The notes beneath the pieces are model-generated. The model saw only the letters and a program-made list of their open reading frames with translations. It was not told where the DNA came from and did no database searches. The position numbers were made by a program, and so were the translations under genes. 43,861 nucleotides of DNA from a virus. The stretch lies in the IMG/VR virus record IMGVR_UViG_3300050122_000023, positions 1 to 43,861 of that record; one strand, written 5' to 3'. Shown in pieces: positions 1 through 43,861 of the stretch; the stretch's first letter is position 1; each line of letters begins with the position of its first letter.

Positions 1-165
1 GATGGCGCCGCCGCCTACGCCGCCGCCTACGCCGCCGACGCCGCCGCCTACGCCGACGCCGCCGCCTACGCCGCCGACGCCGCCTACGCCGCCGCCTACG
101 CCGACGCCGCCGACGCCGCCTACGCCGCCGCCTACGCCGCCGCCTACGCCGCCGCCGACCAACTC
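1..165 (+). repeat. In-frame GCC/TAC/GAC codon repeat
   Basis: A degenerate tandem repeat built from GCCGCC(GCC)TAC and GCCGAC units; all variation is in multiples of three bases. It encodes the Ala/Tyr/Asp repeat of the partial gene at the left edge. Length polymorphism by slippage would preserve the frame. It may also be an assembly break point, because the window begins inside it. Confidence 0.85.
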
Positions 166-249
166 CTGATCACATTTGCAGAAAATGTAGTTCAGATTTT
201 GATCGAGATGAAATCGCCAGGCTGTGAGTGGTTGGAGAAAGCATCATGA
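1..249 (+). CDS. Ala/Tyr/Asp-repeat protein, C-terminal part (5' end outside window)
   Basis: An open frame runs from the first base to a TGA at 247-249, so the gene starts upstream. The first 53 or so codons are almost only GCC, TAC and GAC, giving units such as AAAY, AAY and AAD. After the repeat comes an ordinary 30-residue tail beginning DQLLITFAENVVQ. Such Ala-rich AAYAA/AADAA repeats occur in phage hypothetical proteins and probably form a long helix or an elongated solenoid; the function is unknown. The stop overlaps the ATG of the next gene, so the genes are translationally coupled. The reading frame is unambiguous because only this frame continues through the tail into a coupled stop. 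Function is not assignable. Confidence 0.75.
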   Translation, partial: DGAAAYAAAYAADAAAYADAAAYAADAAYAAAYADAADAAYAAAYAAAYAAADQLLITFAENVVQILIEMKSPGCEWLEKAS

Positions 250-437
250 AGGACGACGACTTTACCGAAGCCGACAAAGCCGCCGCGATCAGGTATTGCG
301 AGCTGATGAATGAAAATCCATTGGAGCATATTTCATTCGTCAATCCGTGGGGGCTCGATCGCGTCAAGGGGCCACGCTGGATGTCACACATGCGCCGCTT
401 GTGGGCGCATCGTGCGATGACCGCCGCTTTGTCATGA
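246..437 (+). CDS. Hypothetical small protein, 63 aa
   Basis: I chose the ATG at 246 over an upstream GTG at 228 because GGAGAAA lies 7 bases before it and the ATGA overlap couples it to the previous stop. The product begins MKDDDFTEADKAAAIRYCEL, is charged and helical at the N-terminus, and ends in an Arg-rich stretch (MSHMRRLWAHR). I see no known domain. It is the first of a run of overlapping tiny genes before the nuclease gene. Confidence 0.6.
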   Translation: MKDDDFTEADKAAAIRYCELMNENPLEHISFVNPWGLDRVKGPRWMSHMRRLWAHRAMTAALS

Positions 438-589
438 GCGTAGGCTTTAAGCTATCAATTCGGGGGCTGTCGATCGTGGCTCTATTTTTGGCAATGGTCA
501 TGAGTACAAAGCCCGGAAGTGTGGCATGTGCCATTTACTTCTCAACGATGATTATTCTAGCGAACATGGGAATCAAATTCGATGACTGA
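434..589 (+). CDS. Small membrane protein, 51 aa
   Basis: The ATG at 434 overlaps the previous stop (ATGA). The peptide MSVGFKLSIRGLSIVALFLA begins a hydrophobic segment, and a second one (ACAIYFSTMIILANMGI) follows after a short polar turn, so two membrane spans are likely. There is no recognisable family. Its place in a chain of overlapping short genes suggests a host-modifying or membrane accessory role, which is inference only. Confidence 0.5.
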   Translation: MSVGFKLSIRGLSIVALFLAMVMSTKPGSVACAIYFSTMIILANMGIKFDD

Positions 590-716
590 TCAAACTGCCT
601 TGATTATTTGCGCCAGTATTATGGGCTTCGGTGTGCTATGCATGGGCGCTGGAACGATTTTACTGATGATCAGTGTTCGTATGCGATTGAAAGGAGAAAG
701 CGATGCCCGAAGCTAG
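582..716 (+). CDS. Single-span membrane peptide, 44 aa
   Basis: It starts at ATG 582 inside the end of the preceding gene and ends at TAG 714-716, inside the nuclease gene. The hydrophobic stretch ALIICASIMGFGVLCMGAG is followed by ILLMISVRMRLK, so there are one or two membrane passes with a positive cytoplasmic tail. The ribosome-binding site of the nuclease gene (AAGGAGAAA) lies within this coding sequence. Function unknown; support rests on tight packing and hydrophobic pattern. Confidence 0.45.
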   Translation: MTDQTALIICASIMGFGVLCMGAGTILLMISVRMRLKGESDARS

Positions 717-1677
717 TTATTCGCGAGTCAAGACGTGGCGTCGTTGCCATCGTATGTATCATTACAAATACCATGAACGGCTGGCACGTAAGAAACCGAA
801 GGCCCCTTTGCTGAAAGGCTCGATCCTTCACGAAATGCTCGACGCTCGCGCCATCAAGCAAAATCCGATTGCCATTCTCAACAAATACGCCGCGCAATAT
901 AAATCGCTGTTCATCGAAGAGCGTGAGATGTACGGTGATTTGATCGAAGATTTGAGACGCATTTATGGGGGTTATGATCGGCTGTATGCCGACGACGGCC
1001 TTACCGTACTGGCGAGTGAGGAATTCGTCGCCACTGATATTTTAGACGGCTTGCGCTTCATCGGCTACATCGACAAGCGAGTCGTAGACAAAAATAATCG
1101 TGTGTGGATCATGGACCACAAGACTGGTCGCAATATTCCAGGAGTCGATAGTCGTTACGCTGACTTGCAATTGCTGCTGTACGTGTGGGCATACAATCGT
1201 GATCATAAGCACGATCGAATCTCAGGCGTGATTTGGGATTATGTCCGCACGAAGCCGCCGACGATTCCCGAGCTGTTGAAGAAAGGCGGATTGTCAGTGG
1301 CACAGAACGTCAACACTGATTATGAAACGTTCATGACGGCTATTCAGGACAACGATCTTAATCCGAAGGATTACAAAGAGCGGCTGGCGCAATTGAAAAA
1401 TCAGGAGTCGCCGTTCTATCGTCGGATCACATTGCCGAATCCACCACAGCTCATGATCGATCAAGTCGTAGCCGACTTTCAAAATACGGCAATCGAGCTG
1501 CACACGCTGTCGAAGGTGTCGAAGTGCCGCAACATGACGAAGGATTGCTCATGGTGCGAGTTTCATTCGATATGTGACGCCGAGCTGCGCGGCCACGATG
1601 CCGACTTCATTAGAGAATCAGAATTTATCGTAAAGGACCCTAGCGAACATGGCAACGAAGAAGACGAAGCCGAGTAA
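703..1677 (+). CDS. PD-(D/E)XK exonuclease, Cas4/RecB-like, with Fe-S cysteines
   Basis: The 324-residue product has the signature of the Cas4/AddB-like RecB nuclease family. Visible are an early cysteine (C15 in WRRCHRMY), a motif His (H43), D124 in GYIDKR, the D138-x-K140 core in WIMDHKTG, and Q156 in the QLLLYVWAY helix. A C-terminal cysteine cluster (C275, C282, C285, C291) would, with C15, hold a 4Fe-4S cluster. In this family the enzyme resects DNA ends to give single strands. It lies directly before the Sak4-like ATPase and overlaps it by 29 bases, so it probably supplies the substrate for phage strand annealing. The start follows AAGGAGAAA by a normal distance. Confidence 0.9.
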   Translation: MPEASYSRVKTWRRCHRMYHYKYHERLARKKPKAPLLKGSILHEMLDARAIKQNPIAILNKYAAQYKSLFIEEREMYGDLIEDLRRIYGGYDRLYADDGLTVLASEEFVATDILDGLRFIGYIDKRVVDKNNRVWIMDHKTGRNIPGVDSRYADLQLLLYVWAYNRDHKHDRISGVIWDYVRTKPPTIPELLKKGGLSVAQNVNTDYETFMTAIQDNDLNPKDYKERLAQLKNQESPFYRRITLPNPPQLMIDQVVADFQNTAIELHTLSKVSKCRNMTKDCSWCEFHSICDAELRGHDADFIRESEFIVKDPSEHGNEEDEAE

Positions 1678-2458
1678 GTCATCCATCATCGATCGCATTA
1701 CGCCCGTGCATGAGACCGAGAAAATCATGTCGGCGTTGATTTACGGTCGAGCTGGCACGGGCAAGACCGTGTTCGCTTGTACATGGCCCAAGCCGCTGCT
1801 GTTGATCGACATTCGAGAGAAAGGCTTTGATTCAGTCAGCCATATTCCAGGTGTGCATTTGGCGAAAGTGCAGGAATGGCAAGAGATCGAGGACATCTAT
1901 TGGCATATCGAATCCGGCAAATCGATCTATAAGTCAGTGGTGCTTGATCAAGTCAGCCAGATGCAAGATGTATTGATGGCTCACATATGCCAGCAAAACA
2001 ATCTCGATCCAACCGATCTCATCCCACGTAAAATCTGGGGAGAAGTCAGCGGTACGATGAAAACATGGGTCAACAACTATCGTGATCTAGTGGACAAGGG
2101 TATGCACGTATGTATGGTGGCTCACGAAAGGAGTACTGACGGTGGCGACGCGATCGAAGATCAAATTGACCCGAGCATCGGCCCGCGTGTTATGCCTAGC
2201 GTTGCCAGTCATCTCAACGGCGCTGTCAGTGTTATTGGAAACACTTTTATCCGAGAGCATTTCATTGGAGAAGGAAAAGAAAAAGTTCGTCGAGTTGACT
2301 ACTCGATGCGAATCGGACCACACAGCTATTACATTACAAAGGTTCGGAGGCCTGTGGGTTCTGACACTCCGGACGTAGTCGTCAATCCGACGTTTGACAA
2401 GATCATGGCCGTCAGTCGTGGTGAGGCCCCCACTAAGAAAACATTGAGGAAGAAGTAG
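1649..2458 (+). CDS. Sak4-like RecA-fold ATPase (single-strand annealing recombinase)
   Basis: The protein has 269 residues. The Walker A motif GRAGTGKT is at residues 33-40 and the Walker B-like SVVLD at 96-100, the compact RecA core without extra domains that is typical of phage Sak4 proteins. Sak4 proteins bind single-stranded DNA and promote annealing, and are usually encoded beside a single-strand binding protein and an exonuclease; both neighbours fit here. The N-terminus is Lys-rich (MATKKTKPSK). The start lies inside the nuclease gene. Identification is by motif and context, since other AAA-type phage ATPases look similar. Confidence 0.85.
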   Translation: MATKKTKPSKSSIIDRITPVHETEKIMSALIYGRAGTGKTVFACTWPKPLLLIDIREKGFDSVSHIPGVHLAKVQEWQEIEDIYWHIESGKSIYKSVVLDQVSQMQDVLMAHICQQNNLDPTDLIPRKIWGEVSGTMKTWVNNYRDLVDKGMHVCMVAHERSTDGGDAIEDQIDPSIGPRVMPSVASHLNGAVSVIGNTFIREHFIGEGKEKVRRVDYSMRIGPHSYYITKVRRPVGSDTPDVVVNPTFDKIMAVSRGEAPTKKTLRKK

Positions 2459-2459
2459 T

Positions 2460-3128
2460 ATGGCATCGAAAAAAGGTGGTAAGAAGAAAGGCGGCATATC
2501 CGTCGATTTCAGTGGAGTCGAATCAGGCGGTGGTCGTGCCATACCTGACGGCAATTACACGCTTGAAGTCGATGATGTGACAGAAGAGGAATCAGGTGAC
2601 GGCAATGCCTATTTGAAATTCATTTACAAGGTCGTCGATGGCGCGTTGAAAGGCGCTCGAGTGTATGACAACGTTTCATTGTTGCCGCAAGCGCTGTGGA
2701 GATTCAAGACATTGCTTGAGTGCTTTCAAATCGAGGTGCCTGACTCGGCCATGGATATCGACCTGGCCGATTTGATCGGCTTGTCCGTTGATGTCGAAAT
2801 CACCAACGAGACGTATCAGGGCAAGCAGCGTCCGAAAGTCACGGGCTTCTTGTCGGCTGGCGGCGAGTCCGGTGCCACGGATGGTGAAGATACGGACAAT
2901 GATAAGGATGACGAAGCCGAAGACGATGATGATAAGAAGGGCGACGACAAGAAGAAGGGAGCTGCCAAAAAAACAACTTCCAAGAATCGAGTCGGGGCCA
3001 GCGTCAAGTTCAAAGACGACAAGGGCAAGACATTGACTGGAACGATCACGGCAGTCGATGGCGACGACGTGACAGTCGATGTCAAGGGCGAAGAGTGGGA
3101 ACTCGACGCTGACGATTTGATTGCGTAA
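2460..3128 (+). CDS. DUF669 protein, probable ssDNA-binding partner of Sak4
   Basis: Residues 15-135 match the pattern of DUF669 (PDGNYTLEVDDV, AYLKFIYKVVDG, a conserved LADLIG and a VDVEITNETYQGK strand), an OB-like family found next to phage annealing proteins. A strongly acidic and then Lys-rich linker (about 140-180) joins a C-terminal 45-residue beta domain (SVKFKDDKGKTLTGTITAV) that looks like a small SH3/Tudor-type barrel. The start is one base after the Sak4 stop. The likely role is binding single-stranded DNA or recruiting the recombinase; this rests on family and gene order. Confidence 0.8.
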   Translation: MASKKGGKKKGGISVDFSGVESGGGRAIPDGNYTLEVDDVTEEESGDGNAYLKFIYKVVDGALKGARVYDNVSLLPQALWRFKTLLECFQIEVPDSAMDIDLADLIGLSVDVEITNETYQGKQRPKVTGFLSAGGESGATDGEDTDNDKDDEAEDDDDKKGDDKKKGAAKKTTSKNRVGASVKFKDDKGKTLTGTITAVDGDDVTVDVKGEEWELDADDLIA

Positions 3129-4374
3129 TATTCTCGATCCGCCGCAAGAGGCAGCCGTCGAACGTGCACTAGCGTTCGACGGCTTTTGCTTTTATTTCGA
3201 GCCTCGAGTAGGAAAGACTCGATCGGCTCTCGAAGTCATCAATCGACGACTCGACGTACAATTTCTGATCATTGTCGCGCCGAAGGGTGTGATCAACGTC
3301 TGGCAAGCGGCCATTCATGCCGGTGAGCTACGCTCAGGCGTAATCGTCGAATTGATCAATTTCGAGTCGTTCAACTCGAAGAAAAATCGCAAGAAACACC
3401 GACAACAATCCGGTGATTCGATCACAATGGTCATTGTCGATGAAGCACATCGAATCAAGAAACGCAGCAATAAGCAATCGAAGGGTATTCGAACGTTAGT
3501 GCCGCATAGCCGTTATCGGCTGGCGCTGACGGCCACACCCTTGGACAAATCGATCGAGCAATGCTGGCCGATCTTTAATTTCATCGATCCCGAGATTTTC
3601 GGAAAGTACCCGGACTTCGAAAGTCGTTATCTGCGCATGGGCGGATATATGGGATACAAAGTTATTGGCTATAAGAACGAAGACGAATTCAAACGAATCT
3701 ATCATGAGCATTCAGCACATATCCGATTGACTGATGTTTCTCATCGTCGAATCAAAGTGAATCGAAAGATCGTGCGGCTGAAGATGAGCGACGAAGGTCG
3801 AACACATTACGATGAACTTGAAGAGAATTTAGTGACATCGAGAGGCCAGGTACGAGTGAGAGCTCCGCTCGCGATCACGCTATCAATGCGTCTACAACAA
3901 ATCACTGGAGGCTATTTATGCGATAAGAAGACACAGGTGTTGGTCGATGATACGAAACTAAAAGCCGTAGTCAATTTGGCTAAGGAGTCAATACCTTTCG
4001 TGGTGGTATGTCGTTATCGCCATGAAATGGATGAGATTGCTGAGCGGCTGAAGAAATTCAGCACATTGATCGTACGAGGTGGCGAACCGCTATTGAGTCC
4101 CCGCCCGAACGTAGATATAGTGATCATACAGACAACGGCCGGTATTGGAATCGACCTGTCTCAGGCAACGACGATAATCTTTTACTCATGGGATTATTCG
4201 TACATCAATTATGAGCAAATGAGGTTTCGCATTTTGAGTCGATCGCAAACGACGGCGCGATACATCTTTCTGATGATTGAGAATTCAATCGACGAAGTGA
4301 TTTATGACGCCGCTGTTCGCAAAAAGAAATTGTCCGCAGCAATCAACGAGTATTATAGGAGTCGACGTGGATAA
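3121..4374 (+). CDS. SNF2-like superfamily 2 DNA helicase
   Basis: The product has 417 residues. Motif I is FEPRVGKTRS (residues 27-36), motif II VDEAH (106-110), motif III ALTATPL (135-141), and the C-terminal motif VI-like segment is YEQMRFRILSRSQT. This is a minimal phage SNF2-type ATPase that would translocate on DNA during replication or recombination. No ATG exists near the start; the only reasonable start is TTG 3121, which overlaps the preceding stop, so expression probably depends on translational coupling. No Zn finger or accessory domain is seen. Confidence 0.85.
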   Translation: MRNILDPPQEAAVERALAFDGFCFYFEPRVGKTRSALEVINRRLDVQFLIIVAPKGVINVWQAAIHAGELRSGVIVELINFESFNSKKNRKKHRQQSGDSITMVIVDEAHRIKKRSNKQSKGIRTLVPHSRYRLALTATPLDKSIEQCWPIFNFIDPEIFGKYPDFESRYLRMGGYMGYKVIGYKNEDEFKRIYHEHSAHIRLTDVSHRRIKVNRKIVRLKMSDEGRTHYDELEENLVTSRGQVRVRAPLAITLSMRLQQITGGYLCDKKTQVLVDDTKLKAVVNLAKESIPFVVVCRYRHEMDEIAERLKKFSTLIVRGGEPLLSPRPNVDIVIIQTTAGIGIDLSQATTIIFYSWDYSYINYEQMRFRILSRSQTTARYIFLMIENSIDEVIYDAAVRKKKLSAAINEYYRSRRG

Positions 4375-4708
4375 ATTAGGTTCAGCATTGGAAAAAGTGA
4401 AATCACAAATGGCCGATCCAGACACGGCCAAAATTGAAGAATCAACAACCGAGGAGAGTACTGTGGCGACGAAGACGAAAAAGGCACCGAAGAAAAAGGC
4501 TGCCAAGACGAATGGAGCGGCCAAGAAGGTCGACAAAGCCGAAGATGGTTTGGTGAGCTTGAAGGCATTAGCCGCTGAGCTGAAGATCGAGCCTCGGCTG
4601 GCGCGCGTCAAGCTGCGCAAGGCCGAAATCGAGAACCCGGGTCGGTGGGCTTGGAAGGATGGATCGGCTGAGCTGACCAAGATTCGCAAGTTGCTCAGCG
4701 CTGAGTAA
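4367..4708 (+). CDS. Lys/Ala-rich protein with C-terminal HTH-like domain
   Basis: I set the start at GTG 4367 because AGGAG (4357-4361) is five bases upstream; the frame is open further 5', but only inside the helicase gene. The 113-residue product has a flexible Lys/Ala/Pro-rich middle (KKAPKKKAAKTNGAAKK), like a histone-tail linker. A C-terminal domain of about 50 residues follows, starting VSLKALAAELKIEPRLARVK, which resembles a helix-turn-helix of the arm-type DNA-binding fold. It may compact or bind DNA within the recombination block. No specific family is certain. Confidence 0.7.
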   Translation: MDKLGSALEKVKSQMADPDTAKIEESTTEESTVATKTKKAPKKKAAKTNGAAKKVDKAEDGLVSLKALAAELKIEPRLARVKLRKAEIENPGRWAWKDGSAELTKIRKLLSAE

Positions 4709-5151
4709 TGAATGAGTCGTCATTCTGGCGGTGGCTGTCTTCACGGCTGCCGCCGGGTGACTTTACCAGAATCGAGTCGCCATGTTCCCCTGGCGTGCCC
4801 GATGTCAATTACACTCTCGAGCGTCGATACCCTTACCTCGGTGACCCGAATCGAGCGATAGCCGTTCACGGCTGGATCGAGCTGAAAATCGGTGCGGCTG
4901 GCCGATACCCCTTCAAAGCCGATCGTCGCGGCTTACGAGCGTCACAGCGGCTGTGGCTGCATGAACGGCTGCCACTAGGCACAATCATTGCGATCGTGGC
5001 GCTAATCGGTCCTAATGTGGCCGCATGGCGGCTTCGAGACGACCAGGTCGACGGCTTTAATGAACTGAGCCGTGATGAGTTGCACGAAATCGCCGATTTC
5101 TGGACATTGCGTCGCACTATGACGGTGCTCCCTGAATTTTTACTAAAATAA
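4708..5151 (+). CDS. VRR-NUC-like PD-(D/E)XK nuclease
   Basis: The 147-residue product has the compact nuclease pattern SPGVPDVN (PD), WIELKIG (E-x-K) and a following RASQRLWLHE helix with the conserved Gln. This is the arrangement in phage VRR-NUC and Holliday-junction-resolvase-like enzymes. It probably cleaves branched intermediates produced by the neighbouring helicase and annealing proteins. The ATG overlaps the previous stop by one base (TAATG). It is the last gene before a short intergenic gap, so it may end the recombination operon. Confidence 0.75.
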   Translation: MNESSFWRWLSSRLPPGDFTRIESPCSPGVPDVNYTLERRYPYLGDPNRAIAVHGWIELKIGAAGRYPFKADRRGLRASQRLWLHERLPLGTIIAIVALIGPNVAAWRLRDDQVDGFNELSRDELHEIADFWTLRRTMTVLPEFLLK

Positions 5152-5171
5152 ATAGAAAATCTATTTCTTTT
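5150..5171 (+). terminator. Weak hairpin followed by T-run
   Basis: AAATAGA (5150-5156) and TCTATTT (5160-5166) form a 7-bp AT-rich inverted repeat followed by CTTTTT. It lies at the end of the nuclease gene and before the isolated DUF932 gene. The stem is weak, so it may be a leaky terminator. The following 60 bases have room for a promoter, but I cannot point to a convincing one. Confidence 0.35.
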
Positions 5172-5230
5172 TAGGTTTTAACCGTGTAGAGTAGTGCTTG
5201 TCGAATCACACAACACACTTGGAGTCTAAC

Positions 5231-6004
5231 ATGTCTCAACCAGCTTTCAATCTCGCCGATGTCAAAAAGTCCATTCCCTCAATCTTCGCCACTCGCGCTC
5301 ATTCGAAAATGTCGACTCGCTATGCCTTCATCTCTTCGGCTCAAATCATCGATGTCCTCGTGAAGGAGCACAATTTCCAGGTTGTGTCGGCTGTGCAGCG
5401 CTCGGCACGTCGTCGTGACCCTCGCTTCACGCGGCACATGATCACGTTGCGGCCCAAGAATGCCAAGCTGATCCGCGGCGAAGCGATTCCCCAACTCGTG
5501 TTCACGAATAGCCACGACGGTCAATCGAAGTTTCAGCTTGCGGGAGGTTTGTATCGCGTGCTGTGCGAAAATGGCCTCGTCACGTCGATTGCCGATGATG
5601 TGTGCATCAAAACTCACCTCGGCGATCCGAAGGTCATCATCGAAGCTGCACTAGCCGTCGTCGCGCGTGTCGGCAAGATCGAGCCAGTCATGGCGAAAAT
5701 GATGAAGAAGAAGCTCGACGCCAAGCAGGTTGCTGGCTTCGCCATCAAAGCCGCCAAGATTGCGTACGATGAGCCGCTGAGCTTCGATCCTCAATTGTTG
5801 CTGGCCGCTCGGCGCGTCGAGGATGAAGCCAACACGGTGTGGACCGTGTTCAATCGCATTCAAGAGAACATCGTGCGCGGTGGTATCGAGTTCAAATCGA
5901 AGGCATCGGGCCGACAGTTCAGCACTCGCGGCTTGACTCACATCGGTCGCTCGATCGACATGAACCGCCAACTCTGGGCCGTCGCCGAAAAGCTCGCAGT
6001 GTAA
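5231..6004 (+). CDS. DUF932 family protein
   Basis: The ATG at 5231 has GGAG eight bases upstream (ACTTGGAGTCTAACATG); an upstream TTG at 5198 is not supported. The 257-residue product fits the phage/plasmid DUF932 family: an N-terminal segment TRYAFISSAQIIDVL, a beta-rich core ending in QLVFTNSHDG, and the characteristic GLYRVLCENGL. DUF932 proteins are widespread in phages and plasmids without a proven biochemical role. It is flanked by putative hairpins on both sides and so may be its own transcription unit, perhaps strongly expressed. Confidence 0.85.
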   Translation: MSQPAFNLADVKKSIPSIFATRAHSKMSTRYAFISSAQIIDVLVKEHNFQVVSAVQRSARRRDPRFTRHMITLRPKNAKLIRGEAIPQLVFTNSHDGQSKFQLAGGLYRVLCENGLVTSIADDVCIKTHLGDPKVIIEAALAVVARVGKIEPVMAKMMKKKLDAKQVAGFAIKAAKIAYDEPLSFDPQLLLAARRVEDEANTVWTVFNRIQENIVRGGIEFKSKASGRQFSTRGLTHIGRSIDMNRQLWAVAEKLAV

Positions 6005-6013
6005 TCGAATCAT

Positions 6014-6037
6014 GGCGGCGACTGACAGCCGCCTTTT
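6014..6037 (+). terminator. Rho-independent terminator candidate
   Basis: GGCGGC (6014-6019), an 8-base loop and GCCGCC (6028-6033) are followed by TTTT, ten bases after the DUF932 stop. The stem is short but all G-C. The ribosome-binding site of the next small gene (GGGAG) starts right after it, so some read-through or a separate promoter is expected. Confidence 0.6.
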
Positions 6038-6048
6038 CGGGAGTCAAC

Positions 6049-6234
6049 ATGAACAATAAAACTATCAAGAAAGAGATCAGGTTGCTGATCAACGAAATCG
6101 GAGAATGCTGCCGATTTGCCACGGGTCACGCCAAGCGAGGTGAAACCGATCAGGCTCAAGCTCGAATGGATCAAGCACTGCGACTGCGATCACGCTTGAA
6201 GAAGTTACAAGCTAGTCAGGAGATCATTGTATGA
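6049..6234 (+). CDS. Small helical protein, 61 aa
   Basis: ATG 6049 is preceded by GGGAGTCAAC. The peptide begins MNNKTIKKEIRLLINEIGEC and continues with charged helical sequence (QARMDQALRLRSRLKKLQ), suggesting a helical hairpin. No family is recognised. The stop overlaps the start of the DUF6011 gene. Confidence 0.6.
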   Translation: MNNKTIKKEIRLLINEIGECCRFATGHAKRGETDQAQARMDQALRLRSRLKKLQASQEIIV

Positions 6235-6704
6235 ACGACGATCACGAACTTCCGGCCGCGCAGATGACAGACGTCAGCGTCATACGGCGCTTTGTGCTAG
6301 GCGGCAATGCCAAGCTGACGTTACGCTCGAAGACGACTGGTACTCGATTCACGTTTCATATACGACAGCCTGAAGCCGATCGGCCACACTTCGTAAAAGT
6401 GCTGACGGGGCCCGAGAAATACACGTTCCTGGGAACGATTTTCAAAGGCGAGAATTTCGTTCATGGCAAGCGCTCGCCGATCACGGCTGACGCATTGTCG
6501 GCCAAGGCGTTCGGTTGGTTCTGGAATATGCTACAGAAGGCCCAGTTGCCGATTGCGCTTGAGGTGTGGCATGAAGGCCGCTGCTGTCGTTGTGGCCGTG
6601 AACTGACAGTTCCTGAGTCGATCGCCAGCGGCATCGGTCCTGAATGCGCTAAGAAGTACGAAATGAAGCCCATTCAAGAAGAGCTCAGTGACCGACCTTT
6701 CTAA
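6231..6704 (+). CDS. DUF6011 zinc-finger-like protein
   Basis: This 157-residue protein has a beta-rich N-terminal part (LTLRSKTTGTRFTFHIRQP). It ends with the hallmark of DUF6011, CCRCGRELTVPESIASGIGP followed by EC, where CxxC and a later Cys probably bind zinc. The family is common in phages and is often fused to or found near helicase or nuclease domains; its function is unproven. It is coupled to its neighbours on both sides by short overlaps. Confidence 0.75.
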   Translation: MNDDHELPAAQMTDVSVIRRFVLGGNAKLTLRSKTTGTRFTFHIRQPEADRPHFVKVLTGPEKYTFLGTIFKGENFVHGKRSPITADALSAKAFGWFWNMLQKAQLPIALEVWHEGRCCRCGRELTVPESIASGIGPECAKKYEMKPIQEELSDRPF

Positions 6705-6966
6705 ACGACTGGCGAGAGCCGAAGCGCTGTTAGAACGTATCGGCTTTTACGGTCGAGACAGGGTCGTTCACGGCTGGATTCATGATTATTTTGTTGAGGA
6801 GAAGGATTATGACAGCGAGACGCAAGACGCGACAACAGCAATTGCCGTTCCAACCGATCAAGTCAACCGAAGATTATGCTCGCAAATTACAACGCGACCT
6901 AGCGGCTATGACAAAGGATCGGGATCGCTGGATGTCGCTGGCCGCGATGGAACTGGCACGGGCTGA
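6688..6966 (+). CDS. Uncertain small protein overlapping the next gene
   Basis: A GTG start inside the end of the DUF6011 gene gives a peptide whose first 43 residues look coding (LSKRLARAEALLERIGFYG, then VVHGWIHDYFVEEKDYDS). The last 50 residues are the out-of-frame shadow of the gene at 6809. Either this is a real gene with a long overlap, or it is a remnant that once ended earlier or joined the downstream frame. I see no decisive slippery site. Low confidence. Confidence 0.35.
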   Translation: MTDLSKRLARAEALLERIGFYGRDRVVHGWIHDYFVEEKDYDSETQDATTAIAVPTDQVNRRLCSQITTRPSGYDKGSGSLDVAGRDGTGTG

Positions 6967-7012
6967 GCGAGGACTCGAATTAATCGAAAAGCTCAAAGAA
7001 TGTCTGAAATAA
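6809..7012 (+). CDS. Small helical protein, 67 aa
   Basis: The ATG at 6809 has a strong GAGGAGAAGG ribosome-binding site. After a basic, Gln-rich start (MTARRKTRQQQLPF), the rest is a continuous charged helix (LQRDLAAMTKDRDRWMSLAA and onward). Family unknown. It may work with the two paralogous proteins downstream, but nothing shows this directly. Confidence 0.65.
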   Translation: MTARRKTRQQQLPFQPIKSTEDYARKLQRDLAAMTKDRDRWMSLAAMELARAERGLELIEKLKECLK

Positions 7013-7075
7013 TTGTTGAGATTCCCTCTAGTTTGTGAGATTATAGCTACGTCGAATAATCAAACGGAGCCGAAC

Positions 7076-7321
7076 ATGGATCAAATGCAAACAATCATCA
7101 AGCGCGAATTCGAAGCCGCTCGACCTGGTGCCCGCGTTGATGAAGTCGAATTCACCGCCAACGAAGAAATCATCGTAAAAACCGGCAATGGAATTTTCAC
7201 GATGGAAATCGGCAGCGACGATAACGGCTTTTACTTCGTGAACGAACGTCATGACGAATACGTGAGCTTTCCATTTCCGCCCGATTGGGACGAAGCGATC
7301 GACGAAAACAACGGATCATGA
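7076..7321 (+). CDS. Small acidic protein, first of a tandem paralogous pair
   Basis: The 81-residue product starts at ATG 7076 after ACGGAGCCGAAC. It shares with its downstream neighbour the sequence IIKREFEAA, then NEEI(I/V)V, IGSDD(N/D)GF(Y/W)F and a PxDW segment, so the two arose by duplication. The fold is probably one helix followed by a four- or five-stranded sheet. A strong negative charge may point to DNA mimicry, but that is speculation. Function unknown. Confidence 0.75.
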   Translation: MDQMQTIIKREFEAARPGARVDEVEFTANEEIIVKTGNGIFTMEIGSDDNGFYFVNERHDEYVSFPFPPDWDEAIDENNGS

Positions 7322-7334
7322 AACGGAGTCCCAA

Positions 7335-7601
7335 ATGAACATCTACGCACAAATCATCAAACGCGAATTCGAAGCCGCGACCGACGTTCCTGCTCGTCGC
7401 GTGCTGTTCACCGAAAACGAGGAAATCGTCGTGCTCACGCCGAGGGATCGATTCGTAATGACGATCGGCAGCGACGATGACGGGTTTTGGTTTCGATCTG
7501 ATAACACGGGTTGCGTGATCGAATTTGCCTTCCCGCAGGATTGGCTTGACCTCGAAGCTGACGGGAGGTCATGGGCGCTCGCTGACTGGGAAGCTGAATA
7601 A
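7335..7601 (+). CDS. Small acidic protein, second of the tandem paralogous pair
   Basis: The 88-residue product begins at ATG 7335 after CGGAGTCCCAA. Relative to its upstream paralogue, the N-terminal helix (IIKREFEAA) and the IGSDDDGFWF strand are conserved, while the C-terminus is different and Trp-rich (WALADWEAE). Only 13 bases separate the two genes. Divergence is large enough that functional specialisation is likely. No known family. Confidence 0.75.
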   Translation: MNIYAQIIKREFEAATDVPARRVLFTENEEIVVLTPRDRFVMTIGSDDDGFWFRSDNTGCVIEFAFPQDWLDLEADGRSWALADWEAE

Positions 7602-7617
7602 AACTAAGGAGTCAAAC

Positions 7618-8349
7618 GTGGAACAAGAACGAAGCAAAGAATGGGTCCTCGAGCGTGTCAAAAAGCTGCTGACGCTCGGGCGTAACGCTGGCGCGACTGA
7701 CGGCGAGCGCGACAACGCTATGCGAATGGCGCACAAGCTGCTTGCCAAGTATAACTTGGAAATGGCCGAAGCTGAGCTTCATGGTGCCGATGTCGAAGAA
7801 AAGCGCGGCTTTGTATCGACGCCGTTTTATGGCCGTCCGTGGGCTCGCGTAGTGGCTGCGGCGATCGGTCGTTTGTACTTCTGTGAATACGTGTACACGT
7901 CGGCCACTGTAGCGACGGACACGAAGCACTACTTTTTCGGCAAGCAATCTAATGCCAGCGTCGCGGCGGCGATAGCTCAGTGGGTCGTTGAAGGCGTGCG
8001 TCGTGAAGGCCGACGACAAAATCCGATCAACGGCGAAGGCGCAAACGCCTGGCTGCGATCGTTCTCAGTCGGCGCGGCGAACGTCATTTACTATCGCGTT
8101 GAGGAGATGATCAAAGAAGCCAACAAAGTCAAAGCCGAACCCGGCATGTCGATGGTGTTGGCTAGTGTGTACGCTAACGAACAATCGAAGAATGTGGTCA
8201 TTCGTGATCAGAAATTTCCGAAAACTCGCAAGGGTCACGGTGGCAAGCGTAGCGGCAATCATGATGGTGCACACGCTGGCCGCAAGTACGGCCAATCGAT
8301 CAACTTAAATCGCCAAGTCGGCGGCAAAATTCAGGAGCAGCTCACATGA
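7618..8349 (+). CDS. DUF2786 domain protein
   Basis: GTG 7618 follows AAGGAGTCAAAC, which decides the start over in-frame upstream options. The 243-residue product has the DUF2786 pattern at residues 10-50 (VKKLLTLGRNAGATDGERDN, then AMRMAHKLLAKYNL). A central domain with an aromatic strand (VYTSATVATDTKHYFFGK) follows, and the C-terminus is Gly/Lys/His-rich and likely disordered and basic. DUF2786 proteins occur in phages and mobile elements; no activity is established. The stop overlaps the next ATG. Confidence 0.8.
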   Translation: MEQERSKEWVLERVKKLLTLGRNAGATDGERDNAMRMAHKLLAKYNLEMAEAELHGADVEEKRGFVSTPFYGRPWARVVAAAIGRLYFCEYVYTSATVATDTKHYFFGKQSNASVAAAIAQWVVEGVRREGRRQNPINGEGANAWLRSFSVGAANVIYYRVEEMIKEANKVKAEPGMSMVLASVYANEQSKNVVIRDQKFPKTRKGHGGKRSGNHDGAHAGRKYGQSINLNRQVGGKIQEQLT

Positions 8350-8579
8350 ATGATTTCTCGTTAGGCGCGCTTTTGCTCGATCCCGAGGGATACGAACGTC
8401 GGCGCATGGCTCAGGCTAAGCTACACGACGCCGCGCCGGATATGGTGGCGGCATTACAAGCCGTCAGCAATCAAGCTCGACCTCGAGCGTTAGTAGCTGG
8501 CGGCAAGTGTGCCGAGTACATCATCGATCGAGCGGTGATGGAACAACTGCGTTCAGCACTCGCGAAGGCGGGGCTATGA
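8346..8579 (+). CDS. Hypothetical protein, 77 aa
   Basis: It is coupled to the DUF2786 gene through ATGA. The sequence includes LHDAAPDMVAALQAV, a pattern seen in many phage small proteins, and ends in a helical AVMEQLRSALAKAGL. It is likely a small all-helical protein. No function can be assigned. Confidence 0.6.
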   Translation: MNDFSLGALLLDPEGYERRRMAQAKLHDAAPDMVAALQAVSNQARPRALVAGGKCAEYIIDRAVMEQLRSALAKAGL

Positions 8580-8656
8580 GTCGTCGCGAACAAACTGGAA
8601 TTACGTTCATCGTATTCATCTTCTTCATGTGTTGGGTAATTGGGAGCATCGTATGA
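8576..8656 (+). CDS. Tiny membrane peptide, 26 aa
   Basis: The frame runs ATG 8576 to TGA 8654-8656 and overlaps both neighbours by four bases. The peptide has a polar head MSRREQTG followed by one hydrophobic span ITFIVFIFFMCWVIGSIV. It is too short for routine gene calling, but the double overlap and the clean membrane pattern argue that it is translated. Confidence 0.5.
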   Translation: MSRREQTGITFIVFIFFMCWVIGSIV

Positions 8657-8868
8657 ATAAAAGCAAACCAAAACCTTCGAAGCCCGTCAAAAAGGATAAA
8701 TGGCAAGTGCTGGTGCGATTGATTCAGTCATACGCCGACGCACAGCAAGCCGACTCTTGGAAAGGTGGCGGCGATCCTAGCGAAGTTGAAGTGCACGAAG
8801 CTCGATTGGTTTTGGCTCGCGCCGAGCTGAATGCTTGGATTGAGCAAACGAAGCGAGAATTAGAATGA
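8653..8868 (+). CDS. Hypothetical protein, 71 aa
   Basis: The ATG at 8653 overlaps the stop of the tiny membrane peptide. The N-terminus is Lys/Pro-rich (MNKSKPKPSKPVKKDK); the rest is a helical pair (VLVRLIQSYADAQQA and VHEARLVLARAELNAWIEQ). Unknown function, probably cytoplasmic. Confidence 0.6.
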   Translation: MNKSKPKPSKPVKKDKWQVLVRLIQSYADAQQADSWKGGGDPSEVEVHEARLVLARAELNAWIEQTKRELE

Positions 8869-9035
8869 GCTGGCTAACATCGTGGCAAGGCGGCTCGGTT
8901 GTGACGCTGTTGATCGTGCTGGCAGTATTGATACGGCTGTGCCGTCATCGGCGCTACACGCCTTATATCGCGCCGCGCTACAGTGGACCATGGCCGCGCG
9001 AAGATAAGCGCCAGCGCAATCAATGGCTGGAATAA
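8865..9035 (+). CDS. Small membrane protein, 56 aa
   Basis: ATG 8865 overlaps the previous stop and the frame ends at TAA 9033-9035. One span (GSVVTLLIVLAVLIRLC) is followed by a basic, aromatic cytoplasmic tail (RHRRYTPYIAPRYSGPW). No family recognised. Confidence 0.5.
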   Translation: MSWLTSWQGGSVVTLLIVLAVLIRLCRHRRYTPYIAPRYSGPWPREDKRQRNQWLE

Positions 9036-9075
9036 GAGCATTTTATCCTCAGCGCAACTAACGTAATATTATCCG

Positions 9076-9162
9076 ATGTATTTCATTAGTCTCATTTTAA
9101 CCAGCATCGTCGGATACTTCATTGCTGGCGTGTTCGATCGATTGGTCAGGAGATATTTATGA
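9076..9162 (+). CDS. Tiny membrane peptide, 28 aa
   Basis: The frame is ATG 9076 to TGA 9160-9162, almost entirely one hydrophobic span (MYFISLILTSIVGYFIAGVF) with a basic end (DRLVRRYL). Its last codons contain the ribosome-binding site (AGGAG) of the secreted protein that follows, and the stop overlaps that ATG, so it could act as a leader that couples translation. Confidence 0.45.
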   Translation: MYFISLILTSIVGYFIAGVFDRLVRRYL

Positions 9163-9848
9163 AATTTCAATGGTTGATGGCGGCGTTGCTCGCGACAGCG
9201 GCACACGCTCAAGTGATGTATGACTACAGTGGTTATCCGACAGCCGTGATGCCCTCGGGCTCGGTAACTCCGGCAATCAGTGGCGACATCGTTCTAGCGG
9301 CGGCGTTAAATCCGAATGAGCTAAATCAAATCGTGACGCCACTGTCTTACAGCTTTGCGGACATGCTCAGTTCGAACTTTGAAGCGGCTGAGCCTTACGG
9401 CAGTGCCAGCTTTTCATTCTCAACGAATCAAGGTCAAGTCGTTGGCTGGAACGTCAACCTGTACGGTTGGTCAGGGCCCGGAAGTGATTCGTTCGCCTCA
9501 GAGCTGGCGTCGATCACATCGAGCGGCGATACTTACACCTACACTCAGGTTTCGTCATCATGTTCGATACAGCAACCGGACGGCTGTTTTACGATCACGT
9601 CGAGCAACACGACGCCGGGTAGTTGGGTAGATCCGCCACTCAGCACACCTGAGCTACATATGTCCGGCTCGATCGAGCTGATTACTTTGCTCGTCGGATT
9701 GCTCGCTGTGTTGCGAGGTCGACGCCCGAAGGTCGCGACATATAGCATTGAGGAATACGATGCACTGCTATGTGAGAATCGAACGTTTCGAGGACGGCTG
9801 TCGCTGGCACTCGATCGAATCAAGGAGTTAGAGAATGTGCCACATTGA
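9159..9848 (+). CDS. Secreted protein with PEP-CTERM-like anchor segment
   Basis: The protein has 229 residues. Residues 1-17 are a clear signal peptide ending AAHAQ. Residues 18-160 are a Ser/Thr/Gly/Tyr-rich beta-type exported domain with a Cys pair (C135, C143). Then comes TPELHMSGSIELITLLVGLL and AVLRGRRP (163-190): a Pro-Glu motif, one membrane span and an Arg cluster, the three parts of the PEP-CTERM sorting signal that exosortase systems process in Gram-negative bacteria. Unlike host PEP-CTERM proteins, 39 residues continue after the Arg cluster, with a short coiled coil. It may be a captured host surface protein; classic type I membrane anchoring is the alternative. Confidence 0.65.
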   Translation: MKFQWLMAALLATAAHAQVMYDYSGYPTAVMPSGSVTPAISGDIVLAAALNPNELNQIVTPLSYSFADMLSSNFEAAEPYGSASFSFSTNQGQVVGWNVNLYGWSGPGSDSFASELASITSSGDTYTYTQVSSSCSIQQPDGCFTITSSNTTPGSWVDPPLSTPELHMSGSIELITLLVGLLAVLRGRRPKVATYSIEEYDALLCENRTFRGRLSLALDRIKELENVPH

Positions 9849-9924
9849 TTGGGCGGGCATTGCGCCGATTGTAAAGTACATTTGCATCGCTGCCGTACTG
9901 TGCGTTTTATTCTGGAGAAATTGA
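9835..9924 (+). CDS. Tiny membrane peptide, 29 aa
   Basis: ATG 9835 follows AAGGAGTTAGAGA and the frame ends at TGA 9922-9924. After MCHIDWAG there is one hydrophobic segment (IAPIVKYICIAAVLCVLFW) with three cysteines in total. Its stop overlaps the cupin gene start and its start lies inside the end of the secreted protein gene, so it is part of the same translational chain. Confidence 0.5.
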   Translation: MCHIDWAGIAPIVKYICIAAVLCVLFWRN

Positions 9925-10505
9925 TGAGTATTTTCGAGTCGACTCGATCGATGGCAAAAACGATTCTCGAAAATGCTGATAGATTCGAGTGGTCGCTTCA
10001 GGGACTCGGTTTACTACGGCTGCATATGGGCAACACGCGGCTACACGTATGGGATCGTCGCTTCGCTTATTCCGGTGCCAGCCCGATACATGATCATGCA
10101 CAATGGGCATTGCATTCGACGATTTTGTGCGGTCAGCTCACGAATTATCGATATGTCGAAACGTCATCATTGACGAAAGGTCGACGATACCTGTATCAAA
10201 CGATTAAAGCCGGATACGGAACTCAAATTTTGCATGAGCCTAAGGAAATCACGCTTCACCGAATGCCGTCTGAAATTTACAAAATCGGCGACAGCTATTC
10301 TCAAAAGCCGAATGAAATTCATGAGACCGTGCCGATCAATGGCACAGTGACGATCATGCATAAGACGCCGACAAACACAGATCAAGCTCGCGTGTTCTGG
10401 CCGCTCGGCAGCTCGTGGGGGACAGCCGAGCCTCGAGCCGCAACGCCGGATGAAGTCAACAAGATCACTCGTTTAGCTTTGGATTTTTGGGAGATAAAAT
10501 GCTAA
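9924..10505 (+). CDS. Cupin-like protein
   Basis: I chose ATG 9924, coupled to the preceding stop (TGATG) with TGGAG upstream, giving 193 residues. The motif PIHDHAQWALHSTILCGQLT (about 54-73) has the H-x-H, distant H and G of cupin motif 1, and a later beta segment (VPINGTVTIMHKTP) could supply motif 2. Such proteins resemble cysteine-dioxygenase-type small-molecule or metal-binding barrels. Substrate unknown. No signal peptide. Confidence 0.65.
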   Translation: MSIFESTRSMAKTILENADRFEWSLQGLGLLRLHMGNTRLHVWDRRFAYSGASPIHDHAQWALHSTILCGQLTNYRYVETSSLTKGRRYLYQTIKAGYGTQILHEPKEITLHRMPSEIYKIGDSYSQKPNEIHETVPINGTVTIMHKTPTNTDQARVFWPLGSSWGTAEPRAATPDEVNKITRLALDFWEIKC

Positions 10506-10615
10506 GTCATCGATCACGAGAAAGAATCTGGGGTGTGTTAGGTATGGCAATCATTATTGGATTGCCGAGCTTAGCCCTGTGGATTTTGATTCATTTTATT
10601 CGTAAACACTGGTAA
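10499..10615 (+). CDS. Single-span membrane peptide, 38 aa
   Basis: ATG 10499 overlaps the cupin stop and the frame ends at TAA 10613-10615. A basic head (MLSHRSRERIWG) is followed by a hydrophobic stretch (VLGMAIIIGLPSLALWILI). Its end contains the ribosome-binding site AAGGAG of the vWA gene. Unknown function. Confidence 0.45.
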   Translation: MLSHRSRERIWGVLGMAIIIGLPSLALWILIHFIRKHW

Positions 10616-10625
10616 GGAGTTTAAT

Positions 10626-11531
10626 ATGGGTGGTGGTACATTTGATCCGGGAAAGTATCGTTCGTACGCGAGTACGACGGTTGGCAAGACCGATGCCGAG
10701 GTTCTTACATCGAAGCATATAAAGGCCGCATTGAATCCGAAGGGCGTCAAGATTCGAGAGTCACGAGACAGCGACGACAATCCGAAAGCGACGCCGATTG
10801 CAATCTTCACTGATGTGACGGGCAGCATGGGTTCTCTAGCGGCGTTGATTGCTCGCAGTGGGCTTGGCGTGCTGTTCGAATCGATTCTTGATCGCAAGCC
10901 AGTGACGAATCCTCATCTGATGTTCGGCGCGATCGGAGACGTAAGCTACGATCAGTCGCCATTGCAAGTAAGCCAATTTGAGGCGGACAATCGCATCGTC
11001 GAACAGTTGACGGAAACGTATATCGAAGGTGGTGGCGGCGGCAATGGTTGGGAGAGCTATGAATTGCCGTGGTACTTCGCGGCCTTTCACACTGAACATG
11101 ACTCGCTCATCAAGCGCGGCAAGCGGGGATATCTGTTCACAGTGGGGGATGAGCCGATCGGTCCAGGACTTCGAAAAGATCAGATTGTTCGATTCCTCGA
11201 TGATGGTGCCGAACGTGATTTCACGACAGCCGAATGTTTGGAGGCCGCACAGCGCAAGTACGACGTGTACCACATCGTCATTAAACAAGGTTATGCCGGT
11301 CACAATATGGACGGTGTCCTCAATACGTGGAAACCCCTGCTCAAGCAACATGTGATCGTGCTAGATGATTACACGAAGCTGGCCGAAACGATCGTATCGA
11401 CGATCGAGATAGCCGAAGGCACTGACGCTCACACGTCAACGGCTGGCTGGGGTGCCGGTGCTGGCGTCGTGCTTGAAGCCGTCAAACACTTGCCGAAGGG
11501 TCACGCGCCGAAGATGCTGGGAGCGCCATAA
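10626..11531 (+). CDS. von Willebrand factor A (vWA) domain protein
   Basis: The protein has 301 residues. The vWA core begins near residue 56, with the metal-site motif FTDVTGSMG (61-69). A Gly-rich segment (YIEGGGGGNGWESYELPWYF) and the strand YLFTVGDEPIG follow, and the C-terminus ends in a Gly/Ala-rich tail. vWA domains bind ligands through Mg2+ and often serve as assembly platforms. It stands directly before tRNA-Gln and 2.2 kb before the TROVE protein, which has its own vWA domain, so the two may belong to one RNA-related module (inference). The start has AAGGAG nine bases upstream. Confidence 0.85.
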   Translation: MGGGTFDPGKYRSYASTTVGKTDAEVLTSKHIKAALNPKGVKIRESRDSDDNPKATPIAIFTDVTGSMGSLAALIARSGLGVLFESILDRKPVTNPHLMFGAIGDVSYDQSPLQVSQFEADNRIVEQLTETYIEGGGGGNGWESYELPWYFAAFHTEHDSLIKRGKRGYLFTVGDEPIGPGLRKDQIVRFLDDGAERDFTTAECLEAAQRKYDVYHIVIKQGYAGHNMDGVLNTWKPLLKQHVIVLDDYTKLAETIVSTIEIAEGTDAHTSTAGWGAGAGVVLEAVKHLPKGHAPKMLGAP

Positions 11532-11540
11532 CAGAACAAT

Positions 11541-11612
11541 TCCGGTATAGCCAAGCTGGTAAGGCACGGGGCTTTGGTCTCCGCATCGTAGGTTCGAATC
11601 CTGCTACCGGAA
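11541..11612 (+). tRNA. tRNA-Gln (anticodon UUG)
   Basis: It folds as a standard cloverleaf: acceptor TCCGGTA with TACCGGA (7 perfect pairs), D arm GCC..GGC, anticodon stem CGGGG/CTCCG with loop CTTTGGT giving anticodon UUG, and T arm GTAGG/CCTGC with loop TTCGAAT. CCA is not encoded. The discriminator base is A, where bacterial tRNA-Gln usually has G. It decodes CAA, which appears frequent in the phage genes here by eye. It lies between the vWA gene and a hypothetical gene, in the same direction. Confidence 0.93.
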
Positions 11613-11628
11613 CTTTAAGGAGAAGACG

Positions 11629-12039
11629 ATGGATTTACGTGGACTTGTTGAAGTGACAGAAGTTGATCAGCGTGAACTGGCGAAAGCGGCATATGCTATG
11701 AGTCGTCCTCAAGGAATGGGCTTTTTGCATTTCACTGAAGGCGAGCTTGATCAAGCCACGCTGAATGCGATCATAGAACAAGCTGACAAATTTCGCGGCG
11801 GTTGTATCGATCTCGATTACGTCCGTGGCCGCTCTTGTAAGTTTCATGTGCGTTTGCATGATGGTAAGCGCTATGTATCGATCAACTGGTACGATCACAG
11901 TGTGGAAGAGATGAGTCAATTACTTCGAGATTGCAAAGTGCCAGATGTCGAGGCTCGTATTGCCAAAGCAATCAAAGGTAATACTGAGCGTCAGCTCGAG
12001 TATGACGAAGAAAATCGAAGAGAAAGGGTATCACGATGA
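11629..12039 (+). CDS. Hypothetical phage protein, 136 aa
   Basis: ATG 11629 follows AAGGAGAAGACG, right after the tRNA. The sequence has a helical N-terminal part, a motif GMGFLHFTEGELDQATLNAI, and a beta-hairpin with conserved-looking residues (YVRGRSCKFHVR, then WYDHS). I recall similar phage proteins without an assigned function. The stop overlaps the adenylosuccinate synthetase-like gene. Confidence 0.65.
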   Translation: MDLRGLVEVTEVDQRELAKAAYAMSRPQGMGFLHFTEGELDQATLNAIIEQADKFRGGCIDLDYVRGRSCKFHVRLHDGKRYVSINWYDHSVEEMSQLLRDCKVPDVEARIAKAIKGNTERQLEYDEENRRERVSR

Positions 12040-13100
12040 AAGCACGCGCCGTCATTGGAGCGAACTTCGGAGACGAAGGCAAAGGTCTAATCACAGACTA
12101 CTTATGCGCGCAAGGCGCTGGTGTGGTCGTGCGCTTCAATGGCGGCGCGCAGGCAGGGCACACGGTCGTCGAACCTGACGGTCATCGACATGTGTTCGGT
12201 CATGTCGGCTCTGGTACTTTTTTGAATGTGCCGACATTTCTGTCCCAATTTTTCATCTGCAATCCGATTTTGTTGATACGTGAGCTGGTGACATTGAACA
12301 AAATGAGGATCGAACCGTCGATCTTCGCTCATCCGGATTGCTTAGTCACGACGTTCGCGGACATGATGATCAATCAGCGCAAAGAAAATAAGCGCGGCGA
12401 TAAGCGGCACGGCTCTTGCGGCGTAGGCGTTCACGAAACGATTCAGCGCTCAGCCGTCAGCGAGTTGAAAATCACGATGAGTGATTTGTGGAATCGGTCG
12501 AATTCGATCGAATCGAAGTTATCCCAAATTTGTGATAAGTATGCGTCGTTTCGGTCAGGCTCAAAAATCGATGAGCCCGTCATGGCTCAGAATTTTCTGA
12601 AAGCGTGCTGGATCATGGCCGAAGCCGTCAGTCCGGCTGGCATTGGTCAATGCACTGATCCGGTGTTTGAGGGCGCTCAAGGACTATTACTTGATCAGGA
12701 TCGTAAAGAATTTTGGCCACATGTGACGCACTCGAACACTGGAATGAAGAACGTTCGGCTGCTGTGCGCTCAAGCTGGAATCACAGAGATCGAAACGTAT
12801 TATGTGTCTCGCACGTATTTGACTCGTCACGGCGCAGGACCATTGCCGGACGAAGACGACACGATGGACTATGAAGATGACACGAATCGCGTACACCCAT
12901 ATCAGGGTCGGCTGCGCTTCGCTGCGCTTGATAGTGACGTGCGTTCCCGATGCACCGCCGATCATGGCGATGATGACTACAAGTTCGTACTAACGCATTG
13001 TGATCAGTTCGCACCAGATCGGACAGCCGATTTGTACAGCTACGGGCCGACACGCAAGGATGTGCGCGGCTGGCCGAATAGCAAAGTGGCGGCTAAATAA
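12036..13100 (+). CDS. Adenylosuccinate synthetase family protein (phage PurA-like)
   Basis: At 354 residues it is about 80 shorter than bacterial PurA (430). Seen: the P-loop GANFGDEGKG (8-17) with the catalytic-base Asp at 13, AGHT (40-43), FEGAQGLLLDQD, the segment TRHGAGPLP, GRLRF where PurA has the substrate Arg loop, LTHCD in place of TKxD for guanine, and a final SYGPTRKD. PurA joins IMP and Asp using GTP. The phage branch PurZ, used to make diaminopurine DNA, typically replaces the Asp of GDEGKG with Ser; this protein keeps Asp. The second signature is GGAQAGHT instead of GGHNAGHT. It may boost dATP supply or act on a different purine; DatZ and MazZ partners are not in this window. 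Confidence 0.85.
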   Translation: MKARAVIGANFGDEGKGLITDYLCAQGAGVVVRFNGGAQAGHTVVEPDGHRHVFGHVGSGTFLNVPTFLSQFFICNPILLIRELVTLNKMRIEPSIFAHPDCLVTTFADMMINQRKENKRGDKRHGSCGVGVHETIQRSAVSELKITMSDLWNRSNSIESKLSQICDKYASFRSGSKIDEPVMAQNFLKACWIMAEAVSPAGIGQCTDPVFEGAQGLLLDQDRKEFWPHVTHSNTGMKNVRLLCAQAGITEIETYYVSRTYLTRHGAGPLPDEDDTMDYEDDTNRVHPYQGRLRFAALDSDVRSRCTADHGDDDYKFVLTHCDQFAPDRTADLYSYGPTRKDVRGWPNSKVAAK

Positions 13101-13119
13101 AATATCGACTTCTGTTCGA

Positions 13120-13202
13120 GTTCGATGTTTAATATACATGTGCCTGGTAATAGATGAGAGTTACTTCAGCTATCATGAATGGCGAAAGCCAAAACTCTTG
13201 TC
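13120..13202 (+). ncRNA. Array unit 0 (degenerate core, GAAA hairpin head)
   Basis: The core is poorly conserved except CCTGGTAATA before the stem. The stem pairs 13153-13160 with 13195-13202 (8 of 8, two wobbles). TTACTTC is at 13161-13167. The head has a TTC...GAA closure and a GGC-GAAA-GCC tetraloop hairpin (13181-13190). Confidence 0.6.
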
Positions 13203-13274
13203 AATTGTTCCGGCTCGATTTTGTCCTTGGTGTATGGCGTCGGTTACTTCTTTAGATGAAACTATACCGTCGTC
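13203..13274 (+). ncRNA. Array unit 1 (minimal head)
   Basis: A full core starts at AATTGTTCC (13203). The stem pairs 13236-13243 with 13267-13274 (7 of 8, one T-T mismatch). TTACTTC is at 13244-13250. The head is only 16 bases and can close as TTC-TTTAGAT-GAA, the same small hairpin seen in unit 3. An alternative pairing, GGTGTA with TATACC, also exists. Confidence 0.65.
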
Positions 13275-13414
13275 GATTGTTCCAGGAAAGTTTCTGTGTC
13301 TGGTGCAAATAGCGGATACTTCAGGTGTAGTTCAATGGTAGAACATGTCAATTCGTTGACAGACGTCGGTTCGATTCCGATCCCGCGAACCGCCGAAAGG
13401 CATACGCCGCTGTT
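13275..13414 (+). ncRNA. Array unit 2 (tRNA-like head)
   Basis: The stem pairs 13308-13315 with 13407-13414 (8 of 8). ATACTTC is at 13316-13322. The head contains a D-type arm GTTC/GAAC with loop AATGGTA, an anticodon-type arm TGTCA/TGACA (13346-13361) with only six loop bases (ATTCGT), a T-type arm GTCGG/CCGAT with loop TTCGATT, and a GCC-GAAA-GGC hairpin. The anticodon loop is not decodable, so it is a mimic rather than a tRNA. Confidence 0.7.
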
Positions 13415-13538
13415 GATGGTTCCGACTAGATTTTGTGTGTGTGGTTGATGTGCTTGGTGAAAGGTGACAGCTACTTCGCCGGATGAAACTTGACTAGCAA
13501 TAGTCGAGCTGGCAGTTCGAATCTGCTATTCTGTCATC
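13415..13538 (+). ncRNA. Array unit 3 (T-arm head, extended core)
   Basis: The core GATGGTTCCGACTAGATTTT is followed by about 15 extra bases. The stem pairs 13463-13470 with 13531-13538 (8 of 8). CTACTTC is at 13471-13477. The head has TTC-GCCGGAT-GAA, a GACTA-GCAA-TAGTC tetraloop hairpin (13492-13505) and a canonical T arm GGCAG/CTGCT with loop TTCGAAT (13511-13527). Confidence 0.7.
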
Positions 13539-13679
13539 GATTGTTCCGGCTTGATTTTGTGGGTGGTGTAGATAACGGTTACTTCCCTTTTAAGGCGTTG
13601 GTCGTTGGTTCAAATCCAACCGTCTCAGCCAAAATCGAGACGTAGCTCAGCCTGGTAGAGCAGCGTTGTCACCGTCATC
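13539..13679 (+). ncRNA. Array unit 4 (head is a permuted tRNA)
   Basis: The core GATTGTTCCGGCTTGATTTT is intact. The stem pairs 13571-13578 with 13672-13679 (7 of 8). TTACTTC is at 13579-13585. The head from 13587 to 13667 is the permuted tRNA-Lys candidate, inserted into the unit through its anticodon loop. A truncated further core, GATTATTCC, follows at 13680-13688. Confidence 0.7.
13587..13667 (+). tRNA. Candidate circularly permuted tRNA-Lys (UUU)
   Basis: The 3' half comes first: loop CTTTTAA (anticodon TTT at 13589-13591), GGCGT, variable TGGTC, T arm GTTGG-TTCAAAT-CCAAC, acceptor strand CGTCTCA, G, then CCA at 13629-13631. Four bases later the 5' half starts: CGAGACG (13636-13642), TA, D arm GCTC-AGCCTGGTA-GAGC, A, then GCGTT (13663-13667). 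Rejoined, all four stems form: acceptor 6 pairs plus a C-A at the top, D 4, anticodon 5 (three wobbles), T 5. The break falls between positions 31 and 32. Permuted tRNA genes with this order are known from some algae and archaea. Here it could be processed to a tRNA or act only as a mimic on the array RNA. Confidence 0.55.
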
Positions 13680-13697
13680 GATTATTCCCCCGTCAAG

Positions 13698-13717
13698 CCT
13701 CCGTTTTATAAAGGAGG
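13698..13717 (+). promoter_or_regulatory. Hairpin covering the TROVE ribosome-binding site
   Basis: CCTCC (13698-13702) pairs with GGAGG (13713-13717), the Shine-Dalgarno sequence, and the loop can extend the stem through TTT/AAA. This would hide the site before ATG 13723. Placed between the RNA array and the TROVE gene, it suggests translational control, possibly by the protein itself or by folding of the upstream array. Confidence 0.55.
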
Positions 13718-13722
13718 ATATG

Positions 13723-15111
13723 ATGAAGACGAATGTGAAGACTCAAAGCAAACTTCGTACTCACGAAGGTGCGCCATCGCCGAGCGTCAGTGCAACGAAA
13801 GAATTACGTCGTGCCGTGATGTCGTGCATGTTGTTCGAAAAGCAATTTTACGAAAGCGGCGAAGACAGCTCAAAGCGTATTGCCTCGCTAGTCGCTCAAG
13901 TATCGTTCGAAGACGCCGCTCAATGTGCGATCGACGCACGCGAAAAGTTCAAGCTGCGACATGTGCCGTTGTTCATCGTGCGTGAGCTGCTGCGTCGTCC
14001 TCAAGGGCGCAAGATGGGTGATTTGATTCATCGGATCATTCAGCGGCCGGATGAGTTGGGCGAGCTGCTGTCCCTGTACTGGAAGGATCAGCCGAACGCA
14101 CCCCTCGCGACTCAGTTGAAGATTGGGTTGGCGCGAGCCATCAAGAAATTCAACGAGTACAGCTTGGCGAAGCACGACGGTGAGGGCATATCAGTACGTG
14201 ACGTGCTGTTCCTGGTTCATGCTCGACCGAAATTCAACACGAACGGTGAAGCCCCGCCAGCTTGGAAGATCGATGCTATCGATAAACCAGGTTACAAGCG
14301 GGGTCAAGTATTGCGTCATGCGCCGTCGCTGTTTGATCGTATCGCGAATCAAACGATGGTGATCCCAGACACTTGGGAAACTCAATTGTCGGCGGGCGCT
14401 GATAAGAAAGAAACGTTCACTCGACTGTTGACTGAAAACAAGTTGGGCGGCATGGCTCTCTTGCGCAATTTACGCAACATGACTCAAGCTGGCGTATCGA
14501 CTGACTTGATCAAGCGCGGCATCGAGACGATGAAGACCGATCGCATCTTGCCGTTTCGATTTCTGTCGGCTGCGAAGTATGGCCCGCAATTCGAGCCGTT
14601 TCTCGAAAGTGCGATGTTTCGCTGTCTCGGTGAACAGCCGAGACTCGAAGGTCGTACGGCACTGTTGGTCGATCACTCGATGTCAATGAACAGTCCAGTG
14701 TCAGCTAAGAGTGAAATCACTCGATTCGATGCGGCTGCGGCTTTGGCAATGATGCTGCGCGAAATCAGCTCTCGATGTCGAGTATTCACGTTCTCGACGG
14801 TCTGCGATGAAATTGCACCGCGTCGAGGCTTCGCAATTAATGCCGCATTGAATGCTGTTCGTCAGCCTCATCACACGTTGCTGGGAGCGGCGGTGAAGCA
14901 CGTCTACTCAGTATTTCCTGAGTGCACGCGAATCATCGTCGTGACCGATGAGCAGAGCGCCGATCGTCCGCCACATCCGCAAGGCGCTGGCTACGTGATC
15001 AATGTCGCCGGTGCAAAGAACGGCATCGCATACGGTCCTTGGGTGTCGATCGACGGCTGGAGCGAAGCGATCATCGATTACATCCAAGAATACGAGCAAG
15101 AAGCGGCGTAG
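13723..15111 (+). CDS. TROVE/Ro60-like RNA-binding protein with vWA domain
   Basis: The 462-residue product has an N-terminal TROVE domain of helical repeats (about 25-290; for example HVPLFIVRELLRRPQGRK and LGGMALLRNLRNM). A C-terminal vWA domain has the metal-site motif LLVDHSMSMN (314-323). This is the domain order of Ro60 and bacterial Rsr. Ro proteins form a ring that binds ends of misfolded RNA in its hole and Y RNAs on its outside; in bacteria the Y-like RNA (YrlA) is encoded next door. I chose ATG 13723 rather than 13720 because it lies five bases from AAGGAGG. The array of structured RNAs directly upstream is the natural ligand candidate. Confidence 0.9.
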   Translation: MKTNVKTQSKLRTHEGAPSPSVSATKELRRAVMSCMLFEKQFYESGEDSSKRIASLVAQVSFEDAAQCAIDAREKFKLRHVPLFIVRELLRRPQGRKMGDLIHRIIQRPDELGELLSLYWKDQPNAPLATQLKIGLARAIKKFNEYSLAKHDGEGISVRDVLFLVHARPKFNTNGEAPPAWKIDAIDKPGYKRGQVLRHAPSLFDRIANQTMVIPDTWETQLSAGADKKETFTRLLTENKLGGMALLRNLRNMTQAGVSTDLIKRGIETMKTDRILPFRFLSAAKYGPQFEPFLESAMFRCLGEQPRLEGRTALLVDHSMSMNSPVSAKSEITRFDAAAALAMMLREISSRCRVFTFSTVCDEIAPRRGFAINAALNAVRQPHHTLLGAAVKHVYSVFPECTRIIVVTDEQSADRPPHPQGAGYVINVAGAKNGIAYGPWVSIDGWSEAIIDYIQEYEQEAA

Positions 15112-15118
15112 AGTTCCG

Positions 15119-15187
15119 GCCCGCTCACTCTGATGCGAAGCCAGCCCTGGTAGCTGGAACGACGGGATATTCCCGGAGTGAGCGGGC
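15119..15187 (+). ncRNA. Compact structured RNA with 12-bp closing stem
   Basis: GCCCGCTCACTC (15119-15130) is perfectly complementary to GAGTGAGCGGGC (15176-15187). Inside are two more hairpins: CCAGC-CCTGGTA-GCTGG, whose loop looks like a tRNA D loop, and CGGGA-TAT-TCCCG. The result is a three-way junction of 69 bases. No U-run follows, so it is not a standard terminator. It starts just after GTTCCGG, a string also found in the core of the upstream array. It sits between the TROVE gene and the next gene and is another candidate Ro-bound RNA or a stability element. Confidence 0.7.
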
Positions 15188-15207
15188 AGGGGCATAAGGA
15201 GAATATG

Positions 15208-15567
15208 ATGGGATTCAGAAGCAACACAGTTCAAGTTGAGCGTGCGTTGTTCAATACGCAGATGTTCAATTTCTTGGCACTTGAGGTTTTGGCTGTTTCG
15301 ATTTTCGTAGGTGTGACGTTTCAGTCGTTAGGCTGGGGCTTAGTTGCATTTCTAGTTTTGATGATCGGCATTTGGCGTCAGCCGTTTCAATCGTTGATTG
15401 CGATTTTGTTCACGCTGAGCTGGAGCGTCATTGCTGGCTGGATCGGCTATACACTATCGCATCACGACGGCTTCTCGTGCGGCGTGGCGGCTATTGCAGG
15501 ACTTATGATCGCGGCGGGCGTACATACAGCGGCTATTCAGTGGCAGAAGGATTTTATCAGTGAGTGA
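15208..15567 (+). CDS. Membrane protein, 119 aa
   Basis: ATG 15208 lies six bases after AAGGAG (a second ATG at 15205 is too close). There are about four hydrophobic segments (for example FLALEVLAVSIFVGVTF and GLVAFLVLMIGIW), with basic residues between them. No family recognised. The stop overlaps the GTG start of the DUF3310 gene. Confidence 0.7.
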   Translation: MGFRSNTVQVERALFNTQMFNFLALEVLAVSIFVGVTFQSLGWGLVAFLVLMIGIWRQPFQSLIAILFTLSWSVIAGWIGYTLSHHDGFSCGVAAIAGLMIAAGVHTAAIQWQKDFISE

Positions 15568-16009
15568 CATAAATCATCCGCAATACTATGGCGGCGACAC
15601 GACGTATGAGGCAATCAAAGTCATCGAGGCTTGGAAACTAGGATTTTGTCTCGGCAATACGGTTAAGTACATCAGCCGAGCTGGTAAGAAGGATGTCAAT
15701 GCCGAGCTTCATGATTTAGAAAAAGCCGCCTGGTATCTGAATCGTGAAATCGAAACCATCAAAAAGTCTCGCAAAATGGCCGAAGACTTCTTTCACATGT
15801 CGATAGCCCCTCAGCTCAAGCCCGGAACTCGCGTACGATTAACGAAGATTACATGGAAACCTGAGTGGTCGTTGAAGGTAGGAGAGCTTGGAACATGCAA
15901 TCAGCTATCTCCAACGGTTGATGAACGCGATGGAGTTTTAGCTCAAGTAAAATTCGATAGAAACGGAACATTCTTCATTCCCGTAAAATGTTTGGAGGTC
16001 ATCGAATGA
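15560..16009 (+). CDS. DUF3310 protein with C-terminal small beta domain
   Basis: The N-terminal 65 residues are a clear DUF3310 (HPQYYGGDTTYEAIKVIEAW, GNTVKYISRAGKK, DLEKAAWYLNREI), a helical phage family related to nucleotide-binding kinase-like proteins. The remaining 65 residues (LKPGTRVRLTKITW, VGELGTCNQL, VKFDRNGTFFIPV) look like a small SH3-type barrel. The start is GTG 15560, overlapping the previous stop. Being directly before thyX, a role in nucleotide metabolism is plausible but unproven. Confidence 0.85.
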   Translation: MSDINHPQYYGGDTTYEAIKVIEAWKLGFCLGNTVKYISRAGKKDVNAELHDLEKAAWYLNREIETIKKSRKMAEDFFHMSIAPQLKPGTRVRLTKITWKPEWSLKVGELGTCNQLSPTVDERDGVLAQVKFDRNGTFFIPVKCLEVIE

Positions 16010-16671
16010 TCAATGTATTGGATAAAGGATTTGTGCGGCTGGTCGATCACAAGGGTTCTGACTTGTCGATCGTGCGTGCGGCGAGGGTCAGCTATGACGC
16101 CGACTGGCGTAGCGGAGCCGAAGAAGGTAAGGATTCAAAGCTGATCGGCTACATGATGCAACACTTGCATACGTCGCCGTTTGAGCATGTGGTATTTACG
16201 TTCGAAGTAAAAGCTCCGATCTTCGTTTTTCGTCAGTGGCATCGGCATCGAACATGGAGCTACTCTGAACTGTCGGCACGCTATGCCCCACTGAAAGAAG
16301 AATTTTATATCCCGGCACTTGAGCAAATCACGACTCAATCCGAATCGAACAAGCAGATTCGTACAAGTGAGCAACATCCCCGAGCCCAGAACATGGCGTG
16401 GCTTATCGAGCAGCAGTGCAAATCATCTTTTCAGATATACGAGGCCATGCTTGAGCGGGGGTGCCCGAGAGAGCTCGCTCGCACTGTGTTGCCGCTGGCG
16501 ACGTACAGCCGTATGTTTGCCACTGTCGACTTACACAATTTGATGCACTTTTTGAAACTGCGACTGCATGAACATGCGCAGTACGAGATTCGTGTGTACG
16601 CTCAAGCAATTCTCGAGCTGATACGACCGATCGTTCCGGTAGCGGCGGGATTCTTTGAGACGACGCTGTGA
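16006..16671 (+). CDS. thyX: Flavin-dependent thymidylate synthase ThyX
   Basis: The 221-residue product contains the ThyX signature RHR-x7-S as RHRTWSYSELSARY (80-93). It also has conserved upstream segments (RAARVSYD, HTSPFEHVVFTFEVKAPIFV) and downstream ones (LPLATYSRMFATVDLHNLMH). It methylates dUMP to dTMP with methylene-tetrahydrofolate and FAD/NADPH, raising dTTP for phage replication. The start ATG 16006 follows GGAGGTCATCGA. Together with the adenylosuccinate synthetase-like enzyme it forms a nucleotide supply set. Confidence 0.95.
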   Translation: MINVLDKGFVRLVDHKGSDLSIVRAARVSYDADWRSGAEEGKDSKLIGYMMQHLHTSPFEHVVFTFEVKAPIFVFRQWHRHRTWSYSELSARYAPLKEEFYIPALEQITTQSESNKQIRTSEQHPRAQNMAWLIEQQCKSSFQIYEAMLERGCPRELARTVLPLATYSRMFATVDLHNLMHFLKLRLHEHAQYEIRVYAQAILELIRPIVPVAAGFFETTL

Positions 16672-16817
16672 ATCGGCGAGAATTGTTTGGATTGATTGGA
16701 GCGGCGGGAGCGGCGTTGATCGTGCCGGAATTGATAGTGCCGAAGCGTACGATCTTTCTACCGCCAGTTGGTGGATGGGATTACAGTTCATATAGCTGGA
16801 ATATAGCTGGAATATAG
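16668..16817 (+). CDS. Short Tat-like/hydrophobic N-terminal peptide, 49 aa
   Basis: GTG 16668 overlaps the ThyX stop (GTGA). The peptide MNRRELFGLIGAAGAALIVP has a twin-arginine-like start and a hydrophobic stretch, then VPKRTIFLPPVGGW. Small phage proteins of this layout are common and often mis-annotated as Tat substrates; their function is unknown. The last codons run into an 11-base direct repeat (GGAATATAGCT and variants). It is the last gene on this strand. Confidence 0.5.
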   Translation: MNRRELFGLIGAAGAALIVPELIVPKRTIFLPPVGGWDYSSYSWNIAGI

Positions 16818-17118
16818 CCGGAACCTATGAACGATCGGAGATCACGATTTCAATGACCGATTCTAGTGGCCGCACGAGAGTCTACACGTTCGTTCGACAT
16901 CGGGCCGATTGAATCGAATGGCTCGCGATGGTGCAGTGAATCAACGGCCGATTTTGGGGCGATTTAAGCGGCGATCGGCGGCTGAGCCGTGCATGGCTAT
17001 CAATTTTTGACGATCGGCCAGCCAAGGCGGCTTAAATTGACGATTTGGGGGCGTTTTGAGTGACTAACTCGGCCGATATTGTCATGCCCTCGGCAAACGG
17101 GCAGTGCCAGCAGCGAAT
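16818..17118. other. Convergent intergenic region with GGCCGAT motifs and a long inverted repeat
   Basis: No coding signal is seen. ATTTAAGC (16962-16969) and GCTTAAAT (17030-17037) bracket about 60 bases rich in CGATCGGC. The motif GGCCGAT occurs at 16903, 16946 and 17071, and in reverse at 17013-17019. The rightward and leftward gene sets meet here, so bidirectional termination is expected, but no classic stem plus T-run stands out. A replication or regulatory site is possible. Confidence 0.5.
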
Positions 17119-17409
17119 TTAGGCTTTGGCGGCTGCCGTAGCGGCTGATGCTGAGGCAGCAACGGCAGGCGTTGCGGCGACGACAGCGGCATTGATCGCT
17201 TGCACTGAAGTATCGATCGCACCCACTGACGCAATGACGGCAGTCAAATCGACGCTCGGATTGGACGATTGCAGCGCGGCAATCTGTGCTTGCAGCGCGG
17301 CGACTTCGCCCGCGATGTTCGTATTCTCAGTAGTGACGGATGTCGTAAGCGTGCTGACATCGGATTGAAGCTGCGCGATGGCAGTGTTGAGAGTATCGAT
17401 TTGAGCCAT
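17119..17409 (-). CDS. Coiled-coil protein, 96 aa
   Basis: I took the start at 17409 (AAGGAAAAATTATC before the ATG) rather than an upstream in-frame ATG. Residues 2-45 are a heptad-type coiled coil (LNTAIAQLQSDVSTLTTSVT, then VAALQAQIAALQ). The rest is Ala/Val-rich. It is the last gene of the minus-strand cassette, after the lysis genes. A structural or oligomeric accessory is likely; no family is assigned. Confidence 0.65.
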   Translation of the reverse strand: MAQIDTLNTAIAQLQSDVSTLTTSVTTENTNIAGEVAALQAQIAALQSSNPSVDLTAVIASVGAIDTSVQAINAAVVAATPAVAASASAATAAAKA

Positions 17410-17467
17410 GATAATTTTTCCTTGATCAATGAGTAGTTTGAGAGACTGTAAAACGATTCGTCTGAAT

Positions 17468-17968
17468 TTAAACATTGGCAGTCATCTCGGTGATTTTAAA
17501 GCCGATCGCTTGAACGATCAATAGCAAAGCGTTTGGAGTGATTTGATGAGCTGGAACGTATAACGGAAATGGCACTCGCTTGATGTGCTGAAGAGCGTTG
17601 ATCTGCAATGCCGAGCAAATCCAGTGACCCGCATCGTGCTTGTTTCGACCGGTGATGAAATCGATGATATCGGTTCTTCCGTAATCATCGGTGATCTTGG
17701 CTCGAAGGTTGGCTTCCCAGTCATCATACTCGGCTTGACTGACAGTCAATGAGGCTCGAGTTCGCTTGATCGATTTCTCAGTGGTGGCACGGCGAATCTG
17801 CACGCCCGCCGGTACACCGGCGATCACGTCGTTTCTAGCATCCAGATAACGACCATCGGCCAATACACCGGCCGCATGAGAATAACCGCCATAGCCATTA
17901 CCGTACCAGGCGATGGTTCGTGACAGCCAACCTGGCCCGAGTAAAGCATCGATGGCAATCTCAGCCAT
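17468..17968 (-). CDS. Permuted papain-fold (YiiX/NlpC-like) peptidase
   Basis: The 166-residue protein has the catalytic His early (H31 in GGYSHAAGVL) and the Cys late (C118 in GHWICSALQ). That is the reversed order of the circularly permuted NlpC/P60 branch (YiiX/YaeF-like). Such enzymes cleave peptide or amide bonds, often in cell-wall peptides or lipids. Being inside the lysis region, a role in peptidoglycan or envelope degradation is plausible. AGGAAAATAA precedes the start. Confidence 0.65.
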   Translation of the reverse strand: MAEIAIDALLGPGWLSRTIAWYGNGYGGYSHAAGVLADGRYLDARNDVIAGVPAGVQIRRATTEKSIKRTRASLTVSQAEYDDWEANLRAKITDDYGRTDIIDFITGRNKHDAGHWICSALQINALQHIKRVPFPLYVPAHQITPNALLLIVQAIGFKITEMTANV

Positions 17969-18211
17969 TTATTTTCCTAAAGTGTTCTGAATGAACGACT
18001 GAGCTGGATCGAGCGTGTCCATGTGAGTCACGATGCCCCGAAAGGTGTCGGCCACTTGATCCTGATGTTCGATAGGGAGGACATCCGTGTCCTTGGCTCC
18101 CTTCGAACGGAGATCATCAACGATCTTGATGAGTGACAATGCCCCACCATTGATGGCTGCGGCAAGCTCAGCCAATTGGAGAACGGTCATTCCGCCGAGT
18201 ACAGCGGCCAT
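17969..18211 (-). CDS. Hypothetical protein, 80 aa
   Basis: A helical small protein (LQLAELAAAINGGALSLIKI near the N-terminus) with an acidic C-terminal half. It abuts the peptidase gene without a gap. I recognise no domain. Its place in the lysis cluster is the only functional hint. Confidence 0.6.
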   Translation of the reverse strand: MAAVLGGMTVLQLAELAAAINGGALSLIKIVDDLRSKGAKDTDVLPIEHQDQVADTFRGIVTHMDTLDPAQSFIQNTLGK

Positions 18212-18481
18212 TTAAGCGACTGCTTTTGTCGCCTTAGCGGCAATCTCGGCTTGAACCTTCGTAAGGATAGCCGAAAGCAATTGTCCCTCGACTTCTATCT
18301 CGAGACTGATTCCAGCCGTTGGAGCGGCGGCCACAAACTGAAGCCATGCAGCTTCTTGCGCGAGCAAGTTACCCTTGTTGGCTTGCAGCGCCGTGATCAA
18401 CGTAACGAGCGGCGCACCGGCACTGCTCACGATATCGCTTTCGAACATTGCCAGTATAGCCTGGCCTACAGAAGTAGTCAT
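18212..18481 (-). CDS. Hypothetical protein, 89 aa
   Basis: A mainly helical, Ala-rich protein (LVTLITALQANKGNLLAQEA; C-terminal ILTKVQAEIAAKATKA). It overlaps the holin-like gene by four bases and ends one base before the next gene, showing tight coupling. Possibly virion-associated or lysis-associated; unknown. Confidence 0.6.
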   Translation of the reverse strand: MTTSVGQAILAMFESDIVSSAGAPLVTLITALQANKGNLLAQEAAWLQFVAAAPTAGISLEIEVEGQLLSAILTKVQAEIAAKATKAVA

Positions 18482-18768
18482 TTTGGAATCTCCGGAGTTT
18501 TCGATAAAGGGTCAACGGCCACCTCATCAGCTTTCTTGATCGTCAACGGCTGAATCGGGGCACGCCAGCGTTTATACGCTGCATAGCCAGCGGCGGCAAG
18601 CGACACACACTCGAGGCCATTTTGAACGAAGTTATTCAGTATGTCGGGAGCAACGTGCTTGCCGAACATCGCTAAAGCGTGTGAGGCGAAAGATACCACG
18701 ATGCCTATGAATACCGGGGAATGCAGGAAAGGCAGTGTATTCGGAAATTCATTATTTGGATCAGCCAT
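18478..18768 (-). CDS. Holin-like membrane protein, 96 aa
   Basis: Two hydrophobic segments (PVFIGIVVSFASHALAMFG, and LECVSLAAAGYAAYKRW) are joined by a short loop, with a polar, charged C-terminus. The size, the two spans and the position next to the transglycosylase fit a small holin. No sequence family is certain. Confidence 0.55.
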   Translation of the reverse strand: MADPNNEFPNTLPFLHSPVFIGIVVSFASHALAMFGKHVAPDILNNFVQNGLECVSLAAAGYAAYKRWRAPIQPLTIKKADEVAVDPLSKTPEIPK

Positions 18769-18777
18769 CGAAATCTC

Positions 18778-19227
18778 CTAAGACAGTAAAGCGCCAGAAA
18801 TTGGAACGTCAGTGAAAACGTTCTTGACGTAATTTTGAGTCTGATCCGGCATATCGGCCAGAACATACTTGTCAGCATCGATCGCGTATTCGTGATGCAC
18901 GTTACCGCCACCCCAGTTGTACGCGGCCACTGCGACTTGCCAATCTCGAAATCGAGTGTATAGATTCATCAGCAAATCGGCAGCGTCATCGATATCGACT
19001 ACTGGATCTTTTCCAGCATTCGGGTAATACACTGGATTCAATTGCATCAAGCCGACACAATTAGCCGATGATCGAATAGCTCCATTGATCACTCCAGGTC
19101 TGAAGCTCGACTCTTGAAATGCAATGCGGGCCAACAAATCAGTAGGAATTGAGTATTTGATCTCCGCAGCATTCAGCAGCGGCACATAAATCGGGCCTTG
19201 TCCGGCGGACTTCCAGGAGTCACTCAT
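18778..19227 (-). CDS. Lytic transglycosylase (SLT-like endolysin)
   Basis: The protein has 149 residues. It shows the lysozyme-like SLT pattern: catalytic Glu E39 in RIAFQESSF, GLMQLNP (59-65) and AVAAYNWGGG (about 98-107). It cleaves the glycan chain of peptidoglycan. No signal peptide is seen, so export would depend on the neighbouring holin-like protein. It overlaps the coiled-coil membrane gene upstream by four bases. Confidence 0.85.
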   Translation of the reverse strand: MSDSWKSAGQGPIYVPLLNAAEIKYSIPTDLLARIAFQESSFRPGVINGAIRSSANCVGLMQLNPVYYPNAGKDPVVDIDDAADLLMNLYTRFRDWQVAVAAYNWGGGNVHHEYAIDADKYVLADMPDQTQNYVKNVFTDVPISGALLS

Positions 19228-19523
19228 TTCTGGGTCGCCAATTCGAACAACTTACTGTTGACACTTTCCAATTGAAGTCGCATTTCACGAAAATTATCCG
19301 AGTTTTCTTTATGCCGAAGCTCGATCCGCTGATCTGCTAAAGCGGCTCGGGCTTCGGACAATTTCATTATCTCGGCCAATTCGGCATGTGTCACCGCAGT
19401 CCTCTCGATCAATTGAAGCCTTTCATCTGTTCGATCGATTTTGCGACGAAAATAGACGAAGATGCTGGTGAGTAATCCGAGGAATCCGGGAATGAGCCAA
19501 GTCTGAGGAACAGGATCACTCAA
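19224..19523 (-). CDS. Membrane-anchored coiled-coil protein (spanin- or XhlA-like)
   Basis: The 99-residue protein has one N-terminal span (WLIPGFLGLLTSIFVYF) followed by a basic stop-transfer and a long charged coiled coil to the end. This layout fits an inner-membrane spanin or a haemolysin XhlA-type lysis accessory. It is coupled to the endolysin gene. No outer-membrane spanin lipoprotein was found nearby. Confidence 0.55.
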   Translation of the reverse strand: MSDPVPQTWLIPGFLGLLTSIFVYFRRKIDRTDERLQLIERTAVTHAELAEIMKLSEARAALADQRIELRHKENSDNFREMRLQLESVNSKLFELATQK

Positions 19524-19546
19524 TTTTTTCTCCTATCAAACGTTGA

Positions 19547-20434
19547 TTAACTTCCGACTGCTATCCAGGTGCAATCACCGTTCACTCCATTGATCAAATA
19601 AAATCCAGTTTTGGTAAAGCTCAACACCAATACGGTGGCATTCGCTCCGTAAGCTGTTGCCACGACGGCAGAGCAAGCTGTCGGAAAAGCCGTCGGAAAA
19701 GGAACGAAATTGCCTGGAGAAGCCGCCAGACCTCGAGCAATGCCGGCTTTGACAAGTTGAGCATTCACCGCTCGAGTCACATAGGCAGTGCTGGCAATCT
19801 GCGTATTATTCACAGTGGCAGCGGCGGTCGGTGCTGTCGGAACGCCCGTGAGCGGCGGCGATGCGAGGGGCGCTAAGCCAACTACGGCGGCAGCCGCTTC
19901 AGTGATGGCGATCGAAGTGGCTGTGGCGACAGTATACGCACCGTTAGAAATCTGACCAGTGGCGCTGTTCGTGGCCGCGGTCGAAGTCAACGGTACACCC
20001 GTCAATGTCGGCGACGCTTTAGGCGCATATAGCGCCAAATCAGTAGCCAGTGTAGTAGTCAGGACATAGCTGTTCAAATTGACCAGCGTCGCATAGCCTT
20101 CGAGAGGTCCCCAAGAAGCAGGAGTAGTGGCCGGATTTTGTCCAGTGTTGTTATTCACCAACGACTGATAAACAAATCCACCCTGTTGAACGACGGCACC
20201 CGACTGATATAGCTCAGCCGTGTCCCAATCAACAATGCCTCGCTGCATGAAATATCGAATTCCAGCCGAAGCCCAATTCAAAAGCCAATTGAAATACTGC
20301 CGAGCTGGAGCTATCGCGCTTTGCAACCAGCCCGCCGTGACGAATGCATTTCCTGGATCAACGATATCCGTGGTCGGAACCGCCGTGTCAGCCCAAGCAT
20401 TACGTACTGTCGGTTTGGTGTAGATAATCGTCAT
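19547..20434 (-). CDS. Tail fibre protein
   Basis: The product has 295 residues. The N-terminal third (FNWLLNWASAGIRYFMQRGI, DWDTAELYQSGAVVQQGGFV) is the pattern of baseplate-attached phage fibres. The middle holds two copies of a fibre repeat (APKASPTLTGVPLTSTAA and LASPPLTGVPTAPTAA). The C-terminal 80 residues are a receptor-type beta tip (TKTGFYLINGVNGDCTWIAV). It follows the baseplate gene DUF2612, as expected for the fibre attached to the baseplate. Confidence 0.8.
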   Translation of the reverse strand: MTIIYTKPTVRNAWADTAVPTTDIVDPGNAFVTAGWLQSAIAPARQYFNWLLNWASAGIRYFMQRGIVDWDTAELYQSGAVVQQGGFVYQSLVNNNTGQNPATTPASWGPLEGYATLVNLNSYVLTTTLATDLALYAPKASPTLTGVPLTSTAATNSATGQISNGAYTVATATSIAITEAAAAVVGLAPLASPPLTGVPTAPTAAATVNNTQIASTAYVTRAVNAQLVKAGIARGLAASPGNFVPFPTAFPTACSAVVATAYGANATVLVLSFTKTGFYLINGVNGDCTWIAVGS

Positions 20435-20443
20435 GTATCATCC

Positions 20444-21082
20444 TTAAGCAGTATACGTGATGCTAACAATCTGCACGCCAGCCGGACGAGGCAAAATGTC
20501 CAGTGAGCTGAGCAAAGCCTGATCAAGAGGAGTAATGGGTTCGGAAACGTTGATCGATAGTTTCAAAGTTCCCGGATCGGCTACGGAGCAGCCGACGCCG
20601 AAAATGAATTCAAGAGCGTTTTCTAATGCTGATAACGTACCATTCGATTGATTGCGGCAGATGCGAGCGCGCAAAACGGTCAAATAGCCCGGATCACTCA
20701 GCACCGAAGTCGATGACGATGCGTCACCTAGATCATAGAAAAGACCGCCGATTGAGATATTCGTCAATTCGCCAAATGGTAATTGCAACCCGTCAGGTAA
20801 GCCGGACGATGCTTCAGAAAATCCGAAATAACCCGCGACCAAAATGTTATCGATGATACGTGACTGACCGATCCATAGCCCGAGAATGTCGAGCTGTGCG
20901 CCTACGGCATCACCATTCAAGTTGAATGCGTTTGGCAGACTTTGAATCAGATTGGTTGTATCAGCAATACCAGCCGTCAGCACAGAAACTACTGACATGA
21001 AATTCGGCTTTTGATTATGCTCGCTAGTAATCAATCCAGCGTACGGAGCCGAGCTTGAAAGGTCACCAGTTGGTAATCCCAT
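20444..21082 (-). CDS. Baseplate protein, DUF2612 (gpI-like)
   Basis: The 212-residue product starts SSAPYAGLITSEHNQKPNFM, characteristic of DUF2612. It has a conserved helical centre (NAFNLNGDAVGAQLDILGLW) and a C-terminal domain beginning GTLSALENALEFIFG. In contractile phages this protein links the wedge (gpJ-like) to the tail fibre. It is directly downstream of the gpJ-like gene. Confidence 0.85.
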   Translation of the reverse strand: MGLPTGDLSSSAPYAGLITSEHNQKPNFMSVVSVLTAGIADTTNLIQSLPNAFNLNGDAVGAQLDILGLWIGQSRIIDNILVAGYFGFSEASSGLPDGLQLPFGELTNISIGGLFYDLGDASSSTSVLSDPGYLTVLRARICRNQSNGTLSALENALEFIFGVGCSVADPGTLKLSINVSEPITPLDQALLSSLDILPRPAGVQIVSITYTA

Positions 21083-22281
21083 TACAGCACCGTGAAGGTG
21101 ATAAGCGTCGCATTGCTGATAGGAGCTTGGTTGTAATTCAATTGAATATCAGCCGTGACGGCGGCTCCTGAGTTCAGCTTGATAGTCATCGCCGTGATTT
21201 CAAATGTTCCGTATTGAGGAGTTCCGACCAGCAAAGCCAACGGAATCAATGCGAAATAACTGATGTTGGCCCCGATCGGCAATCCATTCAAATAAGCAGC
21301 CAAAGCCGTTTGAATCAAAGCCTCAGTAGTTGGTGACCAGCCATTCAGTGGATTGATCGTGATCGCGGCACTGATCGAAGCATTAGTGGGAGTTTGAAAA
21401 TTGATCAAGCGAGTCGAGCCAGCGGCATCAGTGAGCGTCGATGCAATATTATTGACGCCACCGGCATTCCAGGTTGGTATTCCTGGCGTGATCTTGGCGA
21501 AAATTGCCTGAGCGATCGACAATGCCAAGCCATTTTCGACAATGAAATCCAGGTTGTTCGGCGGCAACGTTCCACCAATGAGGGTCATGTTGACTGACGT
21601 GTTATTCTCATATCCTTTGACACGAGTCACGCCGGACACTTGCTCGATAGCTGCGACGATGCCTTCGAAGATCGTCAGCGATGGCAATGCTACCGAATTG
21701 GACTGGCGTATGCGCAAAGCGGCATCAGTTTCTACAGGCGAGCCGACACTGGCATCTGCTGTGCTGATGATGTTAGTCCAGCCATATGTCGGAGTATTGA
21801 TTTCATTGATCGTTCCGGCCGGAGCGGCAATCGCACCTTGGGATTGAGCCGTGACCGTAGTCAACAATGTTCCTGAAGCTGGAATCGTAATCGGTGTCGG
21901 GAGTAGCCAAACGTTATTATTCTCATCTGTGGCTTGACCGCCGGTGATCGTACTGGTCGGTATCCCTTGAATCATGACGGGAGCCGTAGAGAACGACGGC
22001 ACGAGTCGTGACAAACCGTTGATCTGCACGTTATTTGACAGGCCAGCGCCTTGCGCTGTCGATGGACTGAATGAGTTGTATACAGCAATAGCCGCTGAAT
22101 TGGCGTCGCTGATCGCTTGAGCAAATACGGCCAACAATTGACCATCCTGGCTGTCTGGATCTATGTATACGTCAGCGCCGAAGATGGCTTGATATTGCGC
22201 GGTCAAATACGCCAGGATTTGAGCGTATGTCGGTGCACTGATGCCCGTAGCCGAAATGATCGGAGCGGTAGATGAAGCCAT
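21082..22281 (-). CDS. Baseplate J-like protein (gp47-like wedge)
   Basis: The protein has 399 residues. The N-terminal motif YAQILAYLTAQYQAIFGADV, IDPDSQDGQLLAVFAQAISD and ETDAALRIRQSNSVAL are the typical landmarks of baseplate J/gp47 proteins, which build the wedge ring of the contractile baseplate. It is coupled on both sides by one-base overlaps. Confidence 0.92.
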   Translation of the reverse strand: MASSTAPIISATGISAPTYAQILAYLTAQYQAIFGADVYIDPDSQDGQLLAVFAQAISDANSAAIAVYNSFSPSTAQGAGLSNNVQINGLSRLVPSFSTAPVMIQGIPTSTITGGQATDENNNVWLLPTPITIPASGTLLTTVTAQSQGAIAAPAGTINEINTPTYGWTNIISTADASVGSPVETDAALRIRQSNSVALPSLTIFEGIVAAIEQVSGVTRVKGYENNTSVNMTLIGGTLPPNNLDFIVENGLALSIAQAIFAKITPGIPTWNAGGVNNIASTLTDAAGSTRLINFQTPTNASISAAITINPLNGWSPTTEALIQTALAAYLNGLPIGANISYFALIPLALLVGTPQYGTFEITAMTIKLNSGAAVTADIQLNYNQAPISNATLITFTVL

Positions 22282-22631
22282 TAAGTCACCGGATTCAATG
22301 TGGCGGAGAAGGAAGCATTGCCGTACAGCGTTGATACGGTGCCTGATACGTTGAAGGCTCGATTACTGCCCGTGTACGTGCTGGTATAAGTCAAGATGGC
22401 GGTCACAGCGATCGTTCCCAAGATTCGTTGCTTGATATAAGCATCGGGATTCGAGCTGCGACCCAGAATCGATTGACTCCACGGCGTACCTTCAGTTTGA
22501 TCCAAGAACCATTCGCCCATCCACAACTTGAGTCGCGTGCTGATCGCTTGGCCGACACAAGCCGGTGAGTTGATAAGAAACGGCACACCGACGGTGTAAT
22601 CGCCGTTCGAATCTAGGGGACGATATTGCAT
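22281..22631 (-). CDS. Baseplate wedge/sheath-initiator protein (gp25/gp46-like)
   Basis: I used the ATG at 22631 (GGGAAG upstream) instead of 22646. The 116-residue protein has VGQAISTRLKLWMGEWFLDQ and a beta-rich C-terminus, resembling small gp25/gpW or Mu gp46-like baseplate proteins. Gene order (spike, this protein, gpJ) supports that assignment. Confidence 0.7.
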   Translation of the reverse strand: MQYRPLDSNGDYTVGVPFLINSPACVGQAISTRLKLWMGEWFLDQTEGTPWSQSILGRSSNPDAYIKQRILGTIAVTAILTYTSTYTGSNRAFNVSGTVSTLYGNASFSATLNPVT

Positions 22632-22632
22632 A

Positions 22633-23346
22633 TCAGCTTCCCACAACCGGCTTGCCCGAAGTACCCGTGCCTGTCGTCACTCCGGATGTGGTGTGAGTCG
22701 TCAAGCTCGTACCGACGCTGTTCTTTACGTCGGCTCCGGTGATGATGGCTGGTGAGACGACATTGCCATTGGAATCAATCGTCACTTTATTCATTGTGAT
22801 TCCGCCGGGGGCTATCATTGCGATCGAATGAGCCGTCGGATTCATTTTGATTGAGCAATTACCGTCATCACTCATCAAAGATACATTCGACAGATCAACA
22901 GCGAACGACTCGGGTAATGACTTAACTCCGACCAGCACGAAGCCGTCAGACAAGCTGTGCATTCGTAAGTCCGGGGGATCACGACCTGGGTTAGGACCGG
23001 ATGCTGCGCCTTGTTGCCACCAAGCATCGATGCATCGAGAAGCAAAAATGACGAGACATTCGTCGTCCTTCGCAATTGGAAAGGTCAGTGTAGCACCGCC
23101 GCCTCCCATCCATAGCACGGGACAATCGAGTAGCACGGGCATTTGTAAGCTCGAGAACGTGCCCATCTGCGTCAATGCTTGACCGTTGACAGTAGGCTGT
23201 ACGTCGGCAATCATCGGACCTAATCCCGACACTGACGGAAATGCTTTGACGATCGCCGGTAAAGCCCCCCATTGCCGTGACTGCCAATACTGCATTGCCA
23301 GCCGCATTGATTCGGCTGGGTCTGGGTATCGTTCTCGTTGATCCAT
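22633..23346 (-). CDS. Baseplate spike protein with Gp138-type N-terminal domain
   Basis: The start is at 23346 (MDQRERYPDP); the longer frame upstream is an antisense-type artefact overlapping the hub gene. In the 237-residue product, LDCPVLWMGGGGATLTFPIA and DDECLVIFASRCIDAWW are typical of the OB-type N-terminal domain of phage Gp138-like puncturing proteins. The C-terminal part (Asn/Gly/Thr-rich, TTHTTSGVTTGTGTSGKP) forms the beta-helix tip. It pierces the outer membrane on contraction. Confidence 0.85.
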   Translation of the reverse strand: MDQRERYPDPAESMRLAMQYWQSRQWGALPAIVKAFPSVSGLGPMIADVQPTVNGQALTQMGTFSSLQMPVLLDCPVLWMGGGGATLTFPIAKDDECLVIFASRCIDAWWQQGAASGPNPGRDPPDLRMHSLSDGFVLVGVKSLPESFAVDLSNVSLMSDDGNCSIKMNPTAHSIAMIAPGGITMNKVTIDSNGNVVSPAIITGADVKNSVGTSLTTHTTSGVTTGTGTSGKPVVGS

Positions 23347-23347
23347 C

Positions 23348-24346
23348 TTAAGTTCCGCCGTATCGAGCGATGGGCACGGGCCCGATTTTGAACAAGGCAT
23401 TGATCGCGTCAGCCGAGGGCACCGTGGCATCGATCGCCAAACACACCAGATCTGAATACCAGTCTTGACCGCGAGTATCACCGACGTGGTTCGCTACCAT
23501 CACGTAATACAGGCCTTGCTGATTCGTGACAGTCGATGTAGCCAAGAGAGGATTCGTAGCTTGTGACGGTAGATCAAGGCCGAGGCGAAACTGATTAATT
23601 TGAGAATCGAGCTGGATCAATTGCCCAATTTTAATATTCGGGTTAAGTAATGTCTTGATATTAATGCCAGCCTGAGTTTGCTCAGGGACACCCAACAGGC
23701 CAGTCGCCACTGAAATGAGCGGAACCGCTCCGCCCGCAATGTACGAGGTGTAGGGTATAAGGGTGAAAGCGCCATCTTGAATACTCCACTTACAGCTATT
23801 CGCCCAAGCAAAATCGCGTGCTTCATCTCGAGCCATGCCGTATAGCACTTTGCCTCGAACCAGATTGTTCGGAGGCAAATTGGGCATGTAGCCCATGGTG
23901 ATTTTTTGATTGATGCCTTGAGCGGCTAATGCAGATTGAATCTGCTGAGCGATCTGACCCTGGTTATTTCCACCTGGAATCGATACGAAAATGGGTGCGA
24001 AGTTGTATGCCTCATCGCCGTCAGCCGCCGTGATGTCAACATAAGAGTCTTTTTGATTGATTCGGCCCTGACGAAATTGCTTGATCGTGCCGCGAAACAA
24101 GACACCGACGTTCCCTGTTTCACCGGGAAATTGATAGCCAGCCGACAACATTACTTGTGTGAATTCAGTTCCAGAGATCAGCTTGGCTGTTTTATCCGAC
24201 AGGTTGAACACGCGAGCGTCGAGCGAATTGGGAGTTTGAAAATCACCGCGTTTCACCGAAAACACAACTCGAAAATCGCCGAAGTCGAAACCATTTCCGG
24301 TGGCATCGGCAACGATCAAAGTGAGTTTGCGAAGATATTGTTTCAT
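23348..24346 (-). CDS. Baseplate hub protein (gp27/gp44-like)
   Basis: The protein has 332 residues. The N-terminal strand region (DFRVVFSVKRGDFQTPNSLD, ARVFNLSDKTAKLI) and later segments (VLFRGTIKQFRQGR, DYSVDIT-like TAADGD) are the pattern of the phage hub family (Mu gp44/P2 gpD/T4 gp27 fold). It connects the tube to the spike. It is directly upstream of the spike gene, with the plug gene before it. Confidence 0.8.
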   Translation of the reverse strand: MKQYLRKLTLIVADATGNGFDFGDFRVVFSVKRGDFQTPNSLDARVFNLSDKTAKLISGTEFTQVMLSAGYQFPGETGNVGVLFRGTIKQFRQGRINQKDSYVDITAADGDEAYNFAPIFVSIPGGNNQGQIAQQIQSALAAQGINQKITMGYMPNLPPNNLVRGKVLYGMARDEARDFAWANSCKWSIQDGAFTLIPYTSYIAGGAVPLISVATGLLGVPEQTQAGINIKTLLNPNIKIGQLIQLDSQINQFRLGLDLPSQATNPLLATSTVTNQQGLYYVMVANHVGDTRGQDWYSDLVCLAIDATVPSADAINALFKIGPVPIARYGGT

Positions 24347-24660
24347 GGATTCGTCACGTAGTATACGTTTCCGTCAGTTCCAAGATTTTCGTACGTTGGC
24401 ACTTCATCGGGGTCGGTCGTTGTTTGAACCCACAACGCCCCAACAAATCCGAGATATGCATATTGATCCAGCAGATTGACGCCAGTCACCAGCGGTATGC
24501 CTTGAAGTATCGGATTGTTATTGGCATCTCCGATATCCAAAATCCAGCCGCCCATCAACGTATTTCGATATTGCATCGTCAACGTATAGGTCACGCCACT
24601 TAAAACGATCGTGAATTTCTGAGGTGCGGCTTGAAGCGGGACCTTGTAAAAGCTAGCCAT
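24343..24660 (-). CDS. Baseplate plug protein (Pam3 gp18-like, DUF6983)
   Basis: The 105-residue protein shows VPLQAAPQKFTIVLSGVTYT, WILDIGD and GIPLVTGVNLLDQY, a strongly conserved pattern of the small plug protein described in simple contractile tails (cyanophage Pam3). It closes the tail lumen above the spike. Genes on both sides overlap it by one to four bases. Confidence 0.85.
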   Translation of the reverse strand: MASFYKVPLQAAPQKFTIVLSGVTYTLTMQYRNTLMGGWILDIGDANNNPILQGIPLVTGVNLLDQYAYLGFVGALWVQTTTDPDEVPTYENLGTDGNVYYVTNP

Positions 24661-25397
24661 CAGTTCAAGATCTCATCGGGCGTAAATATACCGGCCGCTT
24701 CATCGCTACCCGGCGGCCAACCATTCGGCGGTGCTGAGCCGCCAGGAGCTGGGGTAGCACCCGATTGCAAATTCTGGGGACCCAAATTCGTTGTTTCAGC
24801 CGTGTTAGCTGGCGTCGCTTGATTCGCCGTCGGTGGCAAAACCGCCGATTGCGTGTTGACGATGATGATCTGTTTCATCGTCGCCGTGACCATCAACGCT
24901 TGAGATGTCTTTTGATCACGAGTCAGTGAGATCGAAAGCAACATCATGTTGGTGTATTGACGAATCGACGTAATCACCGTGAACGGCAGCAGTGATTGCT
25001 GCAAAGCCAGAAGCTGTGAATAGACGCCGGATACATAATCGGACACCGACATACTTCCGCCAGAAATCGTCGGGCTCGAATCAGAACCGATCTGTGAACT
25101 ACCGCTGGAGAACAACGACGATACTGTGTTGATCAGGCTTGAGCTGTTCGCATTCGACCAGCCACAGCGCATGATCAGGTTGGCGGGCTTTACAAAGGAG
25201 TGATCGCCAATGTTTGCGCCCGCTTCGACCGGTAGATCAGTGACTTCGAGTGTATCAGTGGCTTGCTCTTCAATCGTGGCATCGATCGTGATCGGTGAGC
25301 CGGTGGCTGGAACGAACTGTCCTTGAGGAACAAGCGTCAGCACGTTGCTGTAGGCGGCGAATGCTGCTCCACCCAATTCCGTGAGTACGGCGCTCAT
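24660..25397 (-). CDS. Dit-like tail protein
   Basis: The 245-residue product has a beta-type N-terminal domain with TLEVTDLPVEAGANIGDHSF and VKPANLIMRCGWSN, the pattern of Dit-like proteins of contractile phages. A Ser-rich linker and a Pro/Ala-rich C-terminal tail follow. It forms the ring between tube end and hub. It overlaps the tape measure gene by four bases. Confidence 0.75.
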   Translation of the reverse strand: MSAVLTELGGAAFAAYSNVLTLVPQGQFVPATGSPITIDATIEEQATDTLEVTDLPVEAGANIGDHSFVKPANLIMRCGWSNANSSSLINTVSSLFSSGSSQIGSDSSPTISGGSMSVSDYVSGVYSQLLALQQSLLPFTVITSIRQYTNMMLLSISLTRDQKTSQALMVTATMKQIIIVNTQSAVLPPTANQATPANTAETTNLGPQNLQSGATPAPGGSAPPNGWPPGSDEAAGIFTPDEILN

Positions 25398-26908
25398 CGG
25401 CTGTCCGGTGAGAATTCACGGATGATTTCAGCATTCACACGCGATTGCTCAAGCGCCACAGCGCGAGCGATCGTTGCAGGATCTGAATGCAGCGCACCTT
25501 GAATGATGATCTTCGTTTCTTGCTGAAACGTCTTGCCCTTGGCCCGATCAGCATCCAGCGCATCGTGACTCAGAAAGGCCGGAACCGCATTCGTATTGTG
25601 TAAACGAGAATACAGTTTCTGAAGATTCATGTCATCAATTCGATTGTTTATGAGATCACCAACATCAGCGGCCTTTCCGCCAAGCCATGAACCGCCTTGA
25701 GCCAGCCAGTTGTTCGGAAAGTAGTGATCAAACAATGCTCCTAGTCCAACACCGATAGCCGTCGCGGCAGAAAGACCCCACGCCAATCCGGCAGCGGCCC
25801 AAACACCTTCACCTTCGGATGCAGTAGCTGCAACGGACAATGACTTACCGAAAGCCTTAGCTAAAGCCACGCCCAGACCGGTGATGCCAGTGACGATTCC
25901 AGTAGCTCCCATCAACTTCAGAGCTGCCGCAGCCGCTAATATTTTCGTACTCCAGCCGTCGGTCGCTTTGTCAAGTTTTATGAATTCATCTAACAGCCAA
26001 TCCATAGCCGGACGAACAATGCCGTAGACCGTTTGCACTTCTCCGAACGTTTCATGAATACGTTGACGAATCAGTGGCCCATTGGCATTGAGCCAATCGA
26101 GCAAATGATTGAACTCTTGAAACAAGTACTTGAGGGCCGAAACGATGTCCTTCGTAATGGCTGGGCCATTGGCACTCAAAAATTTCGAAATTGAGCCGAG
26201 ACTTAGACCCAGCTGTGATTGCAAAGGACCTTGAAGACTCAACAACAAGCCTAAGACCTGCATCTTCAGGTCCTCGAGCTGTATCATGAAGCGATGCGCG
26301 GCCTTCGTAACCGAATCCCAACCGTGGACTTGCTTCTGTTGACGAGAAAGTTCTTCTTGATATCCCGGAGTGCTGATCGCGAGCATCGTTCGTTCAGAGA
26401 TACCGAGCTGCCCAGCGATTTGAGAGGCCAGATACGTTTGACCGTTGGCGCGCTGTGACTGAAACAGCTTACCTAGCGAGCCCATCAAATCGACGCCGGA
26501 TTTCAAATGACCATTGGCATCACGAGCCGATTCACCTACGCCGTGCAACCAACCTTCTAGGAAATTCTCGCCGCCCGGATTATTGCGCAGAAATGATGAG
26601 AGAGCTTCAACTGATCCTTGCGCTTCATCGATCGATGCACCGAAATTTCGAGCAGCCAAATCGAACGCTTTCAATCCTGACGCTGAACTGTTCGTACGCT
26701 GAGCGGCGAAATACAGCGCTTCGAGGTTCGATGCGAATTTAGCGACGCCAACGGCCACGGCCAATGCGGTTGCTTCAATGACCGTGCCCAGCTTAAACAC
26801 GGCTTTAGTGGCCGACGTGACTCCGCCCGTGAACTTCTTCATCGCTGATTCGTCGAGCTTGAAGCCCAACGCCACCAGAAATTCTCGAATGACCGTACTC
26901 TCAGCCAT
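25394..26908 (-). CDS. Tape measure protein
   Basis: This 504-residue mostly helical protein lies between the tail chaperone and the Dit-like gene, with a central hydrophobic stretch (LKLMGATGIVTGITGLGVAL and following). These are the features and the position of a tape measure. Its length sets the tail length; 504 residues is short and would predict a short contractile tail, on the usual 1.5 angstrom per residue in the order of 75 nm. The N-terminal part (FLVALGFKLDESAMKKF) resembles known tail tape measures. Confidence 0.85.
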   Translation of the reverse strand: MAESTVIREFLVALGFKLDESAMKKFTGGVTSATKAVFKLGTVIEATALAVAVGVAKFASNLEALYFAAQRTNSSASGLKAFDLAARNFGASIDEAQGSVEALSSFLRNNPGGENFLEGWLHGVGESARDANGHLKSGVDLMGSLGKLFQSQRANGQTYLASQIAGQLGISERTMLAISTPGYQEELSRQQKQVHGWDSVTKAAHRFMIQLEDLKMQVLGLLLSLQGPLQSQLGLSLGSISKFLSANGPAITKDIVSALKYLFQEFNHLLDWLNANGPLIRQRIHETFGEVQTVYGIVRPAMDWLLDEFIKLDKATDGWSTKILAAAAALKLMGATGIVTGITGLGVALAKAFGKSLSVAATASEGEGVWAAAGLAWGLSAATAIGVGLGALFDHYFPNNWLAQGGSWLGGKAADVGDLINNRIDDMNLQKLYSRLHNTNAVPAFLSHDALDADRAKGKTFQQETKIIIQGALHSDPATIARAVALEQSRVNAEIIREFSPDSR

Positions 26909-26910
26909 GA

Positions 26911-27138
26911 TTAGGGTCCCTTCGGCCTCAGAAGCTCGTCATTGTCGGCACGTACATCGATCGAATCATTCAGCAAAGCAATAAATGCTAAGTCCACGGT
27001 ACCGTCTATGAGCGACTCGGCTTTCAATAATCCAGCATGAACTGGCTTTAACAACCAATCTTCACCGCCGGGAAGCTCAAAGAACGTTACGCCGAGGTCT
27101 CGGGTTCCTTGGCGCTTGTAAGAAACCCGGCTATAAAA
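26911..27138 (-). CDS. Frameshift extension of the tail assembly chaperone
   Basis: Between the chaperone stop (27087) and the tape measure start lies a coding-like frame with no ATG, GTG or TTG start in its first part. It reads YKRQGTRDLGVTFFELPGG, then EDWLLKPVHAGLLKAESLID and GTVDLAFIALLNDSIDV, ending PKGP at TAA 26911-26913. It is in the -1 frame relative to the chaperone and overlaps its end. The run TTTT (27138-27135) could allow a -1 slip, giving a fusion of about 211 residues. Many tailed phages make a longer second chaperone this way just before the tape measure. An independent TTG start at 27054 is the alternative, but would lose conserved-looking residues. Confidence 0.65.
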   Translation of the reverse strand, partial: FYSRVSYKRQGTRDLGVTFFELPGGEDWLLKPVHAGLLKAESLIDGTVDLAFIALLNDSIDVRADNDELLRPKGP

Positions 27139-27545
27139 GTCGACAAGTTGTCCGCGATGACTCGCATTACTAAACGAATCATCAGTGAGATGTCGTTCAG
27201 GTCAGCCACCATCGACGATTTGCCTTGAGTCGTCCAGTACTGGATCCAATTGTCTCCGTACTTATATCGAATCACTGACAGACATGTGCTGAAGACATAT
27301 TCAGACGCTTCATCGCTCATCGCGGCCAGGCCATCGGCAAACGGCTGGAGCATCGGACCAAGAATATCAAGTTCATCGGTGAGGTCGGTTTTATTATCCT
27401 TTTTGTCTTGATTTTTCTTGACTTCCAGGAATACCGGAATGAGCGGAGGAATTAGTGGTGCGATTTTGCGCGACACATGAAACTGTTGTAAGGCGGTCAG
27501 CTTTTCGAATCGGAAAGACTTTCCATCAATTTCGAACTCTACCAT
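27087..27545 (-). CDS. Tail assembly chaperone
   Basis: The start at 27545 (MVEFEIDGKSFRFEKLTALQ) overlaps the tube gene stop, which decides it over 27581. The 152-residue protein has the usual features: a short beta hairpin, a helical body (LQPFADGLAAMSDEASEYVF) and an acidic Lys/Asp-rich loop. It sits between tube and tape measure, where chaperones that coat the tape measure are encoded. Confidence 0.75.
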   Translation of the reverse strand: MVEFEIDGKSFRFEKLTALQQFHVSRKIAPLIPPLIPVFLEVKKNQDKKDNKTDLTDELDILGPMLQPFADGLAAMSDEASEYVFSTCLSVIRYKYGDNWIQYWTTQGKSSMVADLNDISLMIRLVMRVIADNLSTFIAGFLTSAKEPETSA

Positions 27546-27988
27546 TAGTAAACTCCAAGTACCGTATCGATATGACCGCAATCGAATGCCCAGTCAATCA
27601 TGTTGGCCGTTTTGCCGTATGCCAAATTTGGCTTCTTCTTGAAAGCACATTTTGTAGCGGTGGTGATGTCGCCTGATTGCGTTTCTCGAACGATGATCAC
27701 ATTTTGACCCCACAGCGAAGAGCTGATTTGCTGCGCATCGTACATCGTTTGAAGAATCGCATTCGTCGGTGACGTTTTCAAACAATGAATCGTGATCACT
27801 CCGGACTTATCGGCGTGCAACGAATGCATTGGAGTACCGTCGGCTCCGATCGTCATGGTGTTTTTGTCACCAGCCATATCGATCGTAATGCCCTCATCGG
27901 CAATGGCTCCGCCGTAACCCAGATTGGCTGCGCCAGTGGGGCCCGCCAGCGATGACGAAACATCTTTGAAACTATAAGTATTAGCCAT
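27545..27988 (-). CDS. Tail tube protein, DUF3277
   Basis: In this 147-residue protein, MANTYSFKDVSSSLAGPTGA, EGITIDMAGDKNTMTIGADG and MHSLHADKSGVITIHCLKTS are the hallmark segments of DUF3277, the tube protein of Mu/Bcep-type contractile tails. It directly follows the sheath gene in transcription order. Confidence 0.92.
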   Translation of the reverse strand: MANTYSFKDVSSSLAGPTGAANLGYGGAIADEGITIDMAGDKNTMTIGADGTPMHSLHADKSGVITIHCLKTSPTNAILQTMYDAQQISSSLWGQNVIIVRETQSGDITTATKCAFKKKPNLAYGKTANMIDWAFDCGHIDTVLGVY

Positions 27989-27998
27989 CGAAGGGCTC

Positions 27999-29489
27999 CT
28001 ATGAATTTACGGACAGAACAAGGGAAGCAGAGTGTATAGCTCCGGCCAATTTGATCAGTGCCTGCATGACCGGCGCTTGACGAGCTGCCCGAGCCGCTTG
28101 GCTTTGAGTCGCCACGGGAGGAGCGTAGATGTAATATCCCTTGCTCAGTGTCTGACCAGTGACTACAGCTCCGATCGGCGGACCTTGCCATACGCCGGGA
28201 GCGACGAGTCCATTGGTCACCGATTGCTCTAACTGGCCGGTGACAACATTGACTAGCGTAGTAACGCCAGCGTCGGTTTGGGGAATTTTCGTTCCGACCG
28301 TATACAAGGCATTGTAGATTGCCGTTTGAATGGCATTCTGTAGCCAATCGGTGCCATGTACGATGTCGAAGAACGTACCGTTCGCCATGGTGCCTTGTTG
28401 TAAGATTGCCGTGTTGTTGTTGTAGTTCACAAACACATTGCAATTCTTGGCCGTCAATGCCGCTGCCTGCGTCTCAGTCAGCGTTTCAGCCGCAACACCG
28501 GCTTCTTGCTTGAACTTCAACGTGTACAGCGTACTGGATCCGTTGAAATTGACGGTGAACGCATCACCGAAGATAGCCGCTTGAGCGTAAGGCGTCGAGC
28601 TTGAGTATTGAGCGAAGGTGCGCAGATATCCCAGAGCTTGAAGCTGACTGGCAATATCGGTATTCAAAGACGGATTCAATGCCGCACCTTCTTGCGTGCA
28701 TACGCCGAATATGCGAGAAACCGTCAAGCCTTGAATCAATCCAGCGACGGCGACGTAATCCGAGTCCTGCGGCTGAACCGAAGCCGCGAACATTACTCCA
28801 TACCAGGCGTTGCTCATTGCAGCCAGCAAAGTCACGCAAACTAGCGGGGTTTCGGCAGCGATGCCGACGACGTTGTAAGTGCCGCTGACCGACGAGTTCA
28901 AATTCGTGATCAGTGAGATGTCGACACCCGAGCCAGCCGATGCCACTACCGATGAGCTGATTCCAGTCGTAGTGCTGGTGATTTGGAAATAACTGTAAGT
29001 CGGATTCCAAATCACGTTGGCTGATCCAACTAGCGCCGCTTGAATTACTGCGGCTACCGCCGTCAAGCTGGTGCAAGCCGTGAAATTCAAACCGGTCAAA
29101 TTGTATGCCGTACCGTTGATCAACAAATTCAATCCGCCAGTGCTGATCGAATTGAAGTTTGAAATCGATTGCTGAGCCGCGCTGAGCGGGGCCCCGATCA
29201 ATGTGCCCGGCGTAGCCGTACGAGCCCAAGCGCCGATGTACAAACTTTGAAGCTGCGGATTCTGACCGAAAGCGATTGCCGCAGCCAGATATTCAGGAGC
29301 GTTGTTTGGGTAATCACCGGCAACAGCAGCTAGTGAGGTATACATGCGATATCGAGAATTCGTATCGATGACGCCTGAATCGCCGAGAATGAGCAGACTG
29401 CCGAAGTTGCGCTGTTGGGCGGCAGTCGGCTGCAATAGGACGGAAACGTTAACAACGTCCCCGACTGAAAGACCCAGATTGATGGTCAT
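27999..29489 (-). CDS. Tail sheath protein, DUF3383
   Basis: I placed the start at 29489 (MTINLGLSVGDVVNVSVLLQ), because the longer frame runs into the neck gene. The 496-residue product shows DUF3383 features: GSLLILGDSGVIDTNSRYRM, YLAAAIAFGQNPQLQSLYIG and a C-terminal YYIYAPPVATQSQAARAARQ. It is the contractile sheath that drives the tube into the cell. Confidence 0.92.
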   Translation of the reverse strand: MTINLGLSVGDVVNVSVLLQPTAAQQRNFGSLLILGDSGVIDTNSRYRMYTSLAAVAGDYPNNAPEYLAAAIAFGQNPQLQSLYIGAWARTATPGTLIGAPLSAAQQSISNFNSISTGGLNLLINGTAYNLTGLNFTACTSLTAVAAVIQAALVGSANVIWNPTYSYFQITSTTTGISSSVVASAGSGVDISLITNLNSSVSGTYNVVGIAAETPLVCVTLLAAMSNAWYGVMFAASVQPQDSDYVAVAGLIQGLTVSRIFGVCTQEGAALNPSLNTDIASQLQALGYLRTFAQYSSSTPYAQAAIFGDAFTVNFNGSSTLYTLKFKQEAGVAAETLTETQAAALTAKNCNVFVNYNNNTAILQQGTMANGTFFDIVHGTDWLQNAIQTAIYNALYTVGTKIPQTDAGVTTLVNVVTGQLEQSVTNGLVAPGVWQGPPIGAVVTGQTLSKGYYIYAPPVATQSQAARAARQAPVMQALIKLAGAIHSASLVLSVNS

Positions 29490-29493
29490 AAAA

Positions 29494-30093
29494 TTAAGGC
29501 TCCACAATTGAACCGGGAGGAACGATGATCGTGTCATTCACCACGGTGTCATCGCGTAAATTTACTTCTGCGATTAGGATGTTCTGCACATCGAAGATCA
29601 TTTCGACTTTTCGACGAAAGGACAACGAAATATCTTGACGCTTGATCCATTGCTGACTGAGCAGTTCAGGAGTTGGGCGTATCGGACCACAAGATACATA
29701 TCGAATGGCATACGGCAGCAACGCCTCGGTATTTTGCGGGACGTTCAATCCGGCTCGAAGTAATCGAGCGTACTGCTGAGCATTCGGACCGTAGAATGAG
29801 GCCAATAACTCGATGGATTCATGGTCCCAATAAAGTTCAGTGTTGCTCGGCTCATCGTAAATGAGCCAAGGTCCATCATCCTGATCGACTTCTAAAATTC
29901 CGATGGCACACCAGTTGATATGGGGCTCGGGTTGCTTTGGAACTTCAGGCTGCCATCGAGGTCGAACGAGGGTGCCGTCAAGGCCCGTAACTGAAGCGAC
30001 GAGCGACTGGAATACGGCATCGAGCGCAACATCATCGATCGGCAAAGGCGCTGCCGCGCTAAGCACGCCGCCGGTAGCTGAGGTATTGCTCAT
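29494..30093 (-). CDS. Neck/tail terminator protein (gp12-like)
   Basis: The 199-residue product includes VRPRWQPEVPKQPEPHINWC, AIGILEVDQDD and FYGPNAQQYARLLRAGLNVP, matching phage neck-terminator proteins that lie upstream of a DUF3383 sheath. It would cap the tail and join it to the head connector. Assignment is by pattern and position. Confidence 0.75.
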   Translation of the reverse strand: MSNTSATGGVLSAAAPLPIDDVALDAVFQSLVASVTGLDGTLVRPRWQPEVPKQPEPHINWCAIGILEVDQDDGPWLIYDEPSNTELYWDHESIELLASFYGPNAQQYARLLRAGLNVPQNTEALLPYAIRYVSCGPIRPTPELLSQQWIKRQDISLSFRRKVEMIFDVQNILIAEVNLRDDTVVNDTIIVPPGSIVEP

Positions 30094-30139
30094 TTAGGCC
30101 CCTAAAAACGAACGCATAAGCCAACCTTCAGCCGATCGG

Positions 30140-30547
30140 CTAGCAACTGCCAGGATACCCCGGTGGCGGCTTCGTTGAGCCAGCCAGCGGCAACAGCTCG
30201 CATGTCGCCTCGACGAAGCCACGGCCATATCGCGAATAGTTGTTGACATCGGCCACCGTATATGATCGATCGCCGCGCTGAACAATATCGGCCGTAAAAC
30301 CAGATTTGCCATCCATCAATCGAAATCGAGTGCAAATCAGGATGGAGCCAGTGATCACTTCGCCTTCAGGCGTGCGACGCAACTGGGAATAACTGATCGA
30401 CGTGACAACACCACCGAATGGTATCGGTACGGCTCGATTGACGGCCATTCCGTTTTCGCCTATAACTTGAGACATTCGATTGCAAATCAAGCCGCCCTCA
30501 AAAAAATCGATGTCCGTCAGAATATCTGAGACGTCAAGTTGCGGCAT
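30140..30547 (-). CDS. Head-tail junction protein, 135 aa, family uncertain
   Basis: This beta-rich protein (VPIPFGGVVTSISYSQLRRT, GSILICTRFRLMDGK, DIVQRGDRSYTVADV) lies between the gp10-like and terminator genes. In related phages that position holds a connector or completion protein. It overlaps the gp10-like gene by 14 bases. No specific family is certain. Confidence 0.65.
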   Translation of the reverse strand: MPQLDVSDILTDIDFFEGGLICNRMSQVIGENGMAVNRAVPIPFGGVVTSISYSQLRRTPEGEVITGSILICTRFRLMDGKSGFTADIVQRGDRSYTVADVNNYSRYGRGFVEATCELLPLAGSTKPPPGYPGSC

Positions 30548-31109
30548 CTTTCTTATCCCTAACTACGTATGTGATCGAATTTCGCAATTGGCCCGTATTG
30601 ACTAAGGCCACGATGCCGACATCGGTTTGTGCTGCTCCGGGCGGAGCTCCATTTTTCACTAGATCCAAATACACTTGCTCACTTTCGCGACGTTTGGTCT
30701 GTCGCTGGCGGTAACGATTACGAATCGTAGACGGCGCAAGAGGTGGTGGAATGTTCGAGTTGATCGTGTGTTTCACTTCGTTCGATGCCACGATACCGGC
30801 TCGATTCAATCCTTGCAGCATACCGGGCTGATTCCCATTCAAAGCAGCTTCACATGCCTGACGTAATTGCCTGAGTGATTCTTTCTCTGATTTCTTGACG
30901 CCTGGAATCAGGAAAGGTCGAGCCGGAACATTGCTAGCTGGTGAACCAAACTCCATGGCATAACCAATTGTGGCGTTGTTCACTGGCTCATCGTCACGAA
31001 CGTTTTGTCCATTATCGGGGATGCCAACCAACACTTGCTTGCCAGTGATCTTCGTAATCGCTTGAAAGACTTTTGAAACGTTGTCCTTAGTGATGGTAAC
31101 GGCTTTCAT
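30534..31109 (-). CDS. Tail completion/joining protein (HK97 gp10-like)
   Basis: The protein has 191 residues. The motif NNATIGYAMEFGSPASNVPA with RPFLIPGV is the typical signature of HK97 gp10-like and gpG-type completion proteins. The C-terminal part VNTGQLRNSITYVVR is also characteristic (DTGxLxxSI). It functions at the head-tail junction or in capping the tube. Its start overlaps the DUF6527 gene by 23 bases. Confidence 0.8.
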   Translation of the reverse strand: MKAVTITKDNVSKVFQAITKITGKQVLVGIPDNGQNVRDDEPVNNATIGYAMEFGSPASNVPARPFLIPGVKKSEKESLRQLRQACEAALNGNQPGMLQGLNRAGIVASNEVKHTINSNIPPPLAPSTIRNRYRQRQTKRRESEQVYLDLVKNGAPPGAAQTDVGIVALVNTGQLRNSITYVVRDKKDAAT

Positions 31110-31440
31110 CTGGCGGCTCCAATCGAATAATTTGATTCTTCAAAGCATGAGAACAATCATCGAGAAATTGAATTGAGCCGTCAGTCACGAATGAGTGACA
31201 TCGACCACAAACGAATTTGCAATCTGGATGTTCCTTATTGAACGTACACCAACACGAGTCACCAACTTTCCATGTAGATAAATAATGCCCGCCAGTTACC
31301 AAGATACTTGGCGTAAATGTCGGACGATCGTAATTCCCATTGAACGTCCAACCGGAATCGACCACATGCATCGATTCACAGCCAGGACACCAAAATCCAA
31401 GTTGATCGCCCAGAATGACTCGAAGAACACCCTGAAGCAT
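31087..31440 (-). CDS. DUF6527 zinc-binding-like protein
   Basis: The 117-residue product has FWCPGCESMH, WTFNGNYDRPTFTPSILV, CxxCHSFV and FLDDCSHAL, the conserved pattern of DUF6527, with several Cys/His that may bind zinc. It is a non-structural-looking gene inserted among head genes, as seen in other phages. Function unknown. The ATG directly follows the previous stop. Confidence 0.8.
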   Translation of the reverse strand: MLQGVLRVILGDQLGFWCPGCESMHVVDSGWTFNGNYDRPTFTPSILVTGGHYLSTWKVGDSCWCTFNKEHPDCKFVCGRCHSFVTDGSIQFLDDCSHALKNQIIRLEPPDESRYHH

Positions 31441-31578
31441 TCAAGTAAAAAACACAGCCAGCAAATACGCCACGAATGATCCAGCGAATAAATTCACTCG
31501 AGCTGGAACGTTGAACGTCGCAAGGACGCCGAGAACTAAGGCCAAAAGCAAACAGAAATAGTGAGCATTGACATGCAT
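31441..31578 (-). CDS. Small membrane protein, 45 aa
   Basis: The frame from ATG 31578 to TGA 31441-31443 is preceded by AGGAGAATTCG. It has two hydrophobic segments (YFCLLLALVLGVLATF and LFAGSFVAYLLAVFF) joined by NVPARVN. The stop directly abuts the DUF6527 start. It fills what would otherwise be a gap in the tightly packed cassette. Confidence 0.65.
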   Translation of the reverse strand: MHVNAHYFCLLLALVLGVLATFNVPARVNLFAGSFVAYLLAVFFT

Positions 31579-31587
31579 CGAATTCTC

Positions 31588-32007
31588 CTAATTCAACATT
31601 GGCCCACCCGGGCCGAAATTAACTTGCACTGGGCCCGTACCCATGTATCGAGCCAATTGTAAAAAGCGAATTCCGTAAGTGGTCATGTTCCAAAAAGCAC
31701 CGTCGGTTAATGACACTGATTTAGCGTCATATCCGACGGCCACTTTGTCGACCGACTTACTTGTGATTACTCCTTGAACCGTCCCTGGTATACCTCCGGC
31801 TCTGGCCGTTGCGTTGTCGCGAGCCATCAAAATCAGATGATGAGCCACGAACAAAGAGGTTCCATAATCAAGCTGTGCGCCCCATCGACCTGCATTCAAC
31901 AATCCACCGGCGATACCAATGAACATGTTCACTGAGTCGTCATCATAAATACTCGGATCGTCGAATGCTTTGAACGATTGTCGGAAAGAGGCGCTGGTGA
32001 CAGTCAT
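31588..32007 (-). CDS. Head-tail adaptor, DUF4054
   Basis: The product has 139 residues. FRQSFKAFDDPSIYDDDSVN, RWGAQLDYGTSLFVAHHLIL and the C-terminal FLQLARYMGTGPVQV are the pattern of DUF4054, a helical connector protein of contractile and siphophage heads. It overlaps the preceding gene by four bases. Confidence 0.85.
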   Translation of the reverse strand: MTVTSASFRQSFKAFDDPSIYDDDSVNMFIGIAGGLLNAGRWGAQLDYGTSLFVAHHLILMARDNATARAGGIPGTVQGVITSKSVDKVAVGYDAKSVSLTDGAFWNMTTYGIRFLQLARYMGTGPVQVNFGPGGPMLN

Positions 32008-32396
32008 GCGCTTTTCTTCACGCCGACTGGACCTTGCTTGGCACGAAGATCAGCACCCGAGGTATTCAGCTCGGCCTCGATCTCCTTGGCTGAGGCTTTT
32101 GCTCCGGGCTCGGCCGCCTTGATACGAGCAAACGCCGCATTGGCATTTGCCGTTGCGATGTCCGCTTCAATCGTGGCAGCCTTCGCGTCTGCGACTTGCT
32201 TCTCTATCCGAGCTTTTGTCTGCGCGGGTGATTCGATACGACCTTCGGCATTCGTATCTCGAATCCAGGGATGAAGCAAAAAATCATCATCGACTTCATG
32301 CTCACCCGGACCAAAGAAGCGCTCAGTGGTCAGCTTTTGACCCGGTTGAGCCGGTGAAGAAAACATGAAGGGTTTCAATACTCGAATTCTCGCCAT
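32004..32396 (-). CDS. Hypothetical head-region protein, 130 aa
   Basis: A beta-type N-terminal part (IRVLKPFMFSSPAQPGQKLT, GPGEHEVDDDFLLHPWI) resembles small proteins encoded after capsid genes in many phages. It is followed by a long Ala/Glu/Lys helix with a coiled-coil look (TKARIEKQVADAKAATIEAD). It may be a connector-associated or decoration protein; uncertain. Confidence 0.6.
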   Translation of the reverse strand: MARIRVLKPFMFSSPAQPGQKLTTERFFGPGEHEVDDDFLLHPWIRDTNAEGRIESPAQTKARIEKQVADAKAATIEADIATANANAAFARIKAAEPGAKASAKEIEAELNTSGADLRAKQGPVGVKKSA

Positions 32397-32423
32397 AAGA
32401 TTCTCCTTTACATCAACATCGAA

Positions 32424-33521
32424 TCAACCCAAATTGGAACGCAGACCGCACACCTCGGGATATACCATTTCGATCGCGCCCAGACGACCGAAGTACGTCA
32501 CGAGCTGGCGAATGTCACGATACTCCAGCGGAGTGCGCTGTAGCGGGACCAACGGGAAGCGAACGCGCATTGGATCCTTCACATACGCGAACATGCAGTT
32601 GGTCGCAGCCACGCCCTTGGCGTTGCCGTTGTTCGTGCCAAGCAGCCACTTGCAAGGCTGAATGTCGAGCGGACGGCCATTTGCACCATTGCTCAGGCTG
32701 TTCGCCTTGACGAACTCAAGGACCGAGATATTACCGGCAGTGCTGATCAGGGTCGAAACCAAGATCGAGTACGACGTCGGATCGACAAGCAGACGATCAG
32801 GCACGATCGCGAAGCCAGTGGCCTTCCAAATGCTGGAGAGCAGGCTGTTGATATCGGTCAGGATCTGTGCCGGGGTGGCAGTCGCCCAGCTACCGTTCAC
32901 CGCGTTACCGGTGTTGGTCAGCAAAGTCTGGTTGAATAGACCGGTCAAAGCCAATGCGGTATCGCCGACGTACACTTGCTCATCGGTGTCCATCTGATAC
33001 TTGAGCTGCATTGCCTCGAACTTTTGCTGATCGACCGGACGGCCGAGTTTCTGAGCCGAAGCCAGCTCAGGCAAGGTCCAAGAAAGCTGAGTTGCCCAAA
33101 TATTCAAAGGCAGCAAAGTCTTGCCAATATCCAGACCAATGCCGACAATGGCACTCGAGTCTTTACCGGCCCAGGCTTTGTTCGATCCAGCTACGCCCGG
33201 AGCTTGGGAGAAAGAGCTATTGGTGAAGCTCGAATCCTCATCCGCCATGCTGACATCGGTACGCAAGTCGATATCTCGACTCCACGTAACGGCTGCCAGA
33301 GGCATGTGCAGACGTTGATCCAAACGCTCCAACTCGCCCACCAGGAACGAACCGGAGGAATCGATCGTGGCCTGATCGAACGTGAACAGCCCATCCTGCG
33401 TGCGCAGTCGGGTATTGACGCTTGAATTGGTGCCACGAACCGAGCCCAACAGTCCACGCCGCGCCATTAGCGCGGTTGCCACAGCCGAATCTACGGTGGC
33501 GGGATGTGCTTGAACATTCAT
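32424..33521 (-). CDS. Major capsid protein, DUF2184
   Basis: The start at 33521 (GAGGACAGAATAC before the ATG) is chosen over 33536. The 365-residue product has the DUF2184 layout: an N-terminal arm, TLPELASAQKLGRPVDQQKF, VYVGDTALALTGLFNQTLLT and the C-terminal FPLVPLQRTPLEYRDIRQLV. This family forms HK97-fold capsids. It is preceded by cement and protease genes, as usual. Confidence 0.9.
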   Translation of the reverse strand: MNVQAHPATVDSAVATALMARRGLLGSVRGTNSSVNTRLRTQDGLFTFDQATIDSSGSFLVGELERLDQRLHMPLAAVTWSRDIDLRTDVSMADEDSSFTNSSFSQAPGVAGSNKAWAGKDSSAIVGIGLDIGKTLLPLNIWATQLSWTLPELASAQKLGRPVDQQKFEAMQLKYQMDTDEQVYVGDTALALTGLFNQTLLTNTGNAVNGSWATATPAQILTDINSLLSSIWKATGFAIVPDRLLVDPTSYSILVSTLISTAGNISVLEFVKANSLSNGANGRPLDIQPCKWLLGTNNGNAKGVAATNCMFAYVKDPMRVRFPLVPLQRTPLEYRDIRQLVTYFGRLGAIEMVYPEVCGLRSNLG

Positions 33522-33551
33522 GTATTCTGTCCTCATTATAGAAATAGTTGG

Positions 33552-34055
33552 TTAGACGTTGAAGGCGAGTTCGGCCATGCCGTTTGAATCGCTCGCGCAA
33601 GTGAAATAGCCGTTGTACGGGAACGTATTCATCTCAGTGGTTGAGCCGCCCGTGGCCGCTGCTTCCAATCCGCCTTGAACGTGTTGACCCGAGCTGGCCG
33701 CATACCACATGTAAGCCGGAGTATTAGCGGCTGCCGCATTGACGGCGAAGTTCTGAACGTAAACCGAGATATAGCCACGGCGCAGGATGTTGGCAATGCC
33801 CGAAGTCGGAGGCACTGACGTACCGAGAGGATCCGAGGCATTGGCACCTTGAGTCGGGAAAGGACGTACTAGAATGCCGTACACGGCCACGCCAGAGCCA
33901 TTGATGGGAACGACCAGGCCATTGACCAGGCCAACGGGCACGCCGTAGGACGGAAAAGCCGTAGCGCCGAAAGGCTGAGCTTCGACCGTTGCGATTCCAG
34001 CGCGGGTGATATCGCCAGGGATGCCGAAGGGCATACGAAAAGTATATGCAGTCAT
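33552..34055 (-). CDS. Structural cement/decoration protein (Gp24-like)
   Basis: The 167-residue protein has FRMPFGIPGDITRAGIATVE, VNGLVVPINGSGVAVYGILV and GYISVYVQNFAVNAAAANTP, matching the cement protein that lies between protease and DUF2184 capsid genes in related phages. It stabilises the capsid surface. Beta-rich, no membrane segments. Confidence 0.8.
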   Translation of the reverse strand: MTAYTFRMPFGIPGDITRAGIATVEAQPFGATAFPSYGVPVGLVNGLVVPINGSGVAVYGILVRPFPTQGANASDPLGTSVPPTSGIANILRRGYISVYVQNFAVNAAAANTPAYMWYAASSGQHVQGGLEAAATGGSTTEMNTFPYNGYFTCASDSNGMAELAFNV

Positions 34056-34094
34056 GTGAATTTTTCCTTTGAGAAATCTTGAATTAAGACGATG

Positions 34095-34799
34095 TTATCG
34101 AGCGCCAGAACGACCGGCCCAGAACTTCTGGTTGGCTTCGTTGATGGACTCAATCGTGACGGCTTTGCTGAAGTCTCGAGTCGATGCCGCCACCAGATTA
34201 GGTCGTGAGGCTGCGTTGTTTTGAACACGACGCATTTCGGCTGCTCCCGTAAACACATTCAGCAATGAGGGACCATCGAGTGTTTCAAGCGATCGACCGT
34301 ACAGAAGGGGATTGATGCACGCCTTGCCTTCGTCGGTCGTATTGGCCTTCAACAGCGAATTGAGCATGAAATTCTTCAAGCCCTTCTGACTGACGGCATC
34401 GGTGGTTGAAACCGACATTCCCGGCGATAGAATTTCGGCACGGGCCAAAATTTCCTTGACGAACGGCGCTACTGAATCGCCTACCCAAACGCGGCCCAAC
34501 ATGCTGGGATTTTTCGCCAGCTCTTCGGCTGACAGCACGGCATCCTCGACTTCGTCCTTTTTCTCTTCCTTCTTTTCGTCGTCCTTTTTCTCTTCCTTTT
34601 TGCCGTTCTTCTCTTCCCAATCCTTCATACGCTTGTCGACTGCATCATTGATCTTCTTGTCCATCGCACCGAAACCCTCAACGTCATCCGGCTCATCGTC
34701 TTCGGTCAATACGCGATCGAGCGCGGCTTGATCCTTAGTTTTGACGGCAGTCAATAAATTCAACAGCCGATCGATGATCTTGACTTTCTTACCACTCAT
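34095..34799 (-). CDS. Possible internal start: separate scaffold protein, 234 aa
   Basis: Within the protease gene, an in-frame ATG at 34799 (MSGKKVKIIDRLLNLLTAVK) has AGAGGT eight bases upstream. It begins exactly where the protease domain ends. The product would be only the coiled-coil scaffold. Nested scaffolds from internal starts are well known in phages such as lambda (Nu3). Confidence 0.5.
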   Translation of the reverse strand: MSGKKVKIIDRLLNLLTAVKTKDQAALDRVLTEDDEPDDVEGFGAMDKKINDAVDKRMKDWEEKNGKKEEKKDDEKKEEKKDEVEDAVLSAEELAKNPSMLGRVWVGDSVAPFVKEILARAEILSPGMSVSTTDAVSQKGLKNFMLNSLLKANTTDEGKACINPLLYGRSLETLDGPSLLNVFTGAAEMRRVQNNAASRPNLVAASTRDFSKAVTIESINEANQKFWAGRSGAR

Positions 34800-35579
34800 T
34801 TGCGTTACCTCTGATTGTGAATCTTTAATTGCTACACGCGGCCCAGCACGACCGCGATCGACTAGGGCTACGTGATTTCCGATAATGTTGTGCTGAATAG
34901 CTCGACCGGCTTCCGTTTGTTCATATTCCGAATCGTAGCCGCAGGACAATTCGGGCAATTCTTTGTTGACATACTTGATAGCTGCTTGATCAGTGATGAG
35001 CAAGTCGGCCATCAAAAACTCATCGTCAATGCCTGACCCTTGGCGAACGTTTTGAACCACGCCCACGGCGAGCTGTTTCCACGTTTCGGGTGAAACGAAC
35101 TCATTGGGATGCTCGACAGTGACCGGCTTGCCTTCGAATGAAGCGATCGTTTCCTCACGAAACACTTCACTGGCGTTTCGATCGACAACAATATGTCCGT
35201 CATTATTGGCGTCGAGCGGCAGTTCTTTCTGACTGTAAAGCTGTTGACCGGTCCGAGCGATGGCGACACCTTCGCATACGAGAAAACCTTCTGGAGTCAT
35301 GCGTCGTGATTTGCCAAGCTCACCCGGAGCATAGAAATTCATGCGATCGAGGATCTGAGCGTGCATCGAATCACCGACGCGCTTATGACTAAGAATTTTC
35401 AATCCCCCGTGAAGCTCCTCATCATTTTCCAAAGCGTCTTCAATTTGCACCATGATGTCTTTTGTTCGAGCTTGTTTCTCTGCAATCGCTTCTGCCTGTT
35501 TTTGTGGATGACCGGCTTTGACTAGCTCGGCAATGTTCGAAGAAATTGCTTCTTCGCTGTTCCCTTTCTTCAATGGCAT
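34095..35579 (-). CDS. DUF2213 prohead protease fused to scaffold-like domain
   Basis: The start is at 35579 (MPLKKGNSEEAIS). The 494-residue product begins with a short helical module (SSNIAELVKAGHPQKQAEAI). The protease domain follows: FEGKPVTVEHPNEFVSPETW, ELSCGYDSEYEQ and HNIIGNHVALVDRGRAG are typical of DUF2213. After about residue 260 come a charged Glu/Lys/Asp coiled coil and a C-terminal domain ending in NLVAASTRDFSKAV. The second half fits a scaffold that is cleaved during capsid maturation. It is upstream of the cement and capsid genes. Confidence 0.88.
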   Translation of the reverse strand: MPLKKGNSEEAISSNIAELVKAGHPQKQAEAIAEKQARTKDIMVQIEDALENDEELHGGLKILSHKRVGDSMHAQILDRMNFYAPGELGKSRRMTPEGFLVCEGVAIARTGQQLYSQKELPLDANNDGHIVVDRNASEVFREETIASFEGKPVTVEHPNEFVSPETWKQLAVGVVQNVRQGSGIDDEFLMADLLITDQAAIKYVNKELPELSCGYDSEYEQTEAGRAIQHNIIGNHVALVDRGRAGPRVAIKDSQSEVTQMSGKKVKIIDRLLNLLTAVKTKDQAALDRVLTEDDEPDDVEGFGAMDKKINDAVDKRMKDWEEKNGKKEEKKDDEKKEEKKDEVEDAVLSAEELAKNPSMLGRVWVGDSVAPFVKEILARAEILSPGMSVSTTDAVSQKGLKNFMLNSLLKANTTDEGKACINPLLYGRSLETLDGPSLLNVFTGAAEMRRVQNNAASRPNLVAASTRDFSKAVTIESINEANQKFWAGRSGAR

Positions 35580-35911
35580 TACGGCGCTCCAACTCGTGAG
35601 GGGAATGATCGTATCGGCAAAATCGCGGGCAACGCTGGCGTCCAACTCAAGCTAGTTGTCGGACACTGAGCAACGACGATGTAGTCATTCATATCTAAAC
35701 CGCCGGTCACAGGCATCAGTACCAGTGTTTGACTTTCATCGATCGCTGGTGGACCGTTGGCTATGGCTGCCGGATCAGTGTCGTTGCCGTAAGGATCGGT
35801 GATTGTGACAACCGGCGTGCCCGTGAGCAGCACGCCGGGAGGTAAGAACAACACGAAATTGAAGGTCAGAACAACCGACTCCAATGGATTTTTTTCATTG
35901 AATCGTTGCAA
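35579..35911 (-). CDS. Hypothetical structural protein, 110 aa
   Basis: A beta-type, Pro-rich small protein (VVLTFNFVLFLPPGVLLTGT, then PVVTITDPYGNDTDP). It overlaps the protease start by one base and begins one base after the acidic repeat gene. It may be a minor capsid-fibre or decoration component. No family recognised. Confidence 0.6.
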   Translation of the reverse strand: MQRFNEKNPLESVVLTFNFVLFLPPGVLLTGTPVVTITDPYGNDTDPAAIANGPPAIDESQTLVLMPVTGGLDMNDYIVVAQCPTTSLSWTPALPAILPIRSFPSRVGAP

Positions 35912-35912
35912 C

Positions 35913-38195
35913 TTAACTCTCCAAATGATCCGGCAACCAAATTACTGTGAACGTCCGATGAGGCATGAATACTTCATAGTTGCAATCGTAGATATACAGA
36001 TTCGGCACAAGCGGACCGTCAGTGATCGCCCAGTCGATATCTTGATCTTCCGCTGGCTCATATGCCCAATCCCATGAATCGTCAGTGAACTGCGAGAACG
36101 GAATTACCAAGTTGACGAGCGAGTATTCGGTCAGCGCCCATGAGATGTCATTATCCGAATCATCTTGCGTCCAATCCCAAGGATCCTCGACAAGCGACGG
36201 CGGTATGATGCTGATCGTAGAATCTCGATAAATCCATTCGTCGTCTTCGATCTCCTGACTGTGATTCCAAGGATCATCGATCGCAGCCATTTGCGCTGGT
36301 GCAATCGGTGCGTCGATCGTAAGCATCGAATCATCGTCAGCATCTTGCGTCCAGTCCCATGGATCTTCGATCGTGATCGGCTTGTTGTTGACGTAGACGT
36401 AATCATCAATGACTACATAATCATCATCGTCTTGCGTCCAGTCCCAAGGATCGGCTGACGGAAAGCTCAGATTCAGAGGGACATCGACAATCGCGTAATC
36501 GTCAGGCGTGACGTAATCATCTTCAGCTTGCGTATGATCCCAAGGATCTTCCGGCGGCATCGAGATCGGAATGATCAGCGTCGGGCCAACCGAGTCCGTG
36601 TCCAGGGCCTGGTACGTCTCGTCGTCCGGGTCCGCAGGGAACCAATCGTAGGCATCTTCAATCGTCAGCGTCTGATTCGCGACCAGATCGACAAGCGTGT
36701 AGTCGTCAATGATCGGGTAATCGTCATCGTCCGTCGGGAAGTGATCCCACTGATCTTCGACGCTGAGATCCGGGTTGTTGTTCGAGCCCACCGGCTCCAG
36801 GTCGGTCGTCGTGCCGTCGAGCTGGTCCGGCTCCTCGTCCCACCAGGTCGGATCTTCCTGATTGAGGAGCAGGTTTACGTCGTTTTCGTAATTGTCCTCG
36901 GTCCAGGTCTCGTCACTGTCGGCGGTCTGGAAGTGCTCTTGATCCCAGCCGTCTTCGATATTGAGGAACAACAGCCCAGTGTTGGCGTTGATGTTCAGGA
37001 AATCGTCGGTGACTACGTAATCGTCGTCGTCCGTCGGGAAGTGATCCCAGGTGTCATTTTGCGGCAGGTCGGCATCGTCGTTGCCGAAGTCGTCAGCAAA
37101 GAAGTCGTCCGGGTCTTCATCCCAATCCGTGTCGCTGTAAAACGGCAGGGCGGCCAGATTCGGCAAATCTGCCTGCTGGTAGCTGCCGGGCGTCCACGCG
37201 CTGAACTCGTAGGCGTCGTCGTTCGCCCAGCTCCAGGACTCTTCGTTCGCACTGACCGGGATGCGATCCTGGGTCTGGTAGGTGACGGGCAGCGGAATGA
37301 AGTCAATGACTTCGTCGAACAGTTCCGCATCTTCGCCGTAGTATTGGTTGGCGGCGTTGACCGCCGCATTCGCAATGACCGGGCCGCTCTGATCTTCGGT
37401 GAAGATGAGAGAATCATTCTCACCCGAATCGTCGATCCAGTCGAAATCAATCTCATACGCAAAGGAGGACAACGCCAGCTGGTAATAACCGTTGCTGAGC
37501 GCGTAGACTTCCGGCACTTCGTCGAAGTAATCCAGCCACTCGTCGCTGATCGCCAATTTCGGTTGACGCAGGGCGACGATGAACGCATCGAGCTTGTCGC
37601 TGACAACAACCGAGTAAACGTTGCTGATCGCACCGGGGGCGACGTTGTTCTGGTACTGGATGAATGCGTCGTACCCAGTGCCCGACGTAATCGTGCCGTT
37701 CGGCGGGATTGCCCAGCCGCCCGCTGCGGAGAACGATTGCGCCAGGACGCTGGACGCCAGTAAGGCGATAACGTCATCGCCGCCGTTCGCATTAATCACG
37801 CCCGTCGTGTGCGCGCCGCTGGTCGCGGTCGAATCACTCGCCGTCACCCCCAAATCGAGCGGCGTGAACTTGTCGCGACCCGAGGACTCCGCAACGAAGA
37901 TCGTCGGCGTGTCGCTGCCGGTCGTTGCGAATGTGAACGTGTTGACGGCGTTGCCGGTGATGTTCTGCGCTTGCCAGATGGCCAGCGTCAATCCCGTCGC
38001 CGAACCCGAAAAAGGCGAACTGGAAATCGGGCTCCAAACCAAACTCGTGCTGTCCGAAGGCGTCGGCACCCCTGCGCTGGCGGCGTTGTAGATCGCAAAG
38101 AACAGCAGGTTGTTGCCAGAGGTCGTGGCAATCGCTGTCGTGGTTTGCGTTGTGCCTGCGGCGGTTAAATTTCGGCCAATCGCCTGGACTAACAT
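35913..38195 (-). CDS. Large acidic Trp-Asp repeat protein with N-terminal beta-sandwich
   Basis: The protein has 760 residues. Residues 1-210 form a beta domain (NGGDDVIALLASS; AESSGRDKFTPLDLGV) related to the fibre-like gene at 39305 (SAGDDVAVFDFV; AFSGRNLSSPFTAV). Residues about 215-380 are acidic and aromatic. From about 380 to 740 a repeat of roughly 30 residues with core EDPWDWTQDDDDYVVIDDY recurs about 11 times, with loss of regularity toward the first copies. The extreme negative charge and regular W and Y are unusual; calcium-dependent folding, as in RTX-type repeats, or a DNA- or surface-mimic role are possibilities. Function unknown. Confidence 0.7.
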   Translation of the reverse strand: MLVQAIGRNLTAAGTTQTTTAIATTSGNNLLFFAIYNAASAGVPTPSDSTSLVWSPISSSPFSGSATGLTLAIWQAQNITGNAVNTFTFATTGSDTPTIFVAESSGRDKFTPLDLGVTASDSTATSGAHTTGVINANGGDDVIALLASSVLAQSFSAAGGWAIPPNGTITSGTGYDAFIQYQNNVAPGAISNVYSVVVSDKLDAFIVALRQPKLAISDEWLDYFDEVPEVYALSNGYYQLALSSFAYEIDFDWIDDSGENDSLIFTEDQSGPVIANAAVNAANQYYGEDAELFDEVIDFIPLPVTYQTQDRIPVSANEESWSWANDDAYEFSAWTPGSYQQADLPNLAALPFYSDTDWDEDPDDFFADDFGNDDADLPQNDTWDHFPTDDDDYVVTDDFLNINANTGLLFLNIEDGWDQEHFQTADSDETWTEDNYENDVNLLLNQEDPTWWDEEPDQLDGTTTDLEPVGSNNNPDLSVEDQWDHFPTDDDDYPIIDDYTLVDLVANQTLTIEDAYDWFPADPDDETYQALDTDSVGPTLIIPISMPPEDPWDHTQAEDDYVTPDDYAIVDVPLNLSFPSADPWDWTQDDDDYVVIDDYVYVNNKPITIEDPWDWTQDADDDSMLTIDAPIAPAQMAAIDDPWNHSQEIEDDEWIYRDSTISIIPPSLVEDPWDWTQDDSDNDISWALTEYSLVNLVIPFSQFTDDSWDWAYEPAEDQDIDWAITDGPLVPNLYIYDCNYEVFMPHRTFTVIWLPDHLES
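36050..37065 (-). repeat. Coding repeats (WDxxQDDDDYxxxDDY units)
   Basis: About 11 imperfect units of roughly 70-110 bases. On the plus strand they show as recurring (C)CA(A/G)TCCCA(A/T)GGATC and TCATCGTC stretches. Units on the low-coordinate side have moderate GC, while those above about 36590 are visibly more GC-rich, so the array may be a recombination joint. Confidence 0.7.
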
Positions 38196-38196
38196 C

Positions 38197-38388
38197 TCAG
38201 TTCACCGGTGGCGCATTAGCGCGAATCGGCGCGAACCACTGACGGTCCGGCGCGCGGCGCCGATGGATCAATCTACCGCGAACACGAACGCGGGAGCGCG
38301 GCACCCAAATTCTCGCAGGGGCGCGTACCGGAGCGCTGTCCGCAACGATGTCAACCCAGGAATTGTCCTCGCCGTCCTGATCCCACAT
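38197..38388 (-). CDS. Small Arg/Pro-rich protein, 63 aa
   Basis: The ATG overlaps the stop of the fibre-like gene by one base (TGATG) and the stop is one base before the acidic protein start. After an acidic head (MWDQDGEDNSWVDIV) the sequence is strikingly basic with a repeated RxPxRxWVPRSR-type pattern. The acidic head resembles the Trp-Asp repeats of the next protein, and the basic tail could bind it. Function unknown. Confidence 0.5.
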   Translation of the reverse strand: MWDQDGEDNSWVDIVADSAPVRAPARIWVPRSRVRVRGRLIHRRRAPDRQWFAPIRANAPPVN

Positions 38389-39305
38389 CAGAAGTACTCA
38401 CTGGACTCAAGCGAATAACTCGTCGGCACGGACAAGGCGAACGCCATACCGACCGTCGCGAAGGTGTCGTACTGGTTGCCGCTGACCACGCCGAACGTCG
38501 CTGGCACGTTGGAGGCAATGAGCGCGTCTTCCGCGATCGAGGAGCCGGTCTCCCATACGCCGCCGCGCCCGGTGTAAGCGGTCGGAGTGGTGCCTGCGGT
38601 TGGCACGGCCTGCGCGCTGACGTTCCAACAAAAGCCAAACCCCATCGACGGCACATTCACGCCGGACACGTTGCCGCTGTTGATGTTGTCGGGGCCGATC
38701 GGGCGCGCCGCCGTGTAAGAACCGCTGCCGCCCAAGTACGCGCCGAGTGCCGAGATGCCGGAATAATCTGCTGCGTAGGCGCCGTACAGGTTGGTGCCGG
38801 TGGATTGCGTCACCGAAATCACTGTCGGCACGGCGGATACGTTTTGCGCGTACATCGCGATCAGCAAGTAGCTGACGCCGATGTAGGCCATACCGGTCGT
38901 CGTCGGCGTACCCAGCAGGGGGCCGCTGAACGTGCGCACCGTCGCGAGCCAGCTGCAAGCGGTCGATCCATTCGTCAACGTCGCCGCGCGCAGTTCGCCG
39001 TCGCTGAACTGGATCATGTAGGCGCCGGTGGTGCCTGCGAATGGGGCGTTCAATGGCGCGCTGATGCCGCTCGGAGGCGCGGCGAACGTGATCCCGATGA
39101 TCGTGCCACTGAACGACACCACGGTCGGCGTGTACACGTTGTTCGCGCTATCGCTCACGTTCCACCCGCCAATCTGCCCCGCTGCAGTGCCTGCGAGAAC
39201 GAACGCTAGAAGGTCACCGTTGGCAGCAGGAGTGATCGAGGGGAGAGTGATGAGGTTCGCAGCGGAGCCGTACGATTGGACTTGGCTGTTGAAGGCGTAG
39301 GTCAT
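38388..39305 (-). CDS. Fibre-like structural protein, 305 aa
   Basis: A beta-rich, Gly/Ser/Thr/Ala-rich protein without charged clusters (SVTQSTGTNLYGAYAADYSG; GMAYIGVSYLLIAMYAQNVS). It ends SLESSEYF, nearly the same as the end of the next gene (MLESSEYF). The start overlaps the stop of that gene by one base. Likely a minor fibre, decoration or adhesin-like virion protein. Confidence 0.65.
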   Translation of the reverse strand: MTYAFNSQVQSYGSAANLITLPSITPAANGDLLAFVLAGTAAGQIGGWNVSDSANNVYTPTVVSFSGTIIGITFAAPPSGISAPLNAPFAGTTGAYMIQFSDGELRAATLTNGSTACSWLATVRTFSGPLLGTPTTTGMAYIGVSYLLIAMYAQNVSAVPTVISVTQSTGTNLYGAYAADYSGISALGAYLGGSGSYTAARPIGPDNINSGNVSGVNVPSMGFGFCWNVSAQAVPTAGTTPTAYTGRGGVWETGSSIAEDALIASNVPATFGVVSGNQYDTFATVGMAFALSVPTSYSLESSEYF

Positions 39306-40033
39306 CAGAAATACTCGCTCGATTCAAGCATGACCACGGAAGGACCAAGCGCTGCACCACCACCAGATGCCAGTGAAATAACGACAGAGCCATAATTGGC
39401 GTTTGAACCCTGGCTGTTATTAAGCGTACCGGCTAGTGTGCCAGTTGAACCGGCAGATACGTTGATCGAATCGCAATAGCAAATCGTTTGAGAAAATTGA
39501 GCGCTCGGATTCGGAGAATCCTTATCCGCGTATCCGGTCGGAGGCGTGAAAGTAAGCACCTGACTCACAACGCCCAAGGCATTTACGAAATCAAATACTG
39601 CTACATCATCGCCAGCGCTCGATGTAACGCCCGACCTTGCAAACGTAATCGGGGGCGCGGCCGAATTAACCGCCGCCGTTTGAGCGACGGCCGTGAATGG
39701 GCTTGACAGATTGCGCCCGGAGAATGCCGCGACGGTTGCGCAATGAAAATCGTTCTGATTCACCGTCATCGTGAGGGTGGATGCAGAGACTTCAGTCGAG
39801 GTCGCGAACTTGTAGTAGAGAATCGCGGTCGCACCGCCATTGAGGCTTTGCTTGGTAAAGCCGGGAACTACAGTCCAGCCCGAGGGCGGCGTGAAGGTAT
39901 CTGTTCCACTGGCGCCCCCAACGACGCCCCACAGAATCAAATCATTGAGTTGTATACCAATGCCCGACACCGTCACTGCCACAGTCGTAGCGGACGTGAG
40001 ATTGACCTGAGAGGCTTCGCCGCGCAACGCCAT
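39305..40033 (-). CDS. Fibre-like beta-sandwich protein, 242 aa
   Basis: A sandwich-type sequence with alternating hydrophobic strands (TTVAVTVSGIGIQLNDLILW; ATAILYYKF; STLTMTVNQNDFHCATVAAF). The motif SGRNLSSPFT and the later SAGDDVAVFDF are shared with the N-terminal domain of the acidic repeat protein. It ends VVMLESSEYF. It is probably a virion surface domain. Coupled to the tailspike gene by a one-base overlap. Confidence 0.65.
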   Translation of the reverse strand: MALRGEASQVNLTSATTVAVTVSGIGIQLNDLILWGVVGGASGTDTFTPPSGWTVVPGFTKQSLNGGATAILYYKFATSTEVSASTLTMTVNQNDFHCATVAAFSGRNLSSPFTAVAQTAAVNSAAPPITFARSGVTSSAGDDVAVFDFVNALGVVSQVLTFTPPTGYADKDSPNPSAQFSQTICYCDSINVSAGSTGTLAGTLNNSQGSNANYGSVVISLASGGGAALGPSVVMLESSEYF

Positions 40034-43000
40034 TAGAAACTACTCCCAATCTGAGCGGGTGGGCTTGCGCCACCCCATGCGCCCATGTCACACGCGACGC
40101 CGCTGGGTAATCCGGTTGTGCTTCCCGGCGATGAGCCGCTCGCTGAGCCTGCCGTTCCGGGGCTTAGCGCGAAGCCCGCAGGATTGAGCGATGTGGGGTT
40201 TACAAACGTCGGATTGAGCGCGTGGGAATGCGCATCAAGGCTAAACGCCGTCTGCCATGCGGACAGCGTCTTGGTAGAGGGTGCCCCCGGGTTTCCTACC
40301 GCCGATTGGCCTAACGCATTACTGCTCGTGGCGGCGACCGTGCCCCACAAATTGTAATCGCACAGCGCCACTGATCCTGTCGTGACATTCAACAAGCCGC
40401 CGTATTGCGGAACACCGGAACTCACATAGGTGATGTTGTTGTAGACCGTCGCGCTTCCCGCCGAGGTTCCATCGGCCGCCAACTGAGGGCCGCTCCCGCC
40501 GGAGGGGATGATCATCGTGTTGTTGTAGTAACTGTAGTTCGGGCTCTGTGCGCCGAGACTCCAAGAATTTCCGTACCAGCCGGATGCGCCCGCGCCGATC
40601 ACATTGAAGATATTGTGATGCAGGGTATAGGTCGTACCCGGAAGTCCACCTACACCGTCTCCCAATGCCGCGATGGGCGTCGAACCATTGGTCTCGACGT
40701 AGTTGTACCGAATCGTCGCGCCGCTGTTTGGTGTGTATTTGTCGCGAAAGGCTTGGTTACAGTTATAAATCGTATTGTATTCGTAGACCGCATTCACGCA
40801 GTAATACGTATAGATCGCGGCGACGTCTTGCGCATTCTCGCCGGCAGTTGGCGGCTGGACACCGTAGATCTTGCAATTGTGAACGAGCGGCGCGGTGCAC
40901 TGTTGGAAGTAAATCCCGGACACGTTGTCGTTATCGTTGCCCGAGATGTTGTAGATCTGGCAATTCTGAACGACACAACCAGAGGTTCCGCCTTGGCCCG
41001 CGACGGTGCTTCCATTGGTGGCGAAGTAGAACCAGACGCCGGTCTGATACGAACCCGTAATATTGAGACCATCGAGCGTCAAATAGCCGGAGTTCGAGAG
41101 GCTTGACCCCGTTCCTTGCCCGATGACCGGACATTCGACGGTAGGAAAAGCGCCTCCCGATGGATTAAGAGCCGTGATTGTGGCGGCACCGAGCGTATAG
41201 ACTCCAGAGGAATTACACGACGCCACATAGGTGGAGGCACTCGAAGTGCCGCCGTTCACCCCAAGCGCTGGCGCATTCCAAGAACCCGCCTGACAGAGCG
41301 AGTAGACGTTGTACGTACCCGCAATGATTCCGACGCGCTTGCCGGTGTAGGTCGAACGCTTGGAATTGAGTCCCGTGATAGCCCACGGACTTGCGAGCGA
41401 TCCGACATTCAAGTCGCTGCCCGTCGTCGAGATGTAATAATCGAACGTCGCGGCCGTCGCACCGATGTAAGCCGCTATGCCCAATGCCTTCGGCGGAGCA
41501 GTAGGCGCAGGAGGCACCGGCTGCATGATTGACTCGAAGATACCCCACTCGCCGTACTTGCCCGTTGCGCACACGTCCCAGTGGTAATTGCCGCCGTGGC
41601 ACAGGGGCTTCAGCGCGGCCAGGTATCCAGGGTTGCTCGACAGCTTGCTGGTTGGGTCGAACATGCAATACTGCATGCGCGGGTCGCGACCCATCGCTGC
41701 AATCAGCGCAATGAGTGCCGTGGCCTGCGCAGCAGTGAGCGGGGAGTTGTTCTCCTCGAACGAGGAACCCATCTCGTACAGCTCGATGCTGACGTTGGCG
41801 GCCCAGGGGTATTTGGCGGTGTTCGCGGCCAGGTAGGAAACAATCCCCGCCATGGTGGTGGTGGCGTTGCCAATCCAACCCCCAGTCGGAATCGCGATGC
41901 TGTTGTAACCGTTGTAGCTTTGCGCGTACATGAACGCGAACATCATCGATAGCCCGCCGTCCGGCTGCGCAAGCAGCGTCGTGACGTCCGAGGTGTTGGT
42001 CAGTGTGCCGCCGCCTGTGTAGGGGCTGAAGCCGGAAGAGTTGATGTTGACGGTCAGCGCGAGTCCGGAGATTGCGGTGACGGTGCCCGTCAACCCGTTG
42101 ATCTGCGACATGCCGCCGACGTTGCCGATGTACACCGTGCTGCCAACGATGTAGTTGGCGGCGGACGACACCGTGACCACAGCCGAGGCCGCGAGACTGA
42201 TGCCGGTGATGTTGGTGTTGGCCAACGGGATCGAGCCGAAGTAAGGCGCGAAGTGAATCGCGCTGATGCCCTGCGTGTAGGGGGCGGGGTTGCCCTGCGC
42301 CACCCAATCGGGAGCCGCCATCGCGTAATTCAGGATCGGAACAACGTAACTTGCGTTCGCCGTCTGTCCACCCATCGACACGGTGACCTGCTTCGCGAAG
42401 GCGGACGCGCCGTAAACGCTCTTCCAGATCTGCGCCACCGCAGCGGTTTGAACGCCGTACAGCTCCTGCCCCGCGTAGACATCGTTGCCCTGCGTCGGGA
42501 ACATCTTCTTGCCCGCGAACTTCGCATAGTTGTACGTGTTGTTGGAATTGTTCCACACCTCGTTGCTGTTTTCGAGGTACACCCGCTGTGTGGGGCCGAC
42601 CGTGTTCTTGCACAAGGTTGCCAGCTGCGTATCGAACGTCGTCCCATCCGTCATCAGCGGGCTTTGCTGAACAAGCGATGTGTTGATCCAGGGGTCAACC
42701 GGGTAACCGTTGATTGCGGTCAGTTGGTTGCACAGTGCGATTTGAATCTCGTACGGCACGCCCGCGAACTTCGCATAGTTGTAGTTCGACACCTGCGGAC
42801 GCGCGGCCCAGGAGGTGAGGTACGGGCACATCGCCTGTAACGAGTAGTACACCACCCACGGGCAATCCGCCGTCGTCGGTCCGGAGAAGTTCACCACCGG
42901 GCTGCCGTAGGTGCACGACATAGTCAGGTAATCGCCGGACACGAAGTACGCTGGGTACGTGCCCGTCGGTCGATCCCAGCCCGACGGGAACAACTGGGCA

Positions 43001-43861
43001 TTGAGCGAGCCGCTGGTCGAGTTGGCGGGTAGGTCCCCGGCGAACGTGATGCCCTCGAAGATGTCCCACTTGTGGCCCCACTCCATGAAGCGGATGCGCT
43101 GGTAGCCCATCCCGGAGAGCATGTTCAGGAACAGCGGATGGAAGATCTGGCCCGCTGCCAAATTGGACGCGTACTGCGTTTGTACGACGCTCAGCTGCGT
43201 CATATGCGCCGCAGGCGTGATGCCCGACAGCGTGAGCTTGATGCCGTTGATCGAGGGCGTCATATTCAGCAGCATCGAGTGCGTGCCGCCATCGGTAATG
43301 GTCATCGTGGTGCCGCTGATCGTGCACCCCGGCGTCACGGGGTTGACCGCTGCGCTCGCATCGAAGCGCGCATCGATCGTGCAGTTGCCGGTCGCGGTGA
43401 GCGTGTACGACCCCGGAGGATAGTAGTAACTCGCGCCGGGCGGCAGGTTCAGCGCATTGTTGAGCAGGATGTTGGTGAACTGCGAATAGACCGTGCCGCT
43501 GTACCCAACCATCGAGATCGGATACCCGTCCGCGTTCTTCTGCGTATCCGGACCGCCGAGATCCACGCCCCCCTTGCAGATGTTCAAGAACGGCTGCTCG
43601 GGTGAGTAGTAGTTGACGGTGAGCAAATTGGTGCCGAGGTAATTACCCGCAGCCGCCGCCGACACCGTCAGGGCGAACACCTGGGAGGCGGTGTTGGACA
43701 GACTGTCTGTGACCTTGACGGTGATCGAGTTCGTCTGCACGGCAGTCGGGCTGCCAACAAGGCTCGCGCCGGAGAACGCCCAGACGTTCGAACCGCTCTC
43801 CGCCGTCACCGACCAGCTGTACGGCGGCTGTCCGCCCATGGCCGCCATCGGATACGTGTAA
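40033..43861 (-). CDS. Tailspike/depolymerase-like protein, N-terminus cut by window edge
   Basis: At least 1271 residues; the frame is open beyond the first ATG to the window end, and GGQPPYSWSVT at the N-terminus looks like the middle of an Ig-like repeat, so the true start lies outside. Layout: Ig-like segment; an enzyme-like region with VYLENSNEVWNNS and MGYQRIRFMEWG, similar to TIM-barrel glycoside hydrolases with a catalytic N-E; a Pro/Ala linker (VPPAPTAPPKA); then a right-handed beta-helix (YYISTTGSDLNVGSLASPW; NNTMI, NCQIYN rungs). This is typical of capsule- or polysaccharide-degrading spikes. Catalytic assignment is tentative. Confidence 0.75.
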   Translation of the reverse strand, partial: YTYPMAAMGGQPPYSWSVTAESGSNVWAFSGASLVGSPTAVQTNSITVKVTDSLSNTASQVFALTVSAAAAGNYLGTNLLTVNYYSPEQPFLNICKGGVDLGGPDTQKNADGYPISMVGYSGTVYSQFTNILLNNALNLPPGASYYYPPGSYTLTATGNCTIDARFDASAAVNPVTPGCTISGTTMTITDGGTHSMLLNMTPSINGIKLTLSGITPAAHMTQLSVVQTQYASNLAAGQIFHPLFLNMLSGMGYQRIRFMEWGHKWDIFEGITFAGDLPANSTSGSLNAQLFPSGWDRPTGTYPAYFVSGDYLTMSCTYGSPVVNFSGPTTADCPWVVYYSLQAMCPYLTSWAARPQVSNYNYAKFAGVPYEIQIALCNQLTAINGYPVDPWINTSLVQQSPLMTDGTTFDTQLATLCKNTVGPTQRVYLENSNEVWNNSNNTYNYAKFAGKKMFPTQGNDVYAGQELYGVQTAAVAQIWKSVYGASAFAKQVTVSMGGQTANASYVVPILNYAMAAPDWVAQGNPAPYTQGISAIHFAPYFGSIPLANTNITGISLAASAVVTVSSAANYIVGSTVYIGNVGGMSQINGLTGTVTAISGLALTVNINSSGFSPYTGGGTLTNTSDVTTLLAQPDGGLSMMFAFMYAQSYNGYNSIAIPTGGWIGNATTTMAGIVSYLAANTAKYPWAANVSIELYEMGSSFEENNSPLTAAQATALIALIAAMGRDPRMQYCMFDPTSKLSSNPGYLAALKPLCHGGNYHWDVCATGKYGEWGIFESIMQPVPPAPTAPPKALGIAAYIGATAATFDYYISTTGSDLNVGSLASPWAITGLNSKRSTYTGKRVGIIAGTYNVYSLCQAGSWNAPALGVNGGTSSASTYVASCNSSGVYTLGAATITALNPSGGAFPTVECPVIGQGTGSSLSNSGYLTLDGLNITGSYQTGVWFYFATNGSTVAGQGGTSGCVVQNCQIYNISGNDNDNVSGIYFQQCTAPLVHNCKIYGVQPPTAGENAQDVAAIYTYYCVNAVYEYNTIYNCNQAFRDKYTPNSGATIRYNYVETNGSTPIAALGDGVGGLPGTTYTLHHNIFNVIGAGASGWYGNSWSLGAQSPNYSYYNNTMIIPSGGSGPQLAADGTSAGSATVYNNITYVSSGVPQYGGLLNVTTGSVALCDYNLWGTVAATSSNALGQSAVGNPGAPSTKTLSAWQTAFSLDAHSHALNPTFVNPTSLNPAGFALSPGTAGSASGSSPGSTTGLPSGVACDMGAWGGASPPAQIGSSF

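What the first reader, a model, noticed from the sequence alone, without database searches (positions are those of the whole stretch)
15119..15187. Second structured RNA downstream of the TROVE gene
A perfect 12-bp stem encloses two 5-bp hairpins, one with a D-loop-like sequence (CCTGGTA). 12 bp equals a stacked acceptor plus T stem of tRNA. It is not a terminator (no U-run) and sits in the same operon as the TROVE gene. It may be a single-copy Y-like RNA, or a processing or stability element.
Basis: partly seen in the sequence, partly recalled or inferred. Interest (0 to 1): 0.65.

Follow-up and report, generated by a model that had tools for sequence, protein, structure and literature searches.

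The report
mRNA stem element after TROVE gene
Right after a phage gene for a Ro60-like RNA-binding (TROVE) protein the messenger RNA folds into a very stable long-stemmed structure; it is real but is not one of the Y RNAs that the TROVE protein family binds, and most likely it is an ordinary cut-or-protect signal between two neighbouring genes.

Summary
The structure is real. A perfect 12-bp stem (15119-15130/15176-15187) encloses two 5-bp hairpins. It fills the 96-nt gap between the TROVE stop codon and the ribosome-binding site of the next gene. One of 20,000 shuffles of that gap gave such a stem. The only syntenic sister phage found (L014) has a 13-bp-stem, 60-nt element at the same place with little sequence in common. 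In that sense the structure is conserved, but with one relative covariation cannot be tested.

The Y-RNA reading fails. A covariance model built from relatives finds 325 Y-like RNAs in 182 TROVE loci and four upstream of this TROVE gene, but scores 15119-15187 at 1.2 bits, which is chance. There is no tRNA, YrlA, ribozyme or terminator match. The "D-loop" CCTGGTA occurs eight times in the window and no T-loop accompanies it.

Best reading: a cis-acting intercistronic processing or stability stem, possibly an RNase III substrate, separating TROVE from the downstream gene. The biochemistry is untested. Ordinary kind of element, modest interest; the upstream Y-RNA array is more interesting.

The parts
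15119..15130 (+). 5' arm of the 12-bp stem P1 (GCCCGCTCACTC)
15176..15187 (+). 3' arm of P1 (GAGTGAGCGGGC)
15113..15117 (+). 5' arm of an outer 5-bp helix (GTTCC), separated from P1 by the mismatch G15118.A15188
   Evidence: pair probability 0.95 or more
15189..15193 (+). 3' arm of the outer helix (GGGGC)
15141..15157 (+). hairpin 1, CCAGC-CCTGGTA-GCTGG (the 'D-loop-like' one)
15163..15175 (+). hairpin 2, CGGGA-TAT-TCCCG, directly abutting the 3' arm of P1
13723..15111 (+). TROVE/VWA-domain (Ro60/Rsr-like) protein gene just upstream
   Evidence: PF05731 7e-11, phrog_850 5e-35
15196..15201 (+). Shine-Dalgarno AAGGAG of the next gene, 3 nt after the outer helix
   Evidence: sequence
15208..15567 (+). 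next gene, 119-aa protein of unknown function (weak match phrog_15014)
   Evidence: no homologue beyond the identical contig

Best explanation
15113-15193 is a cis-acting structured intercistronic element of the phage mRNA. Transcribed with the TROVE gene, it folds into a long GC-rich helix: 17 pairs with one mismatch, extendable to about 22 by stacking of hairpin 2. It separates the TROVE cistron from the next one. Most likely it acts as a processing or stability signal. Either RNase III or another ribonuclease cuts it, or it blocks 3'-to-5' exonucleases, so that the TROVE message gets a protected 3' end and the next gene, whose Shine-Dalgarno starts 3 nt after the helix, gets its own 5' end. 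Shown here: the structure, its position, and an equivalent structure in the syntenic sister phage. Inferred: transcription in one operon. Untested: cleavage, the enzyme, and the effect on expression. The sequence inside the stem appears to matter less than the stem itself.
For: Stable fold, z -5.0, P1 pairs at 0.99 or more; 1 of 20,000 shuffles of the gap has such a stem. It occupies the gap between a stop codon and the next Shine-Dalgarno and is not terminator-like. The syntenic sister L014 (capsid 84%, sheath 68%, TROVE 62% identity) has a 13-pair stem with a 34-nt interior 8 nt after its TROVE stop, again followed by a Shine-Dalgarno and ATG, although the downstream gene and the stem sequence differ. 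In both genomes it is the only long non-coding stem of this open-interior kind next to that operon. Stems this strong starting within 15 nt of a stop follow only 3-4 of 750-790 other genes. RNase III is known to cut lambda, T7 and T3 phage transcripts (PMC5371410).
Against: No transcript data. Only one diverged relative shares the element; other TROVE relatives at 54-65% identity have a small HTH gene or other sequence there. Twelve pairs plus a mismatch is on the short side for RNase III unless the stacked hairpin counts. The stem could serve a quite different purpose.
Confidence: 0.55

Rival explanations
1. It is an independent small RNA that works like a Y RNA: excised from the operon transcript and bound by the TROVE protein as tether or gate, perhaps through a fold different from the Y-like RNAs upstream.
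For: It sits next to TROVE, is compact (69-81 nt) and stable. Some relatives carry Y-like RNAs downstream of TROVE (for example L036 and L106).
Against: It lacks the Y-RNA features: 1.2 bits with the Y-like model, while four upstream copies score 20.7-44.4. The system already has an upstream array. The perfect helix lacks the conserved bulged strands GGYGUAGA and UCGNUUGUUCC.
Confidence: 0.12
2. It is a feedback site: TROVE protein binds this structure in its own mRNA and thereby alters the stability or translation of TROVE or of the next gene.
For: Adjacent to the gene of an RNA-binding protein; the sister phage has a stem at the same place.
Against: No shared sequence or recognisable binding motif between the two elements; no binding data.
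Confidence: 0.1
3. It is a transcription pause, attenuator or weak terminator between TROVE and the downstream genes.
For: GC-rich stem directly after a stop codon; in L014 the stem is followed by TTTGTT.
Against: In the window the stem is followed by AGGGGCATAAGGAG, with no U-run, and the terminator scan does not list it; the interior is large and branched.
Confidence: 0.08
4. It has no RNA function: a chance inverted repeat, a DNA-level inverted repeat, or a relic of an insertion.
For: 0.13 perfect stems of 12 bp or more are expected per window, and many windows are read. Both strands fold equally well. Close TROVE relatives other than L014 lack it.
Against: 1 in 20,000 for the gap itself; added outer helix and two hairpins inside; similar element at the same place in the only syntenic sister. 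No repeat copies in the window, and blastn finds nothing in phages and only chance-level pieces in plasmids.
Confidence: 0.11

Closest known systems
RNase III processing signals of phage polycistronic mRNAs (T7 early RNAs, R1.1; lambda, T3)
   Same: Long stem between cistrons in a phage transcript, similar size; R1.1 is a ~60-nt substrate (PMC4858673; PMC5371410)
   Different: Cleavage not shown; P1 is 12 bp plus 5 across a mismatch; a branched interior instead of one internal loop
Y RNAs (YrlA of Rfam; phage Y-like RNAs beside TROVE genes)
   Same: Neighbourhood of a TROVE/Ro60 gene; a closing stem with hairpins inside
   Different: No Y motif: 1.2 bits with the Y-like model; no YrlA match
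Intrinsic terminators
   Same: GC-rich stem directly after a stop codon
   Different: Large branched interior (45 nt), no U-run, Shine-Dalgarno follows immediately
REP-like 3' mRNA stabilisers of bacterial operons (from own knowledge)
   Same: Intercistronic stem that could block 3'-to-5' exonucleases
   Different: Single copy, no repeat family found

Membership tests
Y RNA (YrlA / phage Y-like RNA) | Conserved closing-stem motif GGYGUAGA ... UCGNUUGUUCC, tested with covariance model R1 | tested here: not met
   1.2 bits, E about 1, against 20.7-44.4 bits for four copies upstream
Y RNA (YrlA / phage Y-like RNA) | Match to Rfam YrlA (RF02553) | tested here: not met
   Only 13596-13666 matches, 41.1 bits, below the threshold of 69; nothing at the element
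Y RNA (YrlA / phage Y-like RNA) | Bound by the TROVE/Ro60 protein | not testable with these tools
   Needs a gel shift or co-purification
tRNA-like domain | D-arm and T-arm with their conserved loops; ARAGORN or Rfam tRNA match | tested here: not met
   No match; no T-loop; CCTGGTA occurs 8 times in the window
Intrinsic terminator | GC-rich stem with short loop followed by a U-run | tested here: not met
   Not in the terminator scan; followed by AGGGGCATAAGG
RNase III-type intercistronic processing signal | Extended double helix between two cistrons | tested here: met
   12 + 5 pairs between the TROVE stop and the next Shine-Dalgarno
RNase III-type intercistronic processing signal | Cleavage by RNase III | not testable with these tools
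   Needs in-vitro cleavage or end mapping
RNase III-type intercistronic processing signal | Pairing kept through compensatory changes in relatives | tested here: inconclusive
   One syntenic sister has an equivalent stem of different sequence; too few relatives to count covariation
Known Rfam RNA (ribozyme, riboswitch, tRNA and others) | Score at or above the family's gathering threshold | tested here: not met
   Only sub-threshold matches: five microRNA-precursor models and the lysM-Actino RNA, 10.6-16.1 bits, E 0.8-3.3

The most novel reading that the evidence does not exclude
Phages that carry TROVE genes keep a second, structurally distinct RNA directly after the TROVE stop codon. Its long stem is conserved in position but not in sequence. 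It would be processed and used by the TROVE ribonucleoprotein, as substrate, regulator or decoy, alongside the upstream Y-like RNAs. Evidence: window and syntenic sister share it; stems start within 15 nt of the stop in 16/179 TROVE loci against 12/791 other genes, weakening to 5/88 against 3/330 with a non-coding filter and to 6 observed against about 2.3 expected for stems of 13 or more pairs (p 0.02).
Probability: 0.1. Interest if true: 0.55.

Novelty: new member of a known kind. Interest (0 to 1): 0.3.

Why it matters
If it is an intercistronic processing or stability stem it is an ordinary device that sets the expression of a phage TROVE gene apart from its neighbour. If TROVE bound it, it would be a non-Y RNA partner of a phage Ro60-like protein and a way to learn what phages use these proteins for, which to my knowledge is open. 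The check also settles that the recognisable Y RNAs of this system lie upstream, not here.

Tried and rejected
Y RNA: rejected by covariance model R1. tRNA or tRNA-like: no ARAGORN or Rfam match at the element. Ribozyme: CTGATG...GAA in the junction resembles a hammerhead core, but stem order and cleavage nucleotide do not fit and Rfam does not match. Terminator: no U-run.

Relic of the small HTH gene that follows TROVE in several 60% relatives: TATTCCCG is shared, but the frame and residues do not agree. Mobile repeat: no further copies in the window, nothing in phages, only chance-level pieces in plasmids.

A DNA pattern from the junction and hairpin 1 was searched in viral contigs. The first attempt had the gap length wrong. 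The corrected one found only the identical contig and three unrelated stretches that do not fold this way. Homologues of the downstream protein: only the identical contig. Capsid-based relatives, 25 records: none carries TROVE. A third TROVE scan gave no closer relatives.

A general excess of long stems after TROVE stops looked strong (p 4e-6), but five of the 16 cases are coding HTH genes and two are genomic or tandem repeats. I therefore do not rely on it.

Full report
The observation. The letters are as described. In 15119-15187 a perfect 12-bp stem (GCCCGCTCACTC/GAGTGAGCGGGC) encloses CCAGC-CCTGGTA-GCTGG (15141-15157) and CGGGA-TAT-TCCCG (15163-15175). Folded as RNA it gives -37.8 kcal/mol, z -5.0, with no shuffle as good. 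In larger contexts (15060-15260 and 15000-15320) the 12 pairs stay at probability 0.99 or more. Five further outer pairs, 15113-15117 with 15189-15193, form across a single G.A mismatch, so the element spans nearly the whole 96-nt gap between the TROVE stop (15111) and the ATG at 15208. The Shine-Dalgarno AAGGAG (15196-15201) begins three nucleotides after the helix ends. Hairpin 2 abuts the 3' strand of the main stem with no unpaired base, so a quasi-continuous helix of about 22 pairs is possible (inferred).

Chance. The window has two perfect inverted repeats of 12 bp or more with loops up to 100 nt; 0.13 are expected with loops up to 60 nt. The other is a terminator-like hairpin at 3153-3184 followed by TTTTGC. 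For the gap alone, one of 20,000 dinucleotide shuffles has such a stem. The structure is therefore not a product of composition. Both strands fold, so the strand assignment rests on the direction of the operon.

Surroundings. The upstream gene is a TROVE/VWA protein (PF05731 7e-11; PF13519 8e-6, a fraction of a bit under its cut-off; phrog_850 5e-35). Downstream come a 119-aa orphan (phrog_15014, weak), a DUF3310 protein and ThyX; a 2-aminoadenylosuccinate synthetase-like gene (PurZ) lies upstream of the TROVE gene. The window belongs to a contractile-tailed phage (tail sheath). IMGVR_UViG_3300050119_000049 (71.9 kb) is identical over this region and gives no evolutionary information.

Is it a Y RNA? 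In relatives of this TROVE gene a conserved Y-like RNA recurs: 5' GGYGUAGA, a 7-9 bp stem, a loop beginning UUACUUC, and 3' UCGNUUGUUCC. I aligned 25 copies without using the window. Its helices are strongly supported by covariation: 94.5% of cells paired against 65% in shuffles, 94 cells with double changes against 26, covariation score 0.82 against 0.21. The model finds 198 copies in 90 relatives and 127 in 92 further ones. In the window it finds four copies, all upstream of TROVE, at 13143-13215, 13226-13287, 13457-13546 and 13566-13611. A fifth, tRNA-like copy between 13299 and 13423 is suggested by repeat D1 and by pairing of the motif strands, and Rfam tRNA matches at 13321-13389. The element at 15119-15187 gets 1.2 bits, E about 1. 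Rfam's YrlA matches only 13596-13666 (41.1 bits, below its threshold of 69). With permissive settings the element matches only generic microRNA-precursor hairpins and lysM-Actino at 10.6-16.1 bits, far below threshold. The D-loop likeness carries little weight: CCTGGTA occurs eight times in the window and there is no T-loop for it to meet. The Y-RNA reading is therefore not met; binding of the TROVE protein as such could not be tested.

Relatives. Three protein scans of viral contigs and one of genomes returned about 200 TROVE loci. Only one, L014 (contig IMGVR_UViG_3300047496_000057), is a true sister: its structural genes are syntenic (capsid 84%, sheath 68%, TROVE 62% identity), and it was the only one of 11 TROVE relatives tested with a related capsid. 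Eight nucleotides after its TROVE stop it has a 13-pair stem with a 34-nt interior (L014:3678-3737, z -4.1), followed by AAGGAAC and the start of the next gene. The downstream gene is a different one and the stem sequences are different. Stems of that strength starting within 15 nt of a stop follow only 3-4 of 750-790 other genes, so an accidental counterpart in the one sister would be about a 0.5% event. I take this as moderate support for a kept structure; it is not a covariation proof. The other TROVE relatives at 54-65% identity whose downstream sequence was read mostly carry a small HTH gene or other sequence at that place.

A wider pattern? Taken over 179 distinct TROVE loci, 16 have a stem of 10 or more pairs starting within 15 nt of the stop, against 12 of 791 other genes. 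Inspection shows that five of the 16 are coding HTH genes and that two are genomic or tandem repeats. With a non-coding filter it is 5/88 against 3/330 (p 0.012). For stems of 13 or more pairs in the whole downstream gap it is 6 hits against about 2.3 expected (p 0.02). The loci are related to one another, so these p values are optimistic. A TROVE-linked class of stems is possible but not established.

Mechanism. The most economical reading is a cis-acting intercistronic stem: a processing or stability signal between TROVE and its neighbour. RNase III cuts lambda, T7 and T3 transcripts (PMC5371410), and the standard T7 substrate R1.1 is of similar size (PMC4858673). Whether this element is cut or simply protects a 3' end is not known. 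The alternatives, a TROVE-bound small RNA, a feedback site, an attenuator, or no function, are given with their tests.

Verdict. Observation right, with the helix longer than noted; the Y-RNA interpretation is not supported, the processing or stability interpretation is the best remaining one. New example of a known kind, modest interest. The array of Y-like RNAs upstream and its covarying family is the more valuable object and is listed under things noticed.

Noticed in passing
window 13143-13692; loci L004-L205: Tandem array of four to five Y-like RNAs directly upstream of TROVE, with and without a tRNA-like domain. A covariance model of the ~60-nt hairpin form finds 325 copies beside TROVE genes in 182 phage and bacterial loci, with strong covariation; Rfam's YrlA covers only one window copy, below threshold.
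   Followed up: partly
window 13702-13725; L014, L018 and L020 just before the TROVE start: A small hairpin (GCCTC...GAGG; in the window CCTCC...GGAGG) pairs with the TROVE Shine-Dalgarno right after the Y array in this sub-clade: possible translational control. Over all loci the excess is weak.
   Followed up: partly
window 13711-13725 and 15196-15210: TROVE and the next gene have nearly identical initiation regions, AAGGAGGATATGATG and AAGGAGAATATGATG (14 of 15 alike).
   Followed up: no
L016, L017, L018, L020, L097, L099 directly after the TROVE stop: A small HTH (XRE-like) reading frame overlaps or follows the end of TROVE in several ~60% relatives; HTH-like frames also follow TROVE in Asticcacaulis loci. 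Possible regulator of the TROVE/Y operon.
   Followed up: no
window 12036-13100: PurZ-like 2-aminoadenylosuccinate synthetase gene: the phage may carry 2-aminoadenine DNA.
   Followed up: no
window 10626-11531: 301-aa protein without a Pfam match that recurs beside PurZ in other TROVE phages (L048 59%, L092 39%, L083/L030/L025 34%): a PurZ-TROVE neighbourhood shared by otherwise different phages.
   Followed up: no
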